Of a stretch of DNA of 64,000 nucleotides, positions 1 through 64,000 are shown piece by piece. Each line of letters starts with the position of its first letter. Positions within the stretch are counted from its first letter, which is position 1. Origin of the DNA: Leptolyngbya sp. 'hensonii' (GTDB lineage Bacteria > Cyanobacteriota > Cyanobacteriia > GCF-001939115); contig NZ_MQTZ01000041.1 of assembly GCF_001939115.1 (NCBI RefSeq), positions 186,001-250,000 of the forward strand, in the 5' to 3' direction. Below the pieces are notes generated by a model that was not told the DNA's origin, made no database searches, and saw only the letters and a list, made by a program, of their open reading frames with translations. Made by a program: the position numbers and the translations under genes.

Positions 1-888
1 TAGCCCAATTTGCCAGCCTGTGGTAGCTGTAACGACCCGAAAAAAGTCGCCCCCGACTTCTCCCCGCGCCAGGGCCATCAGCAGACTCCGCAGCCGACTA
101 TTGGTGACCGCCAGCAGAAGGGCCACTGCCCCAATCCCGATCAGACCCAGCCAGGATCGTCGTGGTAAAACGCCGGTCAGATTCAGCAGCACAAATCCGG
201 TCCCGATCGCCACCACCCCTCCCAACCAGCCTCCACGAGAATTAGTGGTATAGAGATCCAGTAATCCCAGCCCCGTTCCCGCCAGCCAGAGCCAGCGCTG
301 CCACCCCTTTTGCAACAGGCTCAGACCGATCAGCAGCGGCAAGCCCAGCACCAGATATCCGGCCACATAACTGGAATGACCGATCGGAGCCCAGTTGCGC
401 GTGAGCGGCAAGTAAAAGTCAAAGGGCATTTTGACCCCAGCCTGGGTCAACCCCTGCAGCCGTTGCAATTCTGGCAGCAGGGTCTGCACCGTCCAGAGCA
501 GCAAACTGGTGACAATCAGGGCCAGCACCAGATAAGCCTGCCCTACCAGGAGCCGTAAGCGCTGCTGTGCCCCCTGCAAGGGGAAATTGACAGCGTAGAG
601 GGCCGCCAAAAAGCAGAGTCCCATCCAACTGGACCAGCGGGCCTGACCGGGAAACTCCGCCAGCAGGGTGGATACCAGCAGCACGATCGCAGCCAGCCCC
701 ACGACCCAATCCAGCCCATTGCCCAACCCTCGGGTCTGGCGGGCCTGGCGCATTTGTCCCAGCAGCCAGACGATCGGGAGTACCAGGCCCACCTGCCAGA
801 GCAACACCCAGGGCCAGCCTAAAACTTTGGTACTGCTATCCGGCAGTAGGGTGAACAGGACGTAAAATCCGATCGTCAACCAGGCCAT
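1..888 (-). CDS. O-antigen ligase / Wzy_C-like polytopic membrane protein, 3' end outside the window
   Basis: The reading frame is open from an ATG at 886-888 to the left edge (296 codons, no stop), so the protein is cut off at its C-terminus. An AAGGAG Shine-Dalgarno lies at 895-900, a good distance from this ATG. The protein is almost entirely hydrophobic, with about eight predicted membrane helices. Two motifs typical of the O-antigen ligase / Wzy_C family are visible: an N-W-x-P-x-G-H-x-x-Y stretch at residues 165-174, before a helix, and an S-R-G-G-W-L-G motif at 217-223. Family members polymerise or ligate sugar chains or glycan precursors on the periplasmic face of the inner membrane. 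The substrate cannot be told, and a bicarbonate-transporter-like IctB relative is an alternative because it shares this fold. The gene is divergent from the small gene at 1124. Confidence 0.72.
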   Translation of the reverse strand, partial: MAWLTIGFYVLFTLLPDSSTKVLGWPWVLLWQVGLVLPIVWLLGQMRQARQTRGLGNGLDWVVGLAAIVLLVSTLLAEFPGQARWSSWMGLCFLAALYAVNFPLQGAQQRLRLLVGQAYLVLALIVTSLLLWTVQTLLPELQRLQGLTQAGVKMPFDFYLPLTRNWAPIGHSSYVAGYLVLGLPLLIGLSLLQKGWQRWLWLAGTGLGLLDLYTTNSRGGWLGGVVAIGTGFVLLNLTGVLPRRSWLGLIGIGAVALLLAVTNSRLRSLLMALARGEVGGDFFRVVTATTGWQIGL

Positions 889-1123
889 GGATATCTCCTT
901 GCAAGTGGATGGGGTTATTAAACTTAGCAGAACAGCAGGAGAGCAATAAATGTAAAGAATTAATAAGTAATTCTGAGTGGTATTGTTTTTTATTAACATA
1001 AAACTTCATAATCAGATTCATAGAAATTTTGTTCACTTCAACCCGAATTGATTTTCAGGATGCATCATGAAGGGTTCAAGTGAATTCAAAACCCATTGGT
1101 AATGATTAGGAGAGTTTTCTGTT

Positions 1124-1615
1124 ATGTTTAGCTTTTTAAAGGAAGGTAATGCAACGACTGGCGAAACGGGGCAGGCTAATGGGTTCAGAATCCGGAAGCG
1201 TAAAGGCTATTTTCTGGAGTTGGCCGAAGAGGTGAAAGATGCCCTACCTGAAGGAGGCACGCCACAGTCCGCTCCCGCTATTGTCCCAGCTCCGGTAGCA
1301 TCGGCCCCAGGATCTGAGCCTAAGCCAGCGGCAGAAACACTGGTCGTTGCGGCAGACGTTCCAGCCTCTGAAGTAACGCCAAAACGGACTAAGAAATTCC
1401 GAGGGAAAGCACCCGAACAATCTGCGGTAGCTCCTGCCCCGATCGTGGAGACCGTAGTTCCCGCACCGCAACCCGTTAAGACTCCCTCGGCTAAGCCTGA
1501 AGTAGTCACCTTCGCCACCGATTATCTGATGCCCACACCGGGGCAAACACCCCGGCGGCGTCCAGGGGCAAATATGACAGCTTATCTGGATATGGCCCGG
1601 CAGATGAAGCAGTAG
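1124..1615 (+). CDS. Uncharacterised Pro/Ala-rich cyanobacterial protein
   Basis: This 163-residue protein starts at an ATG preceded by a TTAGGAGAG ribosome-binding site. It has a short conserved-looking N-terminal part (residues 1-45) with a basic patch and a helical E-L-A-E-E-V-K-D-A-L segment. A low-complexity linker rich in Pro, Ala and Val follows (about 46-125), and the C-terminus is basic (about 138-163), with T-P-R-R-R-P-G-A before a helix ending in M-A-R-Q-M-K-Q. There is no signal peptide or membrane helix. The layout of two small conserved ends joined by a disordered linker suggests an adaptor or tether, but no function is known to me. A strong terminator palindrome follows the stop codon, so the gene is probably transcribed alone. 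Confidence 0.7.
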   Translation: MFSFLKEGNATTGETGQANGFRIRKRKGYFLELAEEVKDALPEGGTPQSAPAIVPAPVASAPGSEPKPAAETLVVAADVPASEVTPKRTKKFRGKAPEQSAVAPAPIVETVVPAPQPVKTPSAKPEVVTFATDYLMPTPGQTPRRRPGANMTAYLDMARQMKQ

Positions 1616-1633
1616 GGCCTCTGATTGAAATGG

Positions 1634-1661
1634 AAAGGGGATGGATCGATCCATCCCCTTT
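1634..1661 (+). terminator. Perfect 28-bp palindrome with T-rich tail, rho-independent terminator
   Basis: AAAGGGGATGGATC at 1634-1647 is followed immediately by its exact reverse complement up to 1661, then by a T-rich run (TTCTTT). It lies 18 bases after the stop codon of the 1124 gene and fits a rho-independent terminator, though an RNA hairpin would need to leave a few central bases unpaired. A CCCTTTTCTTTGG-like sequence is repeated just downstream. Confidence 0.75.
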
Positions 1662-1834
1662 TCTTTGGCCCCTTTTCTTTGGTCCCTTACCAAGAAAGAA
1701 TTGCAGATGAATCCAATCAGGTTTACCACTCGCATTGCAACAGATGGCAACGTAGGAAAACCTAGATTTTGCACTCATTCTGCAACAAGATTTGAGCCAT
1801 CACCACTGTTATTGTAACTAATTACGGCAAATTT

Positions 1835-2227
1835 TCAGGTCTCGATCACTTTTGTGGCCAATCCAGCCAATCCATTCTTGGCTTTGGGTTTGCCCACAAT
1901 ATACACATCAAGCTCGATCGTTCCCACTCGATAAACCGTGATTTCTGATAGGTTATCTTCCACAATCTGCTTCAACTGTTGAAACTTTGGCACATTGGCC
2001 TGCTGAATCTCATCGTGCCATTCCTTCGACACGGCCAGATTGCGAAAGAGATAGTCCAGATCGGTTTCCTCAACCTGCGTATCAGGGGCATGGCCAGTCA
2101 ATTCCAACAGAACTTCCGCACTGAGGGAATTTACATTGTCCCAGTGAAATCCCTCAAATGGAAATTCGGATTCGCTGGGCATGAGCAAACCTGCACTGGC
2201 TTGATTTAAGGTCTCAGTAATCGTCAT
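1835..2227 (-). CDS. nuiA: Nuclease A inhibitor family protein (NuiA-like)
   Basis: The 130-residue acidic protein matches the nuclease A inhibitor family in length and in its C-terminal pattern, where a beta-strand with V-D-V-Y-I-V-G is followed by G-L-A-G-L-A-T-K-V-I-E-T. The Anabaena NuiA protein blocks the sugar-non-specific nuclease NucA by a tight 1:1 complex. There is no signal peptide, so this inhibitor should stay in the cytoplasm and protect the cell from unsecreted nuclease. The gene is divergent from the NucA-type nuclease at 2441, with about 210 bases between the starts. This arrangement strongly supports the pairing. Family membership is recognised from sequence pattern; inhibition of the neighbour is inferred. 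Confidence 0.85.
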   Translation of the reverse strand: MTITETLNQASAGLLMPSESEFPFEGFHWDNVNSLSAEVLLELTGHAPDTQVEETDLDYLFRNLAVSKEWHDEIQQANVPKFQQLKQIVEDNLSEITVYRVGTIELDVYIVGKPKAKNGLAGLATKVIET

Positions 2228-2440
2228 AAGGGATTAGATGCTTGGGAGTCCATGCTGAAATATAGCAGAGCTTCTGCCGGACGACTACCGTTCCCTAATC
2301 TTCTCAGGTTCCCACAAAGAATTGTGATGAATGTGTTCTTCGTACTTTACTTCCAACTGGATCAATTTAAGAATCCACCCTTGGTTGCTTTGTGTTCGGT
2401 TGACTCGATTTACTCTCCATTCGCACCAAGAGGATTCTTC

Positions 2441-3307
2441 ATGAAATTTGGACGGTTCAGGGCGTTTGCACTGATTACTGCTAGCAGTATTCTTGCGCTA
2501 CCTTTAATTCTTTCTTCCAAGCTTGCACAATCTCAATCTTCAGTTAGCGTCCACTTAACGATGGGTAATCCCAGCAACGCCATCACCAGCACAAGCTATC
2601 CCAACAACTATTTGATGGTTAAATCCCAGTATGTGCTGTCGTACAACAACAGCAAGCGCATTCCTAACTGGGTGAGCTGGCAACTCAACTCCTCCTGGCT
2701 GGGAAGTGCCCCCAGACAGGATGACTTCCGAGCCGATACCACTCTTCCCAGCTCGTTCTACCGTGTCAGTGGTAGCGACTACAGTGGCAGTGGATTTGAC
2801 AGAGGCCACATGACTCCCAGTGCAGATCGGACCAGCTCGGTAACCAACAACTCGGCCACCTTCCTGATGACAAACATGATTCCGCAAAGCCCTGACAACA
2901 ATCAGGGGGTTTGGGCGAATCTGGAAGACTATGCCCGCACTCTGGTTGGGCAGGGCAAGGAACTGTACATCATCTCCGGTGCCTATGGCAGTTGTGGAAC
3001 CGGGAGTGCCGGATATAAGTGCTCTTTTCCCGCCAAAACAAATCCCAGCTATGCCATCACAGTTCCCAACAGAACCTGGAAAGTGATCGTGGTCCTGGAT
3101 CGGCCTGGCCTAGGGGTGAGTGGAGTCACTACAACTACCCGAGTCATCTCGGTGGATATCCCTAATACTCAGGGGGTTCGCAATGCGAACTGGCGTAGTT
3201 ATCGCGTCAGTGTAGACAGCCTGGAGCAGAAAACTGGATACAACTTCCTCTCGGCTGTGCCTTCCAGCGTTCAGAATGTCATCGAAGCGAAAGTGGATAA
3301 TCAGTAG
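2441..3307 (+). CDS. nucA: Secreted DNA/RNA non-specific endonuclease, NucA type
   Basis: The enzyme is a beta-beta-alpha-metal nuclease that cuts DNA and RNA without sequence specificity. I start it at 2441 because an AGAGGA ribosome-binding site precedes this ATG, and the residues that follow form a signal peptide (about 1-32: basic start, hydrophobic core, A-Q-S cleavage region). An upstream in-frame ATG at 2252 would add 63 residues unlike the family. The signature D-R-G-H lies at residues 120-123, with H123 as the general base. N154 (in P-D-N-N-Q-G-V-W) and E162 (in N-L-E-D) correspond in spacing to the metal ligand and active-site residues of Anabaena NucA. The mature protein is full length for the family. 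It is probably exported for nutrient scavenging or DNA degradation. A hairpin follows the stop codon. Confidence 0.93.
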   Translation: MKFGRFRAFALITASSILALPLILSSKLAQSQSSVSVHLTMGNPSNAITSTSYPNNYLMVKSQYVLSYNNSKRIPNWVSWQLNSSWLGSAPRQDDFRADTTLPSSFYRVSGSDYSGSGFDRGHMTPSADRTSSVTNNSATFLMTNMIPQSPDNNQGVWANLEDYARTLVGQGKELYIISGAYGSCGTGSAGYKCSFPAKTNPSYAITVPNRTWKVIVVLDRPGLGVSGVTTTTRVISVDIPNTQGVRNANWRSYRVSVDSLEQKTGYNFLSAVPSSVQNVIEAKVDNQ

Positions 3308-3334
3308 GTTGTCCTGAGCTTGCTTTGCTAAATC

Positions 3335-3372
3335 TATAGCCCTATCCTTGAGTGCCTTTGGATAGGGCTATA
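3335..3372 (+). terminator. Stable hairpin downstream of nucA
   Basis: A perfect 13-bp inverted repeat (TATAGCCCTATCC at 3335-3347 and its complement at 3360-3372) encloses a 12-base loop, 28 bases after the nuclease stop codon. There is no clear U-tract on the plus strand, so it may be a weak terminator or an RNA-stabilising hairpin. It lies just before the start of the next gene. Confidence 0.55.
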
Positions 3373-3399
3373 CTAACTATTATCTTGAATCAAATTGCA

Positions 3400-3855
3400 A
3401 TGAAATTGATTGTTAGCGTGAAAGTTGCCCTGTGGTCTGTTGCACTATTGGCAGGAATCCCTACAAGCACTGCTGTGGTTCAGGCGCAAGATATTGATCT
3501 GGTTTGTTATGTCCAAACCTCTGGTCAACAGATTTCTGATTTAAGCAAATGGTGTGGGAGCAGTGAGGCGGTATTACGGAGACTTCGGAGCCTTTCGCCA
3601 GCACAGCGAAAAGCTCAGTTTTTGCAAAGTATTTATCGACAATTTCAAAACCACCCAGAAAGAGATGTGCTGGGACAAGCGGATCCAGATGCTCTGATTG
3701 GTAAGGCCAATCAGATCTGCGAGGCGGTCAAAAGTGGCACGTATCAGCCACCAGTTCAAATCAATGAACCAGACGAGGTTCGCAGAATGGCCAATCTGGA
3801 AGAAGCACTGATCGATCAAGTTGTCCGTGAGGGGTTCTGCTTAGGGCTAGATTAG
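3400..3855 (+). CDS. Small exported protein with four cysteines, function unknown
   Basis: The start at 3400 gives a clean signal peptide: M-K-L-I at the start, then a hydrophobic core ending in an A-Q-A-Q type cleavage region near residue 31. The frame is open from 3352, but the extra residues overlap the nucA hairpin and are not signal-like. The mature part (about 120 residues) is mostly helical and has four cysteines, in V-C-Y, W-C-G, I-C-E and F-C-L contexts. These could form two disulfides in the periplasm or outside the cell. I do not recognise a family. It follows nucA on the same strand and is followed by its own hairpin. It could be a cargo or helper of the nuclease locus, but nothing in the sequence shows that. 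Confidence 0.6.
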   Translation: MKLIVSVKVALWSVALLAGIPTSTAVVQAQDIDLVCYVQTSGQQISDLSKWCGSSEAVLRRLRSLSPAQRKAQFLQSIYRQFQNHPERDVLGQADPDALIGKANQICEAVKSGTYQPPVQINEPDEVRRMANLEEALIDQVVREGFCLGLD

Positions 3856-3869
3856 AACACCACCATTAA

Positions 3870-3909
3870 GGGCCAAACTAGAGGGATTAATCTCTGAAAA
3901 GTTTGGCCC
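3870..3909 (+). terminator. Inverted repeat after the four-cysteine exported protein
   Basis: GGGCCAAACT (3870-3879) pairs exactly with AGTTTGGCCC (3900-3909), and the inner sequence can extend the stem through AGAG/CTCT. It lies 15 bases after the stop codon at 3855. No T-run follows, so termination efficiency is uncertain. Confidence 0.5.
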
Positions 3910-3969
3910 AAGTAAGCAGACTCGTGTGAAAAGCCTGCCTTGAGATGCTAGGACATGGAGTAGTATGGG

Positions 3970-4119
3970 TTACCGTACTGAATTCAGAGCAGGCGTGCGG
4001 GAGTCAGCATCCAGTTGAGTGACGACATCAAATTGCTCAATCTGTTGCTTCAGCCACTCGGCAAACAGGTCAGAGAGGATTTTTTGCCTCAGGGTGTCAT
4101 CCACAGCGGGTTGAATCAT
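3970..4119 (-). pseudogene. Short open frame, possible C-terminal fragment of a larger protein
   Basis: A 49-codon frame (ATG at 4117-4119, stop at 3970-3972) encodes an amphipathic helix rich in Q, L and E with an F-A-E-W-L-K-Q-Q-I-E-Q core, and the protein-like pattern extends upstream of the ATG, reading S-L-D-Q-V-R-A-A just before it. This resembles the extreme C-terminal helix of PpiC/SurA-type peptidyl-prolyl isomerases found near cyanobacterial export genes, but the match is from memory and weak. No complete gene exists in this frame, because its upstream part overlaps the end of the gene at 4136 in another frame. It is either a remnant or a very small gene. No convincing Shine-Dalgarno is present. 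Confidence 0.3.
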
Positions 4120-4135
4120 AGCAGCCCTAACCTGA

Positions 4136-4732
4136 TCAAGGCTCAGTTTTGCGGATGACCTGGGGCAGGAAAGCAGATAGTTCGCTAACCAACCAATCCT
4201 GCGCTTGCGAGGATAAGGACGCCCCCAGCATATAGTCTCCCTCTCGGGTACGCAGGATGCAGTACCGATCGTGGCTGCGCCGTCCCATAGCCCAGTAGAT
4301 CTCGTCCACTCGGTGCAACTGATCCACCGCAGTCAGGGGAATATGAACCCAGCGTCGCCGCAGAGGAGTAAAGAGTTGCAGATGTAGGGCTTGCGCCTCG
4401 ATCGCAATCTCTCCTACGGCCCACTGAAATCGAAACGTGCCCCCCGGAGCAGGTGGATCGATGTAAAAGGTGGGGCGACTGGTGAGCAGGAATCCCGCAA
4501 TCGCCAGAGAGACAGCCGCGACAACCCAGGGCAGCCACACAGCTCCCGTCCCAATGCTTTCGGTTTGCCAGGCTATTAAGCCCTGGCGAATCAGGAGGGC
4601 ACTCAGTCCGATTGCGAAGGCAGCACCGATCAAGGACAGGGCCATCTCATCAGGCAGGCGGATGCGGATCTGACGATCGCTGTATTTAACCTGAATCCGG
4701 CTGCCCTGGGGGGGTTGATTAAGTTTTTGCAT
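4136..4732 (-). CDS. Two-helix membrane protein with PH-like cytoplasmic part, unknown function
   Basis: This 198-residue protein has a polar N-terminus with a short beta-like segment (about 10-28) and two membrane helices (about 33-50 and 65-85). A C-terminal soluble domain (about 90-198) has alternating beta strands and a terminal helix. The pattern R-W-V-H-I-P-L-T-A-V-D-Q-L followed by I-L-R-T-R-E-G-D-Y resembles bacterial PH-type domains, in which a helical hairpin anchors a small beta-barrel at the membrane. The resemblance is at fold level only, and no substrate or partner can be named. The start codon is an ATG right after a short AT-rich leader. It is divergent from the 4894 gene. Confidence 0.65.
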   Translation of the reverse strand: MQKLNQPPQGSRIQVKYSDRQIRIRLPDEMALSLIGAAFAIGLSALLIRQGLIAWQTESIGTGAVWLPWVVAAVSLAIAGFLLTSRPTFYIDPPAPGGTFRFQWAVGEIAIEAQALHLQLFTPLRRRWVHIPLTAVDQLHRVDEIYWAMGRRSHDRYCILRTREGDYMLGASLSSQAQDWLVSELSAFLPQVIRKTEP

Positions 4733-4893
4733 AGATTGTTGATAGGTTAGTCTGGGAATTCCCCTATGATCATTGCCACCTTAACGCTTCAGAAAGGGAA
4801 CAGGCTGACGATGGCAACGCGCAGGACAGCAAGCATAATAACCTTGCTCCGCTTCTCTGCGAAAAGGGTTTGCTATGATCAGGCTTTTCTGCC

Positions 4894-6057
4894 ATGGGAT
4901 TAGCCCCAATTTATCGATCGATCTCACTTCTCATTGCCCTGGCCATGGCTTTCTGTCTGGTGGTTCAATCCGCCCTGGCCGTGAATCTGACACAGGTGCA
5001 GTCAGGGGGAAACTCGCCTCTGGACTGGCTTAACCTGAACTGGTCGATCGTCGGTCGGGTGGGGGCGATCGGCGAAGACTGGGAATTTGGCATTGGCCCC
5101 AATAACTTCTCTACCCCCAAGCAGACCCTGCAGTGGACCTGGGTAAATGGGGCAGAAGTTCCCTGGAGCTTACAATGGCGCGATCGGACCCTTACCTTCA
5201 GGATTGGCCGTGAGGCAATCTTCTGGAGTCAGACTGCTCCTGTGCCCCTGATCATGGATAGCTTTTACCTGTTGACCCACGTTGAAGGGGCTGCGGGGTA
5301 CGTCAGCCCGGGAACACTCCTGATTGTGGAGGTGAGACAGGTGAATGGGGCGGCTGTCAAACCTGTAGTCAGCCACAGTGGGACCCCAGGCAGAAAACTG
5401 CGGTTGAGCAAGCGGCTATTTACTGCAGATGCTCCGATCTCCTCCCTGGCTGGAACTATTCGACTGAGCTGGCCTGAGGGAGCCCTGAATCCACAGACCC
5501 AAGGAGCCCGGAGTCGCATTTTTCTGAAGATGGAGGGATTTGATACCAGAACTGCCAGACTCCTCTCCCACTCCAATGTTTTGCGTCCTCGAAGTGCCTC
5601 CTCACCGATGGGAGGTCGAACCCAATCAGACCAGCCTCCTGGTCCTGATCGATTGACAAGCCCATCTGATAAAGTACTTTCCCAGAAAACTGACCCTAAA
5701 ACTGGACCCAAATTGGTTCTATCAGGCAAATTGCATCTGCCATATTCGAGATATGACGTGATCCGAGGTCTTATGGCAATGAAACCGATCAACTTTGACA
5801 AAGATACAACCGCCTGGATTTTTCAGGTTTGGGCTTCTTTTATCATTTCCATGGGGGCAATGGGCCTGAGCTTAGCCTGGTTGCCCATGGACAACTGGAT
5901 GAAAGGACAATTAGGGGTCAGCTTTCTGTTTTCCATCAGCTCCAGTTTTACTCTGGCCAAGACCCTGAGAGATAATCAGGAAGCCCACAAACTAACCTCC
6001 CGCATTGATGAAGCGAGAGTTGAAAAACTGCTGGCGGAACACAACTCCCTGAAGTAG
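4894..6057 (+). CDS. Exported domain fused to a C-terminal YiaA/B two-helix domain
   Basis: The protein has 387 residues. A signal peptide (1-29, ending A-L-A) precedes an extracytoplasmic, beta-rich domain of about 180 residues that includes I-S-R-F/I-F-L-K-type strands. A Ser/Pro/Thr-rich linker (about 220-285) follows, then two membrane helices at about 307-350 within a typical YiaA/YiaB two-helix domain: A-W-I-F-Q-V-W-A-S-F-I-I-S, a turn with M-D-N-W, and S-F-T-L-A-K-T-L-R-D. A charged helix ends the protein. YiaA/B-domain proteins are small inner-membrane proteins of unknown function. The exported N-terminal domain makes this one unusual. It lies 22 bases upstream of another membrane protein gene and probably shares its transcript. 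Confidence 0.7.
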   Translation: MGLAPIYRSISLLIALAMAFCLVVQSALAVNLTQVQSGGNSPLDWLNLNWSIVGRVGAIGEDWEFGIGPNNFSTPKQTLQWTWVNGAEVPWSLQWRDRTLTFRIGREAIFWSQTAPVPLIMDSFYLLTHVEGAAGYVSPGTLLIVEVRQVNGAAVKPVVSHSGTPGRKLRLSKRLFTADAPISSLAGTIRLSWPEGALNPQTQGARSRIFLKMEGFDTRTARLLSHSNVLRPRSASSPMGGRTQSDQPPGPDRLTSPSDKVLSQKTDPKTGPKLVLSGKLHLPYSRYDVIRGLMAMKPINFDKDTTAWIFQVWASFIISMGAMGLSLAWLPMDNWMKGQLGVSFLFSISSSFTLAKTLRDNQEAHKLTSRIDEARVEKLLAEHNSLK

Positions 6058-6079
6058 CCAAATTGGATAATTGAGTCTT

Positions 6080-6652
6080 ATGCATAACGATTTTACAGTA
6101 AAACCCAAATGGTCAAGGGCAGATTGGAGGCTCTGGTGGGCCTGGGTGGCGGTCTGCACCCTGGGTGGGATTATTGCCATCCCATCTGGATTCTTCCTGG
6201 CGGTTTCCTTCGGTGACTACGGGCAACGGGGATTTCCCCTGGGATGGGCGTTAGTCTGGACCATCCATGGGTTAGCCCAGTGGCTGGTGCTCTGTCGCAG
6301 GATTTCCGGGTCAGGTTGGTGGATTGTGGCTACCGCGTTCGGGGGGTCACTGGCCTTACCTATATTGATGGTTCTGAACAGTACTTTCTCTAACTGGATG
6401 TCTGGCTCTATGACTCCATTGGTGTTGATGCCCTGTATCGGTGCTGTAGATGGAGCAATCGTGGGGTTGGCCCAGTCTCTTGTCCTCTGGGCTACTGTGC
6501 CCAACGTGCGGGGTGAGTGGATTTTGTCCTCTACGATCGGAGGGTTGACAGTGCTGCCACCCACCAGTGCGATGATTACGGGCATCACCCTGGTAAAACT
6601 ATTCCAGCCGAAATCCCCCGTTCAACATTCGGCTTGCGGGCATGAGCATTGA
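6080..6652 (+). CDS. Polytopic membrane protein with internal repeat, unknown function
   Basis: About 190 residues, nearly all hydrophobic, with four to five predicted membrane helices. Two segments with the pattern G-L-A-Q-W/S-L-V-L followed by a Trp-rich stretch and a small-residue helix recur around residues 70 and 135, suggesting an internal duplication. This repeat pattern is common in cyanobacterial membrane proteins of unknown function. I use the ATG at 6080; a TTG three codons upstream (6071) is possible. The C-terminus has a short C-G-H-E-H tail. It is co-oriented with the YiaA/B protein upstream and the secretion cluster downstream, but has no motif tying it to either. Confidence 0.6.
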   Translation: MHNDFTVKPKWSRADWRLWWAWVAVCTLGGIIAIPSGFFLAVSFGDYGQRGFPLGWALVWTIHGLAQWLVLCRRISGSGWWIVATAFGGSLALPILMVLNSTFSNWMSGSMTPLVLMPCIGAVDGAIVGLAQSLVLWATVPNVRGEWILSSTIGGLTVLPPTSAMITGITLVKLFQPKSPVQHSACGHEH

Positions 6653-6756
6653 TCCTCCATCCGAGGTTTGGCTGAGAGGGTTCCGCCGAATTACGCTCCT
6701 GCTGAGGGCTGTGGCTGTTATTCAATGGCCAAATCAGCTCGCATGGAGTGATTCTT

Positions 6757-7569
6757 ATGGCACATTGGTTGAGCAAGTCGGTTCGACCGAGCAGAAGCGG
6801 AAGGATAGGGGTAACCCTTTGCCTTTTGATGGCATCCCCGATCGTCTTTTCTAATTCCAGTTCTGCAGCCCCACCGCTCCTGGTGGGACAATTTTCCCTA
6901 CCCGCTGGCAGTCCCCTGGACTCAGTTCTGAACAATCTCCTCAATCAAAGTCAGGCTCTCATCCATCAGACCCAACAGCAGGTGAATACCCTGCTGGGTC
7001 CCGTTCAGCAGGATTTGCAGACAGCGCTTCAGGATGCCTTTGGCTCCATGACCCTGGATGTGAATGCTGCCGAGCACAATATCCTTGATGCCATCGAGGC
7101 TGGAACAGTGCCATCTACCACAGGCATTAATCCAGTGCTAGAGCAGCGCACAACCGCAACCAGAGTCCTGACAGCGCATCACAAAACATCAACCCTCTCC
7201 CAGGAAGCCCAGGCGACTGCTAAACAGACGATCGAAACTACCCAGCAGACCCTGGCCCAGGTGCATGACTGTAACGAGCAGGGCAAAGCGGCTCAATCCA
7301 CGCAGGATGCTTTGAAGTCTCTACTGTGTCAGCAATCTGGCATGGCCTCAATGGACGCGACCCTGATTCCATTGCTGCAAAAAACGATCGAAACCAATGT
7401 GGGGATTGAAACCAATCTTAGTCTGCTGAATGACCAGATTAATGGACAGTTCATAGCTGCAGAACAAAGGCGCATGGCGGAAACCAGTCAATCGCAGTTA
7501 ATCCGTTCCAGTTTCAGCAGCCTGCTCTATTCGCCAAAAACTGTCCCAGCAATGCAACTCCAGAAGTAA
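6757..7569 (+). CDS. VirB5/TrbJ-like exported helical protein, first gene of a type IV secretion-like cluster
   Basis: The ATG at 6757 has GGAG nine bases upstream. A GTG three codons earlier is less likely. An N-terminal signal peptide (about residues 12-36) is followed by a 230-residue, almost purely helical region rich in Gln, Leu and Thr with heptad-like spacing. A single pair of cysteines sits about 22 residues apart (D-C-N-E-Q-G and L-L-C-Q-Q-S). This layout matches VirB5/TrbJ minor pilus proteins, which decorate or help assemble type IV secretion pili. Sequence identity to named members is too low to claim by eye, so the assignment rests on architecture and on its place ahead of VirB6-, VirB8-, VirB9- and VirB10-like genes. 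The next gene starts three bases after the stop. Confidence 0.6.
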   Translation: MAHWLSKSVRPSRSGRIGVTLCLLMASPIVFSNSSSAAPPLLVGQFSLPAGSPLDSVLNNLLNQSQALIHQTQQQVNTLLGPVQQDLQTALQDAFGSMTLDVNAAEHNILDAIEAGTVPSTTGINPVLEQRTTATRVLTAHHKTSTLSQEAQATAKQTIETTQQTLAQVHDCNEQGKAAQSTQDALKSLLCQQSGMASMDATLIPLLQKTIETNVGIETNLSLLNDQINGQFIAAEQRRMAETSQSQLIRSSFSSLLYSPKTVPAMQLQK

Positions 7570-7572
7570 CCC

Positions 7573-8721
7573 ATGTCTCTCACCATACGGGGCCTGTTTT
7601 CTCTTCTGGCTGTTGCTCCAGACTCCCGTTTCAATCATGAACTCAGTCAACAGGCCGCAAAAAATGCTGAAGCGATCGATCAGGTCTGGCGGGCCATGCT
7701 CCTGCCTGCCCAGAATGGCGGTCCAGCTTCCGGGAGTCTCTACCATCTCTTGACATCGCTGGGGTTATATCTGGCGGTTGGCACCCTGATTCTCTTTATC
7801 GTGCAGTGGGCTAGAAACCTGATCAACAACGATCTGGAGCGTCCCCTGACCGATCTGATCTGGCCGATCGTCATCATGGCCCTCCTGGCCCACCAAGGGT
7901 ACTTACTGGCCCAAACGACGATCGGAATCCGCTATGCCATCCACTCGGTGAACAATGGTCTGCTGGAGATTTTGGACCAATCCCTCAAGGTCGAAGCCCG
8001 TCTAGCCGATATGTATAACTATCGGACCTTGGAGGAAGCCATTGACGACATTCGACATGAGTGTGATCCGATCGTGTCCGATATGGAAAAACTGAAGGGC
8101 TGTAAGCAGCAATCTGAGATCAAGCTGAATCAGCTCGCTGATGAATTTAACAGTCTCAACCGCAATGGCCAGGAGCACACCTACTACAACGCCGGACAGC
8201 AAAAAATCGCTGCCGCCAGAATAGCCCTGACCCATACCCCTAACCTGGCAGATCCCATCCCCCGTCCCTCCCCCAGAGATCGGGCATTGGAAAAAATCAG
8301 TGCGTCCCTGCTCAACCTGGGCCAAGCGTTCCAGCGCACCCTGGAAAGCTGCATGGTGATCACGGCTATTCTGGGTCCCCTGGCTGTTGGGGCTTCGCTC
8401 ACCCCCTTTGGCACCAAACCCCTGTTTGCTTGGCTCTCTGCATTTCTGGGCCTGGGATTGGCCAAGTTGAGCTACAACCTGTTGGTGGCGATCGCCATCT
8501 CTTCTTTCTACGTTGCCGGGGAGCAAAACTTCCTATTTCAAGACCTGGTCAACGGTGCCCTCAACCCACTGGTGGCCTTTGGGGTGGCTTCGGGGGGCGG
8601 CAAGGCCATCTTCGAGAGCCTGATCTCGGCCAGCCCCGTCTTGAGGCTGAGAAATTACGGCAATGACCTGGTCCCCAATGCTGTATCAGGTCTATCCAAC
8701 TCAAATCCCAGCTCTAAATAA
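7573..8721 (+). CDS. VirB6/TrbL-like polytopic inner membrane protein
   Basis: This 382-residue protein has a short N-terminal region and two membrane helices at about 57-75 and 95-115. A long charged helical loop follows (about 130-255, with two cysteines in E-C-D and G-C-K contexts). A C-terminal membrane cluster (about 265-350) contains Gly/Ala-rich helices such as I-L-G-P-L-A-V-G-A and F-L-G-L-G-L-A-K. This arrangement, a central soluble loop between groups of membrane helices with a glycine-rich pore-like cluster, is what VirB6/TrbL proteins look like. Those proteins form the inner membrane channel of type IV secretion systems. The gene is packed between the VirB5-like and VirB8-like genes with gaps of 3 and 10 bases. 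The assignment is from topology and synteny. Confidence 0.6.
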   Translation: MSLTIRGLFSLLAVAPDSRFNHELSQQAAKNAEAIDQVWRAMLLPAQNGGPASGSLYHLLTSLGLYLAVGTLILFIVQWARNLINNDLERPLTDLIWPIVIMALLAHQGYLLAQTTIGIRYAIHSVNNGLLEILDQSLKVEARLADMYNYRTLEEAIDDIRHECDPIVSDMEKLKGCKQQSEIKLNQLADEFNSLNRNGQEHTYYNAGQQKIAAARIALTHTPNLADPIPRPSPRDRALEKISASLLNLGQAFQRTLESCMVITAILGPLAVGASLTPFGTKPLFAWLSAFLGLGLAKLSYNLLVAIAISSFYVAGEQNFLFQDLVNGALNPLVAFGVASGGGKAIFESLISASPVLRLRNYGNDLVPNAVSGLSNSNPSSK

Positions 8722-8731
8722 TTGGAGTTCC

Positions 8732-9484
8732 ATGGTCAAATCTATTGCCCTATTACAGCACCAGAGAGAGACAAAAAATTATCTGGCGATCCTGGCGATC
8801 GGGACCCTCTCTTTGCATGTGCTTATCTGCTTGTTCATGCTGTTACTCTATGGAGCCTACTCTCGCTTGAGCCGCAAACCCGTTCCAACCCTGGTTCAAC
8901 TGGCGGACGGGAGGGCGATCAAAACGGCTCCACTAGATGCACAGGAGCGGACTCCCGATACGGTGCGCAATTTTGTTGCCACCACCCTGACCTTGATGTT
9001 GAACTGGTCTGGCAAGCTGCCGCCTCAGACTGGGGAGGAAGCCCGAACACCCAAACTTGATCCAGGGATTCCGATTCATACCCTTCAAGCGGGGGAAAGG
9101 CGCGTGGCAACCGCCACCTGGCAGGCCACCTTTGCCCTTTCCGAGCGCTTCCGTCCAGAGTTTCTCCAAAAGCTGGCCGAACTGACCCCACCGGGCGTCT
9201 TCACCGGAAGCACCCAGGTTGCTCTGGTGCCGCTGGAAATTTCCTATCCGAAGAAAGTGGCCGTTGGGAAATGGAAAATCAAACTGGTGGCTAATTTACT
9301 GGTCTTTAACGCCAGAGACAACGTGGGCAAAGCCATTCCCTTCAACAAGGAAATTTTTGTGCAGGCGATCGATACCCCCAATCCGCCGCCAGAAACCACA
9401 ACTCTGGCCCAGGCCATCTATACGGTACGTCAGGCGGGACTGGAAATCTATGCCATTCGAGACCTGACTCGCGAGAATCTCTAA
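8732..9484 (+). CDS. VirB8/TrbF-like bitopic inner membrane protein
   Basis: The start at 8732 has a GGAG at 8724-8727; an upstream in-frame ATG lies inside the preceding gene. The 250-residue protein has a short cytoplasmic N-terminus, a single strongly hydrophobic helix (about 18-45) and a periplasmic domain of about 190 residues. The domain begins with a helix (D-T-V-R-N-F-V-A-T-T-L-T) and continues with beta strands, including V-A-L-V-P-L-E-I and W-K-I-K-L-V-A-N-L-L-V-F, before ending in a helix and short strand. One N-terminal anchor plus an alpha+beta periplasmic domain matches VirB8/TrbF/TraE, which organise the inner membrane complex. It sits in the usual place between VirB6-like and VirB10-like genes; the next gene begins two bases after its stop. 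Confidence 0.58.
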   Translation: MVKSIALLQHQRETKNYLAILAIGTLSLHVLICLFMLLLYGAYSRLSRKPVPTLVQLADGRAIKTAPLDAQERTPDTVRNFVATTLTLMLNWSGKLPPQTGEEARTPKLDPGIPIHTLQAGERRVATATWQATFALSERFRPEFLQKLAELTPPGVFTGSTQVALVPLEISYPKKVAVGKWKIKLVANLLVFNARDNVGKAIPFNKEIFVQAIDTPNPPPETTTLAQAIYTVRQAGLEIYAIRDLTRENL

Positions 9485-9486
9485 AC

Positions 9487-11055
9487 ATGAATATCCCAAT
9501 GACAGAAACCCAAGCCTTAACCCAGCCTGAGGCCACAGACGGGTCTGAGACGGTGCTGGCTCAAGACCCCGGCTGGAACGAACGTCGAGCAGCGACTATC
9601 CTCGGTTTTGAGGATCAGGAATTATCCACAGCCAATGCCGAAATACCCCTGATCAAAGCCTCGGCAGGGAACGATCTGCCTGACCCTCGCGAACACCCTG
9701 TGAGCCCTTCTTTGGGAAACAACCCAATCGCCAAGGTGGGGCTCGTTGGTGGGGTTTCTCTGGCTGCTTTTATTCTGGTCGGGTTCATCTTCAGTTCGAT
9801 GACGACAATGAGCTTGAAAAGCAGTTCTGTGCAATCGTCTTCAGTGGCAGCAAACTCCAGCGAAATTCTCAACTTCACGGAAAATGCCGCATCAGAGCAA
9901 CAGCAGGCGGTTCTCCTCACAGAATCCGCTTTGAGCAAGCAAGAAAAGCAACTGGCTGCCCTGTCCGACCCCAAATTAACCCGACGGGACAACAAGTCGC
10001 CATCTGAAGCAGAAACGACCCGGCCAGGGACTGTTGCTAAAGGGCCGATCGCCCCGATTGCCCCAGCCCCAGTAACCCTGCCTATCCCGGTGACACCCCT
10101 ACCAGCCCCAGCATCGGTCAGGACTTTACCGAACCCAATTGAGTCTCCCAGTTCAGTGGGGGTACAACCCGTTGATCCAATGCAGCAGTGGCAGACTGCT
10201 TCCACGATCGGCAGTTACACCCCCGGTCCTAACCTGCTGACGGCTGCTCCTCCAACTGCTCCCCATACCGCAACCGTGATCGAGACTCAGCCTTTCCCCA
10301 CTCCCCCAACTGTAGTGATGCCTTCCACGGCAACTCAATCTACAGTGATTCCGGACCAGAGCAACACCATCAATCCGGTTGAGGAAGCAGCCATCCTGAA
10401 CGGACGACCAGTTCGCTTCCTGGCGATCGGAACCCGTGTTGCAGGCCGATTGCTGACCCCGATTCAGCGGGAGGAAGAGGCAATCCCCCAGAATTCGGCT
10501 CAGGCTGCCCCCCTACGGCTGATCGTGCGCCTGGAAGCTCCCTTGCTCAACCCCAGCGGACAGGTGGCTCTACCTGCAGGCACCGACGTGATCGCTGAAG
10601 TCCTTTCTGTGGGGCAGTCCGGGCTGGTGACCATGACGGCGATCTCGATCGTCACGGAGGGGGTGGAATACCACCTACCCGCCCATGCCATTACTATTCG
10701 GGGCCAACAGGGTTATCCGCTGATGGCCCGCCGCTTGAACGACCCTGGGGCCGAAATTGCCGGACTCGATACGGCATTGGTCTTATTTGGTGGGCTGAGC
10801 AAGGTGGGAGAACTGATCAACCGGCCCCAATCCACCACCCTGATTACAGGCCTGGGCAGCACCACCACTACCGTACAAAATTCATCCCCCGATGTGATGG
10901 CGGCTTTGATGCAGGGTGGGTTTGGGGGCCTGACCCAGCAACTGGAAACCCGGAACCAGCAGGCTCTCCAGTCCGCCATGAGCCGATCGGCCCTCTGGCT
11001 ACTGGAGCCAGGAACTCCCGTAGAAGTGTTCGTCAATCAAACCTTACAACTCTAA
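9487..11055 (+). CDS. VirB10/TrbI-like envelope-spanning type IV secretion protein
   Basis: This 522-residue protein has the hallmark VirB10 layout: an acidic cytoplasmic N-terminus (1-82), one membrane helix (84-103), a long Pro/Thr/Ser/Ala-rich periplasmic linker (about 150-300) and a C-terminal beta-barrel domain (about 305-522). The C-terminal domain reads I-G-T-R-V-A-G-R-L-L-T-P, then L-P-A-G-T-D-V-I-A-E-V, then L-F-G-G-L-S-K-V-G and a closing W-L-L-E-P-G-T-P-V-E-V-F-V-N. The last motif is the conserved end of TrbI/VirB10 proteins. VirB10 connects inner and outer membranes and senses ATPase activity. This is the most certain member of the cluster and anchors the interpretation of its neighbours. 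The start may be at 9487 or four codons later at 9499. Confidence 0.82.
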   Translation: MNIPMTETQALTQPEATDGSETVLAQDPGWNERRAATILGFEDQELSTANAEIPLIKASAGNDLPDPREHPVSPSLGNNPIAKVGLVGGVSLAAFILVGFIFSSMTTMSLKSSSVQSSSVAANSSEILNFTENAASEQQQAVLLTESALSKQEKQLAALSDPKLTRRDNKSPSEAETTRPGTVAKGPIAPIAPAPVTLPIPVTPLPAPASVRTLPNPIESPSSVGVQPVDPMQQWQTASTIGSYTPGPNLLTAAPPTAPHTATVIETQPFPTPPTVVMPSTATQSTVIPDQSNTINPVEEAAILNGRPVRFLAIGTRVAGRLLTPIQREEEAIPQNSAQAAPLRLIVRLEAPLLNPSGQVALPAGTDVIAEVLSVGQSGLVTMTAISIVTEGVEYHLPAHAITIRGQQGYPLMARRLNDPGAEIAGLDTALVLFGGLSKVGELINRPQSTTLITGLGSTTTTVQNSSPDVMAALMQGGFGGLTQQLETRNQQALQSAMSRSALWLLEPGTPVEVFVNQTLQL

Positions 11056-11061
11056 GAACTC

Positions 11062-11826
11062 ATGAAATTCCTTACCTCTCTAGCCATGGCCGCTGGCGCG
11101 ATCGTGCTGTTTCACGGGACTGCCTGGGCCCAATCCGCCAGTCGTCAAATTCCGGCCAGCTATGCTCAGGGTCAACATCAAGCCCCCCTACAGGAACTCA
11201 AGCTATGGTCAGGCTATGGCTTGAGCCTAAGTTTCATCCCCACTGGAGAGGTGATCCAGAAGGTCTGGCTGGATAATCCTTCCGCGATCGGGATGGACTT
11301 CGATCAGATTGCTTGCCGGGGCCAGGCAGACTGCCAAACCGGGGCCACGGTGATCAACCTGCGACGAATTACACCCATCTCATTTCCTGCCCTGATTACC
11401 GATAACAACAGCACTACCCTGAAGGTCATCACCCACACCTCCGATAACCAGCGGCACCTCTACCAGTTTCGGGTTGTTCTGAGTAGTGGCACACCCGACT
11501 ATGTCACAGTCGAAATCATGCCTGATCGGGCACAGGAGTCTATGACAACGGCAGCCCAGAAAACCAAAATGCTGACTGACTTGCAGACAGGATTGCAGAT
11601 TGCTGAACGTAAAGGCCAAATTACCCGCCGCCAACCCCTGTGGCAGAAAGTGCAGCAGTTCAAAACGGCAGTCCAGCAGGGGATTTCTCTAGAACAAGCT
11701 GCCCGACAGGTGGGGGTGAGTTTGCCCCTAGTGCATAAACTGGTCGAATTGGGTCAGATAGACTCCAGTCTTGTCCCTATGCAGCATGACTATTCCCCTG
11801 CACCGCATCAGGTGGGAGTGGAGTGA
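11062..11826 (+). CDS. VirB9/TrbG-like periplasmic protein with an HTH-like C-terminus
   Basis: The 254-residue protein has a signal peptide (1-23, A-W-A-Q cleavage). Residues 45-155 form a beta-rich domain with G-Y-G-L-S-L-S-F, V-I-Q-K-V-W-L-D-N-P-S and Y-Q-F-R-V-V-L, matching the N-terminal domain of VirB9/TrbG/TraK proteins. A single cysteine pair (C85, C91) may form a disulfide. In place of the usual C-terminal beta-sandwich that inserts into the outer membrane ring, there is a helical region (about 160-254). Residues 208-231 (G-I-S-L-E-Q-A-A-R-Q-V-G-V-S and on) look like a helix-turn-helix, odd for an exported protein. Its stop overlaps the ATG of the next gene (TGATG), so translation is probably coupled. 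Confidence 0.6.
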   Translation: MKFLTSLAMAAGAIVLFHGTAWAQSASRQIPASYAQGQHQAPLQELKLWSGYGLSLSFIPTGEVIQKVWLDNPSAIGMDFDQIACRGQADCQTGATVINLRRITPISFPALITDNNSTTLKVITHTSDNQRHLYQFRVVLSSGTPDYVTVEIMPDRAQESMTTAAQKTKMLTDLQTGLQIAERKGQITRRQPLWQKVQQFKTAVQQGISLEQAARQVGVSLPLVHKLVELGQIDSSLVPMQHDYSPAPHQVGVE

Positions 11827-13160
11827 TGCGGGTTCCACGCCGTTTCATCTACAGTCTGGTGGCGCTCCTGTCTTTACTGATCGCCCTCGGGTCAGGCCTG
11901 TTAACGGGAAAGACAGACAGTCCCGCGATCGCCCAGCCTGCGCCCCTCTCGATTCCCCTAACCACCTACCGGGGAGCTCCGGTTCTTGACCCAACCCAAT
12001 TCACCTTCGCTAGCCTGCCCCCCTTCGCCACTCGTGGAAGTCTGCAGGCTCCTGGATCCGCGATCGCTGCCCTGGGCTATGACCCATCCATAACCTGGAA
12101 TGCAGGTGATCGTCCGGCAGATATCCTCAAGCTTGGCACCTTTCGGGATGTCTTTGCCCTGGAGCGCTTTAACCTGCAGGCGATCGGTCAATTGATGGGA
12201 CTGGAGTTGTCCAAGCTATCCCTCCAGAGTTTTGAACTGATGTCCTGGCAATCGGTGACTACCCTGGTGGCAGCGATTCCAGGTCTGCAGGATCTACAGG
12301 TGAGTCAGGTGCCCCCGATCGCCGACCTCGCCGGTTCGGCTTATTGGGGAAGCACGATCGGGAATTTAGTGCGACAGGCTCCCCAGCTAGCTCAGCAGAC
12401 TCTGGGCGATCGGCTTAAACTGGAGCACTATGCTCTAGACTCCATTCCAGGATTGGCCCAGACCCCTGTGGGCAATTTCTTCCAGGCTGGTCACAGCCGC
12501 ATTTCCGGAGTGCCAGGGTTAGACCTGGTTCCCTCCAGCCAGTTCCCCATACCGTTGCAGATTCAACCAGGTGCGATCGTGGCCCGCATGGATTTGCCTC
12601 TCCATACCGCCGAAGGTCAGCGTACCAATACCCAGCCCATTAGTGGCAGCGATCGGGCCGGATTCAGGGTTCCCTGCAACCAGTTCTGCTCCCACTTTGA
12701 GACGGCTGAGGGCTGGCAGTGGTTTGCGGGCGATCAGCAACAGGTTCCAGGGGGAGAAGGGGTGTTGGGACAAGCCTTTGGAGGTAAAGAGCCTACGGGC
12801 AGGCTGCCCTATGGTCCGGCGTTTAAGGTGGTGGTGGCCCATGTGAATGAAGCTGCAGGCACGATCGAAACCCAGCTTTTCTTCCGGCTGTGCAGTCGAG
12901 GCTGGATAGATTTAGGCTGCACCCCCTATAGCATTGGTCCCTTGCCCTTTCTCCCCTATCGGGAGTCTGACCTGATTTTTCTGGGAGTCCAGCAACCCGG
13001 ACCGATTGCCGCCGAATCCAGTACACCGACCCAGTTCATCTCCCCATCCATCTCACCCCAGACTCCCTCCGGCCCCGATCCAGGTCGGACTGTCCCCTTA
13101 CCAGAAGCCAATCATACTGCCGGATCGATCGACCCCACCTTTGGCTTCGTGCAGCCATGA
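11826..13160 (+). CDS. Large exported protein of the type IV-like cluster, function unknown
   Basis: The ATG at 11826 overlaps the preceding stop by one base; a GTG one codon earlier is also possible. An N-terminal hydrophobic segment (about 9-30) is a signal peptide or anchor and is followed by about 410 exported residues. The middle part (about 90-250) is helical, with repeated L-Q/L-S-L motifs. The C-terminal part (about 255-395) is beta-rich and holds four cysteines in two close groups (V-P-C-N-Q-F-C and L-C-S-R-G-W-I-D-L-G-C). The tail is Pro/Ser-rich. I recognise no family. Its position, coupled between the VirB9-like gene and the next one, makes a structural or outer-membrane role in the same machine likely. 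A VirB7-like small lipoprotein is not visible, so this protein may take over an outer membrane role. Confidence 0.62.
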   Translation: MRVPRRFIYSLVALLSLLIALGSGLLTGKTDSPAIAQPAPLSIPLTTYRGAPVLDPTQFTFASLPPFATRGSLQAPGSAIAALGYDPSITWNAGDRPADILKLGTFRDVFALERFNLQAIGQLMGLELSKLSLQSFELMSWQSVTTLVAAIPGLQDLQVSQVPPIADLAGSAYWGSTIGNLVRQAPQLAQQTLGDRLKLEHYALDSIPGLAQTPVGNFFQAGHSRISGVPGLDLVPSSQFPIPLQIQPGAIVARMDLPLHTAEGQRTNTQPISGSDRAGFRVPCNQFCSHFETAEGWQWFAGDQQQVPGGEGVLGQAFGGKEPTGRLPYGPAFKVVVAHVNEAAGTIETQLFFRLCSRGWIDLGCTPYSIGPLPFLPYRESDLIFLGVQQPGPIAAESSTPTQFISPSISPQTPSGPDPGRTVPLPEANHTAGSIDPTFGFVQP

Positions 13161-13735
13161 ACCGAAATCTTCTGGGATTTGCAGGATGCCTGATTATGGT
13201 AGCCACGATCACCAGCCTGCTGATCCTGGGCAGGACCGATCGACCCTTATCAACCATCCCCGCCAGTCACCCAGTCCCGCCCATCCCAACAGCCATCCTG
13301 TCCTGCCTACCAGCACTGGAGCATCAGGAACTCAAGGCCGTCCTGCCATCCGGTGACACCACCTACTACGCGATCGGGGGCGATCGGTCCCACACCTATG
13401 ATCTGGTTCTGATTGCCCTGAATCGAGGCCGATGTTATGTCCTGCGACCCGCCAATCAACGCTTACCGGTGACATTTCTGAACGCTTTTGTGTCCCAGGA
13501 ACTGGCCCAACAACTCTGGCTCCAGATCTACCGGCGCACAATGCACCAACTGGGGGGACGATCGGCCTTTCAACAGCGCCTCGATCGCACAGCCACCCAA
13601 CTACCAGCCGGAAAACGGGGATATCTGGCCCCTGAACAGGGCTGGGCCTTGCAGCAACTGGGCATCTCCATTCCCGATCGGCTGCACATCATCACCGCAA
13701 CCGACTATCTGAGCATCCAGGAAAACCCCAAATAA
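13157..13735 (+). CDS. Bitopic or exported protein of the type IV-like cluster, function unknown
   Basis: The ATG at 13157 overlaps the upstream stop (ATGA), indicating coupled translation. The 192-residue protein has an N-terminal hydrophobic helix (about 6-25), a Pro-rich spacer and a compact alpha+beta domain (about 50-190). Two cysteines (L-S-C-L and G-R-C-Y) may pair. The domain contains Y-Y-A-I-G-G-D-R-S-H-T-Y-D-L-V-L-I and a helix V-S-Q-E-L-A-Q-Q-L-W-L-Q-I. The G-G-R-S and K-R-G-Y elements are not catalytic motifs known to me. Lytic transglycosylase (VirB1) residues are not evident, so it is not an obvious VirB1. It lies directly before the coupling ATPase gene. Confidence 0.58.
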   Translation: MNRNLLGFAGCLIMVATITSLLILGRTDRPLSTIPASHPVPPIPTAILSCLPALEHQELKAVLPSGDTTYYAIGGDRSHTYDLVLIALNRGRCYVLRPANQRLPVTFLNAFVSQELAQQLWLQIYRRTMHQLGGRSAFQQRLDRTATQLPAGKRGYLAPEQGWALQQLGISIPDRLHIITATDYLSIQENPK

Positions 13736-13750
13736 CGTACAGGTGTTGCC

Positions 13751-13785
13751 TGCAACGCCTCTTCTATCCCCATGCAACGCCTCTT
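13751..13785 (+). repeat. Short direct repeat ahead of the coupling-protein gene
   Basis: TGCAACGCCTCTT occurs twice, at 13751-13763 and 13773-13785, with nine bases between copies; the second copy covers the first codons of the 13772 start. This may be a recent small duplication that created the upstream ATG. It supports considering the next ATG (13802) as the true start. Confidence 0.6.
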
Positions 13786-15493
13786 TCCCAATGACTACCC
13801 TATGCAGGCATTAACCCTCTCCCTCTCTCCTCCCACCAACCCAGGCCCCCTGCCGCAGATCCTGCTCTCTCCCAGTGGCCTTACCCTGCTGACCTGCCTG
13901 ATCGGAGTCGGGCTACTCTCCAGCTTGGGACAACCCTCCCACCGGAAAAACCGACTGGCCACCTCCCAGTTTGCCGGATCCAGAGAAAAAGCGATCGCCC
14001 GCCAAAAAGCCCACCGCCAGATGCGCGACCGCAAACGCAATGCCGTCACCTTTTACATTGGCAAGCCCAAAGTGAAGACAGAACTGCGATCGGGCCAGAT
14101 CACCGCCAAAATCATCCGGGATACCCAGACCTTCTACCTCCCCGATGCCCAACGGGGCATTGCGGTCTGTGGCGGCCCCGGTTCCGGTAAGACCTTTTCA
14201 GTGATTGACCCCTGCGTTCGATCAGTCGTAGATCAGGGCTTCCCCCTCATCCTCTATGACTTCAAGTATCCGACCCAATCAGAGCGCCTCGCAGGCTACG
14301 CTACCCAGGCCGGGTACGAGGTGCGAGTTTTTGCTCCCGGTTTTCCAGAGTCAGAGGTCTGCAACCCCCTGGATTTTCTGCGGGACGACAATGATGCCCT
14401 GATGGCCCGCCAGATCGCAACTGTCTTGAACAAAAATTTTCAGCTTTCCGCCCAGGCATCAGAGGATTCCTTTTTTTCCGATGCCGGGGATCAATTGATT
14501 GAAGCCCTGCTGATGCTGACCAAAGGGATGAAATACGCCGACATGATCACGATGCAGGGATTCTTGAGTCTGGATGGGCTGACCGATCGTCTCCTCCAAG
14601 CAAACCTCAATCCCTGGGTACGGGCCAGTTTTGGTCAGCTCTTCTCCGTAGCCAAATCAGAGAAAACCCTGTCCGGCATCACCGGCACGGCCTTCAAGGT
14701 GATCAACCGCATGGTTAAACCGGGCATTGTGGACGCATTTTGCGGCCCATCCACGATTCCCCTGGACCTACAGGGAAAACAACTGCTGATCCTGGGCATG
14801 GACCGGGAGCGGCGGGATGTACTGGGTCCCCTCCTGGCAACCGTGCTGCACCTGATCGTCACCCGCAACGTCGTCAAGCGCCGGACCGATCCGCTGGTGG
14901 TGGCTCTGGATGAGCTGCCGACCCTGTACCTACCGAACCTGCACCAGTGGCTGAATGAAAACCGGGAGGATGGACTGGCCTGCATTCTGGGCTTTCAAAA
15001 CATTGTGCAATTGGAAAAAGCTTACGGCAAAGAACTGGCCCGAGCTGTACTGGGCGGATGTGCCACGAAGGCCATCTTTAATCCCCAGGAGCCGGATTCG
15101 GCCCAGATGTTTTCGACCTATTTGGGAGACGAAGAGATTCGCTATCACCAGAAGTCCCGTAATCTGGGCAGCGGCAAAGCCAGTTACACCATTTCTGAGC
15201 AGGAGAAAACCCGCAAGCTATTTGAGCCCAGCCAGTTCCTGAAGCTGCGAAGTGGGCGCTGCATCCTAATCAGCCCAGCTTTTGAGAATAACCAGGAGGC
15301 TTCCCTACCCATGCAGGTGACAGTCAAAGTTCCCAAGGCTGACCTGGAGGCAATGGCTACCAGTCAATCGGCCTGGGATACCCTGAAAGCGACCTTGATT
15401 CATCGGAGTGCTCAGGTCAATTACACCCGTCAGGATATCCAGAATCGTTACGAGGACATCGATCGACGGTTTCCACCCAGAAAAGGGAATTAA
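13772..15493 (+). CDS. VirD4/TraG-type type IV coupling ATPase
   Basis: This 573-residue ATPase has an N-terminal hydrophobic segment (about 30-52) followed by a basic region and a RecA-like motor. Walker A is G-G-P-G-S-G-K-T at 134-141, with a second conserved L-Y-D-F-K-Y-P at 161-167 as in VirD4/TraG/TraD. Walker B is L-V-V-A-L-D-E-L-P-T-L at 375-385, followed by a Q409-containing motif III (L-G-F-Q-N). Coupling proteins recruit substrates, DNA-relaxase or protein, to a type IV channel in the inner membrane. Length is normal for a small VirD4. The start could be 13772 or 13802, and neither has a strong ribosome-binding site. It ends the cluster; tpiA follows after 69 bases. No relaxase accompanies it in the window. 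Confidence 0.88.
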   Translation: MQRLFPNDYPMQALTLSLSPPTNPGPLPQILLSPSGLTLLTCLIGVGLLSSLGQPSHRKNRLATSQFAGSREKAIARQKAHRQMRDRKRNAVTFYIGKPKVKTELRSGQITAKIIRDTQTFYLPDAQRGIAVCGGPGSGKTFSVIDPCVRSVVDQGFPLILYDFKYPTQSERLAGYATQAGYEVRVFAPGFPESEVCNPLDFLRDDNDALMARQIATVLNKNFQLSAQASEDSFFSDAGDQLIEALLMLTKGMKYADMITMQGFLSLDGLTDRLLQANLNPWVRASFGQLFSVAKSEKTLSGITGTAFKVINRMVKPGIVDAFCGPSTIPLDLQGKQLLILGMDRERRDVLGPLLATVLHLIVTRNVVKRRTDPLVVALDELPTLYLPNLHQWLNENREDGLACILGFQNIVQLEKAYGKELARAVLGGCATKAIFNPQEPDSAQMFSTYLGDEEIRYHQKSRNLGSGKASYTISEQEKTRKLFEPSQFLKLRSGRCILISPAFENNQEASLPMQVTVKVPKADLEAMATSQSAWDTLKATLIHRSAQVNYTRQDIQNRYEDIDRRFPPRKGN

Positions 15494-15562
15494 AAATGGC
15501 CCCCTGAAGTCGTAGACTGGAGGTTAAACATTTTTAGCGTCGTTATTACAACTGGATCATCT

Positions 15563-16291
15563 GTGCGAAAAATTGTCATTGCCGGTAACTGGAAAATGTA
15601 CAAAACTCAGGCAGAAGCCCTAGAGTTTCTGCAGGGTTTCATGCCCCTTTTAGAGGAAACGCCTGAAGACCGGGAAGTTGTTCTCTGTGTTCCATTTACA
15701 GATCTGGCGACTCTATCCAGGAATCTACATGGGGGGCGGATTCGTCTGGGTGCCCAGAATGTTCACTGGCAGGAAGTTGGGGCCTACACTGGTGAAATTT
15801 CTGCCTCCATGCTGACAGAAATTGGAGCCCGATATGTCATCATTGGCCACAGTGAACGGCGACAATACTTTGGGGAAACGGATCAAACCGTTAATTTACG
15901 GCTGAAAGCAGCTCAGGCCCATGGTCTCATCCCCATTCTCTGTGTCGGTGAAACCAAGCAACAGCGAGATGCCGGTGAAACGGAAGCGATTATTTTTAAC
16001 CAACTGAAGCAAGACCTAGTTGAGGTAGACCAACAGAATTTAGTGATTGCCTATGAACCGATCTGGGCGATCGGGACAGGAGACACCTGCGAAACCAGAG
16101 AAGCCAACCGGGTGATTGGGCTGATTCGCCAGCAGCTAACCAATCCAAATGTACCCATCCAGTATGGAGGGTCTGTCAAGCCCGATAATATCGATGAGAT
16201 CATGGCCCAGTCAGAAATTGATGGAGCCCTGGTGGGTGGGGCCAGTCTGCAACCGGAAAGCTTTGCCCGCATCGTGAATTATCAGACATAG
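15563..16291 (+). CDS. tpiA: Triose-phosphate isomerase
   Basis: The enzyme interconverts dihydroxyacetone phosphate and glyceraldehyde 3-phosphate in glycolysis and the Calvin cycle. The gene starts with GTG at 15563, giving the canonical N-terminus with A-G-N-W-K-M. N9 and K11 bind substrate, H96 lies in G-H-S-E-R-R, the catalytic base E165 lies in [11 protein letters not shown], and the phosphate-binding Y-G-G-S-V-K-P follows near the end. The length of 242 residues is normal. It is a housekeeping gene directly behind the type IV-like cluster, which suggests that cluster is a stable chromosomal resident rather than part of a plasmid. Confidence 0.98.
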
Positions 16292-16321
16292 ACAGATAAT
16301 CGGCTACTCCCCCACTAAACT

Positions 16322-16377
16322 CCGGTTTCTTACGGCCAAAGCTCCAAATTTGATGGGCAGGACGGTTGAGAAACCGG
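16322..16377. repeat. Dispersed-type inverted repeat between tpiA and the next gene
   Basis: CCGGTTTCT (16322-16330) pairs with AGAAACCGG (16369-16377) across a 38-base spacer, and further matching T/A bases lie outside. Short elements built on GAAACCGGTTTC-like arms are common between genes in filamentous cyanobacteria. It could also act as a transcription barrier after tpiA. I see no coding potential here. Confidence 0.45.
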
Positions 16378-16409
16378 GTTTTCTATCAATATTGGACTGA
16401 GGTTAAACC

Positions 16410-16883
16410 ATGGCTGACCATTCCCGAAAACCTTGGGCCTTGATTCTGGCCCTGGGCACGATCGTTCCCGCCACTGTACACCAGATGATCCCTGGGAGCG
16501 CCCAAGCTCCCGTTTCCCCCCTGACACCAAAAACTGCCAATCCACGCACTGGTTTCAATCCCATTTCACTAACCGGGATTCCAGCAGGTCAGTTGACCGA
16601 TCGAGATCCCAAACTGGCCATCATCAAAACTTTTGGCGCACGGGAATCGGCTCGTCCAGAAGGACTCCGTTCAGAGTCCCTAGAGGTCCTTTATCTGGAA
16701 GGGGGCAAGGCCGTAGCCACTATGATTGTGGATGGGCTGTCGGATGACTCTGTTCGGGCCACAAAACTTCGGATCGAATTGCAGCTCGTTCGGGGGCGAT
16801 GGCAGATTAACTGGGCTGGTAGCCAGGTCAAATGCTTGGCCGATCGTGGCCACTCCGATTGGTCCAACCAGCCCTGCAATTAA
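16410..16883 (+). CDS. Exported protein of unknown function
   Basis: The 157-residue protein begins with a basic N-terminus and a hydrophobic stretch (about 8-32) ending near S-A-Q-A, a plausible signal peptide. A Pro/Thr-rich spacer follows, then a compact domain (about 65-157) with strands L-E-V-L-Y-L-E, K-A-V-A-T-M-I-V-D-G-L and K-L-R-I-E-L-Q-L-V. It closes with W-x-I-N-W-A-G-S-Q-V-K-C and a final cysteine, so the last 30 residues may carry a disulfide. The fold may be NTF2- or lipocalin-like, but this is only a guess. The gene converges on the TolC-type gene with only ten bases between the stop codons. Confidence 0.6.
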   Translation: MADHSRKPWALILALGTIVPATVHQMIPGSAQAPVSPLTPKTANPRTGFNPISLTGIPAGQLTDRDPKLAIIKTFGARESARPEGLRSESLEVLYLEGGKAVATMIVDGLSDDSVRATKLRIELQLVRGRWQINWAGSQVKCLADRGHSDWSNQPCN

Positions 16884-16893
16884 CTCCGTAACA

Positions 16894-18357
16894 TCAGGTA
16901 GAACCCAGGGGAGTTGAGAAGTTGCTGATGGCCCGCTGGAGGGAAGCCAGCGCCCGGTTATAGCTAATAATGGCCTGCAGACGGTTGGATTCAGCCTGTG
17001 TCAGGGCAGTTTCTGCGTTAATCACATCAGTTTGGGTGCCGACACCCGCCTGGAATCGCAATCGGGCTAACCGCAGGGCTTCTGTAGCCTGCTCCAGCGC
17101 TAATGCTGCCGTCTGGATATTGGCAAAGTTGGACTGCAACTGATAGTAAGCCTGCTCTACCTGGAACCGGACTTGGTTACGGGTGTCAGCAAACCGCACC
17201 TCGGCAATCTCCATATTACGGGTTTGCTGATCGGCTTGGGCCTGGGCTACGCCCCCATCATACAGGCTCCAGCTCAGCCGTGCACCCACCGAGTATCCAT
17301 CCGCCAAACCAGGATTGGGCCTGGCATCAAAGTCGGTGTAGACATTATAGTTTGCGAAAACATTTAACTGTGGCCCCAGAGCAGCCAGAATCGCTGCCCG
17401 CTGGCGTTCGTTAATCTCCCGCTGTACCAGTTGTTGCTCTAACTCTGCCCGATTCTTGAAAGCCAGCACGATACTATTTTCCAGGGATAAATCCCAGAGG
17501 CCAACAACTTCTATCGCATCGGCTGCAGTAATATTGGCTGACTGAGATAAGCTCAATCGCTGAGCCAGTTGTCGTCGAGCAATTTGCTGCTGACTGAGCG
17601 CACTCGTCAGAGTTTGTTGGGCGTTAGCCAGTTGGACCTGGGATTGTAAGACATCAAACCGCGTACCGACACCTGCTCTTTCGCGAGCCTCCGCATCCCG
17701 TAAGCTGATCGCCGCATTTCGAACCGAAGCGCGCGAAATCCGCACCTGTTCATCGGCCTGTTGCAGCGCATAGTAATCAGTAGATACATCCAGACGGAGC
17801 TGCTCAGCCTGCAGTTCATACTGTAATTCGTTGTAGCGGACCTGGCGTTCGGCAGCCTGGATATTCGCGGTTGTTCTGCCCGAAGTATAGAGTGGATAGC
17901 TGACCTCAAGCGTACCTGTGAGTGGAGCACTGATGGTGTTCTGGTTATTCTGGGAGTTGGCGAGGGATGTCAGGGTAGAATTCTGCTGCTGCCGAACTGA
18001 AAATTCCCCCTGAGCCGAATCCGAATAGCTGAGATTACTTTGGAATGTGACCGTGGGATTTTCGGAGGCTCGAGCGGCCTGGAGTGCAGACTGGCTGGCC
18101 CGCAACTGCAACTCAGTCACCTGCAAAGCCCGGTTATGCCGTCGGGCCAGTTCAAAAGCCTGTTGTAGGGTGATGGGTTCGTTAACTTTAATCTGCACTT
18201 CCTCCGATCGGGTTGGAAACTGCAGCGGATTGGCATTGGGATTTAACACTTCTGGTACAGGGGTGGCGGTCGATCGTACATCCTGAGCCAGGGCAGGACT
18301 GCTCAGAATCAAGGCCGCACCCAACCCCATCACCACACGAGAACGAAAGCTTCTCAT
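16894..18357 (-). CDS. TolC-type outer membrane efflux protein
   Basis: A signal peptide (about 1-25, ending A-L-A-Q) leads to two homologous outer membrane efflux repeats (about 60-250 and 270-480). Each has long Gln/Ala-rich helices with the typical Y-P-L-Y-T-S-G-R-T and W-S-L-Y-D-G-G-V-A-Q-A-Q beta-barrel entry motifs, and the helix N-A-E-T-A-L-T-Q-A-E. These features are characteristic of TolC/OEP family trimers, which form the outer membrane channel of type I secretion and RND or ABC efflux systems. I use the ATG at 18357, with GAGG just upstream; a GTG three codons earlier is possible. No adaptor or pump gene is next to it, so its partners must be elsewhere, as is usual for cyanobacterial TolC. 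Confidence 0.93.
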   Translation of the reverse strand: MRSFRSRVVMGLGAALILSSPALAQDVRSTATPVPEVLNPNANPLQFPTRSEEVQIKVNEPITLQQAFELARRHNRALQVTELQLRASQSALQAARASENPTVTFQSNLSYSDSAQGEFSVRQQQNSTLTSLANSQNNQNTISAPLTGTLEVSYPLYTSGRTTANIQAAERQVRYNELQYELQAEQLRLDVSTDYYALQQADEQVRISRASVRNAAISLRDAEARERAGVGTRFDVLQSQVQLANAQQTLTSALSQQQIARRQLAQRLSLSQSANITAADAIEVVGLWDLSLENSIVLAFKNRAELEQQLVQREINERQRAAILAALGPQLNVFANYNVYTDFDARPNPGLADGYSVGARLSWSLYDGGVAQAQADQQTRNMEIAEVRFADTRNQVRFQVEQAYYQLQSNFANIQTAALALEQATEALRLARLRFQAGVGTQTDVINAETALTQAESNRLQAIISYNRALASLQRAISNFSTPLGST

Positions 18358-18466
18358 AAACCTCACTACCTTAACAATGCACGTCTGAACTAAATGGAGT
18401 GTCCAAACGAATTCAACCTTACCAAATATAAGCTGCTTCTAAAGGAATAAACCTCACCCAAAGGAG

Positions 18467-19804
18467 CTATGGTAACTTGCCCGTACAGGCAGTCAAGAGG
18501 GCTTCTATACCCGCAACCGGGAGAAATGGGGTCTGTAACTGCTGGATCAGTTCTTCCACAGTTCTGTCATCCAGGAAGCGGGTCTCACCCTGCTTCAACA
18601 TTACCGTAGGCAGAAGGACCGCATCACCCAGAGATCGGTTTTGCAGGCCCTGGAGTAAATCGTGCCCCGTGAGCAAGCCCGTGACACTGATCTCCTGGCC
18701 CCAGTAATCGCTCCGGAGTGCCGCCAGATGAACGGTTAACCCCTCCACCTGGTTCAATTGCTGGACGATCGGGGCAAAAGCTTGTTCTACTGCATTGCCC
18801 ACAACCCAGGTCAGCGTTCGGGGAGTCCTCACCCGATCGGGCAGTTGTTGGGCAGCAACGGCAAATTCCTTCAAGAACAGTCGAATCGACCCCACACCAT
18901 TGCCGATCTGAGGATAGGTCTCATAATGCTCCTCTGGGGGCAGATCCCGACCCGCAATCAAAAACCACTCATCGGCCAACCAGGCAAAAGTCGAACCCGT
19001 CTGACGATGAAACTGCGCCTGTAAAGGCTGAACCTGGTCAATCACCTCCTGGGCTTTGGTGGGTGTCACCGGCACCAGCTCATCCGCAGCCGGACGAAAG
19101 CGGGTCAGTCCCACAGGCACCACGGCCACAGAGGCCACCGCTGGCACCTCCCCCTGATGAAATTGGGCCAGGTCCAGCAGGGTGCGATCCAGATGTGCCC
19201 CATCGTTGATCCCCGGACAGACCACCACCTGGGCATGAATCTGCAGACGATGCTGCTGGAACCAGCGTAATTGCTCCAGCACCTGTCCGGCACGGTCATT
19301 CTTCAGGAGGCGACTCCGCACCACCGGTTCTGTGGCATGGACCGACACATAGAGGGGGGATAGGCGCATGGCAGCGATCCGCTCCCACTCCCGTTGGGAT
19401 AGATTAGTCAGGGTCAGGTAACTGCCGTAAAGGAAACTCAACCGGTAGTCATCATCCTTCAGGTAGAGGGTCTGGCGTTTTCCAGGGGGTTGCTGGTCAA
19501 TGAAGCAGAAAGGACAGCGATTATTACACTGAATCAGGCCATCAAACAGAGCCGACTCAAACTCCAGACCCAGATCATCGTCATACTCCTTCTCGATTTC
19601 TACCCGATGGGTTTTGCCCTTTGCATCCAGCACTTCCAGTTCCAATACCTCATCGGCACAGAGAAACTGGTAATCAATCAGGTCGCGAGGATGTTGACCA
19701 TTAATCGATACCAGCCGATCGCCCGGTTCAAACCCAATTTCTTCGGCGATCGAGCCGGACAGGACATGGGTAATCAAAGCAGGCCGAATTGTGGATGTAC
19801 TCAT
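18467..19804 (-). CDS. Cyanobacterial PDZ / radical-SAM-like Fe-S protein (TIGR03279/DUF512 family)
   Basis: The ATG at 19804 gives 445 residues. An N-terminal PDZ domain (about 5-60, with G-F-E-P-G-D-R-L-V-S-I-N-G) precedes a C-N-N-R-C-P-F-C-F-I-D-Q motif near residue 98, a CX3CX2C cluster that binds [4Fe-4S] and S-adenosylmethionine in radical SAM enzymes. A TIM-barrel-like region and a C-terminal DUF512 domain follow. The family is universal in cyanobacteria and plants' relatives are not obvious; its reaction is not established to my knowledge. The frame is open upstream to 19867, but that part overlaps the preceding gene. It lies 19 bases downstream of the receptor-channel gene at 19824 on the same strand, so co-transcription is likely. 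Confidence 0.87.
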   Translation of the reverse strand: MSTSTIRPALITHVLSGSIAEEIGFEPGDRLVSINGQHPRDLIDYQFLCADEVLELEVLDAKGKTHRVEIEKEYDDDLGLEFESALFDGLIQCNNRCPFCFIDQQPPGKRQTLYLKDDDYRLSFLYGSYLTLTNLSQREWERIAAMRLSPLYVSVHATEPVVRSRLLKNDRAGQVLEQLRWFQQHRLQIHAQVVVCPGINDGAHLDRTLLDLAQFHQGEVPAVASVAVVPVGLTRFRPAADELVPVTPTKAQEVIDQVQPLQAQFHRQTGSTFAWLADEWFLIAGRDLPPEEHYETYPQIGNGVGSIRLFLKEFAVAAQQLPDRVRTPRTLTWVVGNAVEQAFAPIVQQLNQVEGLTVHLAALRSDYWGQEISVTGLLTGHDLLQGLQNRSLGDAVLLPTVMLKQGETRFLDDRTVEELIQQLQTPFLPVAGIEALLTACTGKLP

Positions 19805-19823
19805 AAGGATCAGGATAACCCCT

Positions 19824-22112
19824 TCATCCAACCAGCCGATCGCTGTAATTGAGGCTGTAGATGGCAATTAATGACATCACAATCAGGGGAAATAGAATGC
19901 GGGCAGAGACATCCAAAGTCCACAGGGCTGCTTTTTTGCCGTCTTTTTCGAGGCCAACCCCAATGACCGTGACCACGACCGGAATCAGGCACAGGAGGAA
20001 ATAGGTATAGAAAACATACTCCAGCGCTACGCTGTAGCTAATTTCAGGCAGTTGATTATTGAACGCCAGAAGTAACACGATACCAGATAGCAGGGTAGAG
20101 GCCGGGGCCATAATTCGGGGTACAAACATACTGTAGGGGAAATACAGAACGCAGTAGCTGATCAGGGTTAACAGCAACAGAGGCAGCAAATTCTTGCTCA
20201 AGAACACTAGGGTTTTCCGCTGCAAGGTCATGCGAACGCTGAATCCAGGATAGTCAATTTGTTGATTTGCCTGGAATAAATCCGGATCGCCCTGAGTCGA
20301 GGTACTGCGAGTGGTGTCTTGAACGTAAGCCATATCCTTAAACTTCCAGAGTTGCAGACCCTGAAAGGGTTTACGCTGAACTGTTTCTGGCTTAGGCAAC
20401 TTTAACCCCTGAACATCAATGACATAAATCAGTCGATCGTTCGAGAGATGGGGATTGTCAAACCGAATCGCCAGTCGCTGAATATCAAAGGGATAGTCCC
20501 GAAAATCGAAGCTATTCTTAAAGTCACCCCGAACCCGGTAGAGACGATAATTCAGACCATTGATCACCTTAGCCTTCAGCGGGGTTTTGGCATCAAAAAT
20601 AGGAGCCGTAGGATTCACACTATTACTGACTGCATCCGGAAATTCAATCTCTGAGGGAACATCATCTCCCTTGTACCGGAACCAAACATAGAAATCTGCC
20701 GAAAAACTCGATTTATTTTGTTCAATCCGACCCAACTTGTTCAAATCAATGCCAGTGTAAACGACCCGTTGCCGCCAGAAGGACTGATCCCCCACCTGGA
20801 CAATATGACCTGCTTTCACCTCACGGGGTAGGTCGAGCTTTTCCGGATTGTTCACCGTTGTGAACTGTTGGGGAGCCGAGATGAGCTGATAGCCGTGGAA
20901 TTGGGCTACCCGGACCGGTTGGTCGCTACTGCGGTTGTCATTGAAATACAGGGGACCTGTGAGGCCGGGCAACGCCACTTTAGGGCTATTGAGGGCAGTC
21001 AGAGCCTGCTGCACCTGTTCTCGATCGCGCTGCAGATCCGAGGCAGTTCCTTTCAGATCGGCTTTACGTAAGGCATCAACCGCTGCGATCGTGGCTTCAT
21101 AAAACTTGGCTCCCAAATAGGACGGGGATTTGCCGTAGGCTCTCTGATAATTGCTGAGAAATTCCTGGGCATCAACACCGGCACTATCAAACAAGATGGG
21201 AGAAGGAACATACATTCCTTCTGTAAAAAAGCCAGGAGTCTTTTTCTCCTCAGCATATTTCTCAAACCGTCTGGCAAAAGATTCCCTGGAGAGGGCCTGC
21301 TCGCCCATCAGCGGTGGGTTAAGGCCCTGTCGTTTGATCGCGACCAGCAACTCCTCAGCCAGATCTTCCTTCGTCAGGGTCAGGAAAAGGATACCTGATT
21401 CGGGATCTGCAGCCAGTTCCTTGACAATCTTTTGAATCGACTGTTTACGCCGGGTTGGTTCTGAATCCAATGCCCAGAGATGCTTGACCGTTCCCTTGCT
21501 ACCCAGAGCTGTTTTCAGCCGCTCCGATTGGCGCTGTTCATTACTGCTGGCTTGGTCATAGATAATGCTGGCCTGTTTCTGTTGCAGCACCTGCTGGGCA
21601 TAGATAGATAAAACATTGGCCAACTTCGAGTTGGTATAGATCATCCGAAAATAGTAAGGCCGATCGGCGGTTACTTTTTCATTGTTTGCCGTGCCTGTAA
21701 TTGCAGCGAGCTGGTTTTCCTGGTAAAGACTACCCGCTTCGATCGAGGCATCGGAAGAACGATGGCCCAACAAGACCAGCGTTGGACTTTTGACAATGTC
21801 CTGGGCCACCTGCTTTGCCCCATCGACAGTCCCTTTGTCATCAAAGGTCAACAGTTTGATTGGATGTCCTTTGATACCGCCATCCCGGTTCACCGCATCG
21901 ACATAAAGTTTCACACTCTGGACAATTTCTTCACCGCCACTGGCCCCTTCCCCGCTCAAGGATGCCGCAACAGCCAGAGGGATGGGTGGGCCACTGGTCG
22001 TTTTGGGTGATCGGGGGAAAAAGGTTGCCAGTAAGACGACAAACAATAAGGCAGCAATAGCAAGAGCTCCATATTTGGCCAGAAGAGGTTTAATAAGGAA
22101 AGGGAACTTCAT
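19824..22112 (-). CDS. Periplasmic binding protein fused to a pentameric ligand-gated ion-channel-like domain
   Basis: This is one continuous 762-residue protein. Residues 14-32 form an N-terminal membrane anchor or signal. Residues 43-410 are a type-I periplasmic binding domain of the branched-chain amino acid/ANF-receptor kind (A-A-S-L-S-G-E-G, R-D-G-G-I-K-G-H-P-I-K-L-L, L-L-G-H-R-S-S-D). Residues 440-630 look like the beta-sandwich ectodomain of Cys-loop-type channels, with A-D-F-Y-V-W-F-R-Y at 472-480 and the loop signature D-F-R-D-Y-P-F-D-I-Q at 536-545. Four membrane helices follow: M1 with its proline (637-657), M2 (664-683, R-I-M-A-P-A-S-T-L-L), M3 (694-718) and M4 (737-757). The plain reading is an ion channel gated by an amino-acid-like ligand bound to the fused receptor. 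Similar fusions have been noted in prokaryotic genomes; ligand and ion selectivity are unknown. Confidence 0.8.
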   Translation of the reverse strand: MKFPFLIKPLLAKYGALAIAALLFVVLLATFFPRSPKTTSGPPIPLAVAASLSGEGASGGEEIVQSVKLYVDAVNRDGGIKGHPIKLLTFDDKGTVDGAKQVAQDIVKSPTLVLLGHRSSDASIEAGSLYQENQLAAITGTANNEKVTADRPYYFRMIYTNSKLANVLSIYAQQVLQQKQASIIYDQASSNEQRQSERLKTALGSKGTVKHLWALDSEPTRRKQSIQKIVKELAADPESGILFLTLTKEDLAEELLVAIKRQGLNPPLMGEQALSRESFARRFEKYAEEKKTPGFFTEGMYVPSPILFDSAGVDAQEFLSNYQRAYGKSPSYLGAKFYEATIAAVDALRKADLKGTASDLQRDREQVQQALTALNSPKVALPGLTGPLYFNDNRSSDQPVRVAQFHGYQLISAPQQFTTVNNPEKLDLPREVKAGHIVQVGDQSFWRQRVVYTGIDLNKLGRIEQNKSSFSADFYVWFRYKGDDVPSEIEFPDAVSNSVNPTAPIFDAKTPLKAKVINGLNYRLYRVRGDFKNSFDFRDYPFDIQRLAIRFDNPHLSNDRLIYVIDVQGLKLPKPETVQRKPFQGLQLWKFKDMAYVQDTTRSTSTQGDPDLFQANQQIDYPGFSVRMTLQRKTLVFLSKNLLPLLLLTLISYCVLYFPYSMFVPRIMAPASTLLSGIVLLLAFNNQLPEISYSVALEYVFYTYFLLCLIPVVVTVIGVGLEKDGKKAALWTLDVSARILFPLIVMSLIAIYSLNYSDRLVG

Positions 22113-22556
22113 GAGATCTCTGCAAAGAGGGGGTCAAGACCTGAGATTAGCTCAGACTTGCTTCCCAGAAAAGTAGTCTCTGAAATTTTGTCATCACAGT
22201 TTTTATTAAGTTGGTCGATCGGGCTGATAAAACGCTCAAAATCCGCAGGTTGGGTGAAGCACTTGCAGAACCTAACAAACACCTGACAGGTGTCAGACTT
22301 CACTACGTTTCACTCAATTTAAGCTAAAAGATTTGTCAGTTAATCAGGCATTCCCCTTGCACAAGTCTCTAAAATATTCATAGTTGAAATTGTCAGAGCC
22401 ATGACCTCATCACTTGATTCGTGATTCTTATCAAGGCTTCATGAGCCTACGGATCCTTCAGCGGGCATAATGAGCGATGAGCTCTAATCAGGTTTCTAAA
22501 ATTGAGGTTATTCAGAGTTCAGGCTCCATAGGGGTAAAGCAGGAGGCAGAGGTACG
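22113..22556. promoter_or_regulatory. Divergent control region with a 15-bp dyad
   Basis: This 444-base region separates the receptor-channel gene (minus) from the giant hybrid kinase (plus), so it must hold both promoters. ACACCTG-A-CAGGTGT at 22279-22293 is a perfect dyad of the kind bound by dimeric repressors or activators. An AGGAGG at 22541-22546 serves the GTG start of the kinase. No coding sequence with convincing composition is seen, and I could not place a -10/-35 pair with confidence. Confidence 0.4.
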
Positions 22557-25500
22557 GTGTTTGACGACCTGACATCCAGCACTATCTTGCTTGTAGACGA
22601 TACACCCTTTAACTTACAAGTTTTGGCCGGAATACTAGGGGAAGCTGGCTTCAAAGTTGCCGTTGCCACAGATGGGGAAAGTGCTATTGCTCAGGCTGAG
22701 TATAGCCCGCCTGATTTAATCTTTCTGGACATTGGCATGCCAGGGTTGGATGGGTTTGCCACCTGCCGTGGGTTAAAAGCCAATCCTGTGACTCAGGATA
22801 TTCCAGTAATTTTCATGACAGCAGTTCTGGAAGATATCAATCGGGTGATCGGGTTCAATTTGGGAGCAGTCGATTATATTACCCAGCCCTTCCAGGCAGA
22901 AGAGGTATTGGCCAGGGTGCGCATCCACTTACAATTCAGGCATCTCACTCAGCAACTAAAGCAACAAAATCAACAATTACAACAGGAAATCCAGGATCGG
23001 AGAGCAATTGAGGCGGATTTGCGCCAGGCAAATAAACAATTGCAAGAGGAAATTTACAATCGCAAGCAAACGACAGAAGCTTTATTACACAGCGAAGAGA
23101 CAAATTGGGCGTTGATTCAAGCCATACCTGATTTCCTGATTCGTATGCGTCGGGATGGCACTTACCTGGAGAGTTGGAACCACGATCGACTAGAGAATGG
23201 TCTTTGCCTGGTGGAGCACGAGCAGATCCTGCCCGGAACCCCAATCAACCAGATTCTGCCCCCGGATTTGTTGGCTCTGCAAATGCATTATGCCCAGGAG
23301 GCTCTCGCCACCCGTCAGGTTCAGACCTATGAGCAACAGGCTGTGGTCGCAGGGGCAATATGCTACGAAGAAGTTCGAATCACCCCCTGTGGTGAAGATG
23401 AAGTGCTGGTGATTGTACGGGACATTACGGCTCGCAAAACCACCGAAATTGCCCTGGCAGAGCGGGAAGCAGAATTTCGGGGTATTTTTTCCCAGGCTGC
23501 CGTGGGAATTGACTACGCCAGTCTGGATGGGCAATTCCTGGCTGTCAATCAGAAATACTGTGAGCTATTGGGTTATACCGATGATGAACTTTTAACTAAA
23601 ACGTTCATTGAACTGACCCATCCCGACGATGTTGAAGCAGACCTGATCGCCTCACGACAACTGATTGCAGGGGAAATTCCCTTTTTTTCCATGGAAAAGA
23701 GGTTGCTGCGCCAAGATGGCTCTTACCTTTGGGTCGATCTCACCGTTTCCCTGATCCGAGGAGCCCATGGCGAACCCAAATACCTGATGGCGATCGTGCA
23801 GGATATTCATCAACGGAAACAAGCTGAAGAAACACTCCAGAGCCTGGTTGAAGGAGCTGCAGCAGTAACGGGAGAAAACTTCTTGCCTGTGATGACGGAG
23901 TACCTGCAAAAGTCCCTGGGCATCCGCCATGTGGTGATCGCAAAGCGTCAGACAGCGGAGGAGCAAGCCTATAGTGTGTGGCTGGATGGTCAGTTGCAGC
24001 CGGATTTATCTGGCTCTCTGGAAAATTCCCCCTGTGATGTTGTGATCCGAGAGGGACTGTATTGCTGCCCTAGCGAGGTCCAGCAACGCTTCCCAGACTA
24101 TCCATTTCTGACTCGTCTGAATGCCGAATCCTGCCTAGGGATTGCCCTCACAAATAACCAGGGCGAGATCATGGGTAGTCTCTGCATTTTCGATGATCAG
24201 CCTCTGACACAGCCGCAAAAGGCGATCGGCATGTTACTCGTGTTCGCAGCCCGGGCCAGTGCCGAGTTGGAGCGGCAGGCTGCCCTGGATGCCTTACATC
24301 AGTTGAACCAGGAACTGGAAAGTAGGGTAGAGGAGCGCACGGTTGAACTGCAACGGGCCAATCTTCACCTGCAGCAAGAAATGGCTGAACGGCAGAAGCT
24401 GGTGGCTCTGGTGGAGAATAGCTCAGATTTCATAGCCATTATCACGCTGGATGGCCAGTTGACCTACCTGAATCCGGCGGGACGGCAACTGGTGGGATTG
24501 GATAACACCACTGCCCTGAGTTCCCTGATGCTTTTGGACTTTCATTTCCCGGAAAATTGGGCCGCAATTCAGCACAAAATGCAATTGTTGAGCCAGGGAG
24601 AAGTCTGTCAGGAAGAAATTCAGCTCCGCCATTTTCGAACTGGGCAGGCTATTCCCAGCCAATGCAGTGCTTTTGCAATCAAACAGGCCCAGACCGGAGA
24701 GGTTGTGGCTTTCGCTGCTATCTTACGGGATATTACCGATCGTAAGCTGGCAGAAGCCGCCTTAGAAGAGTCGCAGCGGATGTTGCGGCTGGTGCTGGAT
24801 ACGATTCCGCAACGTATTTTCTGGAAAAACCGTCAGTCCCAATATCTGGGCTGTAACCAGATCTGCGCTCTGGATGCAGGGTTAACCTCACCAGAACAGA
24901 TTATAGGCAAAACTGATTTTGAACTGGCCTGGAAAGCCTCTGCGGCAGATTACCAGGTCGATGATCAATTGGTGATGGAATTGAATCAGGCTAAACTCCA
25001 CTTTGAAGAGGGGCAACAGCTTGAAGATGGCTCTTACCGCTGGTTACGCACCAGTAAAATCCCCCTCCATAATCCCAGAGGTGAGGTGATCGGAGTTCTG
25101 GGAGCTTACGAGGATATCAGCGATCGCAAGCAGGCTGAAACAGTGATCCAAGAAAGTGAAGCCCGCTATCGCCGGATCGTAGAAACTGCCGGAGAAGGAA
25201 TCTGGGTTGTGGATGCCCATGATTACACAACTTTTGTGAATGAAAAAATGGCCCAAATGCTCGGCCTCCTACCCGAACAAATGTTGGGGCGGAATCTGTT
25301 CGACTTTATGGACCTGGATGCCCAACAGTTGGCAGAGCGATATCTGGCAGTTCATCGCCAGGGAATGAAGGAACAGTATGATTTCAGATTCAAGCGGGCC
25401 GATGGCTCTGATCTTTGGGCCATTGTGGCAGCCACTCCGATTCTGGATGAAGAGGGGCACTATATTGGGGGCCTGAGAATGGTGACCGATATCAGCGATC

Positions 25501-26792
25501 GCAAACGGGCTGAAGCCCAACTCCGGCGGGTGAATGAACAACTGATTCTGGCCAATGCGGACTTAGCCCAGGCAACCCGGCTCAAGGATGAGTTCCTCGC
25601 CAATATGAGCCATGAGTTACGAACCCCCTTGAATGCCATTTTGGGCATGTCCGAAGGCTTGCAGGACAGGGTTTTGGGGAATCTGAATGAGCGGCAGTTG
25701 AAGGCCCTCAGCACGATCGAGAACAGTGGCAGACATTTGCTGGATTTGATCAACGATATTCTTGACTTGGCCAAAATTGAATCTGGCAAGCTGGAATTAC
25801 AGATAGCTGCTACCTCGGTGCAAAATCTGTGCCAGTCCAGCTTGAGCTTTGTCCGACAAATTGCCCTCAAAAAAAGTATCCATCTGGATATCTCCATTCC
25901 CACTGAGATCGGCCCGATCATGGTGGATGAACGCCGCATCCGTCAGGTTCTGATTAATTTGTTGAGTAATGCGGTCAAATTCACCCCGGATAGCGGCAGA
26001 GTGACCCTGCGGGTCAAATTGGAGGTTGGGATGGATCGGGACAGCGAGACCAACCGATCCCATTTATCCCCCGCAATAGCCCCCGCTTCTTTGCTGGCCT
26101 TTGAGGTGGAAGATACGGGCATTGGCATTGCGTCAGAAGATATGCCCAAATTATTTCGCTCCTTTGTTCAGATCGACAGCAGTCTGAACCGGCAGTACAG
26201 TGGTACAGGGCTGGGGCTGGCCCTGGTTAAACACCTGGTTGAATTACATCATGGTACCGTCCAAGTTAGGAGTACCGTGGGTCAGGGTAGTTGTTTTACC
26301 ATTACCTTGCCGTATCAGAATGCAGCTCAAGCAAAGCAGACATCAACGGCCCCCCCTAATGTGCCCCAGGGAAGAGAACAAGGTGCTCAAAATTCTGAGC
26401 AGATCTCGATGAGGGCTGGGTCTGCCCAACCTCTGATTCTGTTGGCAGAAGATAATGCTGCCAATGTAGAGACCCTCTCTATTTATCTGACCAATTGGGG
26501 ATATGAGTTGATGATCGCAAGGACAGGCCGGGAAGCCGTTGCTCTAGCTGCAGCCCATCGACCGGACATTATTCTCATGGATATTCAAATGCCTGAAATG
26601 AATGGGCTGGAAGCGATCCGCCAGATTCGCACCATACCAGAACTGCTTCGAGTTCCGATTATTGCGTTAACGGCACTGGTAATGCCCGGCGATCAGGAGA
26701 AGTGTTTTCAAGTGGGGGCCAATGAATATTTGTCCAAGCCCGTCAGCCTTAAACATCTGGCAAATACGATCTGTCAATTGTTAAATACCTGA
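22557..26792 (+). CDS. Hybrid histidine kinase: receiver, five PAS, GAF, HisKA/HATPase, receiver
   Basis: The GTG start has AGGAGG ten bases upstream. Domains in order: receiver (9-125, phospho-acceptor D58), coiled coil (128-180), PAS (180-295), PAS (305-420, N-x-x-Y-C-E-L-L-G-Y), GAF-like (425-572), coiled coil, PAS (610-730), PAS (738-860), PAS (868-985), HisKA (1005-1075, H1019 in S-H-E-L-R-T-P), HATPase (about 1110-1260, with D-T-G-I-G-I and G-T-G-L-G-L-A-L) and a C-terminal receiver (about 1295-1410, L-M-D-I-Q-M-P). There is no membrane helix, so it is a cytoplasmic multi-sensor kinase. In the first receiver the usual K-P is Q110-P111, which may weaken its phosphorylation switch. The final receiver looks intact. 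Ligands of the PAS and GAF domains cannot be told. Confidence 0.92.
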   Translation: MFDDLTSSTILLVDDTPFNLQVLAGILGEAGFKVAVATDGESAIAQAEYSPPDLIFLDIGMPGLDGFATCRGLKANPVTQDIPVIFMTAVLEDINRVIGFNLGAVDYITQPFQAEEVLARVRIHLQFRHLTQQLKQQNQQLQQEIQDRRAIEADLRQANKQLQEEIYNRKQTTEALLHSEETNWALIQAIPDFLIRMRRDGTYLESWNHDRLENGLCLVEHEQILPGTPINQILPPDLLALQMHYAQEALATRQVQTYEQQAVVAGAICYEEVRITPCGEDEVLVIVRDITARKTTEIALAEREAEFRGIFSQAAVGIDYASLDGQFLAVNQKYCELLGYTDDELLTKTFIELTHPDDVEADLIASRQLIAGEIPFFSMEKRLLRQDGSYLWVDLTVSLIRGAHGEPKYLMAIVQDIHQRKQAEETLQSLVEGAAAVTGENFLPVMTEYLQKSLGIRHVVIAKRQTAEEQAYSVWLDGQLQPDLSGSLENSPCDVVIREGLYCCPSEVQQRFPDYPFLTRLNAESCLGIALTNNQGEIMGSLCIFDDQPLTQPQKAIGMLLVFAARASAELERQAALDALHQLNQELESRVEERTVELQRANLHLQQEMAERQKLVALVENSSDFIAIITLDGQLTYLNPAGRQLVGLDNTTALSSLMLLDFHFPENWAAIQHKMQLLSQGEVCQEEIQLRHFRTGQAIPSQCSAFAIKQAQTGEVVAFAAILRDITDRKLAEAALEESQRMLRLVLDTIPQRIFWKNRQSQYLGCNQICALDAGLTSPEQIIGKTDFELAWKASAADYQVDDQLVMELNQAKLHFEEGQQLEDGSYRWLRTSKIPLHNPRGEVIGVLGAYEDISDRKQAETVIQESEARYRRIVETAGEGIWVVDAHDYTTFVNEKMAQMLGLLPEQMLGRNLFDFMDLDAQQLAERYLAVHRQGMKEQYDFRFKRADGSDLWAIVAATPILDEEGHYIGGLRMVTDISDRKRAEAQLRRVNEQLILANADLAQATRLKDEFLANMSHELRTPLNAILGMSEGLQDRVLGNLNERQLKALSTIENSGRHLLDLINDILDLAKIESGKLELQIAATSVQNLCQSSLSFVRQIALKKSIHLDISIPTEIGPIMVDERRIRQVLINLLSNAVKFTPDSGRVTLRVKLEVGMDRDSETNRSHLSPAIAPASLLAFEVEDTGIGIASEDMPKLFRSFVQIDSSLNRQYSGTGLGLALVKHLVELHHGTVQVRSTVGQGSCFTITLPYQNAAQAKQTSTAPPNVPQGREQGAQNSEQISMRAGSAQPLILLAEDNAANVETLSIYLTNWGYELMIARTGREAVALAAAHRPDIILMDIQMPEMNGLEAIRQIRTIPELLRVPIIALTALVMPGDQEKCFQVGANEYLSKPVSLKHLANTICQLLNT

Positions 26793-26824
26793 ATCAGGCA
26801 GGTAGGATTTATCAGTGCAGTTGC

Positions 26825-27610
26825 CTACCCGTTAAGGAACCCCACTAAGCTAGCCAGGGATGCCGCCAATTCTGCTGTGTCCACAGGCTTGGTCAGGCAA
26901 ACCTGGAAACCAGAGCGCAGAGCCTGCCTGCGATCGCCAAACCTTGTAGCCGGGGTAAGGGCGATCGTCGCAATTTTCTGGGCTGGGGCTGGCTCAAGCG
27001 CTTTGATGTGACGAATCAGGGTGTAAGCCTGGTTATCTGGCAGTTCGGTATCAATCACCAGGGCCTGGGGCTGTATCTGGTCGAAATCGGTTAATGCCCT
27101 GCTGATGGAGGTCGCGATCGCAACTTGCACCCCGCGAGATTCCAGTTCTGAACGCAAAAAATCATCCATTTCAGGACTCATAACCAGAACACGCAAGCCG
27201 GTCAAGTCCAGTAACCCAAAGCGAAATTCAGGCATTTGATTTTTTCCCCATTCGCACATCAGCTCAACAATGGGCCTGAGCGTTGCTCCGAAGGGGGTAA
27301 TGCTGTACTCGACCCGTCGAGGAACTTCCCGATAGTTTTCTCGATGCACCAGACCATCTTCTTCTAATTCCCGTAACTGCTGCGTTAAAACCTTGGACGA
27401 AATCCCAGGGATCAGGTGTTTCAATTCTCCAAAGCTCTTCGGATTTTGTCGTAGCCACCAGAGAATTACACTTTTCCACTTTCCCCCCATGCGCTTCAGA
27501 GTCACTTCAACTGGGCAACCATACTTCATAAGTAGTTGGGTGAAATTAAAGTAAACTAAATGCTGGGTTTCGGCTACGCTCAACTCTCCTCCAGAAAAGA
27601 TTTTGAGCAT
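26825..27610 (-). CDS. HxlR-type transcription regulator fused to a receiver-like domain
   Basis: Residues 28-125 form a winged helix of the HxlR family (C-P-V-E-V-T-L-K-R-M-G-G-K-W-K, then F-G-E-L-K and L-T-Q-Q-L-R-E-L-E-E-D-G-L-V). The rest (138-258) has the strand-helix rhythm of a CheY-like receiver: L-V-I-D-T-E-L-P with D187 as candidate acceptor, and L-T-K-P-V-D with K241. The acidic pair that binds Mg2+ is missing, since the first strand ends V-L-V-M-S-P-E. HxlR proteins are normally single-domain, so this is an unusual fusion. It may be a phosphorylation-independent or atypical switch. The start may instead be the ATG at 27529, right before the C-P-V motif. It is divergent from the SMP-30-like gene and is its likely regulator. 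Confidence 0.85.
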   Translation of the reverse strand: MLKIFSGGELSVAETQHLVYFNFTQLLMKYGCPVEVTLKRMGGKWKSVILWWLRQNPKSFGELKHLIPGISSKVLTQQLRELEEDGLVHRENYREVPRRVEYSITPFGATLRPIVELMCEWGKNQMPEFRFGLLDLTGLRVLVMSPEMDDFLRSELESRGVQVAIATSISRALTDFDQIQPQALVIDTELPDNQAYTLIRHIKALEPAPAQKIATIALTPATRFGDRRQALRSGFQVCLTKPVDTAELAASLASLVGFLNG

Positions 27611-27832
27611 TAAGCGGAGTCGAAATGCATCTTACAAATAATTCCGCCTTCCTACTTAGCTCAAGCATTTCCTGCATTGGTATCCATTTGGTAACTAAAG
27701 AGATCCCTATGTTAGGCTCTATGCGCTGTCGGGTACTAAGTCACCGGGTGAAATGCATGATCGAAAAAGGGGCTGGAAGCTCCAGGATGCATTCATTGGA
27801 AAACTGCTGTAAATCATAGAGGAACGATCGCG

Positions 27833-28750
27833 ATGTCTACTCCAACCGGATTACCTCCTATCTTTGAAACCACTCCCATTGAGTTAGCGCCGAGTCAGAT
27901 CATCGCAGAATTTCCAGTCAATACGTTCCTAGAAAGTATTGCGATCGCCCCTGACAATACGTTATTCATCGCCAACCACTTTGCAGGCCACATTATCCGC
28001 ATCGGTCCCGATCAAACCCCAGTCACCCATGCAGTGATCTCAGGTAAAGCGACCGGTTTAGCGTTTCTCTCCGATGGGGATCTCCTACTGACGGGTTGGA
28101 ATGAAGATGGGATTTCTACAATTTTTAAAGTTTCCTCCCAGGGGGTAGTAGAAACCCTGCTTACCGTACCAGAGGCCCTGTTCTTCAATGGACTCACCTA
28201 TCTCACAGGGAATCGCTATGTGATTGCAGACTCCTATCGAGGGGCAATTTGGGAGCTAGATGCCGCCCAAGCCAGCATTCGCATTTGGCTGGAACATCCG
28301 CTCTTAGCCCGAACAGCGCCCGATCGAGAAATCCCTGCTGTCAATGGCCTCAAAATCTTCAGTCATGTGCTGTATGCCTCGAATACTGAAAAGCAGCACA
28401 TTGTTCGGATTCCAATTCTGGACGATGCTCAACCGGGCGAACCCACAATTTTTACCAATCAAGTTAACATTGACGACTTTGCATTTGATTGCAACGGGAC
28501 TTTATACGGCACCACTCACATTTACAACAGTGTGGTTAAGGTTACGCCTGATGGTACAGTCACCACGATCGCACAGGCAGAACAAGGCATGGCAGGAACT
28601 ACAGCCCTGGCATTTGGTCGTACAGAGCCAGACCAGATGAGTCTCTATGTGGTGACGAATGGGGGCATGTCTCTACCCTTACCCACAGGACTTGAATCTG
28701 CAAAAGTTATCCGACTTGAAGTGGGTGCTGCAGGGTTGCCGCTGATCTGA
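27833..28750 (+). CDS. SMP-30/gluconolactonase-like beta-propeller protein
   Basis: The 305-residue protein starts at an ATG preceded by GAGGA. It shows six repeats of a beta-propeller blade: I-A-I-A-P-D-N-T-L-F-I-A-N, G-L-A-F-L-S-D-G-D-L-L-L-T-G-W, F-N-G-L-T-Y-L-T-G-N-R-Y-V-I-A-D-S, V-N-G-L-K, F-A-F-D-C-N-G-T-L-Y-G-T and A-L-A-F-G-R. This is typical of the SMP-30/gluconolactonase/LRE family, which hydrolyse sugar lactones or related esters with a Ca2+ or Zn2+ ion in the propeller centre. There is no signal peptide, so it is cytoplasmic. The substrate is not evident. It is divergent from the HxlR-receiver regulator and 76 bases upstream of an ABM-domain protein, probably in the same operon. 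Confidence 0.85.
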   Translation: MSTPTGLPPIFETTPIELAPSQIIAEFPVNTFLESIAIAPDNTLFIANHFAGHIIRIGPDQTPVTHAVISGKATGLAFLSDGDLLLTGWNEDGISTIFKVSSQGVVETLLTVPEALFFNGLTYLTGNRYVIADSYRGAIWELDAAQASIRIWLEHPLLARTAPDREIPAVNGLKIFSHVLYASNTEKQHIVRIPILDDAQPGEPTIFTNQVNIDDFAFDCNGTLYGTTHIYNSVVKVTPDGTVTTIAQAEQGMAGTTALAFGRTEPDQMSLYVVTNGGMSLPLPTGLESAKVIRLEVGAAGLPLI

Positions 28751-28825
28751 TCAGGCTATCTGGATAAGGATGGGGTGCAACCTGCCCAATATCCCTTTTG
28801 CCCTTTACCGTGAGGATTTCTACGG

Positions 28826-29398
28826 ATGCATGCGTTGAATCAAGCAGAGGACCCACCTGTAACGGTTGATATTATTCAACAGGTAAAGCCTGGTTGCGAG
28901 ACTGAATTTGAGCAAGTTTTGAGCGAACTGATAGAAGCCGCTCAAGGATTTGATGGACATTTAGGCGTCAACATTTTTCGTCTGACCAATCACAGCAACC
29001 CAGAATATCGCATTGTTTTTAAGTTTGACCACTTGAGTCATTTAAGCCGCTGGGAAGACGCTCCCATTCGCCGCCAGTTACTGGAGCGGACCAAGCGCTT
29101 TACTGTTGGTTCTAGCAAGTGGCAAAAACTGACGGGACTGGAGACGTGGTTTACCCTTTCCACTCAAGGGGCGATCGTGCCCCCGCCTCGTTATAAGATG
29201 CTAACGGTCAGTTTCCTGGCGATCTTCCCGTTGATTAATCTCCTCAACCTGGTGCTACAGCCACTGCTTAACCCGCTACCAGCATGGCTGCGTGGTTTGA
29301 TTGTAACGCTGGTGATGCTGTCGCTGACAACCTATGTTGTCATGCCACGGATGACCAGGCTATTTGCCGGATGGCTCTATCCAAAATCGAAAGGGTAA
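28826..29398 (+). CDS. ABM-domain (antibiotic biosynthesis monooxygenase-like) protein with C-terminal membrane hairpin
   Basis: Residues 10-110 form a ferredoxin-like ABM domain (V-D-I-I-Q-Q-V-K-P-G-C-E-T-E-F-E, then G-H-L-G-V-N-I-F-R, then Y-R-I-V-F-K-F-D). Two membrane helices follow (about 125-150 and 155-175). This two-part layout is a known family with an ABM domain at the membrane face. ABM domains act as cofactor-free oxygenases, haem-degrading enzymes or signal-molecule enzymes; the catalytic residues here cannot be identified by eye. It follows the SMP-30-like gene and converges on the carbonic anhydrase. Regulation by the HxlR protein next door is plausible, since HxlR family members often respond to electrophiles or aldehydes. 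Confidence 0.82.
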   Translation: MHALNQAEDPPVTVDIIQQVKPGCETEFEQVLSELIEAAQGFDGHLGVNIFRLTNHSNPEYRIVFKFDHLSHLSRWEDAPIRRQLLERTKRFTVGSSKWQKLTGLETWFTLSTQGAIVPPPRYKMLTVSFLAIFPLINLLNLVLQPLLNPLPAWLRGLIVTLVMLSLTTYVVMPRMTRLFAGWLYPKSKG

Positions 29399-29480
29399 AT
29401 GCTGATGAGTCAGCGCAGTATACTTCACTAGAGCCACTTCCGTGTCTGAATTGCTCTGAATTCAGGCTAGCCAAGCTGTC

Positions 29481-30053
29481 TCAGGTAATCATTTCAACGG
29501 CACCACGATCAAGGTTATATTGGGCTCCGACAATTTTTACTCTGTTCTGCTGAATTAACTCAGCAACGGGCAGAGAAGATTTCAACTGTTCCACCACCAG
29601 CTTAATATTTGCCCGTACAGCATTATCGAGCAGATCGCCCGGTTCATGTTTGACTCTGTCTACTGCTGGTTGGATTGCATTGAGCAGAATGCTAATGTGG
29701 CCCAAAACTTCTGCATGTTTAACAGTTGCTGCTACTGCACCACATCGTTCGTGTCCTAACACCAGGACCAGTGATGTGCCCAACTCCTTTACTGCATATT
29801 CAATGCTACCCAAAATCGCATCATCTAGAATGTTTCCTGCTACCCGAATCACAAACAGATCGCCCAAGCCCTGATCAAAGATAATCTCTGGTGGCACACG
29901 AGAATCAGCACAGCCTAAGATGATGGCAAAGGGGTGTTGTCCGGTGGCAATTGCTCGTATTCGTTTGCTAGATTGATGATGATGCACCAGTTGACCAGCG
30001 ACATAGCGCTGGTTGCCAGCCATGAGCTTTTCAAGAGCATGATTCGCGTTCAT
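29481..30053 (-). CDS. Beta-class carbonic anhydrase
   Basis: The enzyme interconverts CO2 and bicarbonate using zinc. The conserved zinc and catalytic residues are present: C48 with D50 and R52 in C-A-D-S-R, and H101 and C104 in G-H-E-R-C-G-A-V. G-S-I-E-Y-A-V and the C-terminal V-G-A-x-Y-N-L-D-R-G motif match the family. At 190 residues it is a compact plant/prokaryote-type beta enzyme without the long C-terminal extension of the carboxysomal CcaA protein, so a role in the carboxysome is not implied. No signal peptide is present. It sits behind the Nit1-type cluster on the same strand with a 131-base gap, so it may be separately transcribed. Confidence 0.94.
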   Translation of the reverse strand: MNANHALEKLMAGNQRYVAGQLVHHHQSSKRIRAIATGQHPFAIILGCADSRVPPEIIFDQGLGDLFVIRVAGNILDDAILGSIEYAVKELGTSLVLVLGHERCGAVAATVKHAEVLGHISILLNAIQPAVDRVKHEPGDLLDNAVRANIKLVVEQLKSSLPVAELIQQNRVKIVGAQYNLDRGAVEMIT

Positions 30054-30184
30054 AGGGAATGAGCTTACAGCAACGATCGTTTTGTCATCGTTAGCCTATC
30101 ACCCAGTTCTAAAGCAAATAGAATGCTATCCAACAGTTTGATCTGCTTTTTTAAAAGAGTTCTGCCAGGGAGGAGAGAAACCTC

Positions 30185-31162
30185 TTAAATGCACGGACTG
30201 TCCTTTATCCCAGGCGGTGGAGAGAAACCGGTCAACGGGTGCTCGGACAGATCCCAGAACACGATCGAGGCCTCCTGATGGTGGAGGAGCAGTTGGGATG
30301 AGGCCGTGATTTCACCAATGTCGGCACAGACCAGGTGGCGATCGGCAAAGAGGGTTTTCACCGCCGCCCCATGCTCGGCAGGGACGCTGAGCAGGAAGCC
30401 ATAGCTGGGAAAGCAGACCAACCATTGCTCTAGCGCTACGTCGGGGGGAATGGGAATCCTATCCAGATTGAGAATGGCCCCACAACCGGAGGTTTCCAGT
30501 AACATCAGCAGGGTGCCGATCGTCCCTCCGTTGCTGATGTCTTTGCCCGCCCGACACCACTGGGCTTCTGCCAGGTGAGGCAGGAGGGCCAGGTCGGCCC
30601 GCAGGCGCACCGGATCGGCGTTGGTGGCTGCGTTCCAGAAGGGGTATTGGGGATGCATTTTCCCCCGCAGGTCGATCGCCATCAGCAGCCGATCGCCCGG
30701 TTGGGCCGCAAAACTGGTGAGCAGGTGGGTGGCTCGTCCCAGGATGGCTACTGAAAGAGCATTGTAGGGGCTGTGCCCGTTCGTATGTCCCCCAACGATC
30801 GGCACCTGATAGGTATGGGCGGCAGCCTGCATCCCCTCCAGCAGGCGCTGACTCTGGTCTGGAGAGGAACTCCAGAGTGTATCCACGACCGCGATCGGTC
30901 GTCCCCCCATGGCATAGATATCACTGACATTGACCATGACAGCGCACCAGCCCGCAAACCAGGGTTCCCGCTCTACCAGGAAAGGCATCATCCCCTCGGC
31001 AGCCAGGAGCAGGTATCCCTCCCCATCTGGAATAACGGCACAATCATCACCAGGCGGAAAGGGGGAGGGAGAATTGGGCAGGTGTTTCGCAATGAGCTGA
31101 ATATCTTGCTTGTGGAGCAGGCCCAGTGATCGGTGGAGTTGGGCTGCTAATGCATCTAGCAT
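30185..31162 (-). CDS. AIR synthase-related protein of the Nit1 cluster (Sll0787 family)
   Basis: The 325-residue protein has the PurM/AIR-synthase-like fold: G-D-D-C-A-V-I at 38-44 binds metal-ATP in the family, and N-V-S-D-I-Y-A-M-G-G-R-P at about 77-88 and G-G-H-T at about 126 complete the ATP site. A C-terminal domain carries S-N-G-G-T-I-G-T-L. Members use ATP to activate an amide or carboxylate oxygen. This subgroup (TIGR04049, Sll0787) occurs only in Nit1-type clusters. It is the last gene of the minus-strand series starting at 35737, six bases after the GNAT gene's stop, and is very likely co-transcribed. The reaction in this pathway is not established to me. Confidence 0.88.
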   Translation of the reverse strand: MLDALAAQLHRSLGLLHKQDIQLIAKHLPNSPSPFPPGDDCAVIPDGEGYLLLAAEGMMPFLVEREPWFAGWCAVMVNVSDIYAMGGRPIAVVDTLWSSSPDQSQRLLEGMQAAAHTYQVPIVGGHTNGHSPYNALSVAILGRATHLLTSFAAQPGDRLLMAIDLRGKMHPQYPFWNAATNADPVRLRADLALLPHLAEAQWCRAGKDISNGGTIGTLLMLLETSGCGAILNLDRIPIPPDVALEQWLVCFPSYGFLLSVPAEHGAAVKTLFADRHLVCADIGEITASSQLLLHHQEASIVFWDLSEHPLTGFSPPPGIKDSPCI

Positions 31163-31167
31163 AAGTC

Positions 31168-31686
31168 CTAGGAAGCTTTGATCAGGTTCAGGGATGGCCG
31201 TAGTTCGTCCCCAGGGGGATAGTAGTTCAAATCCGCTTCCATCAAGTGATGGGGCCGATCGCAGATCGTCAGCTCCTGCATCGATCGCCAGTGCAGCCGC
31301 TGGAAGAACCTAACATTTTGCTGTTGCACCGTCGCCAGAAACTGGCGACAGCCCCAGGTATTGGCGGTTGTCACAGCTTTTTCAATCAATCCTTTGCCAA
31401 TCTGCCAGCCCTTGCGGTAACTGGGATGGGTGCCCAGACGCCCGCCATACCAGAGTCCCGGTTCAGGCTCATAAATGCGAACCACCCCCACGACCTGATG
31501 ACTCTCGCGGGCCATGGCGATAATGGGATAGGCGATCGCATCGAATCCATCCTCATCCCCGGTTTCAAATAGTTGTTGTTCCTGACAGAAAATGAGTTGC
31601 CGCAGATCGAAGTAAGCGTCAATTTCTGCGGTCGATCGGGCCAGCTTAAACAGATAGGGCGAATCCGACCCTTCATTCAAAGACAC
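31168..31686 (-). CDS. GNAT N-acetyltransferase of the Nit1 cluster (Sll0786/MSMEG_0567 family)
   Basis: This 172-residue protein starts at GTG and has the GNAT layout: an N-terminal strand-helix (residues 10-40), strand-3 V-V-G-V-V-R-I-Y near 62-69, the acetyl-CoA motif R-L-G-T-H-P-S-Y-R-K-G-W-Q-I-G-K-G-L-I at about 79-97, and a following F-L-A-T-V-Q strand. The R-K-G-W-Q-I-G-K segment gives the pyrophosphate-binding Q/R-x-x-G-x-G/A pattern. It probably acylates an amine or amidine intermediate of the pathway. Gaps of 14 and 5 bases link it to the radical SAM gene upstream and the AIR-synthase-like gene downstream, typical of a single operon. Confidence 0.88.
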   Translation of the reverse strand: MSLNEGSDSPYLFKLARSTAEIDAYFDLRQLIFCQEQQLFETGDEDGFDAIAYPIIAMARESHQVVGVVRIYEPEPGLWYGGRLGTHPSYRKGWQIGKGLIEKAVTTANTWGCRQFLATVQQQNVRFFQRLHWRSMQELTICDRPHHLMEADLNYYPPGDELRPSLNLIKAS

Positions 31687-31700
31687 AATTCAATTCCTGG

Positions 31701-32786
31701 CTATTCAAAGGTGGACAAGGCAGAACAGGCTCCGCATTTGGCGCATCCGGCTTTAATCGCGGTAGAAGACATCCCGGCTTGCCGCAGCAGGGTGCCTACA
31801 GCCTGATAGACCGCAACCATGAAGTCACTGCTGGGGGCTGGATGGTGGGCCAGGGGGGTGTGGGAGATGGGAACAAAGGGGACGACAAAAGGATAAACCC
31901 CCAACTGGATCAGCCGATCGCAGCCCTCGACCAGGGCGTCCAGGCTATCCCCCAATCCGGCCAGGAGATAGGTGCTCACCTGACCCCAACCAAAGACTTT
32001 GACAGCAGTTTCAAAGGCTTGAAAGTAATAGTCCAGGGGCACTTCCGCTTTCCCTGGCATAATCTTTGCCCGTACTGCTGGGGTGATCGCCTCCAGGTGC
32101 ATGCCTAAACTATCCACACCAGCGGTTCGCAGCCGATCGAACCAGATAAAATCATCGGGGGGTTCGCACTGGGCCTGAATCGGCAAGTTGACCCGCTGCT
32201 TTACAGCCTGGGCACATTCGGTCAGGTAGGCGGCTCCCCGATCGCGGGTGTGGGGAGTGCCGGTGGTCATAACCAGGTGCTTCACCCCATCCAGGCGCAT
32301 GGCAGCTTCAGCCACCTCCGCCAGTTGGTCTGGGGTTTTGCGGGCGATCGTGCGATCGGCCTCCAGGGATTTTTCGATCGCACAGAACTGGCAAACGGTA
32401 GCAGAGTCTCGATACCGCATACAAGTCTGGAGCACGGTCGTGGCCAGCACATCCTGACTGTGCAGCAGGGCAATTTTCCAATAGGGAATGCCTTCGGCGG
32501 TGCTGAGACTGTAAAACCGGGGCTGGGAGGGAAAGCTGACGGGGGCGATTGCCTCCCCTCCCCGATGGAGCATGGCCCGGTTTGAGCCTGCGTCTAACTG
32601 AACGCGATAGGGCGATCGGGCGGCGCTGCCGGTGTAGATGGGTACCATCACCGTTGTGCCGTCGATGGTGACGGCCTTGTGATCGGACGGCCCTGCTCCG
32701 CCTTTGCGACCGGCTGCCCCGATGTCCTGCTCAACCAGTCGCAGCCCCTGGGACTGAATCTGGGTAATTAACTGTTGCTTGTTCAT
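31701..32786 (-). CDS. Radical SAM enzyme of the Nit1 cluster (Sll0785/MSMEG_0568 family)
   Basis: The protein (361 residues) has its cysteine cluster at C122, C132 and C135, that is CX9CX2C rather than the usual CX3CX2C. Downstream are radical SAM barrel elements: H-L-V-M-T-T-G-T-P near 174, an A-Q-C-E-P-P strand near 205 and [10 protein letters not shown] near 220. A second cysteine group near the C-terminus (C348, C351, C354) may bind another Fe-S cluster. Radical SAM enzymes generate a 5'-deoxyadenosyl radical; the substrate in this pathway is not clear to me. Its ATG lies 56 bases inside the nitrilase gene, so the two are translationally linked. The family is known only from Nit1-type clusters. 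Confidence 0.88.
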
Positions 32787-33768
32787 GGATCTGTCCGTTG
32801 TGTTCTGGCGGAGATAGGTGGAGGGAATTTGAGGCAGGGGATGGGCTTACCACTGACCAGGGGCTGGTAGTGATCTGCAATTGCAGTAAATCGGGCCGGG
32901 AGTAGTGCCCGACGCAATCCATCATGCGTTTGCGTTTGGTAATCAGGGCGAAGTCTAAATCCGCGATCGCCATCCCTTCTCCTGCCGTAATCGGGGGGCA
33001 CAGGGGTATTCCCTCTGGACCGATGATGGCCGTGTAACAGCCCCCGCTCAGAACCTTTTGCAGCGTCTCATCGGGGGTAATCTGGGCCACCTGATCCGGA
33101 CTCAGCCATCCGGTGGCGTTGACGACAAAACAACCGGCCTCCAGGGCATGATGGCGGATGGTGACTTCAATCTGGTCGGTGAAGATCTGGCCCACCAGGG
33201 AACCAGGGAATTGGGCACAGTGAATCTGCTCATGCTGGGCCATCAGGGCAAATCGAGCTAAGGGATTGTAATGCTCCCAGCAGGCCAGGGCACCGACTCT
33301 CCCCACCGCCGTATCCAGTACCGTCAGACCCGCCCCATCTCCCTGACCCCAAACCATGCGCTCATGGTAAGTCGGCGTGATCTTGCGCCGTTTTAGTAGC
33401 AGGGAGCCGTCGGCATCAAAGAGGATCTGAGTGTTGTACAGCGATCCGTGATCCCGCTCATTCACCCCCAGGACAACGACGATGCTGTGGGTGCGGGCGG
33501 CCTGGGCGATCGCCGCTGTTACTGGCCCTGGCACCTCAACCGCCTCTTCGTACAGCCGCATGTGCTCCTTGCCCATCAACACGGGCGGTTGCACAAACGA
33601 GAAATAGGGATAGTAGGGAATGAAGGTTTCGGGAAAGACCACCAGTTGGGCTCCGGCTTGGGCCGCCTGGGCGATCGCCTGGATCACCTTTTCGGTGGTG
33701 CCTTCCCGACTGAACAGGACCGGGCTGATCTGGACTGCTGCTGCCCGAACTGTACGTGAGTCATCCAT
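32731..33768 (-). CDS. Nit1-type nitrilase (Sll0784 family)
   Basis: The 345-residue enzyme has the nitrilase triad: E47 in F-P-E-T-F, K129 in [11 protein letters not shown], and C163 in A-C-W-E-H-Y-N-P. The C-W-E-x-Y-N motif and long W-G-x-G-D-G region mark the true nitrilase branch, which hydrolyses nitriles to acid and ammonia. Homologues in the Nit1C cluster are tied to growth on cyanide in Pseudomonas, and the Synechocystis counterpart sits beside the nitrogen-starvation gene sll0783. The 3' end overlaps the radical SAM gene by 56 bases, and the last 20 or so residues are low-conserved. The position behind an NtcA promoter supports a role in nitrogen metabolism. Confidence 0.93.
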
Positions 33769-33808
33769 AGTAAGGGTCCCGCTAAAGGATCCAGTTAAAA
33801 CTGTCCAG

Positions 33809-34291
33809 TTAAAGCGTCCAGGTATCCAGAATGAAGGCGTTATCCTTGCGATGCAGCAGAATCAGATCCAGCACATCCAGCGGATTGATCGGACGGATAC
33901 CGGGAATCAAGGAAGGTTCACCATGGCCATAGAGGGCCTGCAGGGCAAAGCGGCAGGCATAGACCTTGCCCCCTTCGGCCATAAATTTGCCGATCTGGTC
34001 ATTAAAGTTTTGGTGCCCAGGAAAGGCTGTATCCCCCAGCTTAGGAAAGCCCCGCTGCACCCCTAAGGTCACTCCCGGTCCATAGAGCAACACAGAGGTT
34101 TCAAAGCCTTTGCGGAGTAGCCGCAGGGCCTGGAGCAAATTCACAAACCCGATCGAGCCTTCAAAGGCAACAGTGTGGAAAGTGACCAGTGCCTTCTCGC
34201 CGGGTTCAGCTTTGACATCGGGAAAAACTTTCTCTTCGTAATCCACAAAGAAATCGCCAGTCTGATGGGCGGGCGTGGTTACTTCAGGCAT
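33809..34291 (-). CDS. Sll0783/MSMEG_0572 family protein of the Nit1 cluster
   Basis: I start this gene at 34291, where GGAGG lies eight bases upstream; a TTG start at 34306 would place that Shine-Dalgarno within the gene. The roughly 160-residue protein resembles a DsrE/F-like small alpha+beta fold ([10 protein letters not shown] near the N-terminus, [12 protein letters not shown], then [15 protein letters not shown] with a conserved cysteine). The Synechocystis homologue Sll0783 is strongly induced by nitrogen starvation and its loss impairs polyhydroxybutyrate accumulation. Its biochemical role is unknown. It is followed 41 bases later by the nitrilase gene in the same transcript. Confidence 0.9.
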
Positions 34292-34453
34292 GGGTGTTTC
34301 CTCCAAAGAATGCTGCCAGCGTAGGGCTACAGCAGCGGTGCTTTTGTATTGCGGATTACGAAAGCAGCAGGTCTACCCATAAGAGCAGGTGGGACGATCG
34401 GCCATGTCAGCATCTGTGGATTTTTCCTTCCCACCCCTATCGATTTCAACAGG

Positions 34454-35737
34454 TTACGATCCCAACAAGAACTCATCCACGACACTCCAGGCACTGGAGG
34501 CGGTCATCTTCCTGCGGGCAACGATGTAATCCGCCAGATACTGGGCATCCCTGGCAACGCCAGAAAACCGCCCAGAGCCCCAGGTATATAACCAGGGCAG
34601 GCCCAGGAAGTAGAATCCCCGCACGGCGGTCACCCCCCGTTCATGACCAGGATATCCTTTACCATCAAAGACCGGCACCTGAATCCAGCCAAAGTCAGAC
34701 TGAAAGCCAGTACACCAGATCACGGTGCCAATATCAGCCTGCTCGTAATCCAGATGGGGTAAGGGGTCTGGTGGTTCCCAAACCGGCTGATACGGCGCTT
34801 CGATTGGGGCTTCAATCTGTTGGGTTTCAATGAAGGTGTCAATGCTTTTTTTAATGCTTTCTGCCACTGCATCAGCCTGATCTAAATTCTGCTTCAAGTC
34901 GTCCCAAAATTCGAGTTGATTGCCCTTGATTTGCTTCAACTTGCCATGCAATTGCATTCCCTCCAGGGCAAACTGCCGCAAGTTAATTTCCCGGCCCCCA
35001 TCCCGACCTGTCAGATAGTGGTTGGTATGGGTTCTGACCTTTTCTTTTTGGGGGTGGTCCTCGATCGATAAATCGTAGTAGCCCATTTGATCGAGCCAAT
35101 CCACCACGTCTTTGCCCCGATACTGGCGGGGCGATCGGGGGGCTCCCCCCACGCAGAGATGCACTTGCTTCCCAGCCAGATGCAAATCTTCGGCAATCTG
35201 ACAGCCGGATTGTCCCGTCCCCACAACCAGCACGGCTTTGTCTGGGAGTACGGCAGGATTTTTGTAAGCTGAGGAGTGGAGTTGCTCGATCGATTCCGGC
35301 AATCGCTCTGCCATCCTGGGAATTCTGGGCCGATGATAGCCCCCCGTTGCAATCACCACCTGATCAGCCGTATAAGTTCCCTGAGACGTGATCAACTCAA
35401 AACCAGATTGCGCCTCATGCTGGCGAACACTGAGAACTGCTGTCTCTTCCTGTACTGGAAGATTAAATCGAGCAGCATAGGACTCAATGTATTGCACGAT
35501 TTCATCCCTTTGCATAAAGCCATGGGGATCATCGCCGGGATAGGGATAGCCGGGTAACTGGCATTGCCAGTTAGGGGTGACCAGACAGAAGGAATCCCAT
35601 CGTCGGGTCTGCCATTCAAAGGCAATCCGATATTTCTCCAGAACAATGTGCTCCACCCCTTTCTCTTGTAAGCAATAGCTCATGGATAGCCCTGCCTGAC
35701 CACCCCCCACAATTACAACAGAATAATGTGTTTTCAT
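34454..35737 (-). CDS. Flavin-dependent oxidoreductase of the Nit1 cluster (MSMEG_0569 family)
   Basis: The 427-residue protein carries two dinucleotide-binding motifs: V-I-V-G-G-G-Q-A-G at 8-16 for FAD and V-V-G-T-G-Q-S-G at about 195-202 for NAD(P)H, with an A-T-G-G-Y near 150 that closes the FAD site. The layout is that of flavin-containing monooxygenases and the related MSMEG_0569 proteins, which are restricted to Nit1-type clusters. It probably oxidises a nitrogen- or sulfur-containing intermediate. It is the first gene after the NtcA-dependent promoter, with the ATG about 35 bases downstream of the likely start of transcription. A gap of 162 bases separates it from the next gene (34291). 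Confidence 0.9.
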   Translation of the reverse strand: MKTHYSVVIVGGGQAGLSMSYCLQEKGVEHIVLEKYRIAFEWQTRRWDSFCLVTPNWQCQLPGYPYPGDDPHGFMQRDEIVQYIESYAARFNLPVQEETAVLSVRQHEAQSGFELITSQGTYTADQVVIATGGYHRPRIPRMAERLPESIEQLHSSAYKNPAVLPDKAVLVVGTGQSGCQIAEDLHLAGKQVHLCVGGAPRSPRQYRGKDVVDWLDQMGYYDLSIEDHPQKEKVRTHTNHYLTGRDGGREINLRQFALEGMQLHGKLKQIKGNQLEFWDDLKQNLDQADAVAESIKKSIDTFIETQQIEAPIEAPYQPVWEPPDPLPHLDYEQADIGTVIWCTGFQSDFGWIQVPVFDGKGYPGHERGVTAVRGFYFLGLPWLYTWGSGRFSGVARDAQYLADYIVARRKMTASSAWSVVDEFLLGS

Positions 35738-35777
35738 TGGCTGATGTTTGACTAGAATTGCGCGGAATTATGTCGCA

Positions 35778-35819
35778 AGATTAGGCGGTGGCCCCAAGGG
35801 GGAATGTATTTTGCAATAC
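35778..35819 (-). promoter_or_regulatory. NtcA class II promoter of the Nit1 cluster
   Basis: On the minus strand a perfect GTA-N8-TAC site (35806-35819, reading GTATTGCAAAATAC) is followed after exactly 22 bases by TAATCT (35778-35783), a TAN3T -10 box. GTAN8TAC-N20-24-TAN3T is the established consensus for NtcA-activated promoters, where NtcA replaces the -35 element. The -10 box lies 40 bases upstream of the ATG at 35737. This predicts induction under nitrogen limitation. Confidence 0.85.
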
Positions 35820-36100
35820 GAAATCTGGAAGTCTAACGAAAAAACCAGGGTAAGCTAGCCGAGGGAAACCCCCTATCGATTGTTCTGGACTGAAATTACT
35901 TTTCGGGTATGGATATTAAGAAAATAGCCGTTTACTCCCAAGATTCCATGTCCCATGTAGCATTTAGTTATGTCTTGATACTGAGACTGAGCCGGTTGAA
36001 CGCGATTCTGTTTAACCTTAGGTTGCAATCTAAATTTAAAATTTTCCAGGGCTAGTGATTTGGGGCAAACCCTTACCTGTCTTGGTCATCCGTCTGATCA
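35820..36100. promoter_or_regulatory. AT-rich spacer upstream of the CBS/GAF kinase gene
   Basis: About 280 bases between the NtcA site and the ATG at 36101. It is AT-rich, with no convincing open frame or repeat. It must contain the kinase promoter, but I could not identify one with confidence. No Shine-Dalgarno sequence is seen before the kinase ATG. The NtcA site is a palindrome, so an effect on this direction cannot be ruled out. Confidence 0.35.
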
Positions 36101-39100
36101 ATGACCTCAGGGATTTTTACAGCGATTGATTTTGCTACTGCGATCGTCCGTGACCCGCTTCTGATCGGGACCAATGCCACCGTTGCAGATGCGATCGCTC
36201 TGATGAGTGTGGGAGGAACGACCTGCTCCTATAGTTGTGCCGTTGACTCGGCGGATCAACTCCTCTTGGCCAAATCCCAAACCAGTTGTGTGCTGGTTGT
36301 TGAAGCAGGGCAACTGGTTGGTATTTTTACAGAACGGGACGTGATCCGGTTGTGCACCTCAGGCCGCCCCCCAGCGGAGGTCCAGATCACGACGGTGATG
36401 ACCCATCCCGTCCTGACCCTGCAAGAGACTGACCTCACGGATTTGTTTGTGCCGCTACAGATCTTCCAGCGCTACCGGATTCGCCATCTCCCGGTGGTGG
36501 ATGGACAGGGTCAGGTGCTGGGGTTGCTCACCCATGATGGGTTGCGACAACTATTGCGCCCGGTTGATCTGTTGCACCTGCGGCTGGCCTCAGAGGTGAT
36601 GACCTCCCAGGTGGTTCAAACACAGCCAGAGACACCATTGATTGAGATCACCCGGCTGATGGCGGAACATCAGGTCAGTTCTGTGGTGATTGTGACCGAG
36701 CAAATCGAGCCCGGTGAACCACCATCTGTGTCTCCGATCGGCATTATTACGGAACGGGATATTGTGCAGTTCCTGGCGCTGGAGCTGGACTTTAACCAGG
36801 TTCATGCCTCCACGGTGATGAGTACACCCGTTTGTGCCGTTCCCCCCCAGACCTCGCTGTGGTTGATCCGGTCCTTGATGCAGGAACGGCGGATTAATCG
36901 GGTGGTCGTGACGGATGCCCGGGGGCACTTGCTCGGCATTGTCACCCAGACCAGTCTCCTGAGTGCCTTGAATCCCCAGGAAATGTATCAACTGGTCGAA
37001 ACCTTAGAACAAAAGGTCACCCAACTGGAAGCTGAGAATTTGGCTCTCTTGCAGGCCCGCAACACAGAGTTGGAGCAACAGATTCAGGAACGCACGGTAA
37101 AACTGCAGACCCAGGCCGAGCGAGAACGCCTGCTGGCTGCAATCGCCACCCAGATCCTGGCTTCCCTGGATTTATCGGATGTCCTGAATACGACAGTGAC
37201 GGCGGTACGGTCCTACTTACAGTGTGATCGGGTGCTGGTCTACCAGTTTGAATCCGATTGGAGCGGCATTGCCGTAGCTGAGTCTGTGGGGGATGGCTGG
37301 AGGCCCTCCCTCCACGATCGGATTGAAGACCCCTGCTTTCAGGAAAATGCGGCTCCCCTTTACGGGACAGGACAGAAAATTACGATCGACAACATCTACA
37401 AAGCAAACTATCCCGACTGCTACCTGCAACTGCTGGCACAGTACCAGGTGAAAGCAAATCTGGTCGTGCCGATTCTGGTCTCTGGAAACCTGTGGGGCTT
37501 ATTGATTGGACATCACTGTAGGGATTTCTATTGCTGGCAGCAGACGGACCTGACCCTGCTGGATGGGATTGCCGTTCATCTGGCGATCGCAATTCAACGG
37601 GCGATCGCCTATGAGCAGAGCCAGGTTGAATTGGCCGAAAAACGCCAGGCCGAAGCAGCCTTAAAACAGAGCGAAGCCATCAATCGGGCCATCCTGGAAG
37701 CCATCCCAGATTTACTGGTCCGATTGTCACCGGATGGGCGTCATTTAAGTATTTCCTCTGGGGGCACCGTCAAAGTGCTCTATCCCGACGAAAGTCAGCA
37801 AGCCAGTACCATCTTTGATGTTCTGCCGTTGGACCTGGCAAACCAGAGGCTTGACCATGTTCACCGGGCATTAGAGACGCAAACCCTCCAGATTTATGAA
37901 CAGGAGATCGAGATTGGGGGGGAACTGCGCTACGAAGAGATCCGGGTTGTCCCCAACGGTACAGAGGAAGCTCTGGTGATTATCCGAGATGTCACCGATC
38001 GCCAACGGGCTGAAATGGCCTTGCGTCAGAGTGAGGCTCAGAGTCATGCCATTCTGGAGGCCATTCCCGATTTCATGTTTCGGTTGGGAGCGGATGGCCG
38101 ACATCGGGGTCGGGTGACGAGCTATCGCGCCCTGGATGTGGTTCCGCCTGAGGTGGATGTCAGCGGCCAGCATATCTCAGAGTTACTACCAGCAGAAGCA
38201 GCAGAACGCCAACTGCACTTTTTACGGCAGACATTAGAGACTGGAGAACTACAAATTTACGAACAGCAACTCCAGGTGGGCGATCGAGTGCAGTATGAGG
38301 AACTCAGGGTGATTAAAAGTGCGGACGATGAAGCCCTGTTTATGGTGCGGGATATCACCCAGAGAAAGCAGGCCGAAATCGCTTTGCAGGAGCTTAACCG
38401 GGAACTTGAAGCCAGGGTGGAAGAACGGACGGCGGCCCTGAGAGCCAGCGAAGTCCAACTCCGTAACCTGTCCGATCGACTGGAACTGGCGATTCATGCT
38501 GGTCAGATTGGCATCTGGGAGTGGGATATTGTGCGTGATCAGGTGTTCTGGGATGACCGGATGTATGAACTCTATGGCGTTCAGCGCTCGGACTTTGGCA
38601 ATGCCTATCTGGCTTGGCTCCAAGCAATTCATCCGGATGACCCGGCTGCTGCTGAAACCATCTCTGAACAGGCCCGCCGGGGATTGCGCGAATACAACCT
38701 GGAGTTTCGGGTGATCCATGGGGACGGCTCCATCCGCTTCATTCAGGCCCATGCCTTGATTCAGCGGGATGCCGGTGGTAACCCCCTCCGCATGATCGGG
38801 ATTAACTATGACATCACCGAGCGTAAACAGGCTGAAATCCAGATTCAGCAGGCCAACGAGCGCTTAACCCTGGCCAATGCAGAACTCTCCCGAGCTACAC
38901 GCCTCAAAGATGAGTTCCTGGCCAATATGAGTCATGAACTTCGCACTCCGCTCAATGCCATCCTGGGCATGTCAGAAGGGTTACAGGAAGAGATTTTTGG
39001 GCCACTCAATCAACGTCAGCTTCGAGCGATTTCGACGATTGAAAGTAGTGGTCGGCATCTACTGGAGTTAATTAATGACATCCTGGAAGTTTCAAAAATT

Positions 39101-40153
39101 GAAGCGGGTAAACTCGAACTGGAAATTGCCTCGGTTTCTGTAAACCTGCTCTGCGAATCCAGTCTGGTCTTCATCAAACAACAGGCTTTGCAGAAAAATA
39201 TTCAACTGCAGATAAACTTCCAGCCTAATCTGGGAGATATTGCGGTGGATGAACGACGCATGCGCCAGGTCTTGCTCAATCTATTGAACAATGCAGTTAA
39301 GTTTACCCCAGCCGGAGGGCAGGTGACCCTAGAAGTCAGAAGCCTTCACACCATGGAAAGGACCGGAATTAACACACCAGAGACAGGGCAGGATGATCAG
39401 GAGGTTCTGGCTCCTGGCTTCTGGATTCTATTTTCTGTGATTGATACGGGAATTGGCATCGCACCTGAGGACTTGGGTAATCTTTTTCAACCCTTTGTCC
39501 AGATTGATAGTAGTCTGAGCCGACAGTATGCAGGGACTGGCCTGGGATTGACCCTGGTCAAGCAAATTGTCGAGCTCCATGGGGGCTGGGTTACGGTTAA
39601 GAGTAAGGTCAAACAGGGCAGTTGCTTTACGGTGTATTTGCCCCAGCAGAGTAGCAGATTGTCCCTGTCAGATCCCCCGATCGCAGCCCCAGGATTGGTC
39701 GAAACGGATCCATCTGACCTCGATCGGGCAGGAGACACCTCTCTTGGAATTCCTGAAGCGATAGCAGCCGCCCCAGTCATTTTACTGGCGGAGGACAATC
39801 GGGCCAATATTGAAACCATCTCTGGTTATTTGAAAGCTCGCGGCTATCAGCTCATTCTGGCCCATGATGGGCAGGCCGCGATCGATCTGGCAACCAGGCA
39901 CACCCCCGATCTGATTCTGATGGATATCCAGATGCCCAATCTGGATGGGCTGGAAGCAATTTACCAGATCCGGACCCAGCATCAGTTAGTCACGGTTCCG
40001 ATCATTGCGCTGACAGCATTGGCCATGCCGGGCGATCGGGAAAAGTGCCTGGATGCAGGGGCAAACGACTACCTGACCAAACCGGTGAAACTGAAACAGC
40101 TAGAGTCCCTCATCCGACAATTGCTGAAGCATCGCTGCTCCTCTTCGGAATGA
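36101..40153 (+). CDS. Hybrid histidine kinase: four CBS, cyanobacteriochrome-like GAF, three PAS, HisKA/HATPase, receiver
   Basis: The 1350-residue protein starts with four CBS motifs (about 15-85, 98-155, 165-228, 238-290; G-I-F/I-T-E-R-D signatures), which bind adenine nucleotides. A coiled coil (295-340) leads to a GAF domain (about 345-505) closely resembling cyanobacteriochrome domains, with I-D-N-I-Y-K-A and Q-V-K-A-N-L-V-V-P-I-L. It has a D-P-C-F motif with C412 and a cysteine at C440, the place of the bilin-attaching cysteine, but followed by Tyr rather than His. Two PAS domains (525-635, 645-757), a PAS with PAC (790-907), HisKA (H945), HATPase (about 1045-1180) and a C-terminal receiver (about 1230-1345) complete it. 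There is no membrane segment. Whether it binds bilin is open. Confidence 0.9.
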   Translation: MTSGIFTAIDFATAIVRDPLLIGTNATVADAIALMSVGGTTCSYSCAVDSADQLLLAKSQTSCVLVVEAGQLVGIFTERDVIRLCTSGRPPAEVQITTVMTHPVLTLQETDLTDLFVPLQIFQRYRIRHLPVVDGQGQVLGLLTHDGLRQLLRPVDLLHLRLASEVMTSQVVQTQPETPLIEITRLMAEHQVSSVVIVTEQIEPGEPPSVSPIGIITERDIVQFLALELDFNQVHASTVMSTPVCAVPPQTSLWLIRSLMQERRINRVVVTDARGHLLGIVTQTSLLSALNPQEMYQLVETLEQKVTQLEAENLALLQARNTELEQQIQERTVKLQTQAERERLLAAIATQILASLDLSDVLNTTVTAVRSYLQCDRVLVYQFESDWSGIAVAESVGDGWRPSLHDRIEDPCFQENAAPLYGTGQKITIDNIYKANYPDCYLQLLAQYQVKANLVVPILVSGNLWGLLIGHHCRDFYCWQQTDLTLLDGIAVHLAIAIQRAIAYEQSQVELAEKRQAEAALKQSEAINRAILEAIPDLLVRLSPDGRHLSISSGGTVKVLYPDESQQASTIFDVLPLDLANQRLDHVHRALETQTLQIYEQEIEIGGELRYEEIRVVPNGTEEALVIIRDVTDRQRAEMALRQSEAQSHAILEAIPDFMFRLGADGRHRGRVTSYRALDVVPPEVDVSGQHISELLPAEAAERQLHFLRQTLETGELQIYEQQLQVGDRVQYEELRVIKSADDEALFMVRDITQRKQAEIALQELNRELEARVEERTAALRASEVQLRNLSDRLELAIHAGQIGIWEWDIVRDQVFWDDRMYELYGVQRSDFGNAYLAWLQAIHPDDPAAAETISEQARRGLREYNLEFRVIHGDGSIRFIQAHALIQRDAGGNPLRMIGINYDITERKQAEIQIQQANERLTLANAELSRATRLKDEFLANMSHELRTPLNAILGMSEGLQEEIFGPLNQRQLRAISTIESSGRHLLELINDILEVSKIEAGKLELEIASVSVNLLCESSLVFIKQQALQKNIQLQINFQPNLGDIAVDERRMRQVLLNLLNNAVKFTPAGGQVTLEVRSLHTMERTGINTPETGQDDQEVLAPGFWILFSVIDTGIGIAPEDLGNLFQPFVQIDSSLSRQYAGTGLGLTLVKQIVELHGGWVTVKSKVKQGSCFTVYLPQQSSRLSLSDPPIAAPGLVETDPSDLDRAGDTSLGIPEAIAAAPVILLAEDNRANIETISGYLKARGYQLILAHDGQAAIDLATRHTPDLILMDIQMPNLDGLEAIYQIRTQHQLVTVPIIALTALAMPGDREKCLDAGANDYLTKPVKLKQLESLIRQLLKHRCSSSE

Positions 40154-40189
40154 GAATTAAATAAAGTGCCCCATAGAAAGAATCCTGAC

Positions 40190-41416
40190 ATGAAAATCCT
40201 CATGCTTTCGTCTACCTTTCCCTATCCGCCTAGCCGGGGGGGAACGGAAATCAGAACGTTTAACTTGCTCAAGTACCTGAGCCAGCGACATTCTGTCACT
40301 CTGGTGACCCAAACCCAGGCCCATACTCCGGAAGCCGATGTAGCCGCCCTCCGAAACTGGGTGGATGAACTGGTGCTGTTTCCCCTGCCTGAGGAGCCGA
40401 CCCAGGGTGGATGGATAGGAAAGGTAACCCGTCTAGCCGAAGTATTGCTTAAAACGACACCGCCCAATGTGCTGTATCGCTATTCGCCTGCCTTGCAGCA
40501 ATGGGTGGACGATCGCGTCCGGGTAAGACAGTACGATGTCATCACCTGCGAACATAGCGTCAACGAAGCCTATATTCGGCCAGAGTTCCAGCAAACGGTG
40601 CCCACGATCGTGGATGTGCACAGTTCCGTCTACGGATGGACTCGAAACCACCTGGAGATGGGGGCTTCCCCCAATCCCTTCCGCGATCGCCTGTTTCTGC
40701 CCATCCTCTATCGGTACGAGAAGCGCTACTGCGCCAAGTTCTCAACCATTGTGGTCACCACAGAAGACGATCGGCTCCAGTTGCAACCGTTTAATGCAAC
40801 TGCACCGATCGAGGTCATTCCGAATGGCGTAGATCTGGACCTGTTTCCCTATCGCTCCCCGGCGAAGGGTCGGGAACTGGTGTTCGTCGGAGCGATGGAT
40901 GCATCTCACAATATTGACGCAGCCCGCTTCTTCAGCCTGGAAGTGTTGCCACAAGTGCGTCAGCATTATCCGGATGCAACGTTCACTATCGTCGGAGCCC
41001 GCCCCACCCCGGAAGTGGAGGCCCTGGGAGCTTTGCCCGGAGTAACCGTGACTGGACAGGTGCCTTCCATGGTGGAATACTTGCACCGGGCTGCCGTCTG
41101 TGTCGTCCCCCTGCGAACGGGATATGGCATCAAGAATAAGACCCTGGAGGCCATGGCAGCCGGAACCCCTGTAGTGGCCAGTGATAGAGGTCTGGAAGGG
41201 TTAGCCGTGGACAGCCCCCTGCGGGCCTTACGGGCTAATCGGGTGGAGGACTATGGCACTGCGATCGGGCAATTGTTTGAAAATTCGGAGTTGAGGTCTC
41301 AGTTGTCTCAGAATGGTCGAGCCCTGATTGAAGCGGAATATACCTGGGAACGGGCTGGTCAACGCTATGAGGAGGCTCTAGAACAGGCTGCCCTGAGAAC
41401 TAAACAACTGGTTTAA
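40190..41416 (+). CDS. Family-4-type glycosyltransferase
   Basis: The ATG at 40190 gives M-K-I-L-M-L-S at the N-terminus, the usual first Rossmann strand of GT-B transferases; a GTG at 40166 is in frame but adds polar residues. The N-terminal domain has the P-P-S-R-G-G-T-E-I-R acceptor loop, and the C-terminal domain has V-I-P-N-G-V-D, L-V-F-V-G-A-M-D, a C-V-V-P-L-R-T-G-Y-G-I-K-N-K motif and E-A-M-A-A-G-T-P-V-V-A-S, all typical of GT4 enzymes using nucleotide sugars. It probably builds exopolysaccharide or surface glycans. It lies 36 bases after the CBS/GAF kinase, so that kinase may control surface polysaccharide. About 409 residues, normal length. Confidence 0.9.
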   Translation: MKILMLSSTFPYPPSRGGTEIRTFNLLKYLSQRHSVTLVTQTQAHTPEADVAALRNWVDELVLFPLPEEPTQGGWIGKVTRLAEVLLKTTPPNVLYRYSPALQQWVDDRVRVRQYDVITCEHSVNEAYIRPEFQQTVPTIVDVHSSVYGWTRNHLEMGASPNPFRDRLFLPILYRYEKRYCAKFSTIVVTTEDDRLQLQPFNATAPIEVIPNGVDLDLFPYRSPAKGRELVFVGAMDASHNIDAARFFSLEVLPQVRQHYPDATFTIVGARPTPEVEALGALPGVTVTGQVPSMVEYLHRAAVCVVPLRTGYGIKNKTLEAMAAGTPVVASDRGLEGLAVDSPLRALRANRVEDYGTAIGQLFENSELRSQLSQNGRALIEAEYTWERAGQRYEEALEQAALRTKQLV

Positions 41417-41717
41417 TGTCAGTAGACCTATAACGATGGAAATCTATCTCTTGAGATGGATTTTTTATTGCAACAAAATAAAGATTATTGAGGTTGGAAG
41501 ACCTGTAAAACGCTGCATTGCAAAACGACTGCAAACCCATGCTAGATCTGCAATGGCAACCCTATGGGATAACGATCGGACTGGTGCTGATTGCTCCAGT
41601 CTTAACCCAACTGCTGAACTCAGTTCAGCTCTCTCCATACTTCACCTGATTGGTATTACAACGTCAGAACTGAAGTGGGCCAAACCGCAGAATGTTCAAC
41701 CCTTACCTTTCCCAGCT
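41417..41717. other. Non-coding or unassigned stretch before the lone receiver
   Basis: About 300 bases between the glycosyltransferase and the receiver domain. The receiver's frame is open through most of it (from 41436), but the residues there are unlike any receiver. A different frame holds a 36-residue ORF (41539-41649) with a single hydrophobic stretch; I cannot say whether it is real. No terminator or repeat was found. Confidence 0.35.
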
Positions 41718-42131
41718 ATGCAGTCCCCACCTCTTGAGGCCAAGCCCTTGATTTTGCTGGCCGAAGACAACGAAGCCAACAGCACAACTCTGGCTAGCTA
41801 TCTGGAAAATCAGGGATATCAACTCATCATTGCCAGAAATGGTGTGGAAGCTGTTGCCATGACCTTTGCCCAGAAACCTCAGTTAGTGATTATGGATATT
41901 CAAATGCCAGAAATGGATGGATTAGAGGCCATCCGGCAGATTCGGCAGCATCCAGAATTTCTTACAACACCGATTATTGCCCTGACTGCCCTGGCGATGC
42001 CTCGGGATCAGGAACAGTGTTTGGCAGCCGGGGCAACCGAGTATTTGAGCAAACCCGTTCGACTCAAAGAACTGGTTGTAATCACGCGGCAACTGCTCGC
42101 AGATGATCTACCTGAAACAGTCTCTGACTGA
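41718..42131 (+). CDS. Single-domain response regulator
   Basis: The 137-residue form starting at 41718 is almost only a receiver. L-I-L-L-A-E-D-N-E gives the Mg2+-binding acidic residues, L-V-I-M-D-I-Q-M-P the phospho-acceptor Asp, A-L-T-A-L-A the conserved Thr position and L-S-K-P-V-R the Lys. There is no output domain, so it acts as a phosphate shuttle or binds a partner. It resembles the C-terminal receivers of the two giant hybrid kinases and may have come from one of them. The N-terminus is uncertain: longer starts at 41436 or 41553 exist, and no good ribosome-binding site decides. It lies downstream of the glycosyltransferase on the same strand. Confidence 0.82.
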   Translation: MQSPPLEAKPLILLAEDNEANSTTLASYLENQGYQLIIARNGVEAVAMTFAQKPQLVIMDIQMPEMDGLEAIRQIRQHPEFLTTPIIALTALAMPRDQEQCLAAGATEYLSKPVRLKELVVITRQLLADDLPETVSD

Positions 42132-42201
42132 TGCCAGAGGAGAAGACAATAGCCTTAAGCGCAACATCCCAGGGAACCGGTATCTCCCCAACTGAACAGC
42201 A

Positions 42202-43440
42202 CTACATCAACAAAAATCTTTCAAAAGACTCTGCCGATACGGGAGGACTAAATAGATATCCTTGGGCCAGGTCGCAATGATTGTCACAGAGAAATATCAG
42301 CTCTTCTTCAGTTTCTACACCTTCAGCAATAACCTTTAAATTCAGCCCATGAGCCATTCGAATAATGGCCTGGATAATCGCAATCTTGCCTGGGTTGTGG
42401 GTAATGCTGCGGATAAAACTGCGATCGATCTTAACGATGTCAAACGGGAAGTGTTGCAAATAGCTCAGAGAAGAATATCCTGTCCCAAAATCATCAATCG
42501 CAAGTTGCACCCCAATGGACTTGAGCTCATCAATCATCCGAACAACTAACATGGAATCCTGGACTAGCAGACTTTCTGTTAATTCTAAATCCAGCAGTTC
42601 AGGTGCCAAATCCGTCTCCAGCAGAGTCTGAGCCACAATTTTGGCTAGCCCCTCTTGATTAAACTGACGAACTGATAAATTGACTGAAATCTTGAGCGGC
42701 GCAGGATATCTGATTTGCCACGATTTAGCCTGGGCACAGGCTTTTCTCAAAATCCATTCCCCGATCGGCCCAATGATGCCTGCTTCTTCCGCAATCGGAA
42801 TAAACGTGGTGGGTGAAATCATGCCACGTTTTGGATGCTGCCAGCGTAGAAGGGCCTCTGCACCTACAATCTGTCGATCCTGAAGCCTTACTAAGGGTTG
42901 ATAGTAAACCTGTAACTCCTGATTTTCCAAAGCAAAATGCAAATCATTTTCCAGAACCAGTTGTTCAGAACCACCGATTTTAAGAGCGGCTCTCTGGATC
43001 GAGAGTTGTAGATTTTTGCTTAGCTCTTCTGCTGTTACCAATGACTCTAAAATCTCAACTTGTTGCTGATGCTTTTGCAGAGCCATTCTAATTGTTGCAT
43101 GCAGTTCCCGCTCATTGAAAGGCTTCAGGACATAACCATAAGAACCTGTATTTTCCGCTCGTTGCAATGTTTTATCATCCGCATAAGCAGTCAAGTAGAT
43201 CACTGGAATACCATAGTTTCTATAAATTTTTGTGGCTGTTTCTATCCCATCTATCTCTCCTTTAATCACAATATCCATCAAGACCAAATTGGGTTTCTTC
43301 TCAGCAGAAGCTTTCAAGGCTGCTTCTCCCGAGGAGACGATATCCAACACCTGATACCCCAATCTCTTAAGTTTTCTACTTAGATTTTGAGCAATTAATA
43401 ATTCATCTTCAACAATCAGAACATTGATCTCATGCATCAT
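42202..43440 (-). CDS. Response regulator with EAL (cyclic di-GMP phosphodiesterase) output
   Basis: The protein has a receiver (about 1-125, acceptor Asp in L-V-L-M-D-I-V-I) and an EAL domain (about 160-410). The EAL signature reads G-A-E-A-L-L-R-W, with N-L-S-V-R-Q-F, E-L-T-E-S, D-D-F-G-T-G-Y-S-S-L, K-I-D-R-S-F and E-G-V-E-T-E, so all metal- and base-binding residues appear intact and the domain should hydrolyse cyclic di-GMP. The ATG pair at 43440/43437 is preferred over an upstream ATG at 43482. Its receiver strongly resembles those of the two regulators at 43527 and 45291, so the three form a paralogous set at the end of the minus-strand signalling array. Confidence 0.92.
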   Translation of the reverse strand: MMHEINVLIVEDELLIAQNLSRKLKRLGYQVLDIVSSGEAALKASAEKKPNLVLMDIVIKGEIDGIETATKIYRNYGIPVIYLTAYADDKTLQRAENTGSYGYVLKPFNERELHATIRMALQKHQQQVEILESLVTAEELSKNLQLSIQRAALKIGGSEQLVLENDLHFALENQELQVYYQPLVRLQDRQIVGAEALLRWQHPKRGMISPTTFIPIAEEAGIIGPIGEWILRKACAQAKSWQIRYPAPLKISVNLSVRQFNQEGLAKIVAQTLLETDLAPELLDLELTESLLVQDSMLVVRMIDELKSIGVQLAIDDFGTGYSSLSYLQHFPFDIVKIDRSFIRSITHNPGKIAIIQAIIRMAHGLNLKVIAEGVETEEELIFLCDNHCDLAQGYLFSPPVSAESFERFLLM

Positions 43441-43526
43441 AGTTTTCTTGTGAAAATTTTGTTCCTTGTCTGTTCTTTGCATTTTATTCTATTGGGGGAT
43501 TTCTCATTTCAGAAAGTGGGCTCTCA

Positions 43527-44405
43527 TTATGCATATTTCCTTTTTTCAAGATCCTGTCTGGCTCTTTTTAATATGAATTCAAAACTAGAATCATCAGAAT
43601 AATAGGAGGCCATACCAATATTAATCGTCAGTTGAGTACGTTGTCCTAGCAGTGCAATAGGCGTGTCTGCGATCGCTTGTCTCACCTGCGCTGCCACTAC
43701 CCCCATCTCATCACAACTCGTTTCGGGGGAAAAAATGATGAATTCTCCCGAATTCAATTGACCGATATAATCTAGTTTATGCAACATTAATGAGGCTATT
43801 TTTATAACCACATCCCGCAATGCCCTACTGAAGAGACAATCATCAGCTTCAAGCGTGTAATTTGACCAATCCACCTGCATCATCAGGACTGAAAAGGTCG
43901 TAGACACCGAAAAGTTCCGGTTAGCCTGAACCGTCAACTGAAAATCCTTCTCTGCCAGAGATAAGAAGTGATCGCAATCCAGGATGCTAGTTGCAGGATT
44001 TATCTGAACCAGTCTCAGCATCTCAACGACCCGTTGATGATGTCCCATAGCAACTTCGATCGTTCCCTTGAGTTGTTCCTTCTTAAAGGGCTTCACCATA
44101 AAACCGTAGGCTCCAGTTTCCCTGGCTCGTCGAATTGTTGCACTATCGGTATAGGCTGTAATGTAGATGATAGGAATTCCATACTGGTTCTGAATTTTCA
44201 GAGCTGCTTCAATCCCGTTTATCTGGCCTTTAATCACAATATCCATCAGGACTAAATCAGGTTTTTTTTCACCAGCAACCTCGATAGCTGCCTCTCCAGA
44301 AGAGACAATATCCACAACCTGATAATTTAGTTTTTTAAGCATCCTGGCCAGGTTATGTGCGATCAAAAGTTCATCTTCAACAATCAGGATACTGATGTTC
44401 TCCAT
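43527..44405 (-). CDS. Response regulator with degenerate GGDEF domain
   Basis: The ATG at 44405 has GAGG ten bases upstream. The receiver (1-122) is intact, with acceptor D55 in L-M-D-I-V-I. The second half (about 135-290) follows the GGDEF fold but the signature reads N-S-G-E-F (218-222), losing the central Asp needed for metal and catalysis, and the region that holds the GTP-binding residues is also altered (L-M-M-Q-V-D-W-S). It is probably catalytically dead and may act as a receptor or protein-binding platform. It follows the HisKA_2 kinase gene by 11 bases, matching the kinase-receiver order seen twice more upstream. Confidence 0.85.
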   Translation of the reverse strand: MENISILIVEDELLIAHNLARMLKKLNYQVVDIVSSGEAAIEVAGEKKPDLVLMDIVIKGQINGIEAALKIQNQYGIPIIYITAYTDSATIRRARETGAYGFMVKPFKKEQLKGTIEVAMGHHQRVVEMLRLVQINPATSILDCDHFLSLAEKDFQLTVQANRNFSVSTTFSVLMMQVDWSNYTLEADDCLFSRALRDVVIKIASLMLHKLDYIGQLNSGEFIIFSPETSCDEMGVVAAQVRQAIADTPIALLGQRTQLTINIGMASYYSDDSSFEFILKRARQDLEKRKYA

Positions 44406-44416
44406 CGTTAAAATCC

Positions 44417-45316
44417 TCAAACTCTTTGTTGATAATGAAGCTCTGAAAAAGTTAGTTCGATCGTGGTTCCACTATCTTGAAAAAGCTCAATATTTCCTTC
44501 TAATTGCTGGGTGAGTAAGCAGATCAATTGAAACCCCATAGACTCAGTGGTATGGGCATCAAAATTATCAGGACAGCCAATGCCATCATCTCTAACCACA
44601 ACCGTGATATGACGATTTGTTCCTTTTGCACTCAACCAAAGATGGCCGGTTCGCTGCCCCGGAAAAGCATGCTCAAATACATTGGAAACCAGCTCGCTCA
44701 CAATTAATCCACAGGGCATAACCATTTCAATATTTAACCAGATTGAGTCCAAATCCGTGTGAACCTGAATTCTTTCAAAGTTCATACTGGAAGAAAACAA
44801 TAATTGATTCATCAGAGTTGCCAGATATTCACCCAGATCGATTTGAGCCAAATTTTGGGATTGATAAAGCTTTTCATGAATCAAGGCCATAGATTGAATC
44901 CGATTTTGACTTTCACCAATCATTTTGATCAATCTCTGATCCTCAATATAATCCGTCTGCCACTCTAGAAGACTAGACACAACCAGCAAATCATTTTTAA
45001 CGCGATGATGAATCTCTTTTAATAAAATCTCTTTTTCTTGGAGTGAGCTTTGGAGTTCCTCTTTAGCCTGTTGCAATTCTCTTAAGGTATATTCTCGCTG
45101 GCTGAGTTCTACCTGCAATTGCCCATATAGTTGGGATTGTTGAACTGCAAAGCCCACCTGGATCGTTAATTTCTGGAGCAGTTCAATTTCCCAGGATAGC
45201 CAGGAACGAGGTTGCTCACAGTGCTGCACAATCAGAAGCCCCCATAACTGTTGATCTTGCGAATGACCCTGCAAAATCGGAACAATAAGATTAGCTCTCA
45301 CTTGAAACTGTGCCAA
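44417..45316 (-). CDS. HisKA_2/HATPase histidine kinase truncated inside its GAF domain
   Basis: Its N-terminus begins in the middle of a GAF domain: after the TTG start, A-Q-F-Q-V-R-A-N-L-I-V-P-I-L is a strand normally found about 100 residues into such a domain. An in-frame TGA lies directly before the TTG, so no longer form exists. It continues with the end of the GAF (to about 65), a coiled coil, a HisKA_2 motif (K-E-I-H-H-R-V-K-N near residue 100) and a HATPase domain (about 180-295). The first 26 bases overlap the 3' end of the GGDEF gene in another frame. The kinase part appears complete. I read it as a chimeric gene whose 5' half was lost by deletion. It may still be expressed by translational coupling. 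Confidence 0.72.
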   Translation of the reverse strand: MAQFQVRANLIVPILQGHSQDQQLWGLLIVQHCEQPRSWLSWEIELLQKLTIQVGFAVQQSQLYGQLQVELSQREYTLRELQQAKEELQSSLQEKEILLKEIHHRVKNDLLVVSSLLEWQTDYIEDQRLIKMIGESQNRIQSMALIHEKLYQSQNLAQIDLGEYLATLMNQLLFSSSMNFERIQVHTDLDSIWLNIEMVMPCGLIVSELVSNVFEHAFPGQRTGHLWLSAKGTNRHITVVVRDDGIGCPDNFDAHTTESMGFQLICLLTQQLEGNIELFQDSGTTIELTFSELHYQQRV

Positions 45317-46196
45317 TCATGGCAACCCGATTACGACCCTGTCGTTTCGCCTCATAAAGGGCTCTATCAGCTCGTTCCAGAATCATTTCAAGTTTCTCAT
45401 CGCCGATTTGATACGTAGTCAAGCCGATGCTGACCGACAATTTAATGCTCTGGCTCTGGTGTTCTAGAGAGACTGCAGTAATCGCATGGCAAAGGCGTTC
45501 AGCCACTGCCATGCCCCCCGCAGCACTGGTTTCAGGCAGGATAATTGCAAACTCGTCCCCACCCAAACGCCCCACAAGATCGATCTTGCGTAATTTATGG
45601 GTAATTGCTGAGATTGTAGCTTTGAGCACTTCATCCCCTAACCCATGTCCATAGGTATCATTAATTTGCTTGAAGTGGTCCAGGTCTATTAACAGTAATG
45701 AAAATGAAGTTCCATAACGACAGGATCGACGGATTTCTTGCTCTCCCAATGCATAAAAATGGCGACGATTTGCCACCTGAGTTAAAGGATCTGTGATCGC
45801 CAGATGCTTCGTAGATTTAATTTCTTGATATTGGCTTAAAGCCATCTTGATAACAATATGAACTTCTTTTTCCTTAAAGGGCTTCAGGATATAGCCATAG
45901 GCTGAAACCTCTGCAGCCCGACCTAAGGTCTCGTCATCTGCATAAGCCGTGATAAAGACAATTGGAATGTCATAGCTCTGACGAATTTTGGCTGCTGTTT
46001 CTATGCCGTCTAATTCTCCTTTAATCACAATATCCATTAACACTAAATCCGGCTTTTTGATCGCAGCAGATTGGATAGCTGCATCTCCTGAAGAGACAAC
46101 ATCAACAATTTGATAGCCCAGCTTCTTCAGCGATCGAGCCAGGTTATGAGCGATTAGTAATTCATCTTCAACAATTAAGATATTAGTCGGAAGCAT
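45291..46196 (-). CDS. Response regulator with active-looking GGDEF (diguanylate cyclase) output
   Basis: This protein has a receiver (1-122, acceptor D55) and a GGDEF domain (about 130-292). The catalytic motif G-G-D-E-F is intact at 212-216 and a canonical RxxD inhibitory site (R-K-I-D, 203-206) lies five residues before it, so it should make cyclic di-GMP and be feedback-inhibited. The substrate-site helix with D-L-D-H-F-K-Q-I-N-D is also intact. The domain ends normally at R-N-R-V-A; the last nine residues are read from the GAF-coding DNA of the next gene in another frame, evidence for a junction. Activation by phosphorylation from one of the neighbouring kinases is expected. Confidence 0.92.
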   Translation of the reverse strand: MLPTNILIVEDELLIAHNLARSLKKLGYQIVDVVSSGDAAIQSAAIKKPDLVLMDIVIKGELDGIETAAKIRQSYDIPIVFITAYADDETLGRAAEVSAYGYILKPFKEKEVHIVIKMALSQYQEIKSTKHLAITDPLTQVANRRHFYALGEQEIRRSCRYGTSFSLLLIDLDHFKQINDTYGHGLGDEVLKATISAITHKLRKIDLVGRLGGDEFAIILPETSAAGGMAVAERLCHAITAVSLEHQSQSIKLSVSIGLTTYQIGDEKLEMILERADRALYEAKRQGRNRVAMIGTVSSES

Positions 46197-46203
46197 TAGT
46201 CTG

Positions 46204-46254
46204 TAATCTCTTGTGATACTGAAGCTCTGCGAAATCGAAGTTAAGTACTGGGCA
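46204..46254 (-). pseudogene. Remnant of a HisKA_2 kinase C-terminus
   Basis: Read on the minus strand this stretch gives L-N-F-D-F-A-E-L-Q-Y-H-K-R-L, nearly the same as the last residues of the neighbouring kinases (L-T-F-S-E-L-Q-Y-R-K-R-L at 46401 and L-T-F-S-E-L-H-Y-Q-Q-R-V at 44417). The position just before the receiver-GGDEF ATG also matches their spacing. The stop codon is lost. No other part of that kinase remains. Confidence 0.72.
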
Positions 46255-46309
46255 CAGAAAAAGAGTAAGATTCTGAGGAAAAATTACATAGGAAACTTAA
46301 ATAGAACAG

Positions 46310-46396
46310 TTAATAGCCCATCTTTTTCAGTGTCCGAGATAGGGTATGGGCAATAAGCAACTCATCCTCAACGATCAAGATATTAATGCCAACCAT
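46310..46396 (-). pseudogene. Truncated receiver-domain remnant
   Basis: From an ATG at 46394-46396 the minus strand encodes 28 residues that match the N-terminus of the neighbouring receivers (N-I-L-I-V-E-D-E-L-L-I-A-H-T-L, then K-K-M-G-Y) and then stops at a TAA where the paralogues have CAA. The rest of the receiver and its output are deleted. Its position just after the LOV kinase matches the kinase-receiver order of the array. Confidence 0.82.
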
Positions 46397-46400
46397 TAAT

Positions 46401-48737
46401 TTAGAGTCTCTTGCGGTATTGAAGTTCTGAGAAGGTGAGATGGAAGATTGTGCCATTATCTTGATGCATCTGAATTTTTCCTTCCAATTGTTGGGTCAAA
46501 AGACAAACCAGTTGCAACCCCAGAGACTGGGTATTCCGGAAGTCCAAATTATCCGGAAAACCAACTCCATTATCCTTAATTGTTATCGTGATTTGCTTGC
46601 GATCATTCGCAGAAACCTTCAGCCATAGTTGCCCTTTACTTTGATCTGGAAATGCATGTTCAAATACGTTAGAAATTAACTCACTCACAATTAGCCCACA
46701 GGGAGTTGCTGTCTCAATATTGAGAAAAACTGGTTCAAGCTCTACGCTAAATTCAATCCTTTCGTCATTCAAATTGAAAGAAAATAATAATTGCCTCGCC
46801 AGAGTCTCCAAATAATCACTGAAATTAATTTCAGCAAGATTTTCAGATCTATATAATTTTTCATGGATTAGGGCCATGGATTGGATGCGATGCTGACTTT
46901 CTTCAAAGATTTTGATCACAGCTACATCTTGCAGATAATCAATCTGCCAATCTAGAAGACTGGAAACCACCAGCAGATTATTTTTGACGCGATGATGAAT
47001 TTCCTTGAGCAAGATTTCTTTTTCTTGTAGAGATGATTTTAGTTGTTCTTCTGCAATCTTGCGATCCGTAATATCCCGACAAACACAGACCAATCCGCCG
47101 CCTTCGATTAACGTGAGAGAAACTTCCTCCGCAAAAGTAGATCCGTTCCGTCGTCGGGCTGTGGCTTCTCCTTGCCAGTGACGATCTCGACCTAACACAG
47201 GAAAGATTTCTCGCTGAAACCGCTCAATTTCCTCAGGTTGATAGAGTTCTTGCCAGGTCCTACCGATGAGATCCGCCGGAGTTTCATAGCCAAACAACCG
47301 CACATGGGCATCATTGAGATAGATGTACCGATCGTCAGCACCCAGAATCGCAATCCCATCGATTGCAGCCTCTACCGCAGCCAACTGACGCTTCAGGGAG
47401 CGTTCTGATTTCTCTCGTTCTGTAACATCCCGATATTGCCAGAGATGACCCCGATAAATTTGATCCACAAAAACAGGCACATAATCAAACTCAAAAATCC
47501 GTTCATCAACCAGATAAAGCACTTCCCCAACGACTGCTTTTTGACCTGCTAAAATCTCCTGAATACGGGGCAGGAAATGGTCTGGATCTTGAAAGAGGTG
47601 TTTGGATTGTTGGGCAGTCTGCTCACAGTTCATCCCAATTAAGGTTTCTGGAGGTACTGGGATATGAAAGAGATTACAAAAAGCCTGATTGACAACGACG
47701 ATATTACGAAACTCATCTTCCACCAGAATCCCAGCCTGCAAGCTCTGGATTAAGGTAGTGAGTCGCGATGCGATCGTCTGAGTCTGCTGCTCTGCAAGCT
47801 TGCGCTCTGTGACATCTGTTTGGATGCCAATATAGTGGGTCAGATTGCTCTGTTCGTCATATATGGGTGCAATGCTCAGTTCATTCCAGAAAAGGGTGCC
47901 ATCTTTGCGATAGTTACGCAGGGTCACAATCCCACTCTGGCCTTCTGTTAGCACACCTCGGAGTTCCTGGAGGCCAGGTTGCTGTGTATCTTTGCCCTGG
48001 AGAAATCGGCAATTACGTCCCAACACTTCTTCTGCTGAGTAACCAGTGATCTGTTCAAAGGCCGGATTTACAAAAATCGTGGGGTAATCCGATCGACGGG
48101 CATCAACAATTACAATTCCATTGCTGCTGGCAGCAATCGCTCGTCCCTGAAGTTTCAAAATCTCTTCGATCTGGGACGCTGGGGGAACATCTTTGAGTTC
48201 CGGAGATCCTGGGCAGGACTCCTGCTGCAAACGAACCCTATTGAATTCGCCCATCATCCAGAAGAGATCGGTGGAACACTCAAGCATCCGATGTTCCAAC
48301 TTTTCAGTGAGTTGCTCGATTTGAGCATTCTGAGCCTCCAGTTCTCGAGAGAGCGATCGCATCTGAAGATGCAGACGAACGCGAGCCGAAACTTCTTCGG
48401 GTCGTAAGGGTAGGGTGAGATAATCTACAACAACTGCAGGCAAAGCAGCCTGAGCGGACCAGGAATCCACAGCAGACATCAGAATGATTGGAATCGACTG
48501 TGTGTGGGGATTGGCCTGTAATTGCTGGCAAAATTCCAAACCCTCCAGATCAGATAGCGTGCTATTGAGCAGAATTAAATCCGGTTGGGTTTCCCGAATC
48601 TGAGCGATCGCTGCCTGTCCTGCATTTGCACTACTCAAGAGCCATCCTGTTCCCTCAAGCACCTGCTTCAACACCCCCAAATGCTCAGGATTGCCATCTA
48701 TCAATAAAATCACGGCCTGATCGGGCAGGAGGGACAT
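46401..48737 (-). CDS. LOV-domain (blue-light) histidine kinase with pseudo-receiver, HisKA_2 type
   Basis: The 778-residue form starts at 48737; a TTG five codons upstream is possible. The N-terminal receiver-like domain (about 5-125) has Asn (N58) in place of the acceptor Asp and Leu in place of the conserved Lys, so it cannot be phosphorylated normally. Residues 197-315 are a LOV domain with the flavin-adduct motif G-R-N-C-R-F-L-Q (C242) and N-Y-R-K-D-G-T-L-F-W-N. Two more PAS domains follow (about 318-430, 440-560), then HisKA_2 (H-H-R-V-K-N-N-L) and HATPase (about 655-775, E-H-A-F and D-N-G-V-G-F). It should sense blue light through a flavin. The matching receiver directly downstream is a remnant, so it probably signals to the other receivers in the array. 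Confidence 0.92.
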   Translation of the reverse strand: MSLLPDQAVILLIDGNPEHLGVLKQVLEGTGWLLSSANAGQAAIAQIRETQPDLILLNSTLSDLEGLEFCQQLQANPHTQSIPIILMSAVDSWSAQAALPAVVVDYLTLPLRPEEVSARVRLHLQMRSLSRELEAQNAQIEQLTEKLEHRMLECSTDLFWMMGEFNRVRLQQESCPGSPELKDVPPASQIEEILKLQGRAIAASSNGIVIVDARRSDYPTIFVNPAFEQITGYSAEEVLGRNCRFLQGKDTQQPGLQELRGVLTEGQSGIVTLRNYRKDGTLFWNELSIAPIYDEQSNLTHYIGIQTDVTERKLAEQQTQTIASRLTTLIQSLQAGILVEDEFRNIVVVNQAFCNLFHIPVPPETLIGMNCEQTAQQSKHLFQDPDHFLPRIQEILAGQKAVVGEVLYLVDERIFEFDYVPVFVDQIYRGHLWQYRDVTEREKSERSLKRQLAAVEAAIDGIAILGADDRYIYLNDAHVRLFGYETPADLIGRTWQELYQPEEIERFQREIFPVLGRDRHWQGEATARRRNGSTFAEEVSLTLIEGGGLVCVCRDITDRKIAEEQLKSSLQEKEILLKEIHHRVKNNLLVVSSLLDWQIDYLQDVAVIKIFEESQHRIQSMALIHEKLYRSENLAEINFSDYLETLARQLLFSFNLNDERIEFSVELEPVFLNIETATPCGLIVSELISNVFEHAFPDQSKGQLWLKVSANDRKQITITIKDNGVGFPDNLDFRNTQSLGLQLVCLLTQQLEGKIQMHQDNGTIFHLTFSELQYRKRL

Positions 48738-49108
48738 ATACTTGATTCTCAAAATTAATGCATCACACCATAGAGAGATTACCCCCTCTCTATGATTATA
48801 AGTTTGGATAGAATGTTAGGCTGGGTGGGAGATTGGAGTCCCGTAGTTACCCCAGGCCTCATGTTCGACTATCTGGATAAATCAGAAATTTCCCGGTAGT
48901 CATGGAGACAGAGTTGGGTGGCTCGCACTAGCTACAGGATTCTTGGCCAAATTGCCCTGCTTTCTGCTTTTCCGGTTTCCTGGCATGTCCGGTAGACCTG
49001 CAAGGAGGTAATGTCCCTGACCCACAAACTAAAATCACAGTTGTAGACCTACTACCGAAGAACCTTAAAACTCTTAAGAATCAATCATCTCAAGGGTTTT
49101 AGACCTAA
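48738..49108. promoter_or_regulatory. Upstream region of the LOV kinase, with a hairpin
   Basis: About 370 bases between the LOV kinase and the tRNA gene. A perfect 9-bp inverted repeat (CATAGAGAG at 48769-48777 and CTCTCTATG at 48786-48794) lies 32 bases upstream of the kinase ATG and may be an operator or attenuating hairpin. The rest has no open frame of note and no RNA family that I can recognise. A small RNA cannot be excluded. Confidence 0.35.
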
Positions 49109-49179
49109 GCGGGTGATGGGACTCGAACCCACGACATTCAGCTTGGGAAGCTGACGTTCTACCACTGAACTACACCCGC
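49109..49179 (-). tRNA. tRNA-Gly, anticodon CCC
   Basis: The minus strand folds as a standard 71-base tRNA: acceptor arms GCGGGTG/CACCCGC, a D-arm with AGTTCAGTGGTAGAAC, an anticodon stem TCAGC/GCTGA closing the loop TTCCCAA (anticodon CCC, reading GGG codons), and a T-arm with GGTTCGAGTCC. The 3' CCA is not encoded. No other tRNA is adjacent. Confidence 0.95.
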
Positions 49180-49338
49180 AACAACCACTCGCTACTCGTT
49201 TTCTAGCATGGAAGCCTATTATAACCAATCCCTCCCGGATTGGGAAAACCTATTCAGTGATTTGTCAATTAAATCTTGAGCGGGCATAGGGGACTCCCCT
49301 ATCCGTCAAATTTTTGACGCTATGCACTTCAAGCGATC

Positions 49339-49364
49339 AAAAAAAGGGTGGAACATGTCCACCC
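49339..49364 (-). terminator. Rho-independent terminator of the TPR gene
   Basis: On the minus strand GGGTGGA pairs with TCCACCC (49346-49352 and 49358-49364 on the plus strand) with a five-base loop, and the stem is followed by seven T residues (49339-49345 as A on the plus strand). It lies 51 bases after the TPR stop codon at 49415. Confidence 0.88.
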
Positions 49365-49414
49365 CTCAACCTCATTAGAAGTTGTCGTCGAATCTATCCA
49401 GGTAAAAGCCAGAA

Positions 49415-50311
49415 TCAGTTAGTCACCGGGCCAGACTTCAGGCGCTCCAGGATCTGGTCAATCTTCTTAACCGCCTGTGTGTTGCCCTTGCTGGCATAAA
49501 TCTGTCTAGCCTGCATGAAGGCATCCGTAGCATCGGCCTTTTTATTCTGCCGGACCAGTGCAATCCCCAGATTGTAGTAAGCGCTGCCATTTTGAGGATC
49601 TATCTTAATGGCCTGGTTGTAAGCTTCAACTGCAGCTTCAAACCGATCGGCATCGTCCAGGGCATTTCCCAAACCCACGTAGGCTGGCACAAAATTGGGA
49701 TTTCTCTGAATAGCCTGCCGGTAAGCCTTAATGGCCGCTTCATACTGTTTCAGATCATACAGCGCATTCCCCAGACTATTGTGCCCCTGAACAAAATCAG
49801 GTTTCAGCTCAGTGGTCGTTTGGAAAGCCCTAGCCGCCTCTTGCATCTTGCCAACACGGGCCAGGGTAATGCCCATGTTGTAGTAAATCATCGGCTCATT
49901 CGGATCAATCTTGATTGCTGCCTTATAGGCTGAGATTGCTTCCTCAGGGTTGCCACTGTCGTCTAGGGCATTCCCCAGGCCAACATAAGCATCCACATAA
50001 TCTTTCCTGATCTGAATGGCCTTTTTATAGGCATTCACCGCTTCTTTGAACTTGCCCTGATCATAGAGTTCATTACCGCGCTGATAGTAGGTCTCAGCGC
50101 TTTCAGACTGAACCATTAAATCATAGGGGTCAGCCTTGACAGCATTGGCAGAACTCTGATCTGCAGCCCGCTCCAACCCGTTAGCAACCGTTCGACTCGG
50201 AGTGGAACCCTTCTCCGCAGAAAAGCTCTGGCCGACTCCAGTAAAAAGTGTTAAACCCGCGATACCCAATGCGACTGGGATCTTAACTTGCCAAGAATTA
50301 GAATGCCTCAT
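49415..50311 (-). CDS. Exported TPR-repeat protein
   Basis: A signal peptide (about 1-32, ending F-S-A) precedes a short Ser/Ala-rich linker and about six tandem tetratricopeptide repeats from residue 72 to 290. The repeats alternate between Y-Y-Q-R-G-N-E-L-Y-D-Q-G-K-F-K-E-A-V, Y-V-G-L-G-N-A-L-D-D and Y-Y-N-L/M-G-I-A/T-L, showing that pairs of repeats were duplicated. TPR proteins scaffold protein assemblies. Periplasmic TPR proteins are numerous in cyanobacteria, and no specific partner can be named. It has its own terminator and is divergent from the HD-domain gene. Confidence 0.85.
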   Translation of the reverse strand: MRHSNSWQVKIPVALGIAGLTLFTGVGQSFSAEKGSTPSRTVANGLERAADQSSANAVKADPYDLMVQSESAETYYQRGNELYDQGKFKEAVNAYKKAIQIRKDYVDAYVGLGNALDDSGNPEEAISAYKAAIKIDPNEPMIYYNMGITLARVGKMQEAARAFQTTTELKPDFVQGHNSLGNALYDLKQYEAAIKAYRQAIQRNPNFVPAYVGLGNALDDADRFEAAVEAYNQAIKIDPQNGSAYYNLGIALVRQNKKADATDAFMQARQIYASKGNTQAVKKIDQILERLKSGPVTN

Positions 50312-50496
50312 CTCTAGTAGCCTCGTTCAGCTTGCATCTGCTTGAATAATCTGCCTTACCAACCCGTTATCATTCTGTCTGTGTTGATATTGAGTTGATA
50401 GCGAAAGGTATAGATGTCTATGATCAGGGATACTTTGTGTACGTGTCGATTTCCGTAAAAATAATTTCAATAACTGGCCCTAGCTGGGTAACAGGG

Positions 50497-51324
50497 ATGT
50501 TTAATCCAACTGAACTATTGATCAATAGCTTTGTCGATCAGCTCAAAGAGGGCTACCACCGCACCTATGGGGGCTGGAAGTCTGACTATCAAGACATTAT
50601 CGCCTGGGCCGGTAATATGGCTCTGGAAAATATTGCCAACAGTGATGCCCTGTATCATAACGTCGAACATACTATCCTGGTAGCGCTGGTTGGGCAAGAA
50701 ATTCTCCGGGGCAAGCATATTCGAGAAGGCGGGGTTTCCTGCGAAGACTGGTTACACTTCATCATTTCCCTGGTCTGTCATGATATTGGTTACGTCAAAG
50801 GTGTTTGCCAGGACGATAAAGACGGCTACTATGCAACTGGGCAGGATGGGAATAAGGTCAAGCTTCGAGCTGGCTCTTCCGATGCCAGTTTGACCCCTTA
50901 CCATGTCGATCGGGCAAAGTTGTTTATCGATGAACGGTTTGGTGGGCACCGACTCATTGATGCCGATGTCATCAAACAGAACATTGAGTTAACCCGCTTT
51001 CCTGTGCCTCTGGCTGGCGACCATAAGGATACAGTGTATTATCCTGGCTTGATTCGGGCATCTGATTTAATTGGCCAGCTCAGCGATCCGCGATACCTGA
51101 AAAAGATTTGCGCCCTGTTTTATGAGTTTGAGGAAACAGGCGTGAACAAGCATCTGGGTTATCGCACACCAGAAGACCTGCGCAAGAACTACCCCAAGTT
51201 CTATTGGCACGGGGTCTATCCTTATGTCAAAGATGCGTTAAACTACCTTTCTCTGACCCAACAGGGGAAACAAATCGTTGCTAATCTCTATTCCAACGTT
51301 TTCGTCGTAGAGCACGAAGTATGA
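50497..51324 (+). CDS. HD-domain phosphohydrolase-like protein (Npun_R2479 family)
   Basis: The 275-residue form starts at the ATG at 50497, with AGGG just upstream. The protein matches a cyanobacterial HD-domain family: Y-H-N-V-E-H-T gives two metal ligands, V-C-H-D-I-G-Y the HD pair, and R-A-S-D-L-I-G-Q the final Asp. These residues bind a divalent metal pair and hydrolyse phosphoesters, often cyclic nucleotides. The substrate is unknown. Its last codons overlap the ATG of the ABC permease gene (ATGA at 51321-51324), so the two are translated together, an unusual pairing. Confidence 0.87.
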   Translation: MFNPTELLINSFVDQLKEGYHRTYGGWKSDYQDIIAWAGNMALENIANSDALYHNVEHTILVALVGQEILRGKHIREGGVSCEDWLHFIISLVCHDIGYVKGVCQDDKDGYYATGQDGNKVKLRAGSSDASLTPYHVDRAKLFIDERFGGHRLIDADVIKQNIELTRFPVPLAGDHKDTVYYPGLIRASDLIGQLSDPRYLKKICALFYEFEETGVNKHLGYRTPEDLRKNYPKFYWHGVYPYVKDALNYLSLTQQGKQIVANLYSNVFVVEHEV

Positions 51325-52484
51325 ACTGGTGGCAGAAACTCAAAAACAATCTCCTGGCACGATTGGGTGCAATCATTCTTCTGGCATTTTATTTGCTGGT
51401 CTTTACTGCTGATTTCGTTGCTCCCTACAGTCCCTGCGATGAAGCGTCAATTAACCAGGGGTTTTGTCGGCCCCAGCAGGATGGAGCTTTACTTCCACCC
51501 ACCCAAATCCATTTTTGGGATCGGTCAGGGCGATGGGTTGGTCCTCATGTCTATCCGACGATCCAGGGACCGGTGGATCTGGAAACGGGCGATCGTAACC
51601 TGATTATTGATTGGCAAAAACCCTCTCCTATTCATCTGTTGGCCCAGGGAGACTCCTACAACTTTTTGCAAATCAGGCTGCCCCTGCCAGTACAGGTAAT
51701 TCCCCAGTTAAAAGTCGAGGACATTGAGATTTTCAAGGGATTCCCCGGTAATGTCCATCTATTCGGAACCTCAGGAGAAGGCAAGATCAATCTGCTAGGC
51801 ACAGATGAACAGGCCAGAGATCAATTAAGCCGCCTGATCCATGGCGGGCGGATTAGTCTCACCATTGGTCTGGTCGGGGTGGCGATTACCTTCCCCCTGG
51901 GCATGCTCGTTGGAGGCATTTCTGGCTATTTTGGGGGCTGGATAGACAGCGTCTTAATGCGGTTGGTAGAAGTGCTGATGACCATTCCAGAAATTTACCT
52001 GCTGGTGGCACTAGCGGCTGTCCTTCCTTCTGGGCTATCGAGTAGTCAAAAGTTCTTACTCATTGTGCTGATCACCTCCTTCATCCGATGGGCAGGCTTG
52101 GCCCGTGTGATTCGGGGTCAGGTTCTGTCCATCAAGGAACGGGAGTTCGTTCAGGCTGCCCGAGCAATGGGCGGAACCCCCCTCTACATCATCCTTCGCC
52201 ATGTTCTGCCCCAAACCGCCACCTATATTATTATTGCTGCCACCCTCTCTATCCCCAGCTTCATTGTGGCGGAAGCCGTCCTGAGCCTGATTGGTTTGGG
52301 CATTCAGCCTCCTGATCCATCCTGGGGAAATATGCTGTCTCTGGCGACCAATGCCTCGATTCTGGTGTTGCAACCCTGGCTGGTCTGGTCTCCGGCTTTT
52401 TTGATTGTTCTGACCGTCCTTGCTTTTAACCTCCTGGGAGATGGACTCCGAGATGCCCTTGATCCCCGCAGTTTGCGCCGATGA
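51321..52484 (+). CDS. ABC transporter permease, DppC/OppC type, with large periplasmic insert
   Basis: At 387 residues this is longer than usual DppC/OppC proteins (about 300). The N-terminal membrane helix (15-37) is followed by an insert of about 125 residues before the next helix, containing H-F-W-D-R-S-G-R and V-H-L-F-G-T. The remaining five helices carry the ABC permease (BPD_transp_1) core, with the EAA-like loop A-R-A-M-G-G-T-P-L-Y-I-I-L-R-H-V-L-P near residue 295. It should be one half of a peptide or oligopeptide importer. No ATPase, second permease or binding-protein gene is adjacent; its partners must be elsewhere. It overlaps the HD-domain gene by four bases. Confidence 0.88.
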   Translation: MNWWQKLKNNLLARLGAIILLAFYLLVFTADFVAPYSPCDEASINQGFCRPQQDGALLPPTQIHFWDRSGRWVGPHVYPTIQGPVDLETGDRNLIIDWQKPSPIHLLAQGDSYNFLQIRLPLPVQVIPQLKVEDIEIFKGFPGNVHLFGTSGEGKINLLGTDEQARDQLSRLIHGGRISLTIGLVGVAITFPLGMLVGGISGYFGGWIDSVLMRLVEVLMTIPEIYLLVALAAVLPSGLSSSQKFLLIVLITSFIRWAGLARVIRGQVLSIKEREFVQAARAMGGTPLYIILRHVLPQTATYIIIAATLSIPSFIVAEAVLSLIGLGIQPPDPSWGNMLSLATNASILVLQPWLVWSPAFLIVLTVLAFNLLGDGLRDALDPRSLRR

Positions 52485-52501
52485 AAACCTCGGTTAGGCT
52501 T

Positions 52502-53287
52502 TTAGGGCCACTCAGAAAAGTCCTGGGTGAACTGAGCTAGGGACAAAAGATGGATCTGTTGATCGTTTTGGGCAATCTGTCGATCGCGATCTGTCACATA
52601 GCCCCATTCCGCCAGGAATAGCCGGACATCCGCCAGATCTGGCTGCTTTTGTACCCCCTGGAGGGTCTTGAGGCGATCCTCTACAAACCACACGCGATCG
52701 GGAGTCAGATGATGTGCCGCCAGCAGTTCGCGCAAGGACTGGGCCTTGGGTTTCCGGGATTCTTTGCCAATAATCTGGTGTTCAGCCAGCCCGATTCCCT
52801 GCTGCTGCAACAATTGGTGTACAAACCGGCCTTCTTTCGTCGTAATAATGATGAGCATCAGAGGAGAGGTGAGCCAGGTTTGCACCTGCTCTACTACACC
52901 AGGATAGAAGCGATGATTTGCCAACCAACTCTCCAGGTCAGCAGCAATCCATTCATCTCGCGTTCCATCCAATAGGGCAGACAGTTCAGTCGGAACCAGC
53001 TTCGCCTCTTGCACCAGTTGTTCTGCCAAAGTCGGCCAGTGAGATAAAATTTCGTCATCTGGAATATTCTGCAACAGGGCCTGCAGCAGGATCGGCATTT
53101 CCCAACCCGTTTCAATCACCGGACGCAACCGGTAGAACCGATCGGCTACTCCCTCCGGTGGGCTGGAAGGACCATCCGGCCATATTCTACAGTAAGCCCG
53201 CCAGGTGGACTGGAAATATTCAATCAATCCATCACACAGCACACCATCGAAATCTAATGCCAGGAGGGCAGGGGTTAAAGCAGCCAT
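52502..53287 (-). CDS. HAD-superfamily hydrolase
   Basis: The 261-residue protein starts with the HAD motif I (L-A-L-D-F-D-G-V-L-C-D), with two catalytic aspartates. Motif II is I-I-I-T-T-K near 151, motif III is the K of G-K-E-S-R-K-P-K, and motif IV is W-F-V-E-D-R. A cap domain occupies about 20-110. Members are phosphatases or phosphoglycolate phosphatase-like enzymes, substrate unknown here. It is the last gene of the apparent psbU-nadB-PH-HAD series, 40 bases after the PH-domain gene. Confidence 0.87.
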   Translation of the reverse strand: MAALTPALLALDFDGVLCDGLIEYFQSTWRAYCRIWPDGPSSPPEGVADRFYRLRPVIETGWEMPILLQALLQNIPDDEILSHWPTLAEQLVQEAKLVPTELSALLDGTRDEWIAADLESWLANHRFYPGVVEQVQTWLTSPLMLIIITTKEGRFVHQLLQQQGIGLAEHQIIGKESRKPKAQSLRELLAAHHLTPDRVWFVEDRLKTLQGVQKQPDLADVRLFLAEWGYVTDRDRQIAQNDQQIHLLSLAQFTQDFSEWP

Positions 53288-53327
53288 AGATTAGGTGAAA
53301 TTCTGCCAACAGTCTACTGGTATTTCG

Positions 53328-53861
53328 TCAGGTAAAATCAATTTCTGCAATTCCTCGCTTCTGACGCGCCATTTCGGCGCATCGGCGCATTTCATCCCAG
53401 AGCATCCGAGCTTCGTGGACCGCTTCCAGGACGATCGTGGGGCTGGAGGGGTCAGTCGTCATCAGCTCCAGGGTACTGAGACCAAACAGACGCAGGAAGA
53501 GGGGTTGAACCAAGGTGACATCCCGAACCCGATAGAGCTCTATCTCTTCAGTTTTCCGATTCAAAATTCCTTGACTTATAAGAATCCGCTCAGTGGTAAT
53601 GGTGTAAGAATTGCTTTTCACCTGTAGCCATTGCCAGAAAGCCATCCACAGCGATCCCAGGCAGATAATCAGCAATCCCCCCAGGACCAGACCACTGAAG
53701 TTATGGTCTCGCACAGGAGGCCATTGCCAGCAAAAGATTGCTGCCACCCAGCCCAGCCCGATCGTGATGCCACAAAAGAAGTAAGTGCCCAGGTTGGTAA
53801 TCTGGGATGGCGATCCCTGCCAGAGTATTTCTTCACCAGGTCGGTTTTGACGTCTTGTCAT
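53328..53861 (-). CDS. Membrane-anchored bacterial PH-domain protein (YdbS/bPH2-like)
   Basis: The protein has a short N-terminus with G-E-E-I-L-W-Q-G-S-P, two membrane helices (about 27-46 and 55-78) and a PH-like domain (about 80-150: Y-T-I-T-T-E-R-I-L-I-S-Q-G-I-L-N-R-K-T-E-E-I-E-L-Y-R-V-R-D-V). This is the typical bPH2 pattern. Such proteins are thought to bind or organise at membranes, but no clear role is known. It lies 15 bases after the nadB stop codon and is probably co-transcribed. Confidence 0.88.
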   Translation of the reverse strand: MTRRQNRPGEEILWQGSPSQITNLGTYFFCGITIGLGWVAAIFCWQWPPVRDHNFSGLVLGGLLIICLGSLWMAFWQWLQVKSNSYTITTERILISQGILNRKTEEIELYRVRDVTLVQPLFLRLFGLSTLELMTTDPSSPTIVLEAVHEARMLWDEMRRCAEMARQKRGIAEIDFT

Positions 53862-53876
53862 ACATGAAGATAATGA

Positions 53877-55559
53877 CTAACAACCAATAACAGGTTCAAT
53901 CGGCGCTGAGGTCCACCAGTCTTGGTCCTGAACCAAGGTATGGACTTGCCATTGAAGATCTGTTTGAGGATAGTCTACTCGATAGTGGCCACCCCGGCTT
54001 TCGGTTCTAAAGGCCGCACTTTTGAGCATCAGGAAAGCGATGTCCAGCAAATTCCGCGTTTCTCCCCAGAGCCGAATTTGGGATTCCACCGTTGTTCCGA
54101 CCCATTCTATCGCCTGTCCTGGAGGAAGACCCAGGAAAGATTGACTGAGGGGAAGGTCAGTAAACATCTGCCGCCAGGAAATAATCTGGGCGATCGCGGG
54201 TTCCAGGGTCTGCCAATCCCGGCAGATGCCCGCACTCTGCCAAACTAGCTTGGGCAGCAGCGATCGCACGTCCTCCAGCCAAATTTTTTGCCCTTCCCAG
54301 GCTTCAGGCACGATTGCTAATGCCTGGAAACTGGGAGGAACCGGGTGATCCTTGCCCTGCTCTTTTTTGGAAAACGCAATGTGTCCTAGCTGCGCCCCAA
54401 ACACTAAGCATTCCAAAAGAGAATTGCTCGCCAAGCGATTGGCTCCATGAACCCCGGTACTGGCCGTTTCCCCCACACTATAAAGACCCGCAATGGTGGT
54501 GCAACTCATCAGATCAGTCGCAACCCCCCCCATCCAGTAATGGGCTGCAGGAGCCACGGGGATAGGTTCTCTCAAAATATCAATCCCCCATTTCTGGCAA
54601 ACCTGAATAATATTGGGAAAACGGTGCCGAATCCGATCTTCTGGAATGGGTCGCAGATCTAACCAGACCTGAGCTGTTGCTGGATCTGCTTCAGTTTGCT
54701 GCAAATGGCTGAAGATGGCCCGGCTAACGACATCTCTAGGGGCCAGTTCCCCATCGGGGTGATAGTCAAAAGCAAAGCGCCTGCCCTGTCGATCGATCAA
54801 ATGGGCTCCTTCCCCACGGACCGCCTCACTGATCAAAAACCGGGGAGCCCCGGCTTTGGTCAGAGCTGTCGGATGGAACTGCATGAACTCTAAATCCCGG
54901 AGCAACGCACCTGCCCGCCAGGCGATCGCAACCCCATCCCCCGTACTCACTACCGGGTTTGTGGTTTGGGCAAAAACCTGTCCACCCCCACCCGTTGCCA
55001 GAATCACCGCCCCGGCCTGTAACCAAATCAGGCGATCGCTCTGGAGCAGGTTGACGCCCCGACAATGACCCGTTTGGGCATCCAGCCACAGGTCCAGCAC
55101 AAAAGTCTGTTGGAATACTTGAATATTTTTGCGGCTTAAGACTTGGGCAGCCAGAGTGGTTACCACAGCCCGACCAGTTGTGTCAGCCGCATGCAAGACC
55201 CGTCGTCGTGAATGGGCTGCTTCCAGAGTCAGGGCCAGTTCTCCTGCCGGGGAACGATCGAAGGCCACTCCCATCTCAACTAGTGTGCCAATACAATCGC
55301 TGGCATGTTCAACCAGGAATCTGACTGCCGAGGGATCACAGAGCCCTGCCCCAGCCCGCAAAGTATCCTGAAAGTGGAGCTCAACGGAGTCTTCCGGAGC
55401 GGTCACAGCAGCAATTCCACCCTGAGCCCAGTCACTCGCTGATAGGGATAGGGTTTCTTTAGTTATCAACCCTACCTTTAAAGTCTCAGGAAGGCAAAGG
55501 GCGGCGTACAAGCCCGCCGCCCCAGCACCAATTACCAGAACATCAAATTGATCGAACAA
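53877..55559 (-). CDS. nadB: L-aspartate oxidase
   Basis: NadB oxidises L-aspartate to iminoaspartate, the first step of de novo NAD synthesis, using FAD. The N-terminus shows the FAD motif V-I-G-A-G-A-A-G-L-Y, followed by the T-K-x-T-L-S-x-S-x-W-A-Q-G-G-I-A-A-V family signature and H-S-R-R-R-V-L-H-A-A-D-T-T-G. The R-E-P-I-P-V-A-P-A-A-H-Y-W-M-G-G-V segment carries the active-site residues, and G-E-T-A-S-T-G-V-H-G-A-N-R-L-A-S-N-S-L-L-E follows. The length of 560 residues is normal. The start codon is TTG at 55559, only 18 bases after the psbU stop, with a GGAG site about 13 bases upstream. Confidence 0.96.
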   Translation of the reverse strand: MFDQFDVLVIGAGAAGLYAALCLPETLKVGLITKETLSLSASDWAQGGIAAVTAPEDSVELHFQDTLRAGAGLCDPSAVRFLVEHASDCIGTLVEMGVAFDRSPAGELALTLEAAHSRRRVLHAADTTGRAVVTTLAAQVLSRKNIQVFQQTFVLDLWLDAQTGHCRGVNLLQSDRLIWLQAGAVILATGGGGQVFAQTTNPVVSTGDGVAIAWRAGALLRDLEFMQFHPTALTKAGAPRFLISEAVRGEGAHLIDRQGRRFAFDYHPDGELAPRDVVSRAIFSHLQQTEADPATAQVWLDLRPIPEDRIRHRFPNIIQVCQKWGIDILREPIPVAPAAHYWMGGVATDLMSCTTIAGLYSVGETASTGVHGANRLASNSLLECLVFGAQLGHIAFSKKEQGKDHPVPPSFQALAIVPEAWEGQKIWLEDVRSLLPKLVWQSAGICRDWQTLEPAIAQIISWRQMFTDLPLSQSFLGLPPGQAIEWVGTTVESQIRLWGETRNLLDIAFLMLKSAAFRTESRGGHYRVDYPQTDLQWQVHTLVQDQDWWTSAPIEPVIGC

Positions 55560-55577
55560 ATCGAGACTCTGGCTCCG

Positions 55578-56012
55578 TTATTTATAGATGCCGTTATTGT
55601 AACGATCACCACCCTCTACCAAGGCATTTTCAACCGAAGTTACCGTAAAGTTCCCCAGGTTAGCCTTCAGAGTCTCTTTCTGGCTATCAGTCAACCCTGG
55701 GATTCTCAGCACATCCCCAACTTCTTCAAAAGGAGCGTTTTTGAGAACCAACTTGGCCAGAGTGGGGTACATCCCTGGATATTGCATGAACGCCCGGACA
55801 TTTGTATTATTCAAATCAATTTTTTTGCCGAATTCAGTTTTCAGCTTGTCATCCATCGCGTTGCGGATGGGTTCTGCTGCTACTAGAACAGAGGCTGGAC
55901 GGACTAGTAGCCCACCCAGATTAGCAGCATGGGCAGGCTGAGGCATGGGCCATCCAGCCAAACCAGCCAGGACAACAGTCAGAACCGCAAACCAACGAAC
56001 GAAGCATTTCAT
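55578..56012 (-). CDS. psbU: Photosystem II 12 kDa extrinsic protein
   Basis: PsbU stabilises the oxygen-evolving manganese cluster on the lumenal side of photosystem II in cyanobacteria and red algae. The ATG at 56012 has GGGAGG eight bases upstream; an earlier in-frame ATG (56033) would include that site. A signal peptide with a basic start and A-H-A cleavage (about residues 1-29) sends it to the thylakoid lumen. The mature protein has the P-S helix-hairpin-helix pattern ([18 protein letters not shown] and V-L-R-I-P-G-L) and full length. It seems to head an operon with nadB, which is unusual company. Confidence 0.97.
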
Positions 56013-56082
56013 CGAGCCAGACCTCCCTCTCATAAAACTATAAACTTTTACCCATTCTCTTTAAGAATCATGCCACAGATGC

Positions 56083-56122
56083 TTGACCTGGAGGCATGAC
56101 ATCATACCTCCAGCAAGGTCAA
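56083..56122. promoter_or_regulatory. Imperfect hairpin upstream of psbU
   Basis: TTGACC-TGGAGG (56083-56094) pairs with CCTCCA-GCAA-GGTCAA (56107-56122), interrupted by a four-base bulge. It lies about 75 bases upstream of the psbU ATG and 125 bases downstream of the cyclase stop codon, so it could be a terminator for the cyclase or an operator for psbU. It has no long T run on the minus strand. Confidence 0.4.
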
Positions 56123-56245
56123 AGACAAACCCTCAGTTCAAATGGGTCTCACATACCATCAGATTAAAATTGGCATCTGTATGCTTATGTTCTGTATCCT
56201 CATGCTCTGTATGCTATCGTACACGGGGACACTTTTTGACCGATG

Positions 56246-57238
56246 TCACCCTGCTTTTTCTAGCTTTTCCAGAAAAGCCCCCAGGCTGTTGAATGAGCAG
56301 GCATGGGTCAGAGTTGGAACATCGTAGCCCTTCAGATGTACGGCATGCTCCTTGAAGATATCTGACGTCGTATTTAAGCTGGAACAGTAGCGATAGGTCG
56401 TTTCTCCTAAGGCCAAATCCAGACCAATTTGCTTGGTACAAGTCTCCAAGCGGAAGGCTGCGTTAACCGTATCTCCCAGGGCCGTATAGTCCGGACGATC
56501 GCCGGTACCCGTATTGCCGACCATGGCATACCCTGTATTGATCCCTGCCCCCACGCGCAGGGGAAAGGGAAGGGGATACTGATTGTGCAAATCGCTGGTC
56601 ATTTTATGGAGAGCATGAACAGCCCGAAAAATACGTAACAGCTCTGCCTCATTCACCCCCTGCATCCCATGGATCCAGACGGCCATCACCGCATCACCGA
56701 TATACTTATCAACCCAGCTCCCGTATTCGCGAATAATATTGCCCGCATGGCGAAACCAGGTGCCGATAACTTCCGAGAGCAATTTTTCATCTACCTGGCG
56801 GGTTAACCCGGTAAAATCTCGAATATCAACCACCATGATCGAAATTAGACGTCGAACATGCAGAATTGCTGTAGCGGTGAATTCCTTATCGGAAGTCGAG
56901 GATTCCGTCACCTGTTCCACGGCTGAGCAGTGGAATTCCATCTCGGTCTGCCCAAAAGTCAGCATATCTCCATTGCGGAGCGTGACCGGAATGCTCACTC
57001 TGCGCCCATTGATAAATGAACCATTTCGGCTGCCCAGATCAATTAAGTAGAATTCGCCAGTTTCCATGCATTGCAACATAGCGTGATTACGGGAGATCCA
57101 GCGATCGGGCAAGACAAAGTTATTGTCATCACTTCGACCAAAAGTCCAGCAATTGCTGCCCACCAATGGCAGGTAGCAGTTGCCTCGATCGGTCCGTAAT
57201 ATGAGATGGGGAGTAGACTGGAAGCTTACCACAGGCAT
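56246..57238 (-). CDS. FHA-domain class III adenylate/guanylate cyclase
   Basis: I start at 57238, although the frame is open to 57307 and no ribosome-binding site decides. Residues 30-100 form an FHA domain (F-G-R-S-D-D-N-N, S-R-N-H-A, D-L-G-S-R-N-G-S-F-I-N-G) that binds phosphothreonine peptides. Residues 125-300 are a class III nucleotide cyclase: metal aspartates D138 (V-V-D-I-R-D-F-T) and D182 (Y-I-G-D-A-V-M-A), and the D-Y-T-A-L-G-D-T-V-N-A-A-F-R-L-E segment. It probably makes cAMP in response to a phosphorylated partner. Substrate choice cannot be fully decided by eye. It lies upstream of psbU with about 230 bases between, on the same strand. Confidence 0.91.
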   Translation of the reverse strand: MPVVSFQSTPHLILRTDRGNCYLPLVGSNCWTFGRSDDNNFVLPDRWISRNHAMLQCMETGEFYLIDLGSRNGSFINGRRVSIPVTLRNGDMLTFGQTEMEFHCSAVEQVTESSTSDKEFTATAILHVRRLISIMVVDIRDFTGLTRQVDEKLLSEVIGTWFRHAGNIIREYGSWVDKYIGDAVMAVWIHGMQGVNEAELLRIFRAVHALHKMTSDLHNQYPLPFPLRVGAGINTGYAMVGNTGTGDRPDYTALGDTVNAAFRLETCTKQIGLDLALGETTYRYCSSLNTTSDIFKEHAVHLKGYDVPTLTHACSFNSLGAFLEKLEKAG

Positions 57239-57495
57239 GCGGAGGTGACATCTCGTTATGATGCATCCTGACATACACACAAACGAATGTGTGACATCTT
57301 TATACAAAACCTATTCTAAAGTCTGCAACGGTCAAGAGACTGAACTTGGGAAGCTTAGACAAGAGACCCTTCACAGTTGCACTAGAATCATGACCCCAGG
57401 ATCCATTTCATTTCTAATTCAGGCAGATGCTTTCTGGCTCGGTGTTGCACACCCCCTCCTCACCATGATACAAAATCATCCTCAATGACGCATCG

Positions 57496-58173
57496 CTAGC
57501 TTGCAGAAGCTGCCAACCAGAACAGGCCATCCACTAAAATAGTACCCAAAACGGCACCACTAAATGCCCACCACCCCATACTTCGGGACCAGAGGGGCAA
57601 AACTCCAATAATCAGAAGCACAATCAGCAAGATTACCACCCAACTGAGGCCCCAGGAGGTGGTCACAGCCGCGATCGCACTTTGATAAATCGGGGTTGCC
57701 AATTCTGCGTCAACCTGCATCAATTTTCGCCAGTGGGGAATCAGTTCCACCAGATAGAAGTAAAGGTCCGTGATTGCAGTCCCAATCAACGATCCTAAAT
57801 AGAAGAAACTGCCAACCTGGAACCGGCCCTGAATCAAGCACCAGAGGGCCAGGGGGAGACAAATCGCTTCTGTTGGAATGTGAAGCAGGGGTTCCCAGCG
57901 TAACCATCCCCAGTAAATAGAACCCGCCAACCAACTGCCCGCAAAGCCCAAAAGGATATCTCCCCAAAGCCGGGTCGATGATCGATGCAGCAATCTCAGA
58001 CCGAGGATTAACCACCCCCCAGTCAAAACCAAACTAAGCAGGGGAACGAGGCGCACCAGTGGAGCCTGCAAAAATACTGGCACCGATACGAGAAAAATGG
58101 CTGCAGCCAGAACCCATCCGGCGCTTCGAAGGTGAAAAGGAATCACCAGTGAGACAGGAGTATCGCTCTCCAT
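57496..58173 (-). CDS. DUF3120-type cyanobacterial membrane protein
   Basis: The roughly 225-residue protein has six or seven membrane helices. The central part has the conserved pattern W-G-D-I-L-L-G-F, S-W-L-A-G-S-I-Y-W-G-W-L-R-W-E-P, a T-E-A-I segment, and Y-L-G-S-L-I-G-T-A-I-T-D-L-Y-F-Y-L-V. These fit DUF3120, a family found only in cyanobacteria and of unknown function. I use the ATG at 58173; a TTG at 58230 is also open. It is divergent from ndhF, with 627 bases between. Confidence 0.8.
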   Translation of the reverse strand: MESDTPVSLVIPFHLRSAGWVLAAAIFLVSVPVFLQAPLVRLVPLLSLVLTGGWLILGLRLLHRSSTRLWGDILLGFAGSWLAGSIYWGWLRWEPLLHIPTEAICLPLALWCLIQGRFQVGSFFYLGSLIGTAITDLYFYLVELIPHWRKLMQVDAELATPIYQSAIAAVTTSWGLSWVVILLIVLLIIGVLPLWSRSMGWWAFSGAVLGTILVDGLFWLAASAS

Positions 58174-58800
58174 CAGGTGCAAGCTGGATTCTTTCAGGGG
58201 AGAGCGGACCGATGAAATGGAATTTAACAATTTAGTAACAAATTAGATTTAATATTCTTTACTTAAGTTTACCCTATCTGTAATCTGAATAGTTCCATTA
58301 TCCCCCCCGGGGGTATGAACTTAAAAGTTCCGCTGGTAATTGTCTGCGAGTGAGCAGGCAAGTAGTCTTTCCAGGGACTGCAACTTCAATCGATCGAGAT
58401 CAGGAATGAGCCTCAGATCTAAGTTCGGAATCACCCCCTCTGGGGTGCGGGAGTCCCGATGAAAGCTGAAGAATTGTTGAATTTGGTTGCGAAAAATTCA
58501 ATGCCTCCAGTTTCCCCAACCCTTGATTTAAAGCCGTTCAGCAAGAACTGTTCTTCCCTCTGAATGAATTTAGAATACTGAATCGAGAATCCGGTTGAAG
58601 CATGGAGGGAACGATGGGTGTCAGGTCTGAGGCTGAGATTGGGCACCAAAGGTCAGAAGGTTGAGCATGATTTATCTTCCGACAACCGTCTCGGCTCAAA
58701 GTGTATGTCACAATGTAAGCGGTTTTGACAGATCATTTCGACAACGATCGTTAGAAGTAGACACGACGTGTAGGTTATTGACACAAAGTAGGCGTGAGTG
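58174..58800. promoter_or_regulatory. Long leader region upstream of ndhF1, with repeats
   Basis: This 627-base region between the DUF3120 gene and ndhF1 must hold the ndhF1 promoter. Visible features are a GC-only palindrome (CCCCCGGGGG at about 58306-58315), an approximate inverted repeat (TGAGCCTCAGATCT at 58407-58420 against 58623-58636, 12 of 14 matching), and an AACGATCGTT palindrome near 58745. A 72-residue open frame on the minus strand (58431-58649) has no protein-like composition. No NtcA site or clear -10/-35 pair was identified. Confidence 0.4.
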
Positions 58801-60933
58801 ATGGAACCGATATATCAGTATGCGTGGCTGATTCCTGTGTTACCACTGGCAGGAGCAATGCTGGTGGGCATAGGCTTGATTTCTTTTAATCAAGTCACTA
58901 ATCGTCTCCGGCAGGGCTCTGCCGTCTTCATTGTTTCTCTGCTCGGTGCCGGTATGGTGCTCTCCTTTGCTCTGCTGTGGAGCCAACTGGCCGGTCATGA
59001 ACCGTATACCCAGATGATTGAGTGGGCGGCAGCAGGCAATTTTCGGATTTCGATGGGGTACACCATCGATCATCTGTCTGCACTGATGCTGGTGATCGTA
59101 ACCACTGTTGCTTTCCTGGTCATGGTCTACACCGATGGCTACATGGCCCATGATCCAGGCTATGTCCGTTTTTACTCGTACCTTAGCCTGTTCAGTTCCT
59201 CCATGTTGGGGTTAGTCATCAGTCCCAATCTGGTCCAGGTTTACATCTTCTGGGAACTGGTGGGGATGTGTTCCTACCTGCTGATTGGGTTTTGGTACGA
59301 TCGCAAAGCAGCAGCAGATGCCTGCCAGAAAGCCTTCGTAACCAACCGGGTCGGTGACTTTGGTCTACTTCTGGGCATTTTGGGGCTGTTCTGGGCCACC
59401 AATAGCTTTGAATTTGAAGTCATCGGAGAACGGCTCCAGTCCCTGGTGGAATCGGGTGCCTTGAGTGCGGGTTTGGTCGCGCTGTTTGCTGTCCTGGTAT
59501 TTCTCGGCCCAGTCGCCAAGTCCGCTCAGTTTCCCCTACATGTCTGGTTGCCAGATGCAATGGAGGGGCCAACCCCAATCTCGGCCCTGATTCATGCTGC
59601 CACTATGGTGGCGGCGGGTGTGTTTCTGGTGGCCCGGATGTTCCCGGTGTTTGAACACATTCCAGTGGCAATGGATGTGATCGCCTGGACTGGGGCTGTA
59701 ACAGCCTTTATCGGAGCCACGATCGCGATCACGCAAAATGACATCAAGAAAGGTCTGGCTTATTCCACCATGTCCCAGTTGGGGTATATGGTGATGGGTC
59801 TGGGAGTTGGTGCTTACAGTGCAGGGCTATTCCATCTGATGACCCACGCTTACTTCAAAGCCATGCTCTTTCTAGATTCCGGCTCCGTCATCCATGGGAT
59901 GGAAGCTGTGGTGGGCCACGATCCGGCCTACGCCCAGGATATGCGTCTGATGGGCGGATTACGGAAGTACATGCCGATTACGGCTGGAACCTTCTTTGTA
60001 GGTGTTCTGGCAATTTCGGGGATTCCTCCCTTTGCTGGATTCTGGTCCAAGGATGAAATTCTCAGTTTGACCTTTGCGGCCAATCCTGTCCTCTGGCTGG
60101 TAGGCTGGCTCACTGCTGGGATCACTGCTTTCTATATGTTCCGGATGTATTTCACGACTTTTGAGGGTGAGCTACGAGCCCAAGATCCGGCCATCCTGAA
60201 CAAGATCAAGGCTGAGCAGCTCCAGGCCAGCGGTCTGGCTTTTGGCCCCGGTGCCATGAACCCGGCTGAACTGGAAGCCCACGCCGTTCCTAGTGAGGCC
60301 CATGGGCACGACAGTCACAGCAGCGATGATGGCCATGATAGTCATGACAGCCATCCTCACAGCAGCACCCCCCATGAATCTCCTCTAGCCATGACCCTGC
60401 CTCTGCTGGCTCTGGCTGTGCCTTCCATCCTGATTGGTCTGGTGGGAACGCCCTTCGCGAACTACTTCGAAGCATTTATCCATCCACCTGGAGAGATGGT
60501 TGCGGAAGCTCCCCTGGAAATGACATTCCAGGCGCTTCCGGCGGAGGAAATGACTGAATTTCTGATCATGGCTGGTAATTCAGTGGGGATTGGCCTGATC
60601 GGGCTGACCCTGGCGTCTCTCATGTATCTGAGTCGGAAAATTGATCCGGCAGCGATCGCCGATCGCATCCAACCCCTGTATCGGCTGTCCAAAAATAAAT
60701 GGTACTTCGATGACATCTACAACACTGTCTTTGTTCAGGGTAGCCGCCGTTTAGCTCGTCAGGTGCTGGAAGTGGATGTGCGGATTGTAGATGGTGTGGT
60801 TAACCTGGCCGGTTTTGTAACGCTGGTGACTGGCGAGGGCCTGAAGTATCTGGAAAATGGCCGAGCCCAATTTTATGCCCTGATTATTTTTGGGGCGGTT
60901 CTGGGTCTGGTAATTATCTCTGGTGTGACCTAA
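58801..60933 (+). CDS. ndhF: NDH-1 complex subunit 5
   Basis: NdhF is a proton-pumping, antiporter-like subunit of the thylakoid NDH-1 complex, which takes electrons from ferredoxin for respiration and cyclic flow. The 710-residue protein has about 16 membrane helices and the conserved proton-channel segments [28 protein letters not shown] and [22 protein letters not shown] His/Asp/Ser-rich loop (about 493-525) is inserted before the last helices. The pairing with ndhD fits the ndhF1-ndhD1 form. I use ATG at 58801, one codon after a GTG. Confidence 0.96.
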
Positions 60934-60937
60934 GTGT

Positions 60938-62536
60938 ATGAGTAGTGTAACCTACGCAACTTTTCCCTGGCTGACGACCATTATTCTGTTTCCGATCGCG
61001 GCCTCTCTGCTGATCCCCTTTATTCCCGATAAAGACGGTAAAACGGTTCGCTGGTATGCGTTGATTATTGGGCTAATTGATTTTGCCCTAATCGTTTACT
61101 CTTTCTATACCGAGTACAATTTTGCCAATCCCGGTCTGCAGCTTGTTGAAAGCTATGCCTGGGTACCTCAACTTGATTTAAGGTGGTCTGTCGGGGCAGA
61201 TGGTCTGTCCATGCCGTTGATCATCCTGACAGGATTCATTACGACCCTGGCGATTCTGGCTTCATGGCCAGTCACCTTAAAGCCGAAATTTTTCTACTTT
61301 CTGATGTTGGCCATGTATGGTGGCCAGGTTGCCGTTTTTGCCGTCCAGGATATGTTGCTCTTTTTCCTGGCCTGGGAACTGGAGCTGATCCCGGTCTACC
61401 TGCTGCTAGCGATTTGGGGTGGGAAAAAGCGCCTTTACGCAGCCACAAAGTTCATTCTGTATACGGCAGGGGGTTCCCTGTTCATCCTGCTGGCGGCTCT
61501 GGCGATGGCCTTCTATGGGGATACGGTGACTTTTGACATGCGGGCCATGCTCTCAAAAGACTTCCCCCTGCAAATGCAGCTTTTCCTCTATGCCGGTTTC
61601 TTGATTGCTTATGCGATTAAGTTACCGATTATTCCACTTCACACCTGGTTGCCCGATGCCCATGGGGAGGCTACGGCTCCCGTGCACATGTTGCTGGCTG
61701 GAATCTTGCTGAAGATGGGTGGCTATGCCTTGATTCGGATGAATGTGGAAATGCTACCGGATGCCCATGCTACGGTGGCTCCAGCTCTGGTGATTCTGGG
61801 GGTGGTTAACATCATCTATGCGGCCCTGACCTCGTTTGCCCAGCGAAACCTGAAGCGGAAGATTGCCTATTCCTCCATCTCCCACATGGGATTTGTGGCC
61901 ATTGGCATGGCCTCCTTTACAGACCTGGGCCTGAGTGGGGCTGTACTGCAGATGGTCTCCCACGGTTTGATCGGGGCCAGTCTGTTCTTCCTGGTCGGGG
62001 CAACCTACGATCGGACCCATACCCTGATGCTGGATGAGATGGGGGGTGTCGGCAAGCAGATGCCCAAGATTTTCTCCATGTTTACAGCCTGTTCCCTGGC
62101 TTCCCTGGCCCTTCCTGGCATGAGTGGCTTTGTTGCAGAGTTGATGGTCTTTGTCGGCTTTGCCACCAGCGATGCCTACAGTTCTACCTTCAAGGTGATT
62201 GTGATCTTCCTGGCCGCAGTTGGTGTCATTCTGACTCCGATTTACCTACTGTCCATGTTGCGGGAAATCTTCTACGGGCCAGAAAACAAGGAACTCACCT
62301 CCCATGAAGTGCTAGTGGATGCGGAACCCCGCGAGGTGTTCATTATCGCGGCTCTGCTGGTTCCAATTATTGGAATTGGTTTTTATCCTAAACTGCTGAC
62401 CCAGATTTATGATGCAAAAACCATGCAGATAACGGAACGAATTCGTCAATCCCTGCCTTCCCTGGTCCATGTCCAGCGTGTGGCCCCATCTCCTGCTCTT
62501 TCTTTCCAGATGCTGGAGAGTCCTGCGATTCGCTAG
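60938..62536 (+). CDS. ndhD: NDH-1 complex subunit 4
   Basis: NdhD is the second antiporter-like proton-pumping subunit of NDH-1. It has 532 residues with about 14 membrane helices. [15 protein letters not shown] holds the key glutamate, and [19 protein letters not shown] and [11 protein letters not shown] the conserved channel residues. The gene starts five bases after ndhF, so the two are co-transcribed, and the pair probably represents ndhF1/ndhD1. A strong terminator follows, so the operon ends here. Confidence 0.96.
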
Positions 62537-62573
62537 CTTGAGGCTATTCCATCGCGAAAATATATTTTCTTCA

Positions 62574-62598
62574 GGTCCGGCTTTGTCGGACCTTTTTT
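62574..62598 (+). terminator. Rho-independent terminator of ndhF-ndhD
   Basis: GGTCCG (62574-62579) pairs with CGGACC (62587-62592) around a seven-base loop, followed by six T residues (62593-62598). It lies 38 bases after the ndhD stop codon. Confidence 0.92.
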
Positions 62599-62643
62599 CA
62601 TAGACCAACCCACCCAAGCGGGGATTTGGAGGGCGATCGGTCT

Positions 62644-64000
62644 TCAGGCGGCGATCGGGAATGATCTCAGGCGGAGGAGCTGTACGACAGTGTCGCTGAC
62701 CGTGTGGTCTTTGGTGTCGGCAGCGTACTGGATCAGCAGTTCCCGCAGGTGTTGGGCAGCGTCTAGGTCGAGTAGGGTGGCCAGCAGGAAGTAGACGCCT
62801 CGAAAGCGGGGGTCGCCCATGTGATCGAGCCAGCGATTTTCAGCGTCTTTCGTGGCTCCCAGAAAGTTCTGCACCAGGAAGAACTCGGCAATCTTGTCGT
62901 GGCGGAAGTACCATTCCTTGACCGGATTGCCGTCCTCATCCTGCCACTGACGGCTAACGACCATTTTGTAGGTTTCATCTTCCATGCAGAGCAATTCGCG
63001 CTCAAACAGATCGGAGGGCAAGGCTTTTTTGTCCTCCAGTCGAAGCTGATACACGGCTGCAGAGAACTTTTTCAGCGGGAAGTCAGTCTTCCACATCTGC
63101 TGATAGGCCGCTGCCATCAGACTGTACTGCTGTTCCTGTAGGCGGAACAGGTCAGGGGATTGCCCCTGGGCTAGCATCTGGGCCACCAGGGTCAGATCCA
63201 TCGGATTGGAGAGAACCCGCTGGATGGCGGTTTGTTCTTCGCTGGGCTGTTGCGGATCGAGGGCTGTATTCAGGTATTGACGACAAGCGGTGGCGTAATC
63301 CTCGCCTTGCAAGGGGCTTTCCTGGGGAAGGCGAGACTGGCGGGAGATGAGAAAGTGTTCGATTTGTTCCCGCTTCAGAGGTTGCAGGGTGTAGGTCTTA
63401 GCGGTGGCCGGAGGTAACCACTCCAGGGGCTGAGTGGTCATGATGATGTTGCCCTTGAAATAGCTCTCGACGAACTGGGTGATTTTGGCCCTGGTGTCGG
63501 CGGTGACTTCATTCAGGCCGTCAATGCAGATGTCAATGGCTCCGCTGTAGATCAGATTTTGCAGAAATTTAGCGTCCTTGATCTCATCCCCGTGTAGTTT
63601 GGCCTGGATGGCTTCAATTACCCCCTGGGCGCATTTTTGGGCTGGGAGATAGACGGCAATCCGGCGGGACTGCTGCACCCGATGGCGCAGAAACATGGAC
63701 TTGCCCAGACCGGAATCCCCTTCCAGAATGATCTGGCCGGTGATAGCCGGGATGGCCTGCACCAGGGCCAGGGTCTGGTTGGAGCCTTTCACCCTCACCT
63801 CGGATTCGGGGAAATAGGCTTGCGGGTCGAAGTACTGGAGTCCGGCATCGGCCAGCAAGGAGGTTTTAAAGGGCTGAAACAGCTTCTGGCGCAGGAACGG
63901 CACCCAGGTCAGGAGGAAGGTGACATAGCCTAGGCCAATGATATTGCGGACCCAGGGATTCCAGAAGAAGATGGCCTGGATCTGGGGGGATTGAGGATAG
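62644..64000 (-). CDS. STAND/NACHT-like NTPase with membrane segment, 5' end outside the window
   Basis: The frame is open to the right edge, so the N-terminus is missing. At the edge the frame codes for a polar stretch and a membrane helix (I-I-G-L-G-Y-V-T-F-L-L-T-W-V-P-F-L), followed by a linker and a P-loop NTPase with Walker A G-D-S-G-L-G-K-S and Walker B I-D-I-C-I-D-G-L-N-E-V, which includes the NACHT-type acidic pattern. A winged-helix-like region (Y-F-R-H-D-K-I-A-E-F-F) follows, as in STAND NTPases. These are signal-dependent switches in defence, cell death or regulation; the sensor domain here lies outside the window. HEAT- or TPR-like helices are seen at the C-terminal end (about 390-419 of the visible protein). 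Confidence 0.85.
   Translation of the reverse strand, partial: YPQSPQIQAIFFWNPWVRNIIGLGYVTFLLTWVPFLRQKLFQPFKTSLLADAGLQYFDPQAYFPESEVRVKGSNQTLALVQAIPAITGQIILEGDSGLGKSMFLRHRVQQSRRIAVYLPAQKCAQGVIEAIQAKLHGDEIKDAKFLQNLIYSGAIDICIDGLNEVTADTRAKITQFVESYFKGNIIMTTQPLEWLPPATAKTYTLQPLKREQIEHFLISRQSRLPQESPLQGEDYATACRQYLNTALDPQQPSEEQTAIQRVLSNPMDLTLVAQMLAQGQSPDLFRLQEQQYSLMAAAYQQMWKTDFPLKKFSAAVYQLRLEDKKALPSDLFERELLCMEDETYKMVVSRQWQDEDGNPVKEWYFRHDKIAEFFLVQNFLGATKDAENRWLDHMGDPRFRGVYFLLATLLDLDAAQHLRELLIQYAADTKDHTVSDTVVQLLRLRSFPIAA

What the first reader, a model, noticed from the sequence alone, without database searches (positions are those of the whole stretch)
6757..15493. Stable chromosomal type IV secretion-like core without VirB4, VirB11 or a relaxase, next to tpiA
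Eight packed genes include a clear VirB10-like protein and a VirD4-like ATPase plus VirB5-, VirB6-, VirB8- and VirB9-like proteins by architecture and order. The two ATPases that usually energise assembly and any relaxase are absent, and the cluster abuts a housekeeping gene with no integrase or att-like repeats. Two large exported proteins with cysteine pairs (11826, 13157) have no recognised family. This could be a cyanobacterial secretion or DNA-transfer machine powered by the VirD4 protein alone or by an unlinked VirB4.
Basis: partly seen in the sequence, partly recalled or inferred. Interest (0 to 1): 0.78.

Follow-up and report, generated by a model that had tools for sequence, protein, structure and literature searches.

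The report
Cyanobacterial secretion machine split in two
A set of eight genes beside a housekeeping gene is half of a conjugation-type secretion machine of cyanobacteria whose motor and pilus genes sit elsewhere on the same chromosome piece, a layout also seen in the early-branching Gloeobacter group, where it is kept without any known DNA-transfer enzyme in some genomes.

Summary
The eight genes (6748-15493) are real, intact and packed, and form a type IV secretion (T4SS) core of the cyanobacterial kind (MPF_C): VirB5-like, VirB6, VirB8, VirB10, VirB9, an exported four-cysteine protein (F), G and VirD4. On cyanobacterial plasmids the same genes follow VirB2-VirB3-VirB4. Here that trio is not lost: it lies on the same contig, about 187 kb away. 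The two blocks are complementary and make one full set. So the machine need not be driven by VirD4 alone; an unlinked VirB4 is available. A second complete system with its own relaxase lies on another contig. No relaxase of the three families searched lies on the window's contig. All five Gloeobacterales genomes examined have such a system scattered over three places (B2-B3-B4 / B5-B6 / B8-B10-B9-F-VirD4), under purifying selection in the four compared; three of the five lack all three relaxase families. Most likely this is a domesticated, relaxase-less, VirD4-coupled T4SS that exports protein, or a helper for resident mobilizable elements. The substrate is inferred. The place beside tpiA is not conserved. 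New variant of a known kind.

The parts
6748..7569 (+). A, exported VirB5-like protein (273 aa)
   Evidence: First gene of the block, in the place of the VirB5-like gene of the plasmid operons; one weak tblastn match to the G011 homologue (26%, E 9e-7). No Pfam family over cut-off. VirB5 name is by position, inferred.
7573..8721 (+). B, VirB6-like polytopic membrane protein (382 aa)
   Evidence: Orthologous to VirB6-place genes of T4SS operons; profile A4 finds exactly two places in the own genome, this one and C43. No Pfam family over cut-off.
8663..9484 (+). C, VirB8-like, N-terminal membrane helix plus periplasmic domain (273 aa)
   Evidence: 31-56% identity to the VirB8-place genes of 17 other systems. 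No Pfam hit.
9487..11055 (+). D, VirB10/TrbI (522 aa)
   Evidence: PF03743, E 1.2e-11, over cut-off.
11062..11826 (+). E, VirB9 (254 aa): beta domain 27-153 plus C-terminal helices
   Evidence: AlphaFold mean pLDDT 80; VIA-align: the eight best rows are T4SS core entries (VirB9/TrwF, Dot/Icm, CagX, F plasmid, Xanthomonas), Z 9.8-11.5, next row 6.4. Foldseek's own ranking put Ig-like adhesins first.
11823..13160 (+). F, exported protein (445 aa) with four conserved cysteines (285, 289, 357, 366); constant part of cyanobacterial T4SS operons
   Evidence: tblastn matches in 105 plasmid records; C285/C289 invariant, C357/C366 in 90% or more of 21 rows. Nodosilinea-type relatives carry a C-terminal M23 peptidase, absent here. 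Model confident only at about 90-245; no PDB match at E <= 0.001.
13157..13735 (+). G, small exported protein (192 aa)
   Evidence: Homologues (31-37%) in the same place in Nodosilinea-type systems and in the C43 system. No family.
13772..15493 (+). H, VirD4 coupling ATPase (573 aa), Walker A GGPGSGKT present
   Evidence: PF10412 4e-28, PF12696 1.9e-23; TrwB as a weak PDB match; 60-63% identity to Nodosilinea-type VirD4.

Best explanation
The window holds the core-and-coupling half (VirB5, B6, B8, B10, B9, F, G, VirD4) of a chromosomal T4SS of the cyanobacterial MPF_C class. The other half (VirB2 pilin, VirB3, VirB4 ATPase) is encoded 187 kb away on the same contig. The parts meet in the envelope: VirB4 with VirB3, VirB6 and VirB8 builds the inner-membrane part and the VirB2/VirB5 pilus, VirB9 and VirB10 with F span the periplasm, and VirD4 brings substrates. 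Shown: gene content, orthology, complementarity, intact ORFs, VirB9 fold, no relaxase of the three families on the contig. Inferred: that the halves work together, and that the machine has been domesticated from a conjugation system and exports protein effectors or serves as transfer helper for resident mobilizable elements. The confidence given is for the split, VirB4-in-trans T4SS; for protein export as its job I would give about 0.45.
For: Same gene order as plasmid operons, which start with VirB2-VirB3-VirB4. The own genome has two VirB4 of this family: C41:3470-6223, preceded by VirB2 (2464-3144) and VirB3 (3157-3543), and the C43 one, which belongs to a full second system. VirB6: two copies, one each. 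VirB4 identity: weak TraC and VirB4 profile matches and 62-64% to linked VirB4s. In two separate trees (VirB4; VirB8+VirB10+VirD4) the same five systems are nearest by path to the chromosomal parts, whereas the C43 parts fall with another clade; sisterhood with the C43 copy is rejected (AU p 0.0049 and 1e-8). Composition fits the chromosome. Five of five Gloeobacterales genomes have a scattered system with the same break after VirB4; dN/dS 0.07-0.36 in 18 of 18 comparisons; three of five lack all three relaxase families searched.
Against: No experiment. No close relative of the window's genome was available (the others are kin only at class level), so conservation or selection on this very locus could not be tested. 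Deep branches are poorly resolved; the VirB4 tree does not reject a place within the C43 group (p 0.148). VirB2-B3-B4 lie about 2.4 kb from a contig end with a transposase-like ORF (by eye), so the draft assembly matters. Patchy distribution (80 of 242 genomes for VirD4) fits mobile ancestry. Relaxase families outside the three searched were not tested.
Confidence: 0.8

Rival explanations
1. A decaying remnant of an integrated conjugative plasmid or ICE, broken in two by rearrangement and on its way out.
For: The closest relatives sit in elements with large helicase/methyltransferase proteins downstream (a stretch like MobV in one of them), which are not found here; F lacks the M23 domain its Nodosilinea-type relatives carry; a transposase-like ORF ends the contig near VirB2.
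Against: All eleven ORFs are intact, many with overlapping stops and starts; nothing of the core is missing between the two blocks; composition is native; the same split is kept under purifying selection in Gloeobacterales.
Confidence: 0.25
2. A helper conjugation machine: it moves resident mobilizable elements in trans, for example the C55 replicon, which has a TrwC (MOBF) relaxase and a coupling-type ATPase but no VirB4 of this family.
For: C55 has TrwC and a VirD4-like protein at C55:25895; VirB4 is found only at C41 and C43. In-trans mobilization by relaxase-less T4SS is mentioned in PMC3158045 (passages).
Against: The C43 system is complete and has its own relaxase, so it could do the same; three Gloeobacterales genomes have no relaxase of the families searched yet keep the system.
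Confidence: 0.3
3. One reading: a reduced machine powered by VirD4 alone.
For: Only that no VirB4 is in the cluster itself.
Against: A VirB4 of the right family, with VirB2 and VirB3, is on the same contig.
Confidence: 0.04

Closest known systems
MPF_C conjugation systems of cyanobacterial plasmids (Trichormus variabilis pA, L. boryana, Pseudanabaena galeata, Allocoleopsis pMIC7113.01)
   Same: Same proteins in the same order; VirD4 49-53% to the first three, C41 VirB4 62% to Allocoleopsis.
   Different: There one operon, in pA with MobV and a relaxase-domain gene nearby. Here two blocks 187 kb apart on a chromosomal contig, no relaxase of three families found on the contig, F without a peptidase tail.
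Scattered T4SS of Gloeobacterales (seen here)
   Same: VirB2-B3-B4 as a separate block; core block ends F-VirD4; no relaxase of three families in three of five genomes.
   Different: There B5-B6 are separate too (three places); VirB4 43-44% and VirD4 48-51% to the window's; different flanks.
Rickettsiales rvh T4SS (PMC2653234, passages read)
   Same: Chromosomal, split into virB3-virB4-virB6 and virB8-virB9-virB10-virB11-virD4 clusters.
   Different: Has VirB11, host-bound bacteria, duplicated VirB4, VirB6, VirB8, VirB9; another MPF class (recalled).
MOBless T4SS (PMC3158045, passages read)
   Same: Chromosomal T4SS without a co-localised relaxase; cyanobacteria are named among the holders.
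   Different: That survey clusters genes within 60 ORFs, so a system split over 187 kb to 3 Mb would appear as separate pieces.

Membership tests
MPF_C-class T4SS (cyanobacterial) | VirB4 ATPase of the cyanobacterial family | tested here: met
   C41:3470-6223, 62-64% to linked plasmid and chromosomal VirB4s; met in trans, not in the cluster.
MPF_C-class T4SS (cyanobacterial) | VirB10 and VirD4 | tested here: met
   Pfam over cut-off.
MPF_C-class T4SS (cyanobacterial) | VirB9 | tested here: met
   Fold match Z 9.8-11.5 to eight T4SS core entries.
MPF_C-class T4SS (cyanobacterial) | VirB6, VirB8 and F in the order B6-B8-B10-B9-F-D4 | tested here: met
   tblastn against plasmid operons.
MPF_C-class T4SS (cyanobacterial) | Contiguity with VirB2-B3-B4 (usual, not strictly defining) | tested here: not met
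   Split, 187 kb apart.
Conjugative element (ICE or plasmid) | Linked relaxase | tested here: not met
   PF03432 only on C43, PF01076 none (control W01 rings), PF08751 only on C55. Other relaxase families not tested.
Conjugative element (ICE or plasmid) | Integrase and att repeats at the cluster | tested here: not met
   None in ORFs 4894-15490, no tRNA or outstanding repeat.
Protein-secretion T4SS | Demonstrated protein substrate | not testable with these tools
   Needs experiment.
T4SS with VirB11 | VirB11 ATPase | not tested
   None annotated in four plasmid T4SS stretches; no search was run in the own genome.

The most novel reading that the evidence does not exclude
Cyanobacteria domesticated an MPF_C conjugation machine into a chromosomal, relaxase-less secretion system that is encoded as separate islets, in parallel with Rickettsiales; in Gloeobacterales it is vertically inherited. 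It would be a third MPF class used for protein secretion.
Probability: 0.4. Interest if true: 0.75.

Novelty: new variant of a known kind. Interest (0 to 1): 0.52.

Why it matters
A 2016 survey states that only two MPF types, I and T, are known to include protein-secretion T4SS (PMC4793230, passages read). A relaxase-less, scattered, selected MPF_C system in free-living phototrophs, including Gloeobacter, would add a third and give a clean test case: in G012 and G046 one such system was found, and PMC8600333 Table 1 (passage read) lists two Gloeobacter genomes with no plasmids. It also shows that tools which require clustered genes can miss or mis-split such systems.

Tried and rejected
VirB4 by PF03135 in the own genome: no match, which misled, since the cyanobacterial VirB4 does not reach that model; a protein query found it. 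PDB sequence searches with VirB9, VirB8 and VirB6 profiles gave nothing useful, nor did VirB10 or VirB4. The F model: no PDB match at E <= 0.001; the VIA second look gave only Z <= 2.9 over residues 1-42; its C-terminal half is low-confidence, so no fold is claimed. VirB9 was not visible in Foldseek's own top 50, only in the VIA second look. The downstream helicase/methyltransferase of Nodosilinea-type elements was sought in the own genome: only partial distant matches on C55 and C44. First trees held a wrong reading frame for G093 VirD4 and are superseded, which still give weak deep support; some VirB10 rows are short and Allocoleopsis lacks VirD4. Paper searches (listings and the passages named above only) listed nothing on a split MPF_C system or on a Gloeobacter T4SS; this covers only the open-licence library.

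Census limits: of 148 VirD4 rows I dropped 42 weak ones (under about 200 bits); of 129 VirB4 rows I dropped 25 (under about 285 bits); at most 5 (VirD4) and 3 (VirB4) candidates per genome had been scored. Of the 106 kept VirD4 places 63 have a kept VirB4 within 25 kb, 8 have one on the same contig but farther, 25 only on another contig (mostly drafts), 10 none in the genome. The row totals were counted by hand.
Full report
What is there. The window has eight intact, tightly packed genes on the + strand, 6748-15493. Pfam names two: VirB10 (PF03743) and VirD4 (PF10412, PF02534, PF12696). The other six reach no family cut-off in Pfam or NCBIfam. The two genes before them (4894 choice-of-anchor W/YiaAB; 6071 membrane protein) and tpiA after them had no match in 120 related loci, 76 of which have a VirD4 hit, so there is no sign that they are part of the system and the neighbourhood is not conserved.

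What it belongs to. tblastn of VirD4 and F against plasmids gave 800 and 105 records; the best are cyanobacterial. Annotated plasmid stretches show one common order: VirB2 - VirB3 - VirB4 - VirB5 - VirB6 - VirB8 - VirB10 - VirB9 - F - (further exported protein) - VirD4. The window's genes map on the part from VirB5 to VirD4. The VirB9 assignment was tested by fold: an AlphaFold model from a 17-row alignment (mean pLDDT 80) matches eight T4SS core entries (TrwF/VirB9, F plasmid, Dot/Icm, Cag, Xanthomonas) at Z 9.8-11.5, with the next row at 6.4; Foldseek alone ranked Ig-like folds first. The names VirB2, VirB3, VirB5, VirB6 and VirB8 rest on order, size and architecture, and the class name MPF_C follows PMC8600333 (passages); PMC3158045 describes the cyanobacterial VirB4 clade (passages).

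Where VirB4 is. A search with PF03135 found none, but the plasmid VirB4 protein finds two places: C41:3476-6187 (62%) and C43:273173-275917 (56%). C41 is the window's own contig (544,817 bases; window = C41:186001-250000). The C41 VirB4 is preceded by a VirB2-like (2464-3144) and a VirB3-like gene (3157-3543) and followed, convergently, by a VanW-like gene (the VanW, MFS and FtsX names of neighbours are by eye). It keeps Walker-type motifs (read) and shows weak TraC and VirB4 profile matches. The C43 VirB4 belongs to a complete second system, VirB2 to VirD4, with a PF03432 relaxase about 4 kb away. VirB6 likewise has exactly two places, the window and C43. Thus the C41 trio and the window block are complementary halves, about 187 kb apart.

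Do the halves belong together? In the VirB4 tree and in the VirB8+VirB10+VirD4 tree the five nearest systems to the chromosomal parts by path are the same (G093, Allocoleopsis, G011, G202, Nodosilinea 06152), while C43 falls with the Leptolyngbya/Pseudanabaena plasmid clade in both. A sister relation with the C43 copies is rejected (p 0.0049 and 1e-8); membership in the C43 clade is rejected at p 0.042 on the core side but not on the VirB4 side (p 0.148). Deep support is weak. I read this as agreement without proof; the exact complementarity is the stronger argument.

How unusual is the split? In 242 genomes of the class, VirD4 of this family is in 80 and VirB4 in 78. Of 106 VirD4 places kept, 63 have VirB4 within 25 kb and 8 have it farther off on the same contig. 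Among the latter are Gloeobacterales: G012 (1.53 Mb apart on a 4,659,019-base single contig; Gloeobacter violaceus by size, recalled), G046 (2.99 Mb), G032 (211 kb). In G071 (a contig of the same length as one of Aphanocapsa lilacina HA4352-LM1) and G082 (same for Gloeobacterales ES-bin-313) the pieces are on different contigs. In all five VirB2-B3-B4 form one block and VirB8-B10-(B9)-F-VirD4 another, and VirB6 lies elsewhere, with a VirB5-like gene before it where I looked closely (L156, L158). The five are one clade in the trees (three of them in 83, 84), which fits vertical descent. dN/dS was 0.068-0.355 in 18 of 18 comparisons of six genes over three pairs among G012, G032, G071 and G046 (one aligned VirB8 stretch of G032 held a stop, not followed up). 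G012, G046 and G082 have no match to PF03432, PF01076 or PF08751; G071 has two pieces of PF01076, G032 four PF03432 places.

How it probably works. By established knowledge of T4SS, VirB4 with VirB3, VirB6 and VirB8 energises assembly and pilus formation from VirB2 and VirB5, VirB9/VirB10 form the channel through the periplasm, and VirD4 selects substrates. Splitting the genes does not stop this, as Rickettsiales suggest (PMC2653234, passages). With VirD4 kept and no relaxase of the searched families on the contig, protein export is the simplest reading, and helper conjugation the main rival (C55 has a MOBF relaxase and a coupling-type protein but no VirB4 of this family). F carries four conserved cysteines, and the L. 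boryana operon has a DsbA-annotated gene two places after F, so F is probably disulfide-bonded; in relatives it ends in an M23 peptidase or a part annotated GH19, which suggests a wall-remodelling role that the window's F lacks.

Verdict. What remains of interest is a relaxase-less, split MPF_C machine with a parallel, selected case in Gloeobacterales.

Noticed in passing
L119-L123 (G190, G211, G128 C1, G106, G086): Blocks VirB2-B3-B4-B5-B6-B8-B8'-B10-B9 with a second VirB8 gene and no F or VirD4 after them; one search lists no VirD4 of this family in G190, G106 and G086. A VirD4-less T4SS with its VirB4 62-63% like the window genome's; perhaps a pilus or DNA-uptake device.
   Followed up: partly
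G000:C43, about 257000-277000 (L031, L066, L131): Second complete T4SS of another clade with its own relaxase; CRISPR-type effector genes seem to lie before the relaxase (by eye).
   Followed up: partly
G000:C55 (L032, L140): TrwC (MOBF) relaxase and VirD4-like protein with a ParA-like gene (by eye) but no VirB4 of this family: looks mobilizable only.
   Followed up: partly
window 4894-6057: Protein with a choice-of-anchor W domain fused to a YiaA/B two-helix domain, just upstream of the cluster.
   Followed up: no
L125, L127, L129: In Gloeobacterales a conserved protein of about 400-470 aa lies before the VirB2-B3-B4 block; in L125 and L127 also a lysozyme-like peptidoglycan-binding protein (by eye), a VirB1 candidate.
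   Followed up: no
L154:9627-12344: G093 VirB4 carries an in-frame stop close to its C terminus.
   Followed up: no

Follow-up and report, generated by a model that had tools for sequence, protein, structure and literature searches.

We propose that the gene at positions 19824 to 22112 of the window, by which we mean the whole 64,000-nucleotide stretch of Leptolyngbya sp. 'hensonii' DNA that was analysed, probably encodes a subunit of a prokaryotic pentameric ligand-gated ion channel (pLGIC) that carries a type-I periplasmic binding protein (PBP) domain as its outermost sensor. An earlier reading of the letters, referred to here as the sequence-only reading, had placed both modules in one frame, and this was borne out by Pfam, phmmer, a channel-only profile and Foldseek. 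Its count of exactly four membrane helices agreed with the four C-terminal helices of our model, but passed over a fifth hydrophobic segment at residues 14–32 or thereabouts. The features are as follows.

19824 to 22112, minus strand: whole gene, PBP-I–pLGIC fusion; open frame with an ATG start, 762 amino acids
22017 to 22073, minus strand: hydrophobic N-terminal segment, residues 14–32, a putative signal peptide or uncleaved anchor (sequence; model helix at 7–29)
20898 to 21989, minus strand: type-I periplasmic binding domain of the LIVBP type, residues 42–405 (Pfam, PDB, Foldseek)
21237 to 21269, minus strand: insert of about 10 residues, at about residues 282–292, a candidate coupling element (landmark spacing, fused versus free PBPs)
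20223 to 20780, minus strand: pLGIC ectodomain, a beta sandwich, residues 445–630 (PDB pLGIC profile match; Foldseek with the channel-only model)
20478 to 20507, minus strand: Pro-loop signature DFRDYPFDIQ, residues 536–545 (sequence; aligned with DFRxxPFDxQ of pLGICs)
20130 to 20213, minus strand: M1 with P644, residues 634–661 (model helix; profile alignment)
20058 to 20120, minus strand: M2 pore helix, residues 665–685 (gapless register against GABA-A chains; model helix)
19944 to 20033, minus strand: M3, residues 694–723 (model helix; profile alignment)
19848 to 19934, minus strand: M4, residues 727–755 (model helix; profile alignment)
18467 to 19804, minus strand: downstream gene, PDZ plus radical SAM plus DUF512, TIGR03279 (Pfam, NCBIfam)

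For the channel part Pfam gave too little signal, and profiles were used instead. Neur_chan_memb matched at E 0.042 with 14.5 bits, below its gathering score of 28.1; a related 1255-residue fusion (L081) also fell under this cut-off, and the NCBIfam models LIC (4e-8) and LGIC_1 (2e-7) were both under their curated cut-offs. With the single sequence, phmmer matched an ELIC/GABA-A chimera at 2.2e-8. A channel-only profile made from four sequences matched 250 distinct PDB sequences at E values up to 0.001, and all 60 of those listed were pLGICs or pLGIC chimeras; GABA-A alpha-5 was matched at 3.2e-14 and GLIC at 3.4e-10, the latter match spanning the later ectodomain and the whole transmembrane domain (TMD). 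AlphaFold models, made as monomers from 15–16 sequences and taken as weak support only, had a mean pLDDT of 61 at full length and 50 for the channel alone. When the channel-only model (pLDDT only 50) was submitted to Foldseek, 50 of the 50 matches listed were pLGICs (best E 3.6e-7), among them GLIC, DeCLIC, sTeLIC, GABA-A and glycine receptors, and GluCl. The hallmarks of the family were present: the D-x-x-x-[FY]-P-F-D Pro-loop, in which P541, F542 and D543 were invariant in all 15 aligned sequences, four transmembrane helices, and a hydrophobic residue (L675) at 9'. The DFRDYPFDIQ signature and the M1 proline named by the sequence-only reading were located in the ectodomain at residues 536–545 and at P644. 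By the profile matches and Foldseek, then, residues 440–762 belong to a relative of pLGICs and not to an unrelated fold, and homology of the channel part to pLGICs over both ectodomain and TMD is well supported.

Full-length relatives with the same layout were found in Pseudanabaena and Leptolyngbyaceae at 64–71% identity, and in Desulfatirhabdium at 29% identity. Between Pseudanabaena copies, dN/dS was 0.02–0.12 in the PBP, the ectodomain and the TMD taken separately, indicating that all three modules are maintained. A chance frame was excluded by the full-length orthologues (17 related loci) together with these ratios. The wider supposition, that we are dealing with a chance frame or a misread fold unrelated to pLGICs, could appeal to the Pfam Neur_chan models being under their cut-offs; we consider it vanishingly improbable, as the profile matches already refute it and the phmmer and Foldseek matches, the orthologues and the dN/dS values all stand against it. 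In one copy, from the metagenome-assembled genome (MAG) Pseudanabaena ULC068bin1 (L015:7959-10255), the frame was broken, by sequencing error or because it is a pseudogene.

In a gapless HMM alignment with GABA-A chains, M2 was read as V at −2', P at −1' (P665), R at 0' (R666), M at 2' (M668), S at 6' (S672), L at 9' (L675), V at 13' (V679) and L at 16' (L682). With this register and the L9' gate found, the description of M2 as a plausible pore in the sequence-only reading was right. GLIC has a glutamate at −2' and ELIC has one at −1'; the window protein has neither, nor any other acid from −2' to 2', and it has an arginine at 0'. Anion channels likewise lack the acid and keep a basic 0' residue (PMC549065). 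Since the acidic filter is absent and an arginine stands at 0', we infer that the window pore is more likely to be anion-permeable or weakly selective than to be a cation channel. In the sister PBP clades L071-L073 and L070 there is a glutamate near 2', a position given only approximately because loop lengths differ and leave their M2 register uncertain by one or two residues; with that glutamate, ion selectivity within the PBP-pLGIC family may differ. In the window M2, position 4' is an unusual proline and the upper half is hydrophobic throughout, features that would suit a receptor that does not conduct, its pLGIC part serving to anchor and oligomerise a sensor with partner proteins as its targets. 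We think such a role unlikely, given that M2 keeps its register and its L9' gate, M1 its proline and the ectodomain its Pro-loop, that strong purifying selection acts on the TMD, and that the window protein has no cytoplasmic output domain.

The binding domain was matched by Peripla_BP_6 over residues 42–405 with E 9.8e-30. By sequence the nearest solved PBPs were PDB 4mlc and 3hut, and by fold 3hut (Foldseek 2.5e-19) and LivJ-type proteins. In LIVBP and LBP, S79, T102 and E/D226 are presumably the contacts that hold an alpha-amino acid, E/D226 holding its ammonium group. The equivalent of S79 is kept as S120, which was invariant in the 15-sequence alignment; in the window clade, N143 stands at the T102 position and Q272 probably at the E/D226 position, as read from the alignment register. 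T and D occupy those two positions in most cyanobacterial PBPs of the free kind and in several sister fusions. Because Q272 would replace the ammonium-binding acid, a plain alpha-amino acid would be the less likely ligand, and an ordinary amino acid appears doubtful. The suggestion of an amino-acid-like receptor in the sequence-only reading thus keeps its serine, S120, but is weakened by N143 and Q272. The predictions of both ligand and selectivity depend on alignment register and on these LIVBP contacts. LIVBP/LivJ-type proteins (PDB 3hut, 4mlc, 1z15) and Atu2422 (3ip5) have the fold and the cleft serine in common with the window PBP, which differs from them in being fused to a channel, in N143 and Q272, and in an insert of about 10 residues.

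This insert was recognised from the distance between a GEQ-type strand and a GFFT[DNE]G strand, which was 28–31 residues in 30 fused sequences and 20–24 in free PBPs; in this comparison L088, listed as free, is a fused gene in a shortened copy, and L002 was misaligned. It is common to the fused PBPs examined, is absent from the free ones, and is new here. We regard the insert, near residues 282–292, as the best candidate for a contact between PBP and channel.

From these features we propose the following mechanism. Five copies would assemble into a homopentamer, a stoichiometry suggested by a genome search in which the window genome gave one pLGIC match only. Lobe closure of the PBP, which is established for this fold, would capture a small solute in the periplasm, and the movement would pass to the ectodomain, perhaps through the insert of channel-fused PBPs. 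The ectodomain would then act through the Pro-loop and the M2-M3 region on the L9' gate, a route established for pLGICs, the motif for which is present in the window protein. The open pore would pass anions or be weakly selective, and the output would probably be a change in membrane potential or an entry of ions that signals a nutrient or metabolite.

Tasneem et al. (PMC549065) proposed a different part for the PBP, in which it delivers ligand to the channel. In that case the PBP would concentrate or hand over a ligand that then binds at the usual pLGIC site between ectodomains, and the desulfobacterial L020 loci, which encode channel-less PBP-I plus SBP_bac_5 proteins beside the fusions, could be taken in its favour. 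We give ligand delivery a modest chance: a permanent fusion, and an insert found only in fused PBPs, fit direct mechanical coupling better, and the presence of the cassette on an unrelated family of pores suggests that the unit of PBP plus ectodomain carries the signal.

The unrelated pore is that of MscS. A PBP-I and a pLGIC-type ectodomain precede an MscS pore in L105:2379-5924 (+), in L117:3851-7222 (+) and in a frame of L118 that starts from 3503, the MscS part of which was recognised in the sequence by eye; the L105 and L117 proteins end in a cyclic-nucleotide-binding domain. These fusions come from one Desulfatirhabdium MAG and from Azospirillum plasmids, and among 395 desulfobacterial genomes that MAG was the only one with an MscS fusion. 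One record, on a complete Azospirillum plasmid, is annotated as 'ABC transporter substrate-binding protein'; the same layout on that plasmid makes an assembly chimera unlikely as the source of the MAG fusion. No published description of this architecture was found in the literature searched. The ectodomains of the MscS fusions nested inside the PBP-pLGIC clade with a support of 100, and they have lost the Pro-loop signature, reading for example VFDQRPPYGSQ against DFRDYPFDIQ in the window protein. In pLGICs the Pro-loop is coupled to the TMD; that it has been lost where the pore is foreign and retained here supports real Pro-loop coupling in the window protein. We tentatively propose that the PBP with its insert and the pLGIC-type ectodomain may form a self-contained sensor cassette, which would gate allosterically from the PBP cleft and would have been passed between unrelated pores (the pLGIC TMD and MscS), the window clade then being an anion-permeable receptor for a ligand other than an ordinary amino acid. 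A further elaboration was seen in three cyanobacterial PBP-I-pLGIC proteins of 1183–1255 amino acids that carry a C-terminal PBP-II (SBP_bac_1) after M4, assigned by Pfam in two of them and by sequence and length in the third; they are encoded by two tandem genes at L070:900-4463 and 4550-8101 (-), and by a gene at L081:10155-13922 (+).

Of 386 sampled cyanobacterial genomes, 54 had a pLGIC match, and long PBP-I fusions occurred in 7 of these 54, the window genome included. The other cyanobacterial pLGICs were plain, of about 330–450 amino acids, or were dCache fusions with apparent extra transmembrane segments; in the latter (L074-L079, L082-L084, L095, L101), which form a well-supported clade of their own, the extra segments appear to separate the Cache domain from the ectodomain. 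In the channel tree the 22 PBP-fused rows, from cyanobacteria and desulfobacteria alike, all fell on one side of a branch with an SH-aLRT support of 95, and the dCache fusions fell on a separate branch with a support of 100. The PBP tree set fused apart from free PBPs with a weak support of 72; both trees were quick ones, and several rows had long branches. The cyanobacterial and desulfobacterial fusions thus form one clade, which is new here. As both trees group the PBP-fused rows, the data fit a single fusion event, the product of which would have been inherited whole, through deep descent or through transfer between phyla. A viral origin was rejected, no relative having been found in viral contigs. 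The L020 genome (G403), from one Desulfatirhabdium MAG, held six PBP-type pLGIC-ectodomain genes, two tandem pairs among them, and double binding proteins of PBP-I and SBP_bac_5 without a channel adjoin these receptor genes.

Downstream of the fusion gene in Pseudanabaena come a dCache_3-HAMP gene and then a plain pLGIC gene, an arrangement that is intact in L005, L006, L008 and L018. The cassette lies at L005:10482-12933, with equivalents in L006, L008, L018 and L080, and its dCache_3-HAMP protein has no output domain; in L080 the dCache gene is split by about 1 kb. Such an order would be expected if the fusion were one subunit of a heteropentamer formed with the plain pLGIC. We consider this quite improbable for the window protein, since in L009 and L011 both partners are reduced to remnants while the fusion is intact, the plain partner lies far from the fusion in the channel tree, and the window genome gave no match to the dCache_3-HAMP or the plain pLGIC partner, an empty answer that we count as weak evidence.

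The sequence-only reading had the channel gene share a transcript with the PDZ/Fe-S gene downstream. On the same strand, the TIGR03279/DUF512 gene begins 19 nt beyond the stop codon of the channel gene if its start is the ATG at 19804, and this spacing and orientation make co-transcription plausible; the pairing itself is not conserved, however. No TIGR03279/DUF512 homologue was present near any of the orthologue loci fetched, so a conserved operon with the radical-SAM/DUF512 gene was rejected, and the adjacency is uninformative on function. Promoter-like sites at the channel gene were no more frequent than in shuffled sequences; terminator-like sites numbered 10 against 4.7 expected, mostly inside the gene. 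On the other side, at 22557 to 26792 on the plus strand and divergent from the channel gene, is a gene for a large hybrid sensor histidine kinase of 1411 amino acids. A hybrid kinase is likewise encoded next to the L020 receptors, and this shared neighbourhood may be coincidence.

Ionotropic glutamate receptors also join a type-I PBP to a ligand-gated channel, but they are tetrameric, with an unrelated pore and a PBP-II gating domain, and the likeness to the window protein is one of layout only. GLIC of Gloeobacter and ELIC of Dickeya/Erwinia share with it a homologous ectodomain and TMD, the Pro-loop and the M2 gate; neither has a PBP. The closest known systems by domain order are the PBP-I-pLGIC fusions of the alphaproteobacteria Bradyrhizobium japonicum and Magnetospirillum magnetotacticum (Tasneem et al. 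2004, PMC549065), in which an N-terminal type-I PBP, a pLGIC ectodomain and four transmembrane helices follow one another as they do here; the statement in the sequence-only reading that such fusions had been described in a few prokaryotes was therefore accurate. The window host differs in being a cyanobacterium, and the cyanobacterial members listed in that paper were simple pLGICs. DeCLIC of Desulfofustis (PMC9897478), one of the top Foldseek matches, is a pLGIC that likewise has an additional sensor region at its N-terminus; that region is made up of two jelly-roll lobes, which bind calcium (PMC12664993), in contrast to the PBP of the window protein. Jaiteh et al. (PMC4795631) noted that such domain associations had been seen at the genome level only, and no functional study of any PBP-I-pLGIC was found in the literature searched, a search with most subscription journals outside its scope.

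The domain combination has thus been known since 2004, and the window protein is a cyanobacterial case of it with specific testable features. What is new here is the one clade, the insert of fused PBPs, the acid-free filter (V−2' P−1' R0') and the glutamine at the position of the ammonium-binding acid. To our knowledge, few prokaryotic pLGICs have a known native ligand or role, and a PBP covalently attached to a channel offers a handle on the ligand, as this domain can be produced by itself and put through ligand screens. Direct mutational tests can be aimed at the insert, at the acid-free filter and at the substitutions in the PBP cleft. If the PBP does gate the pore, a nutrient-binding protein would drive an ion current by a route unlike that of the glutamate receptors, and the protein is a candidate for how a bacterium converts a chemical signal directly to an ion current.
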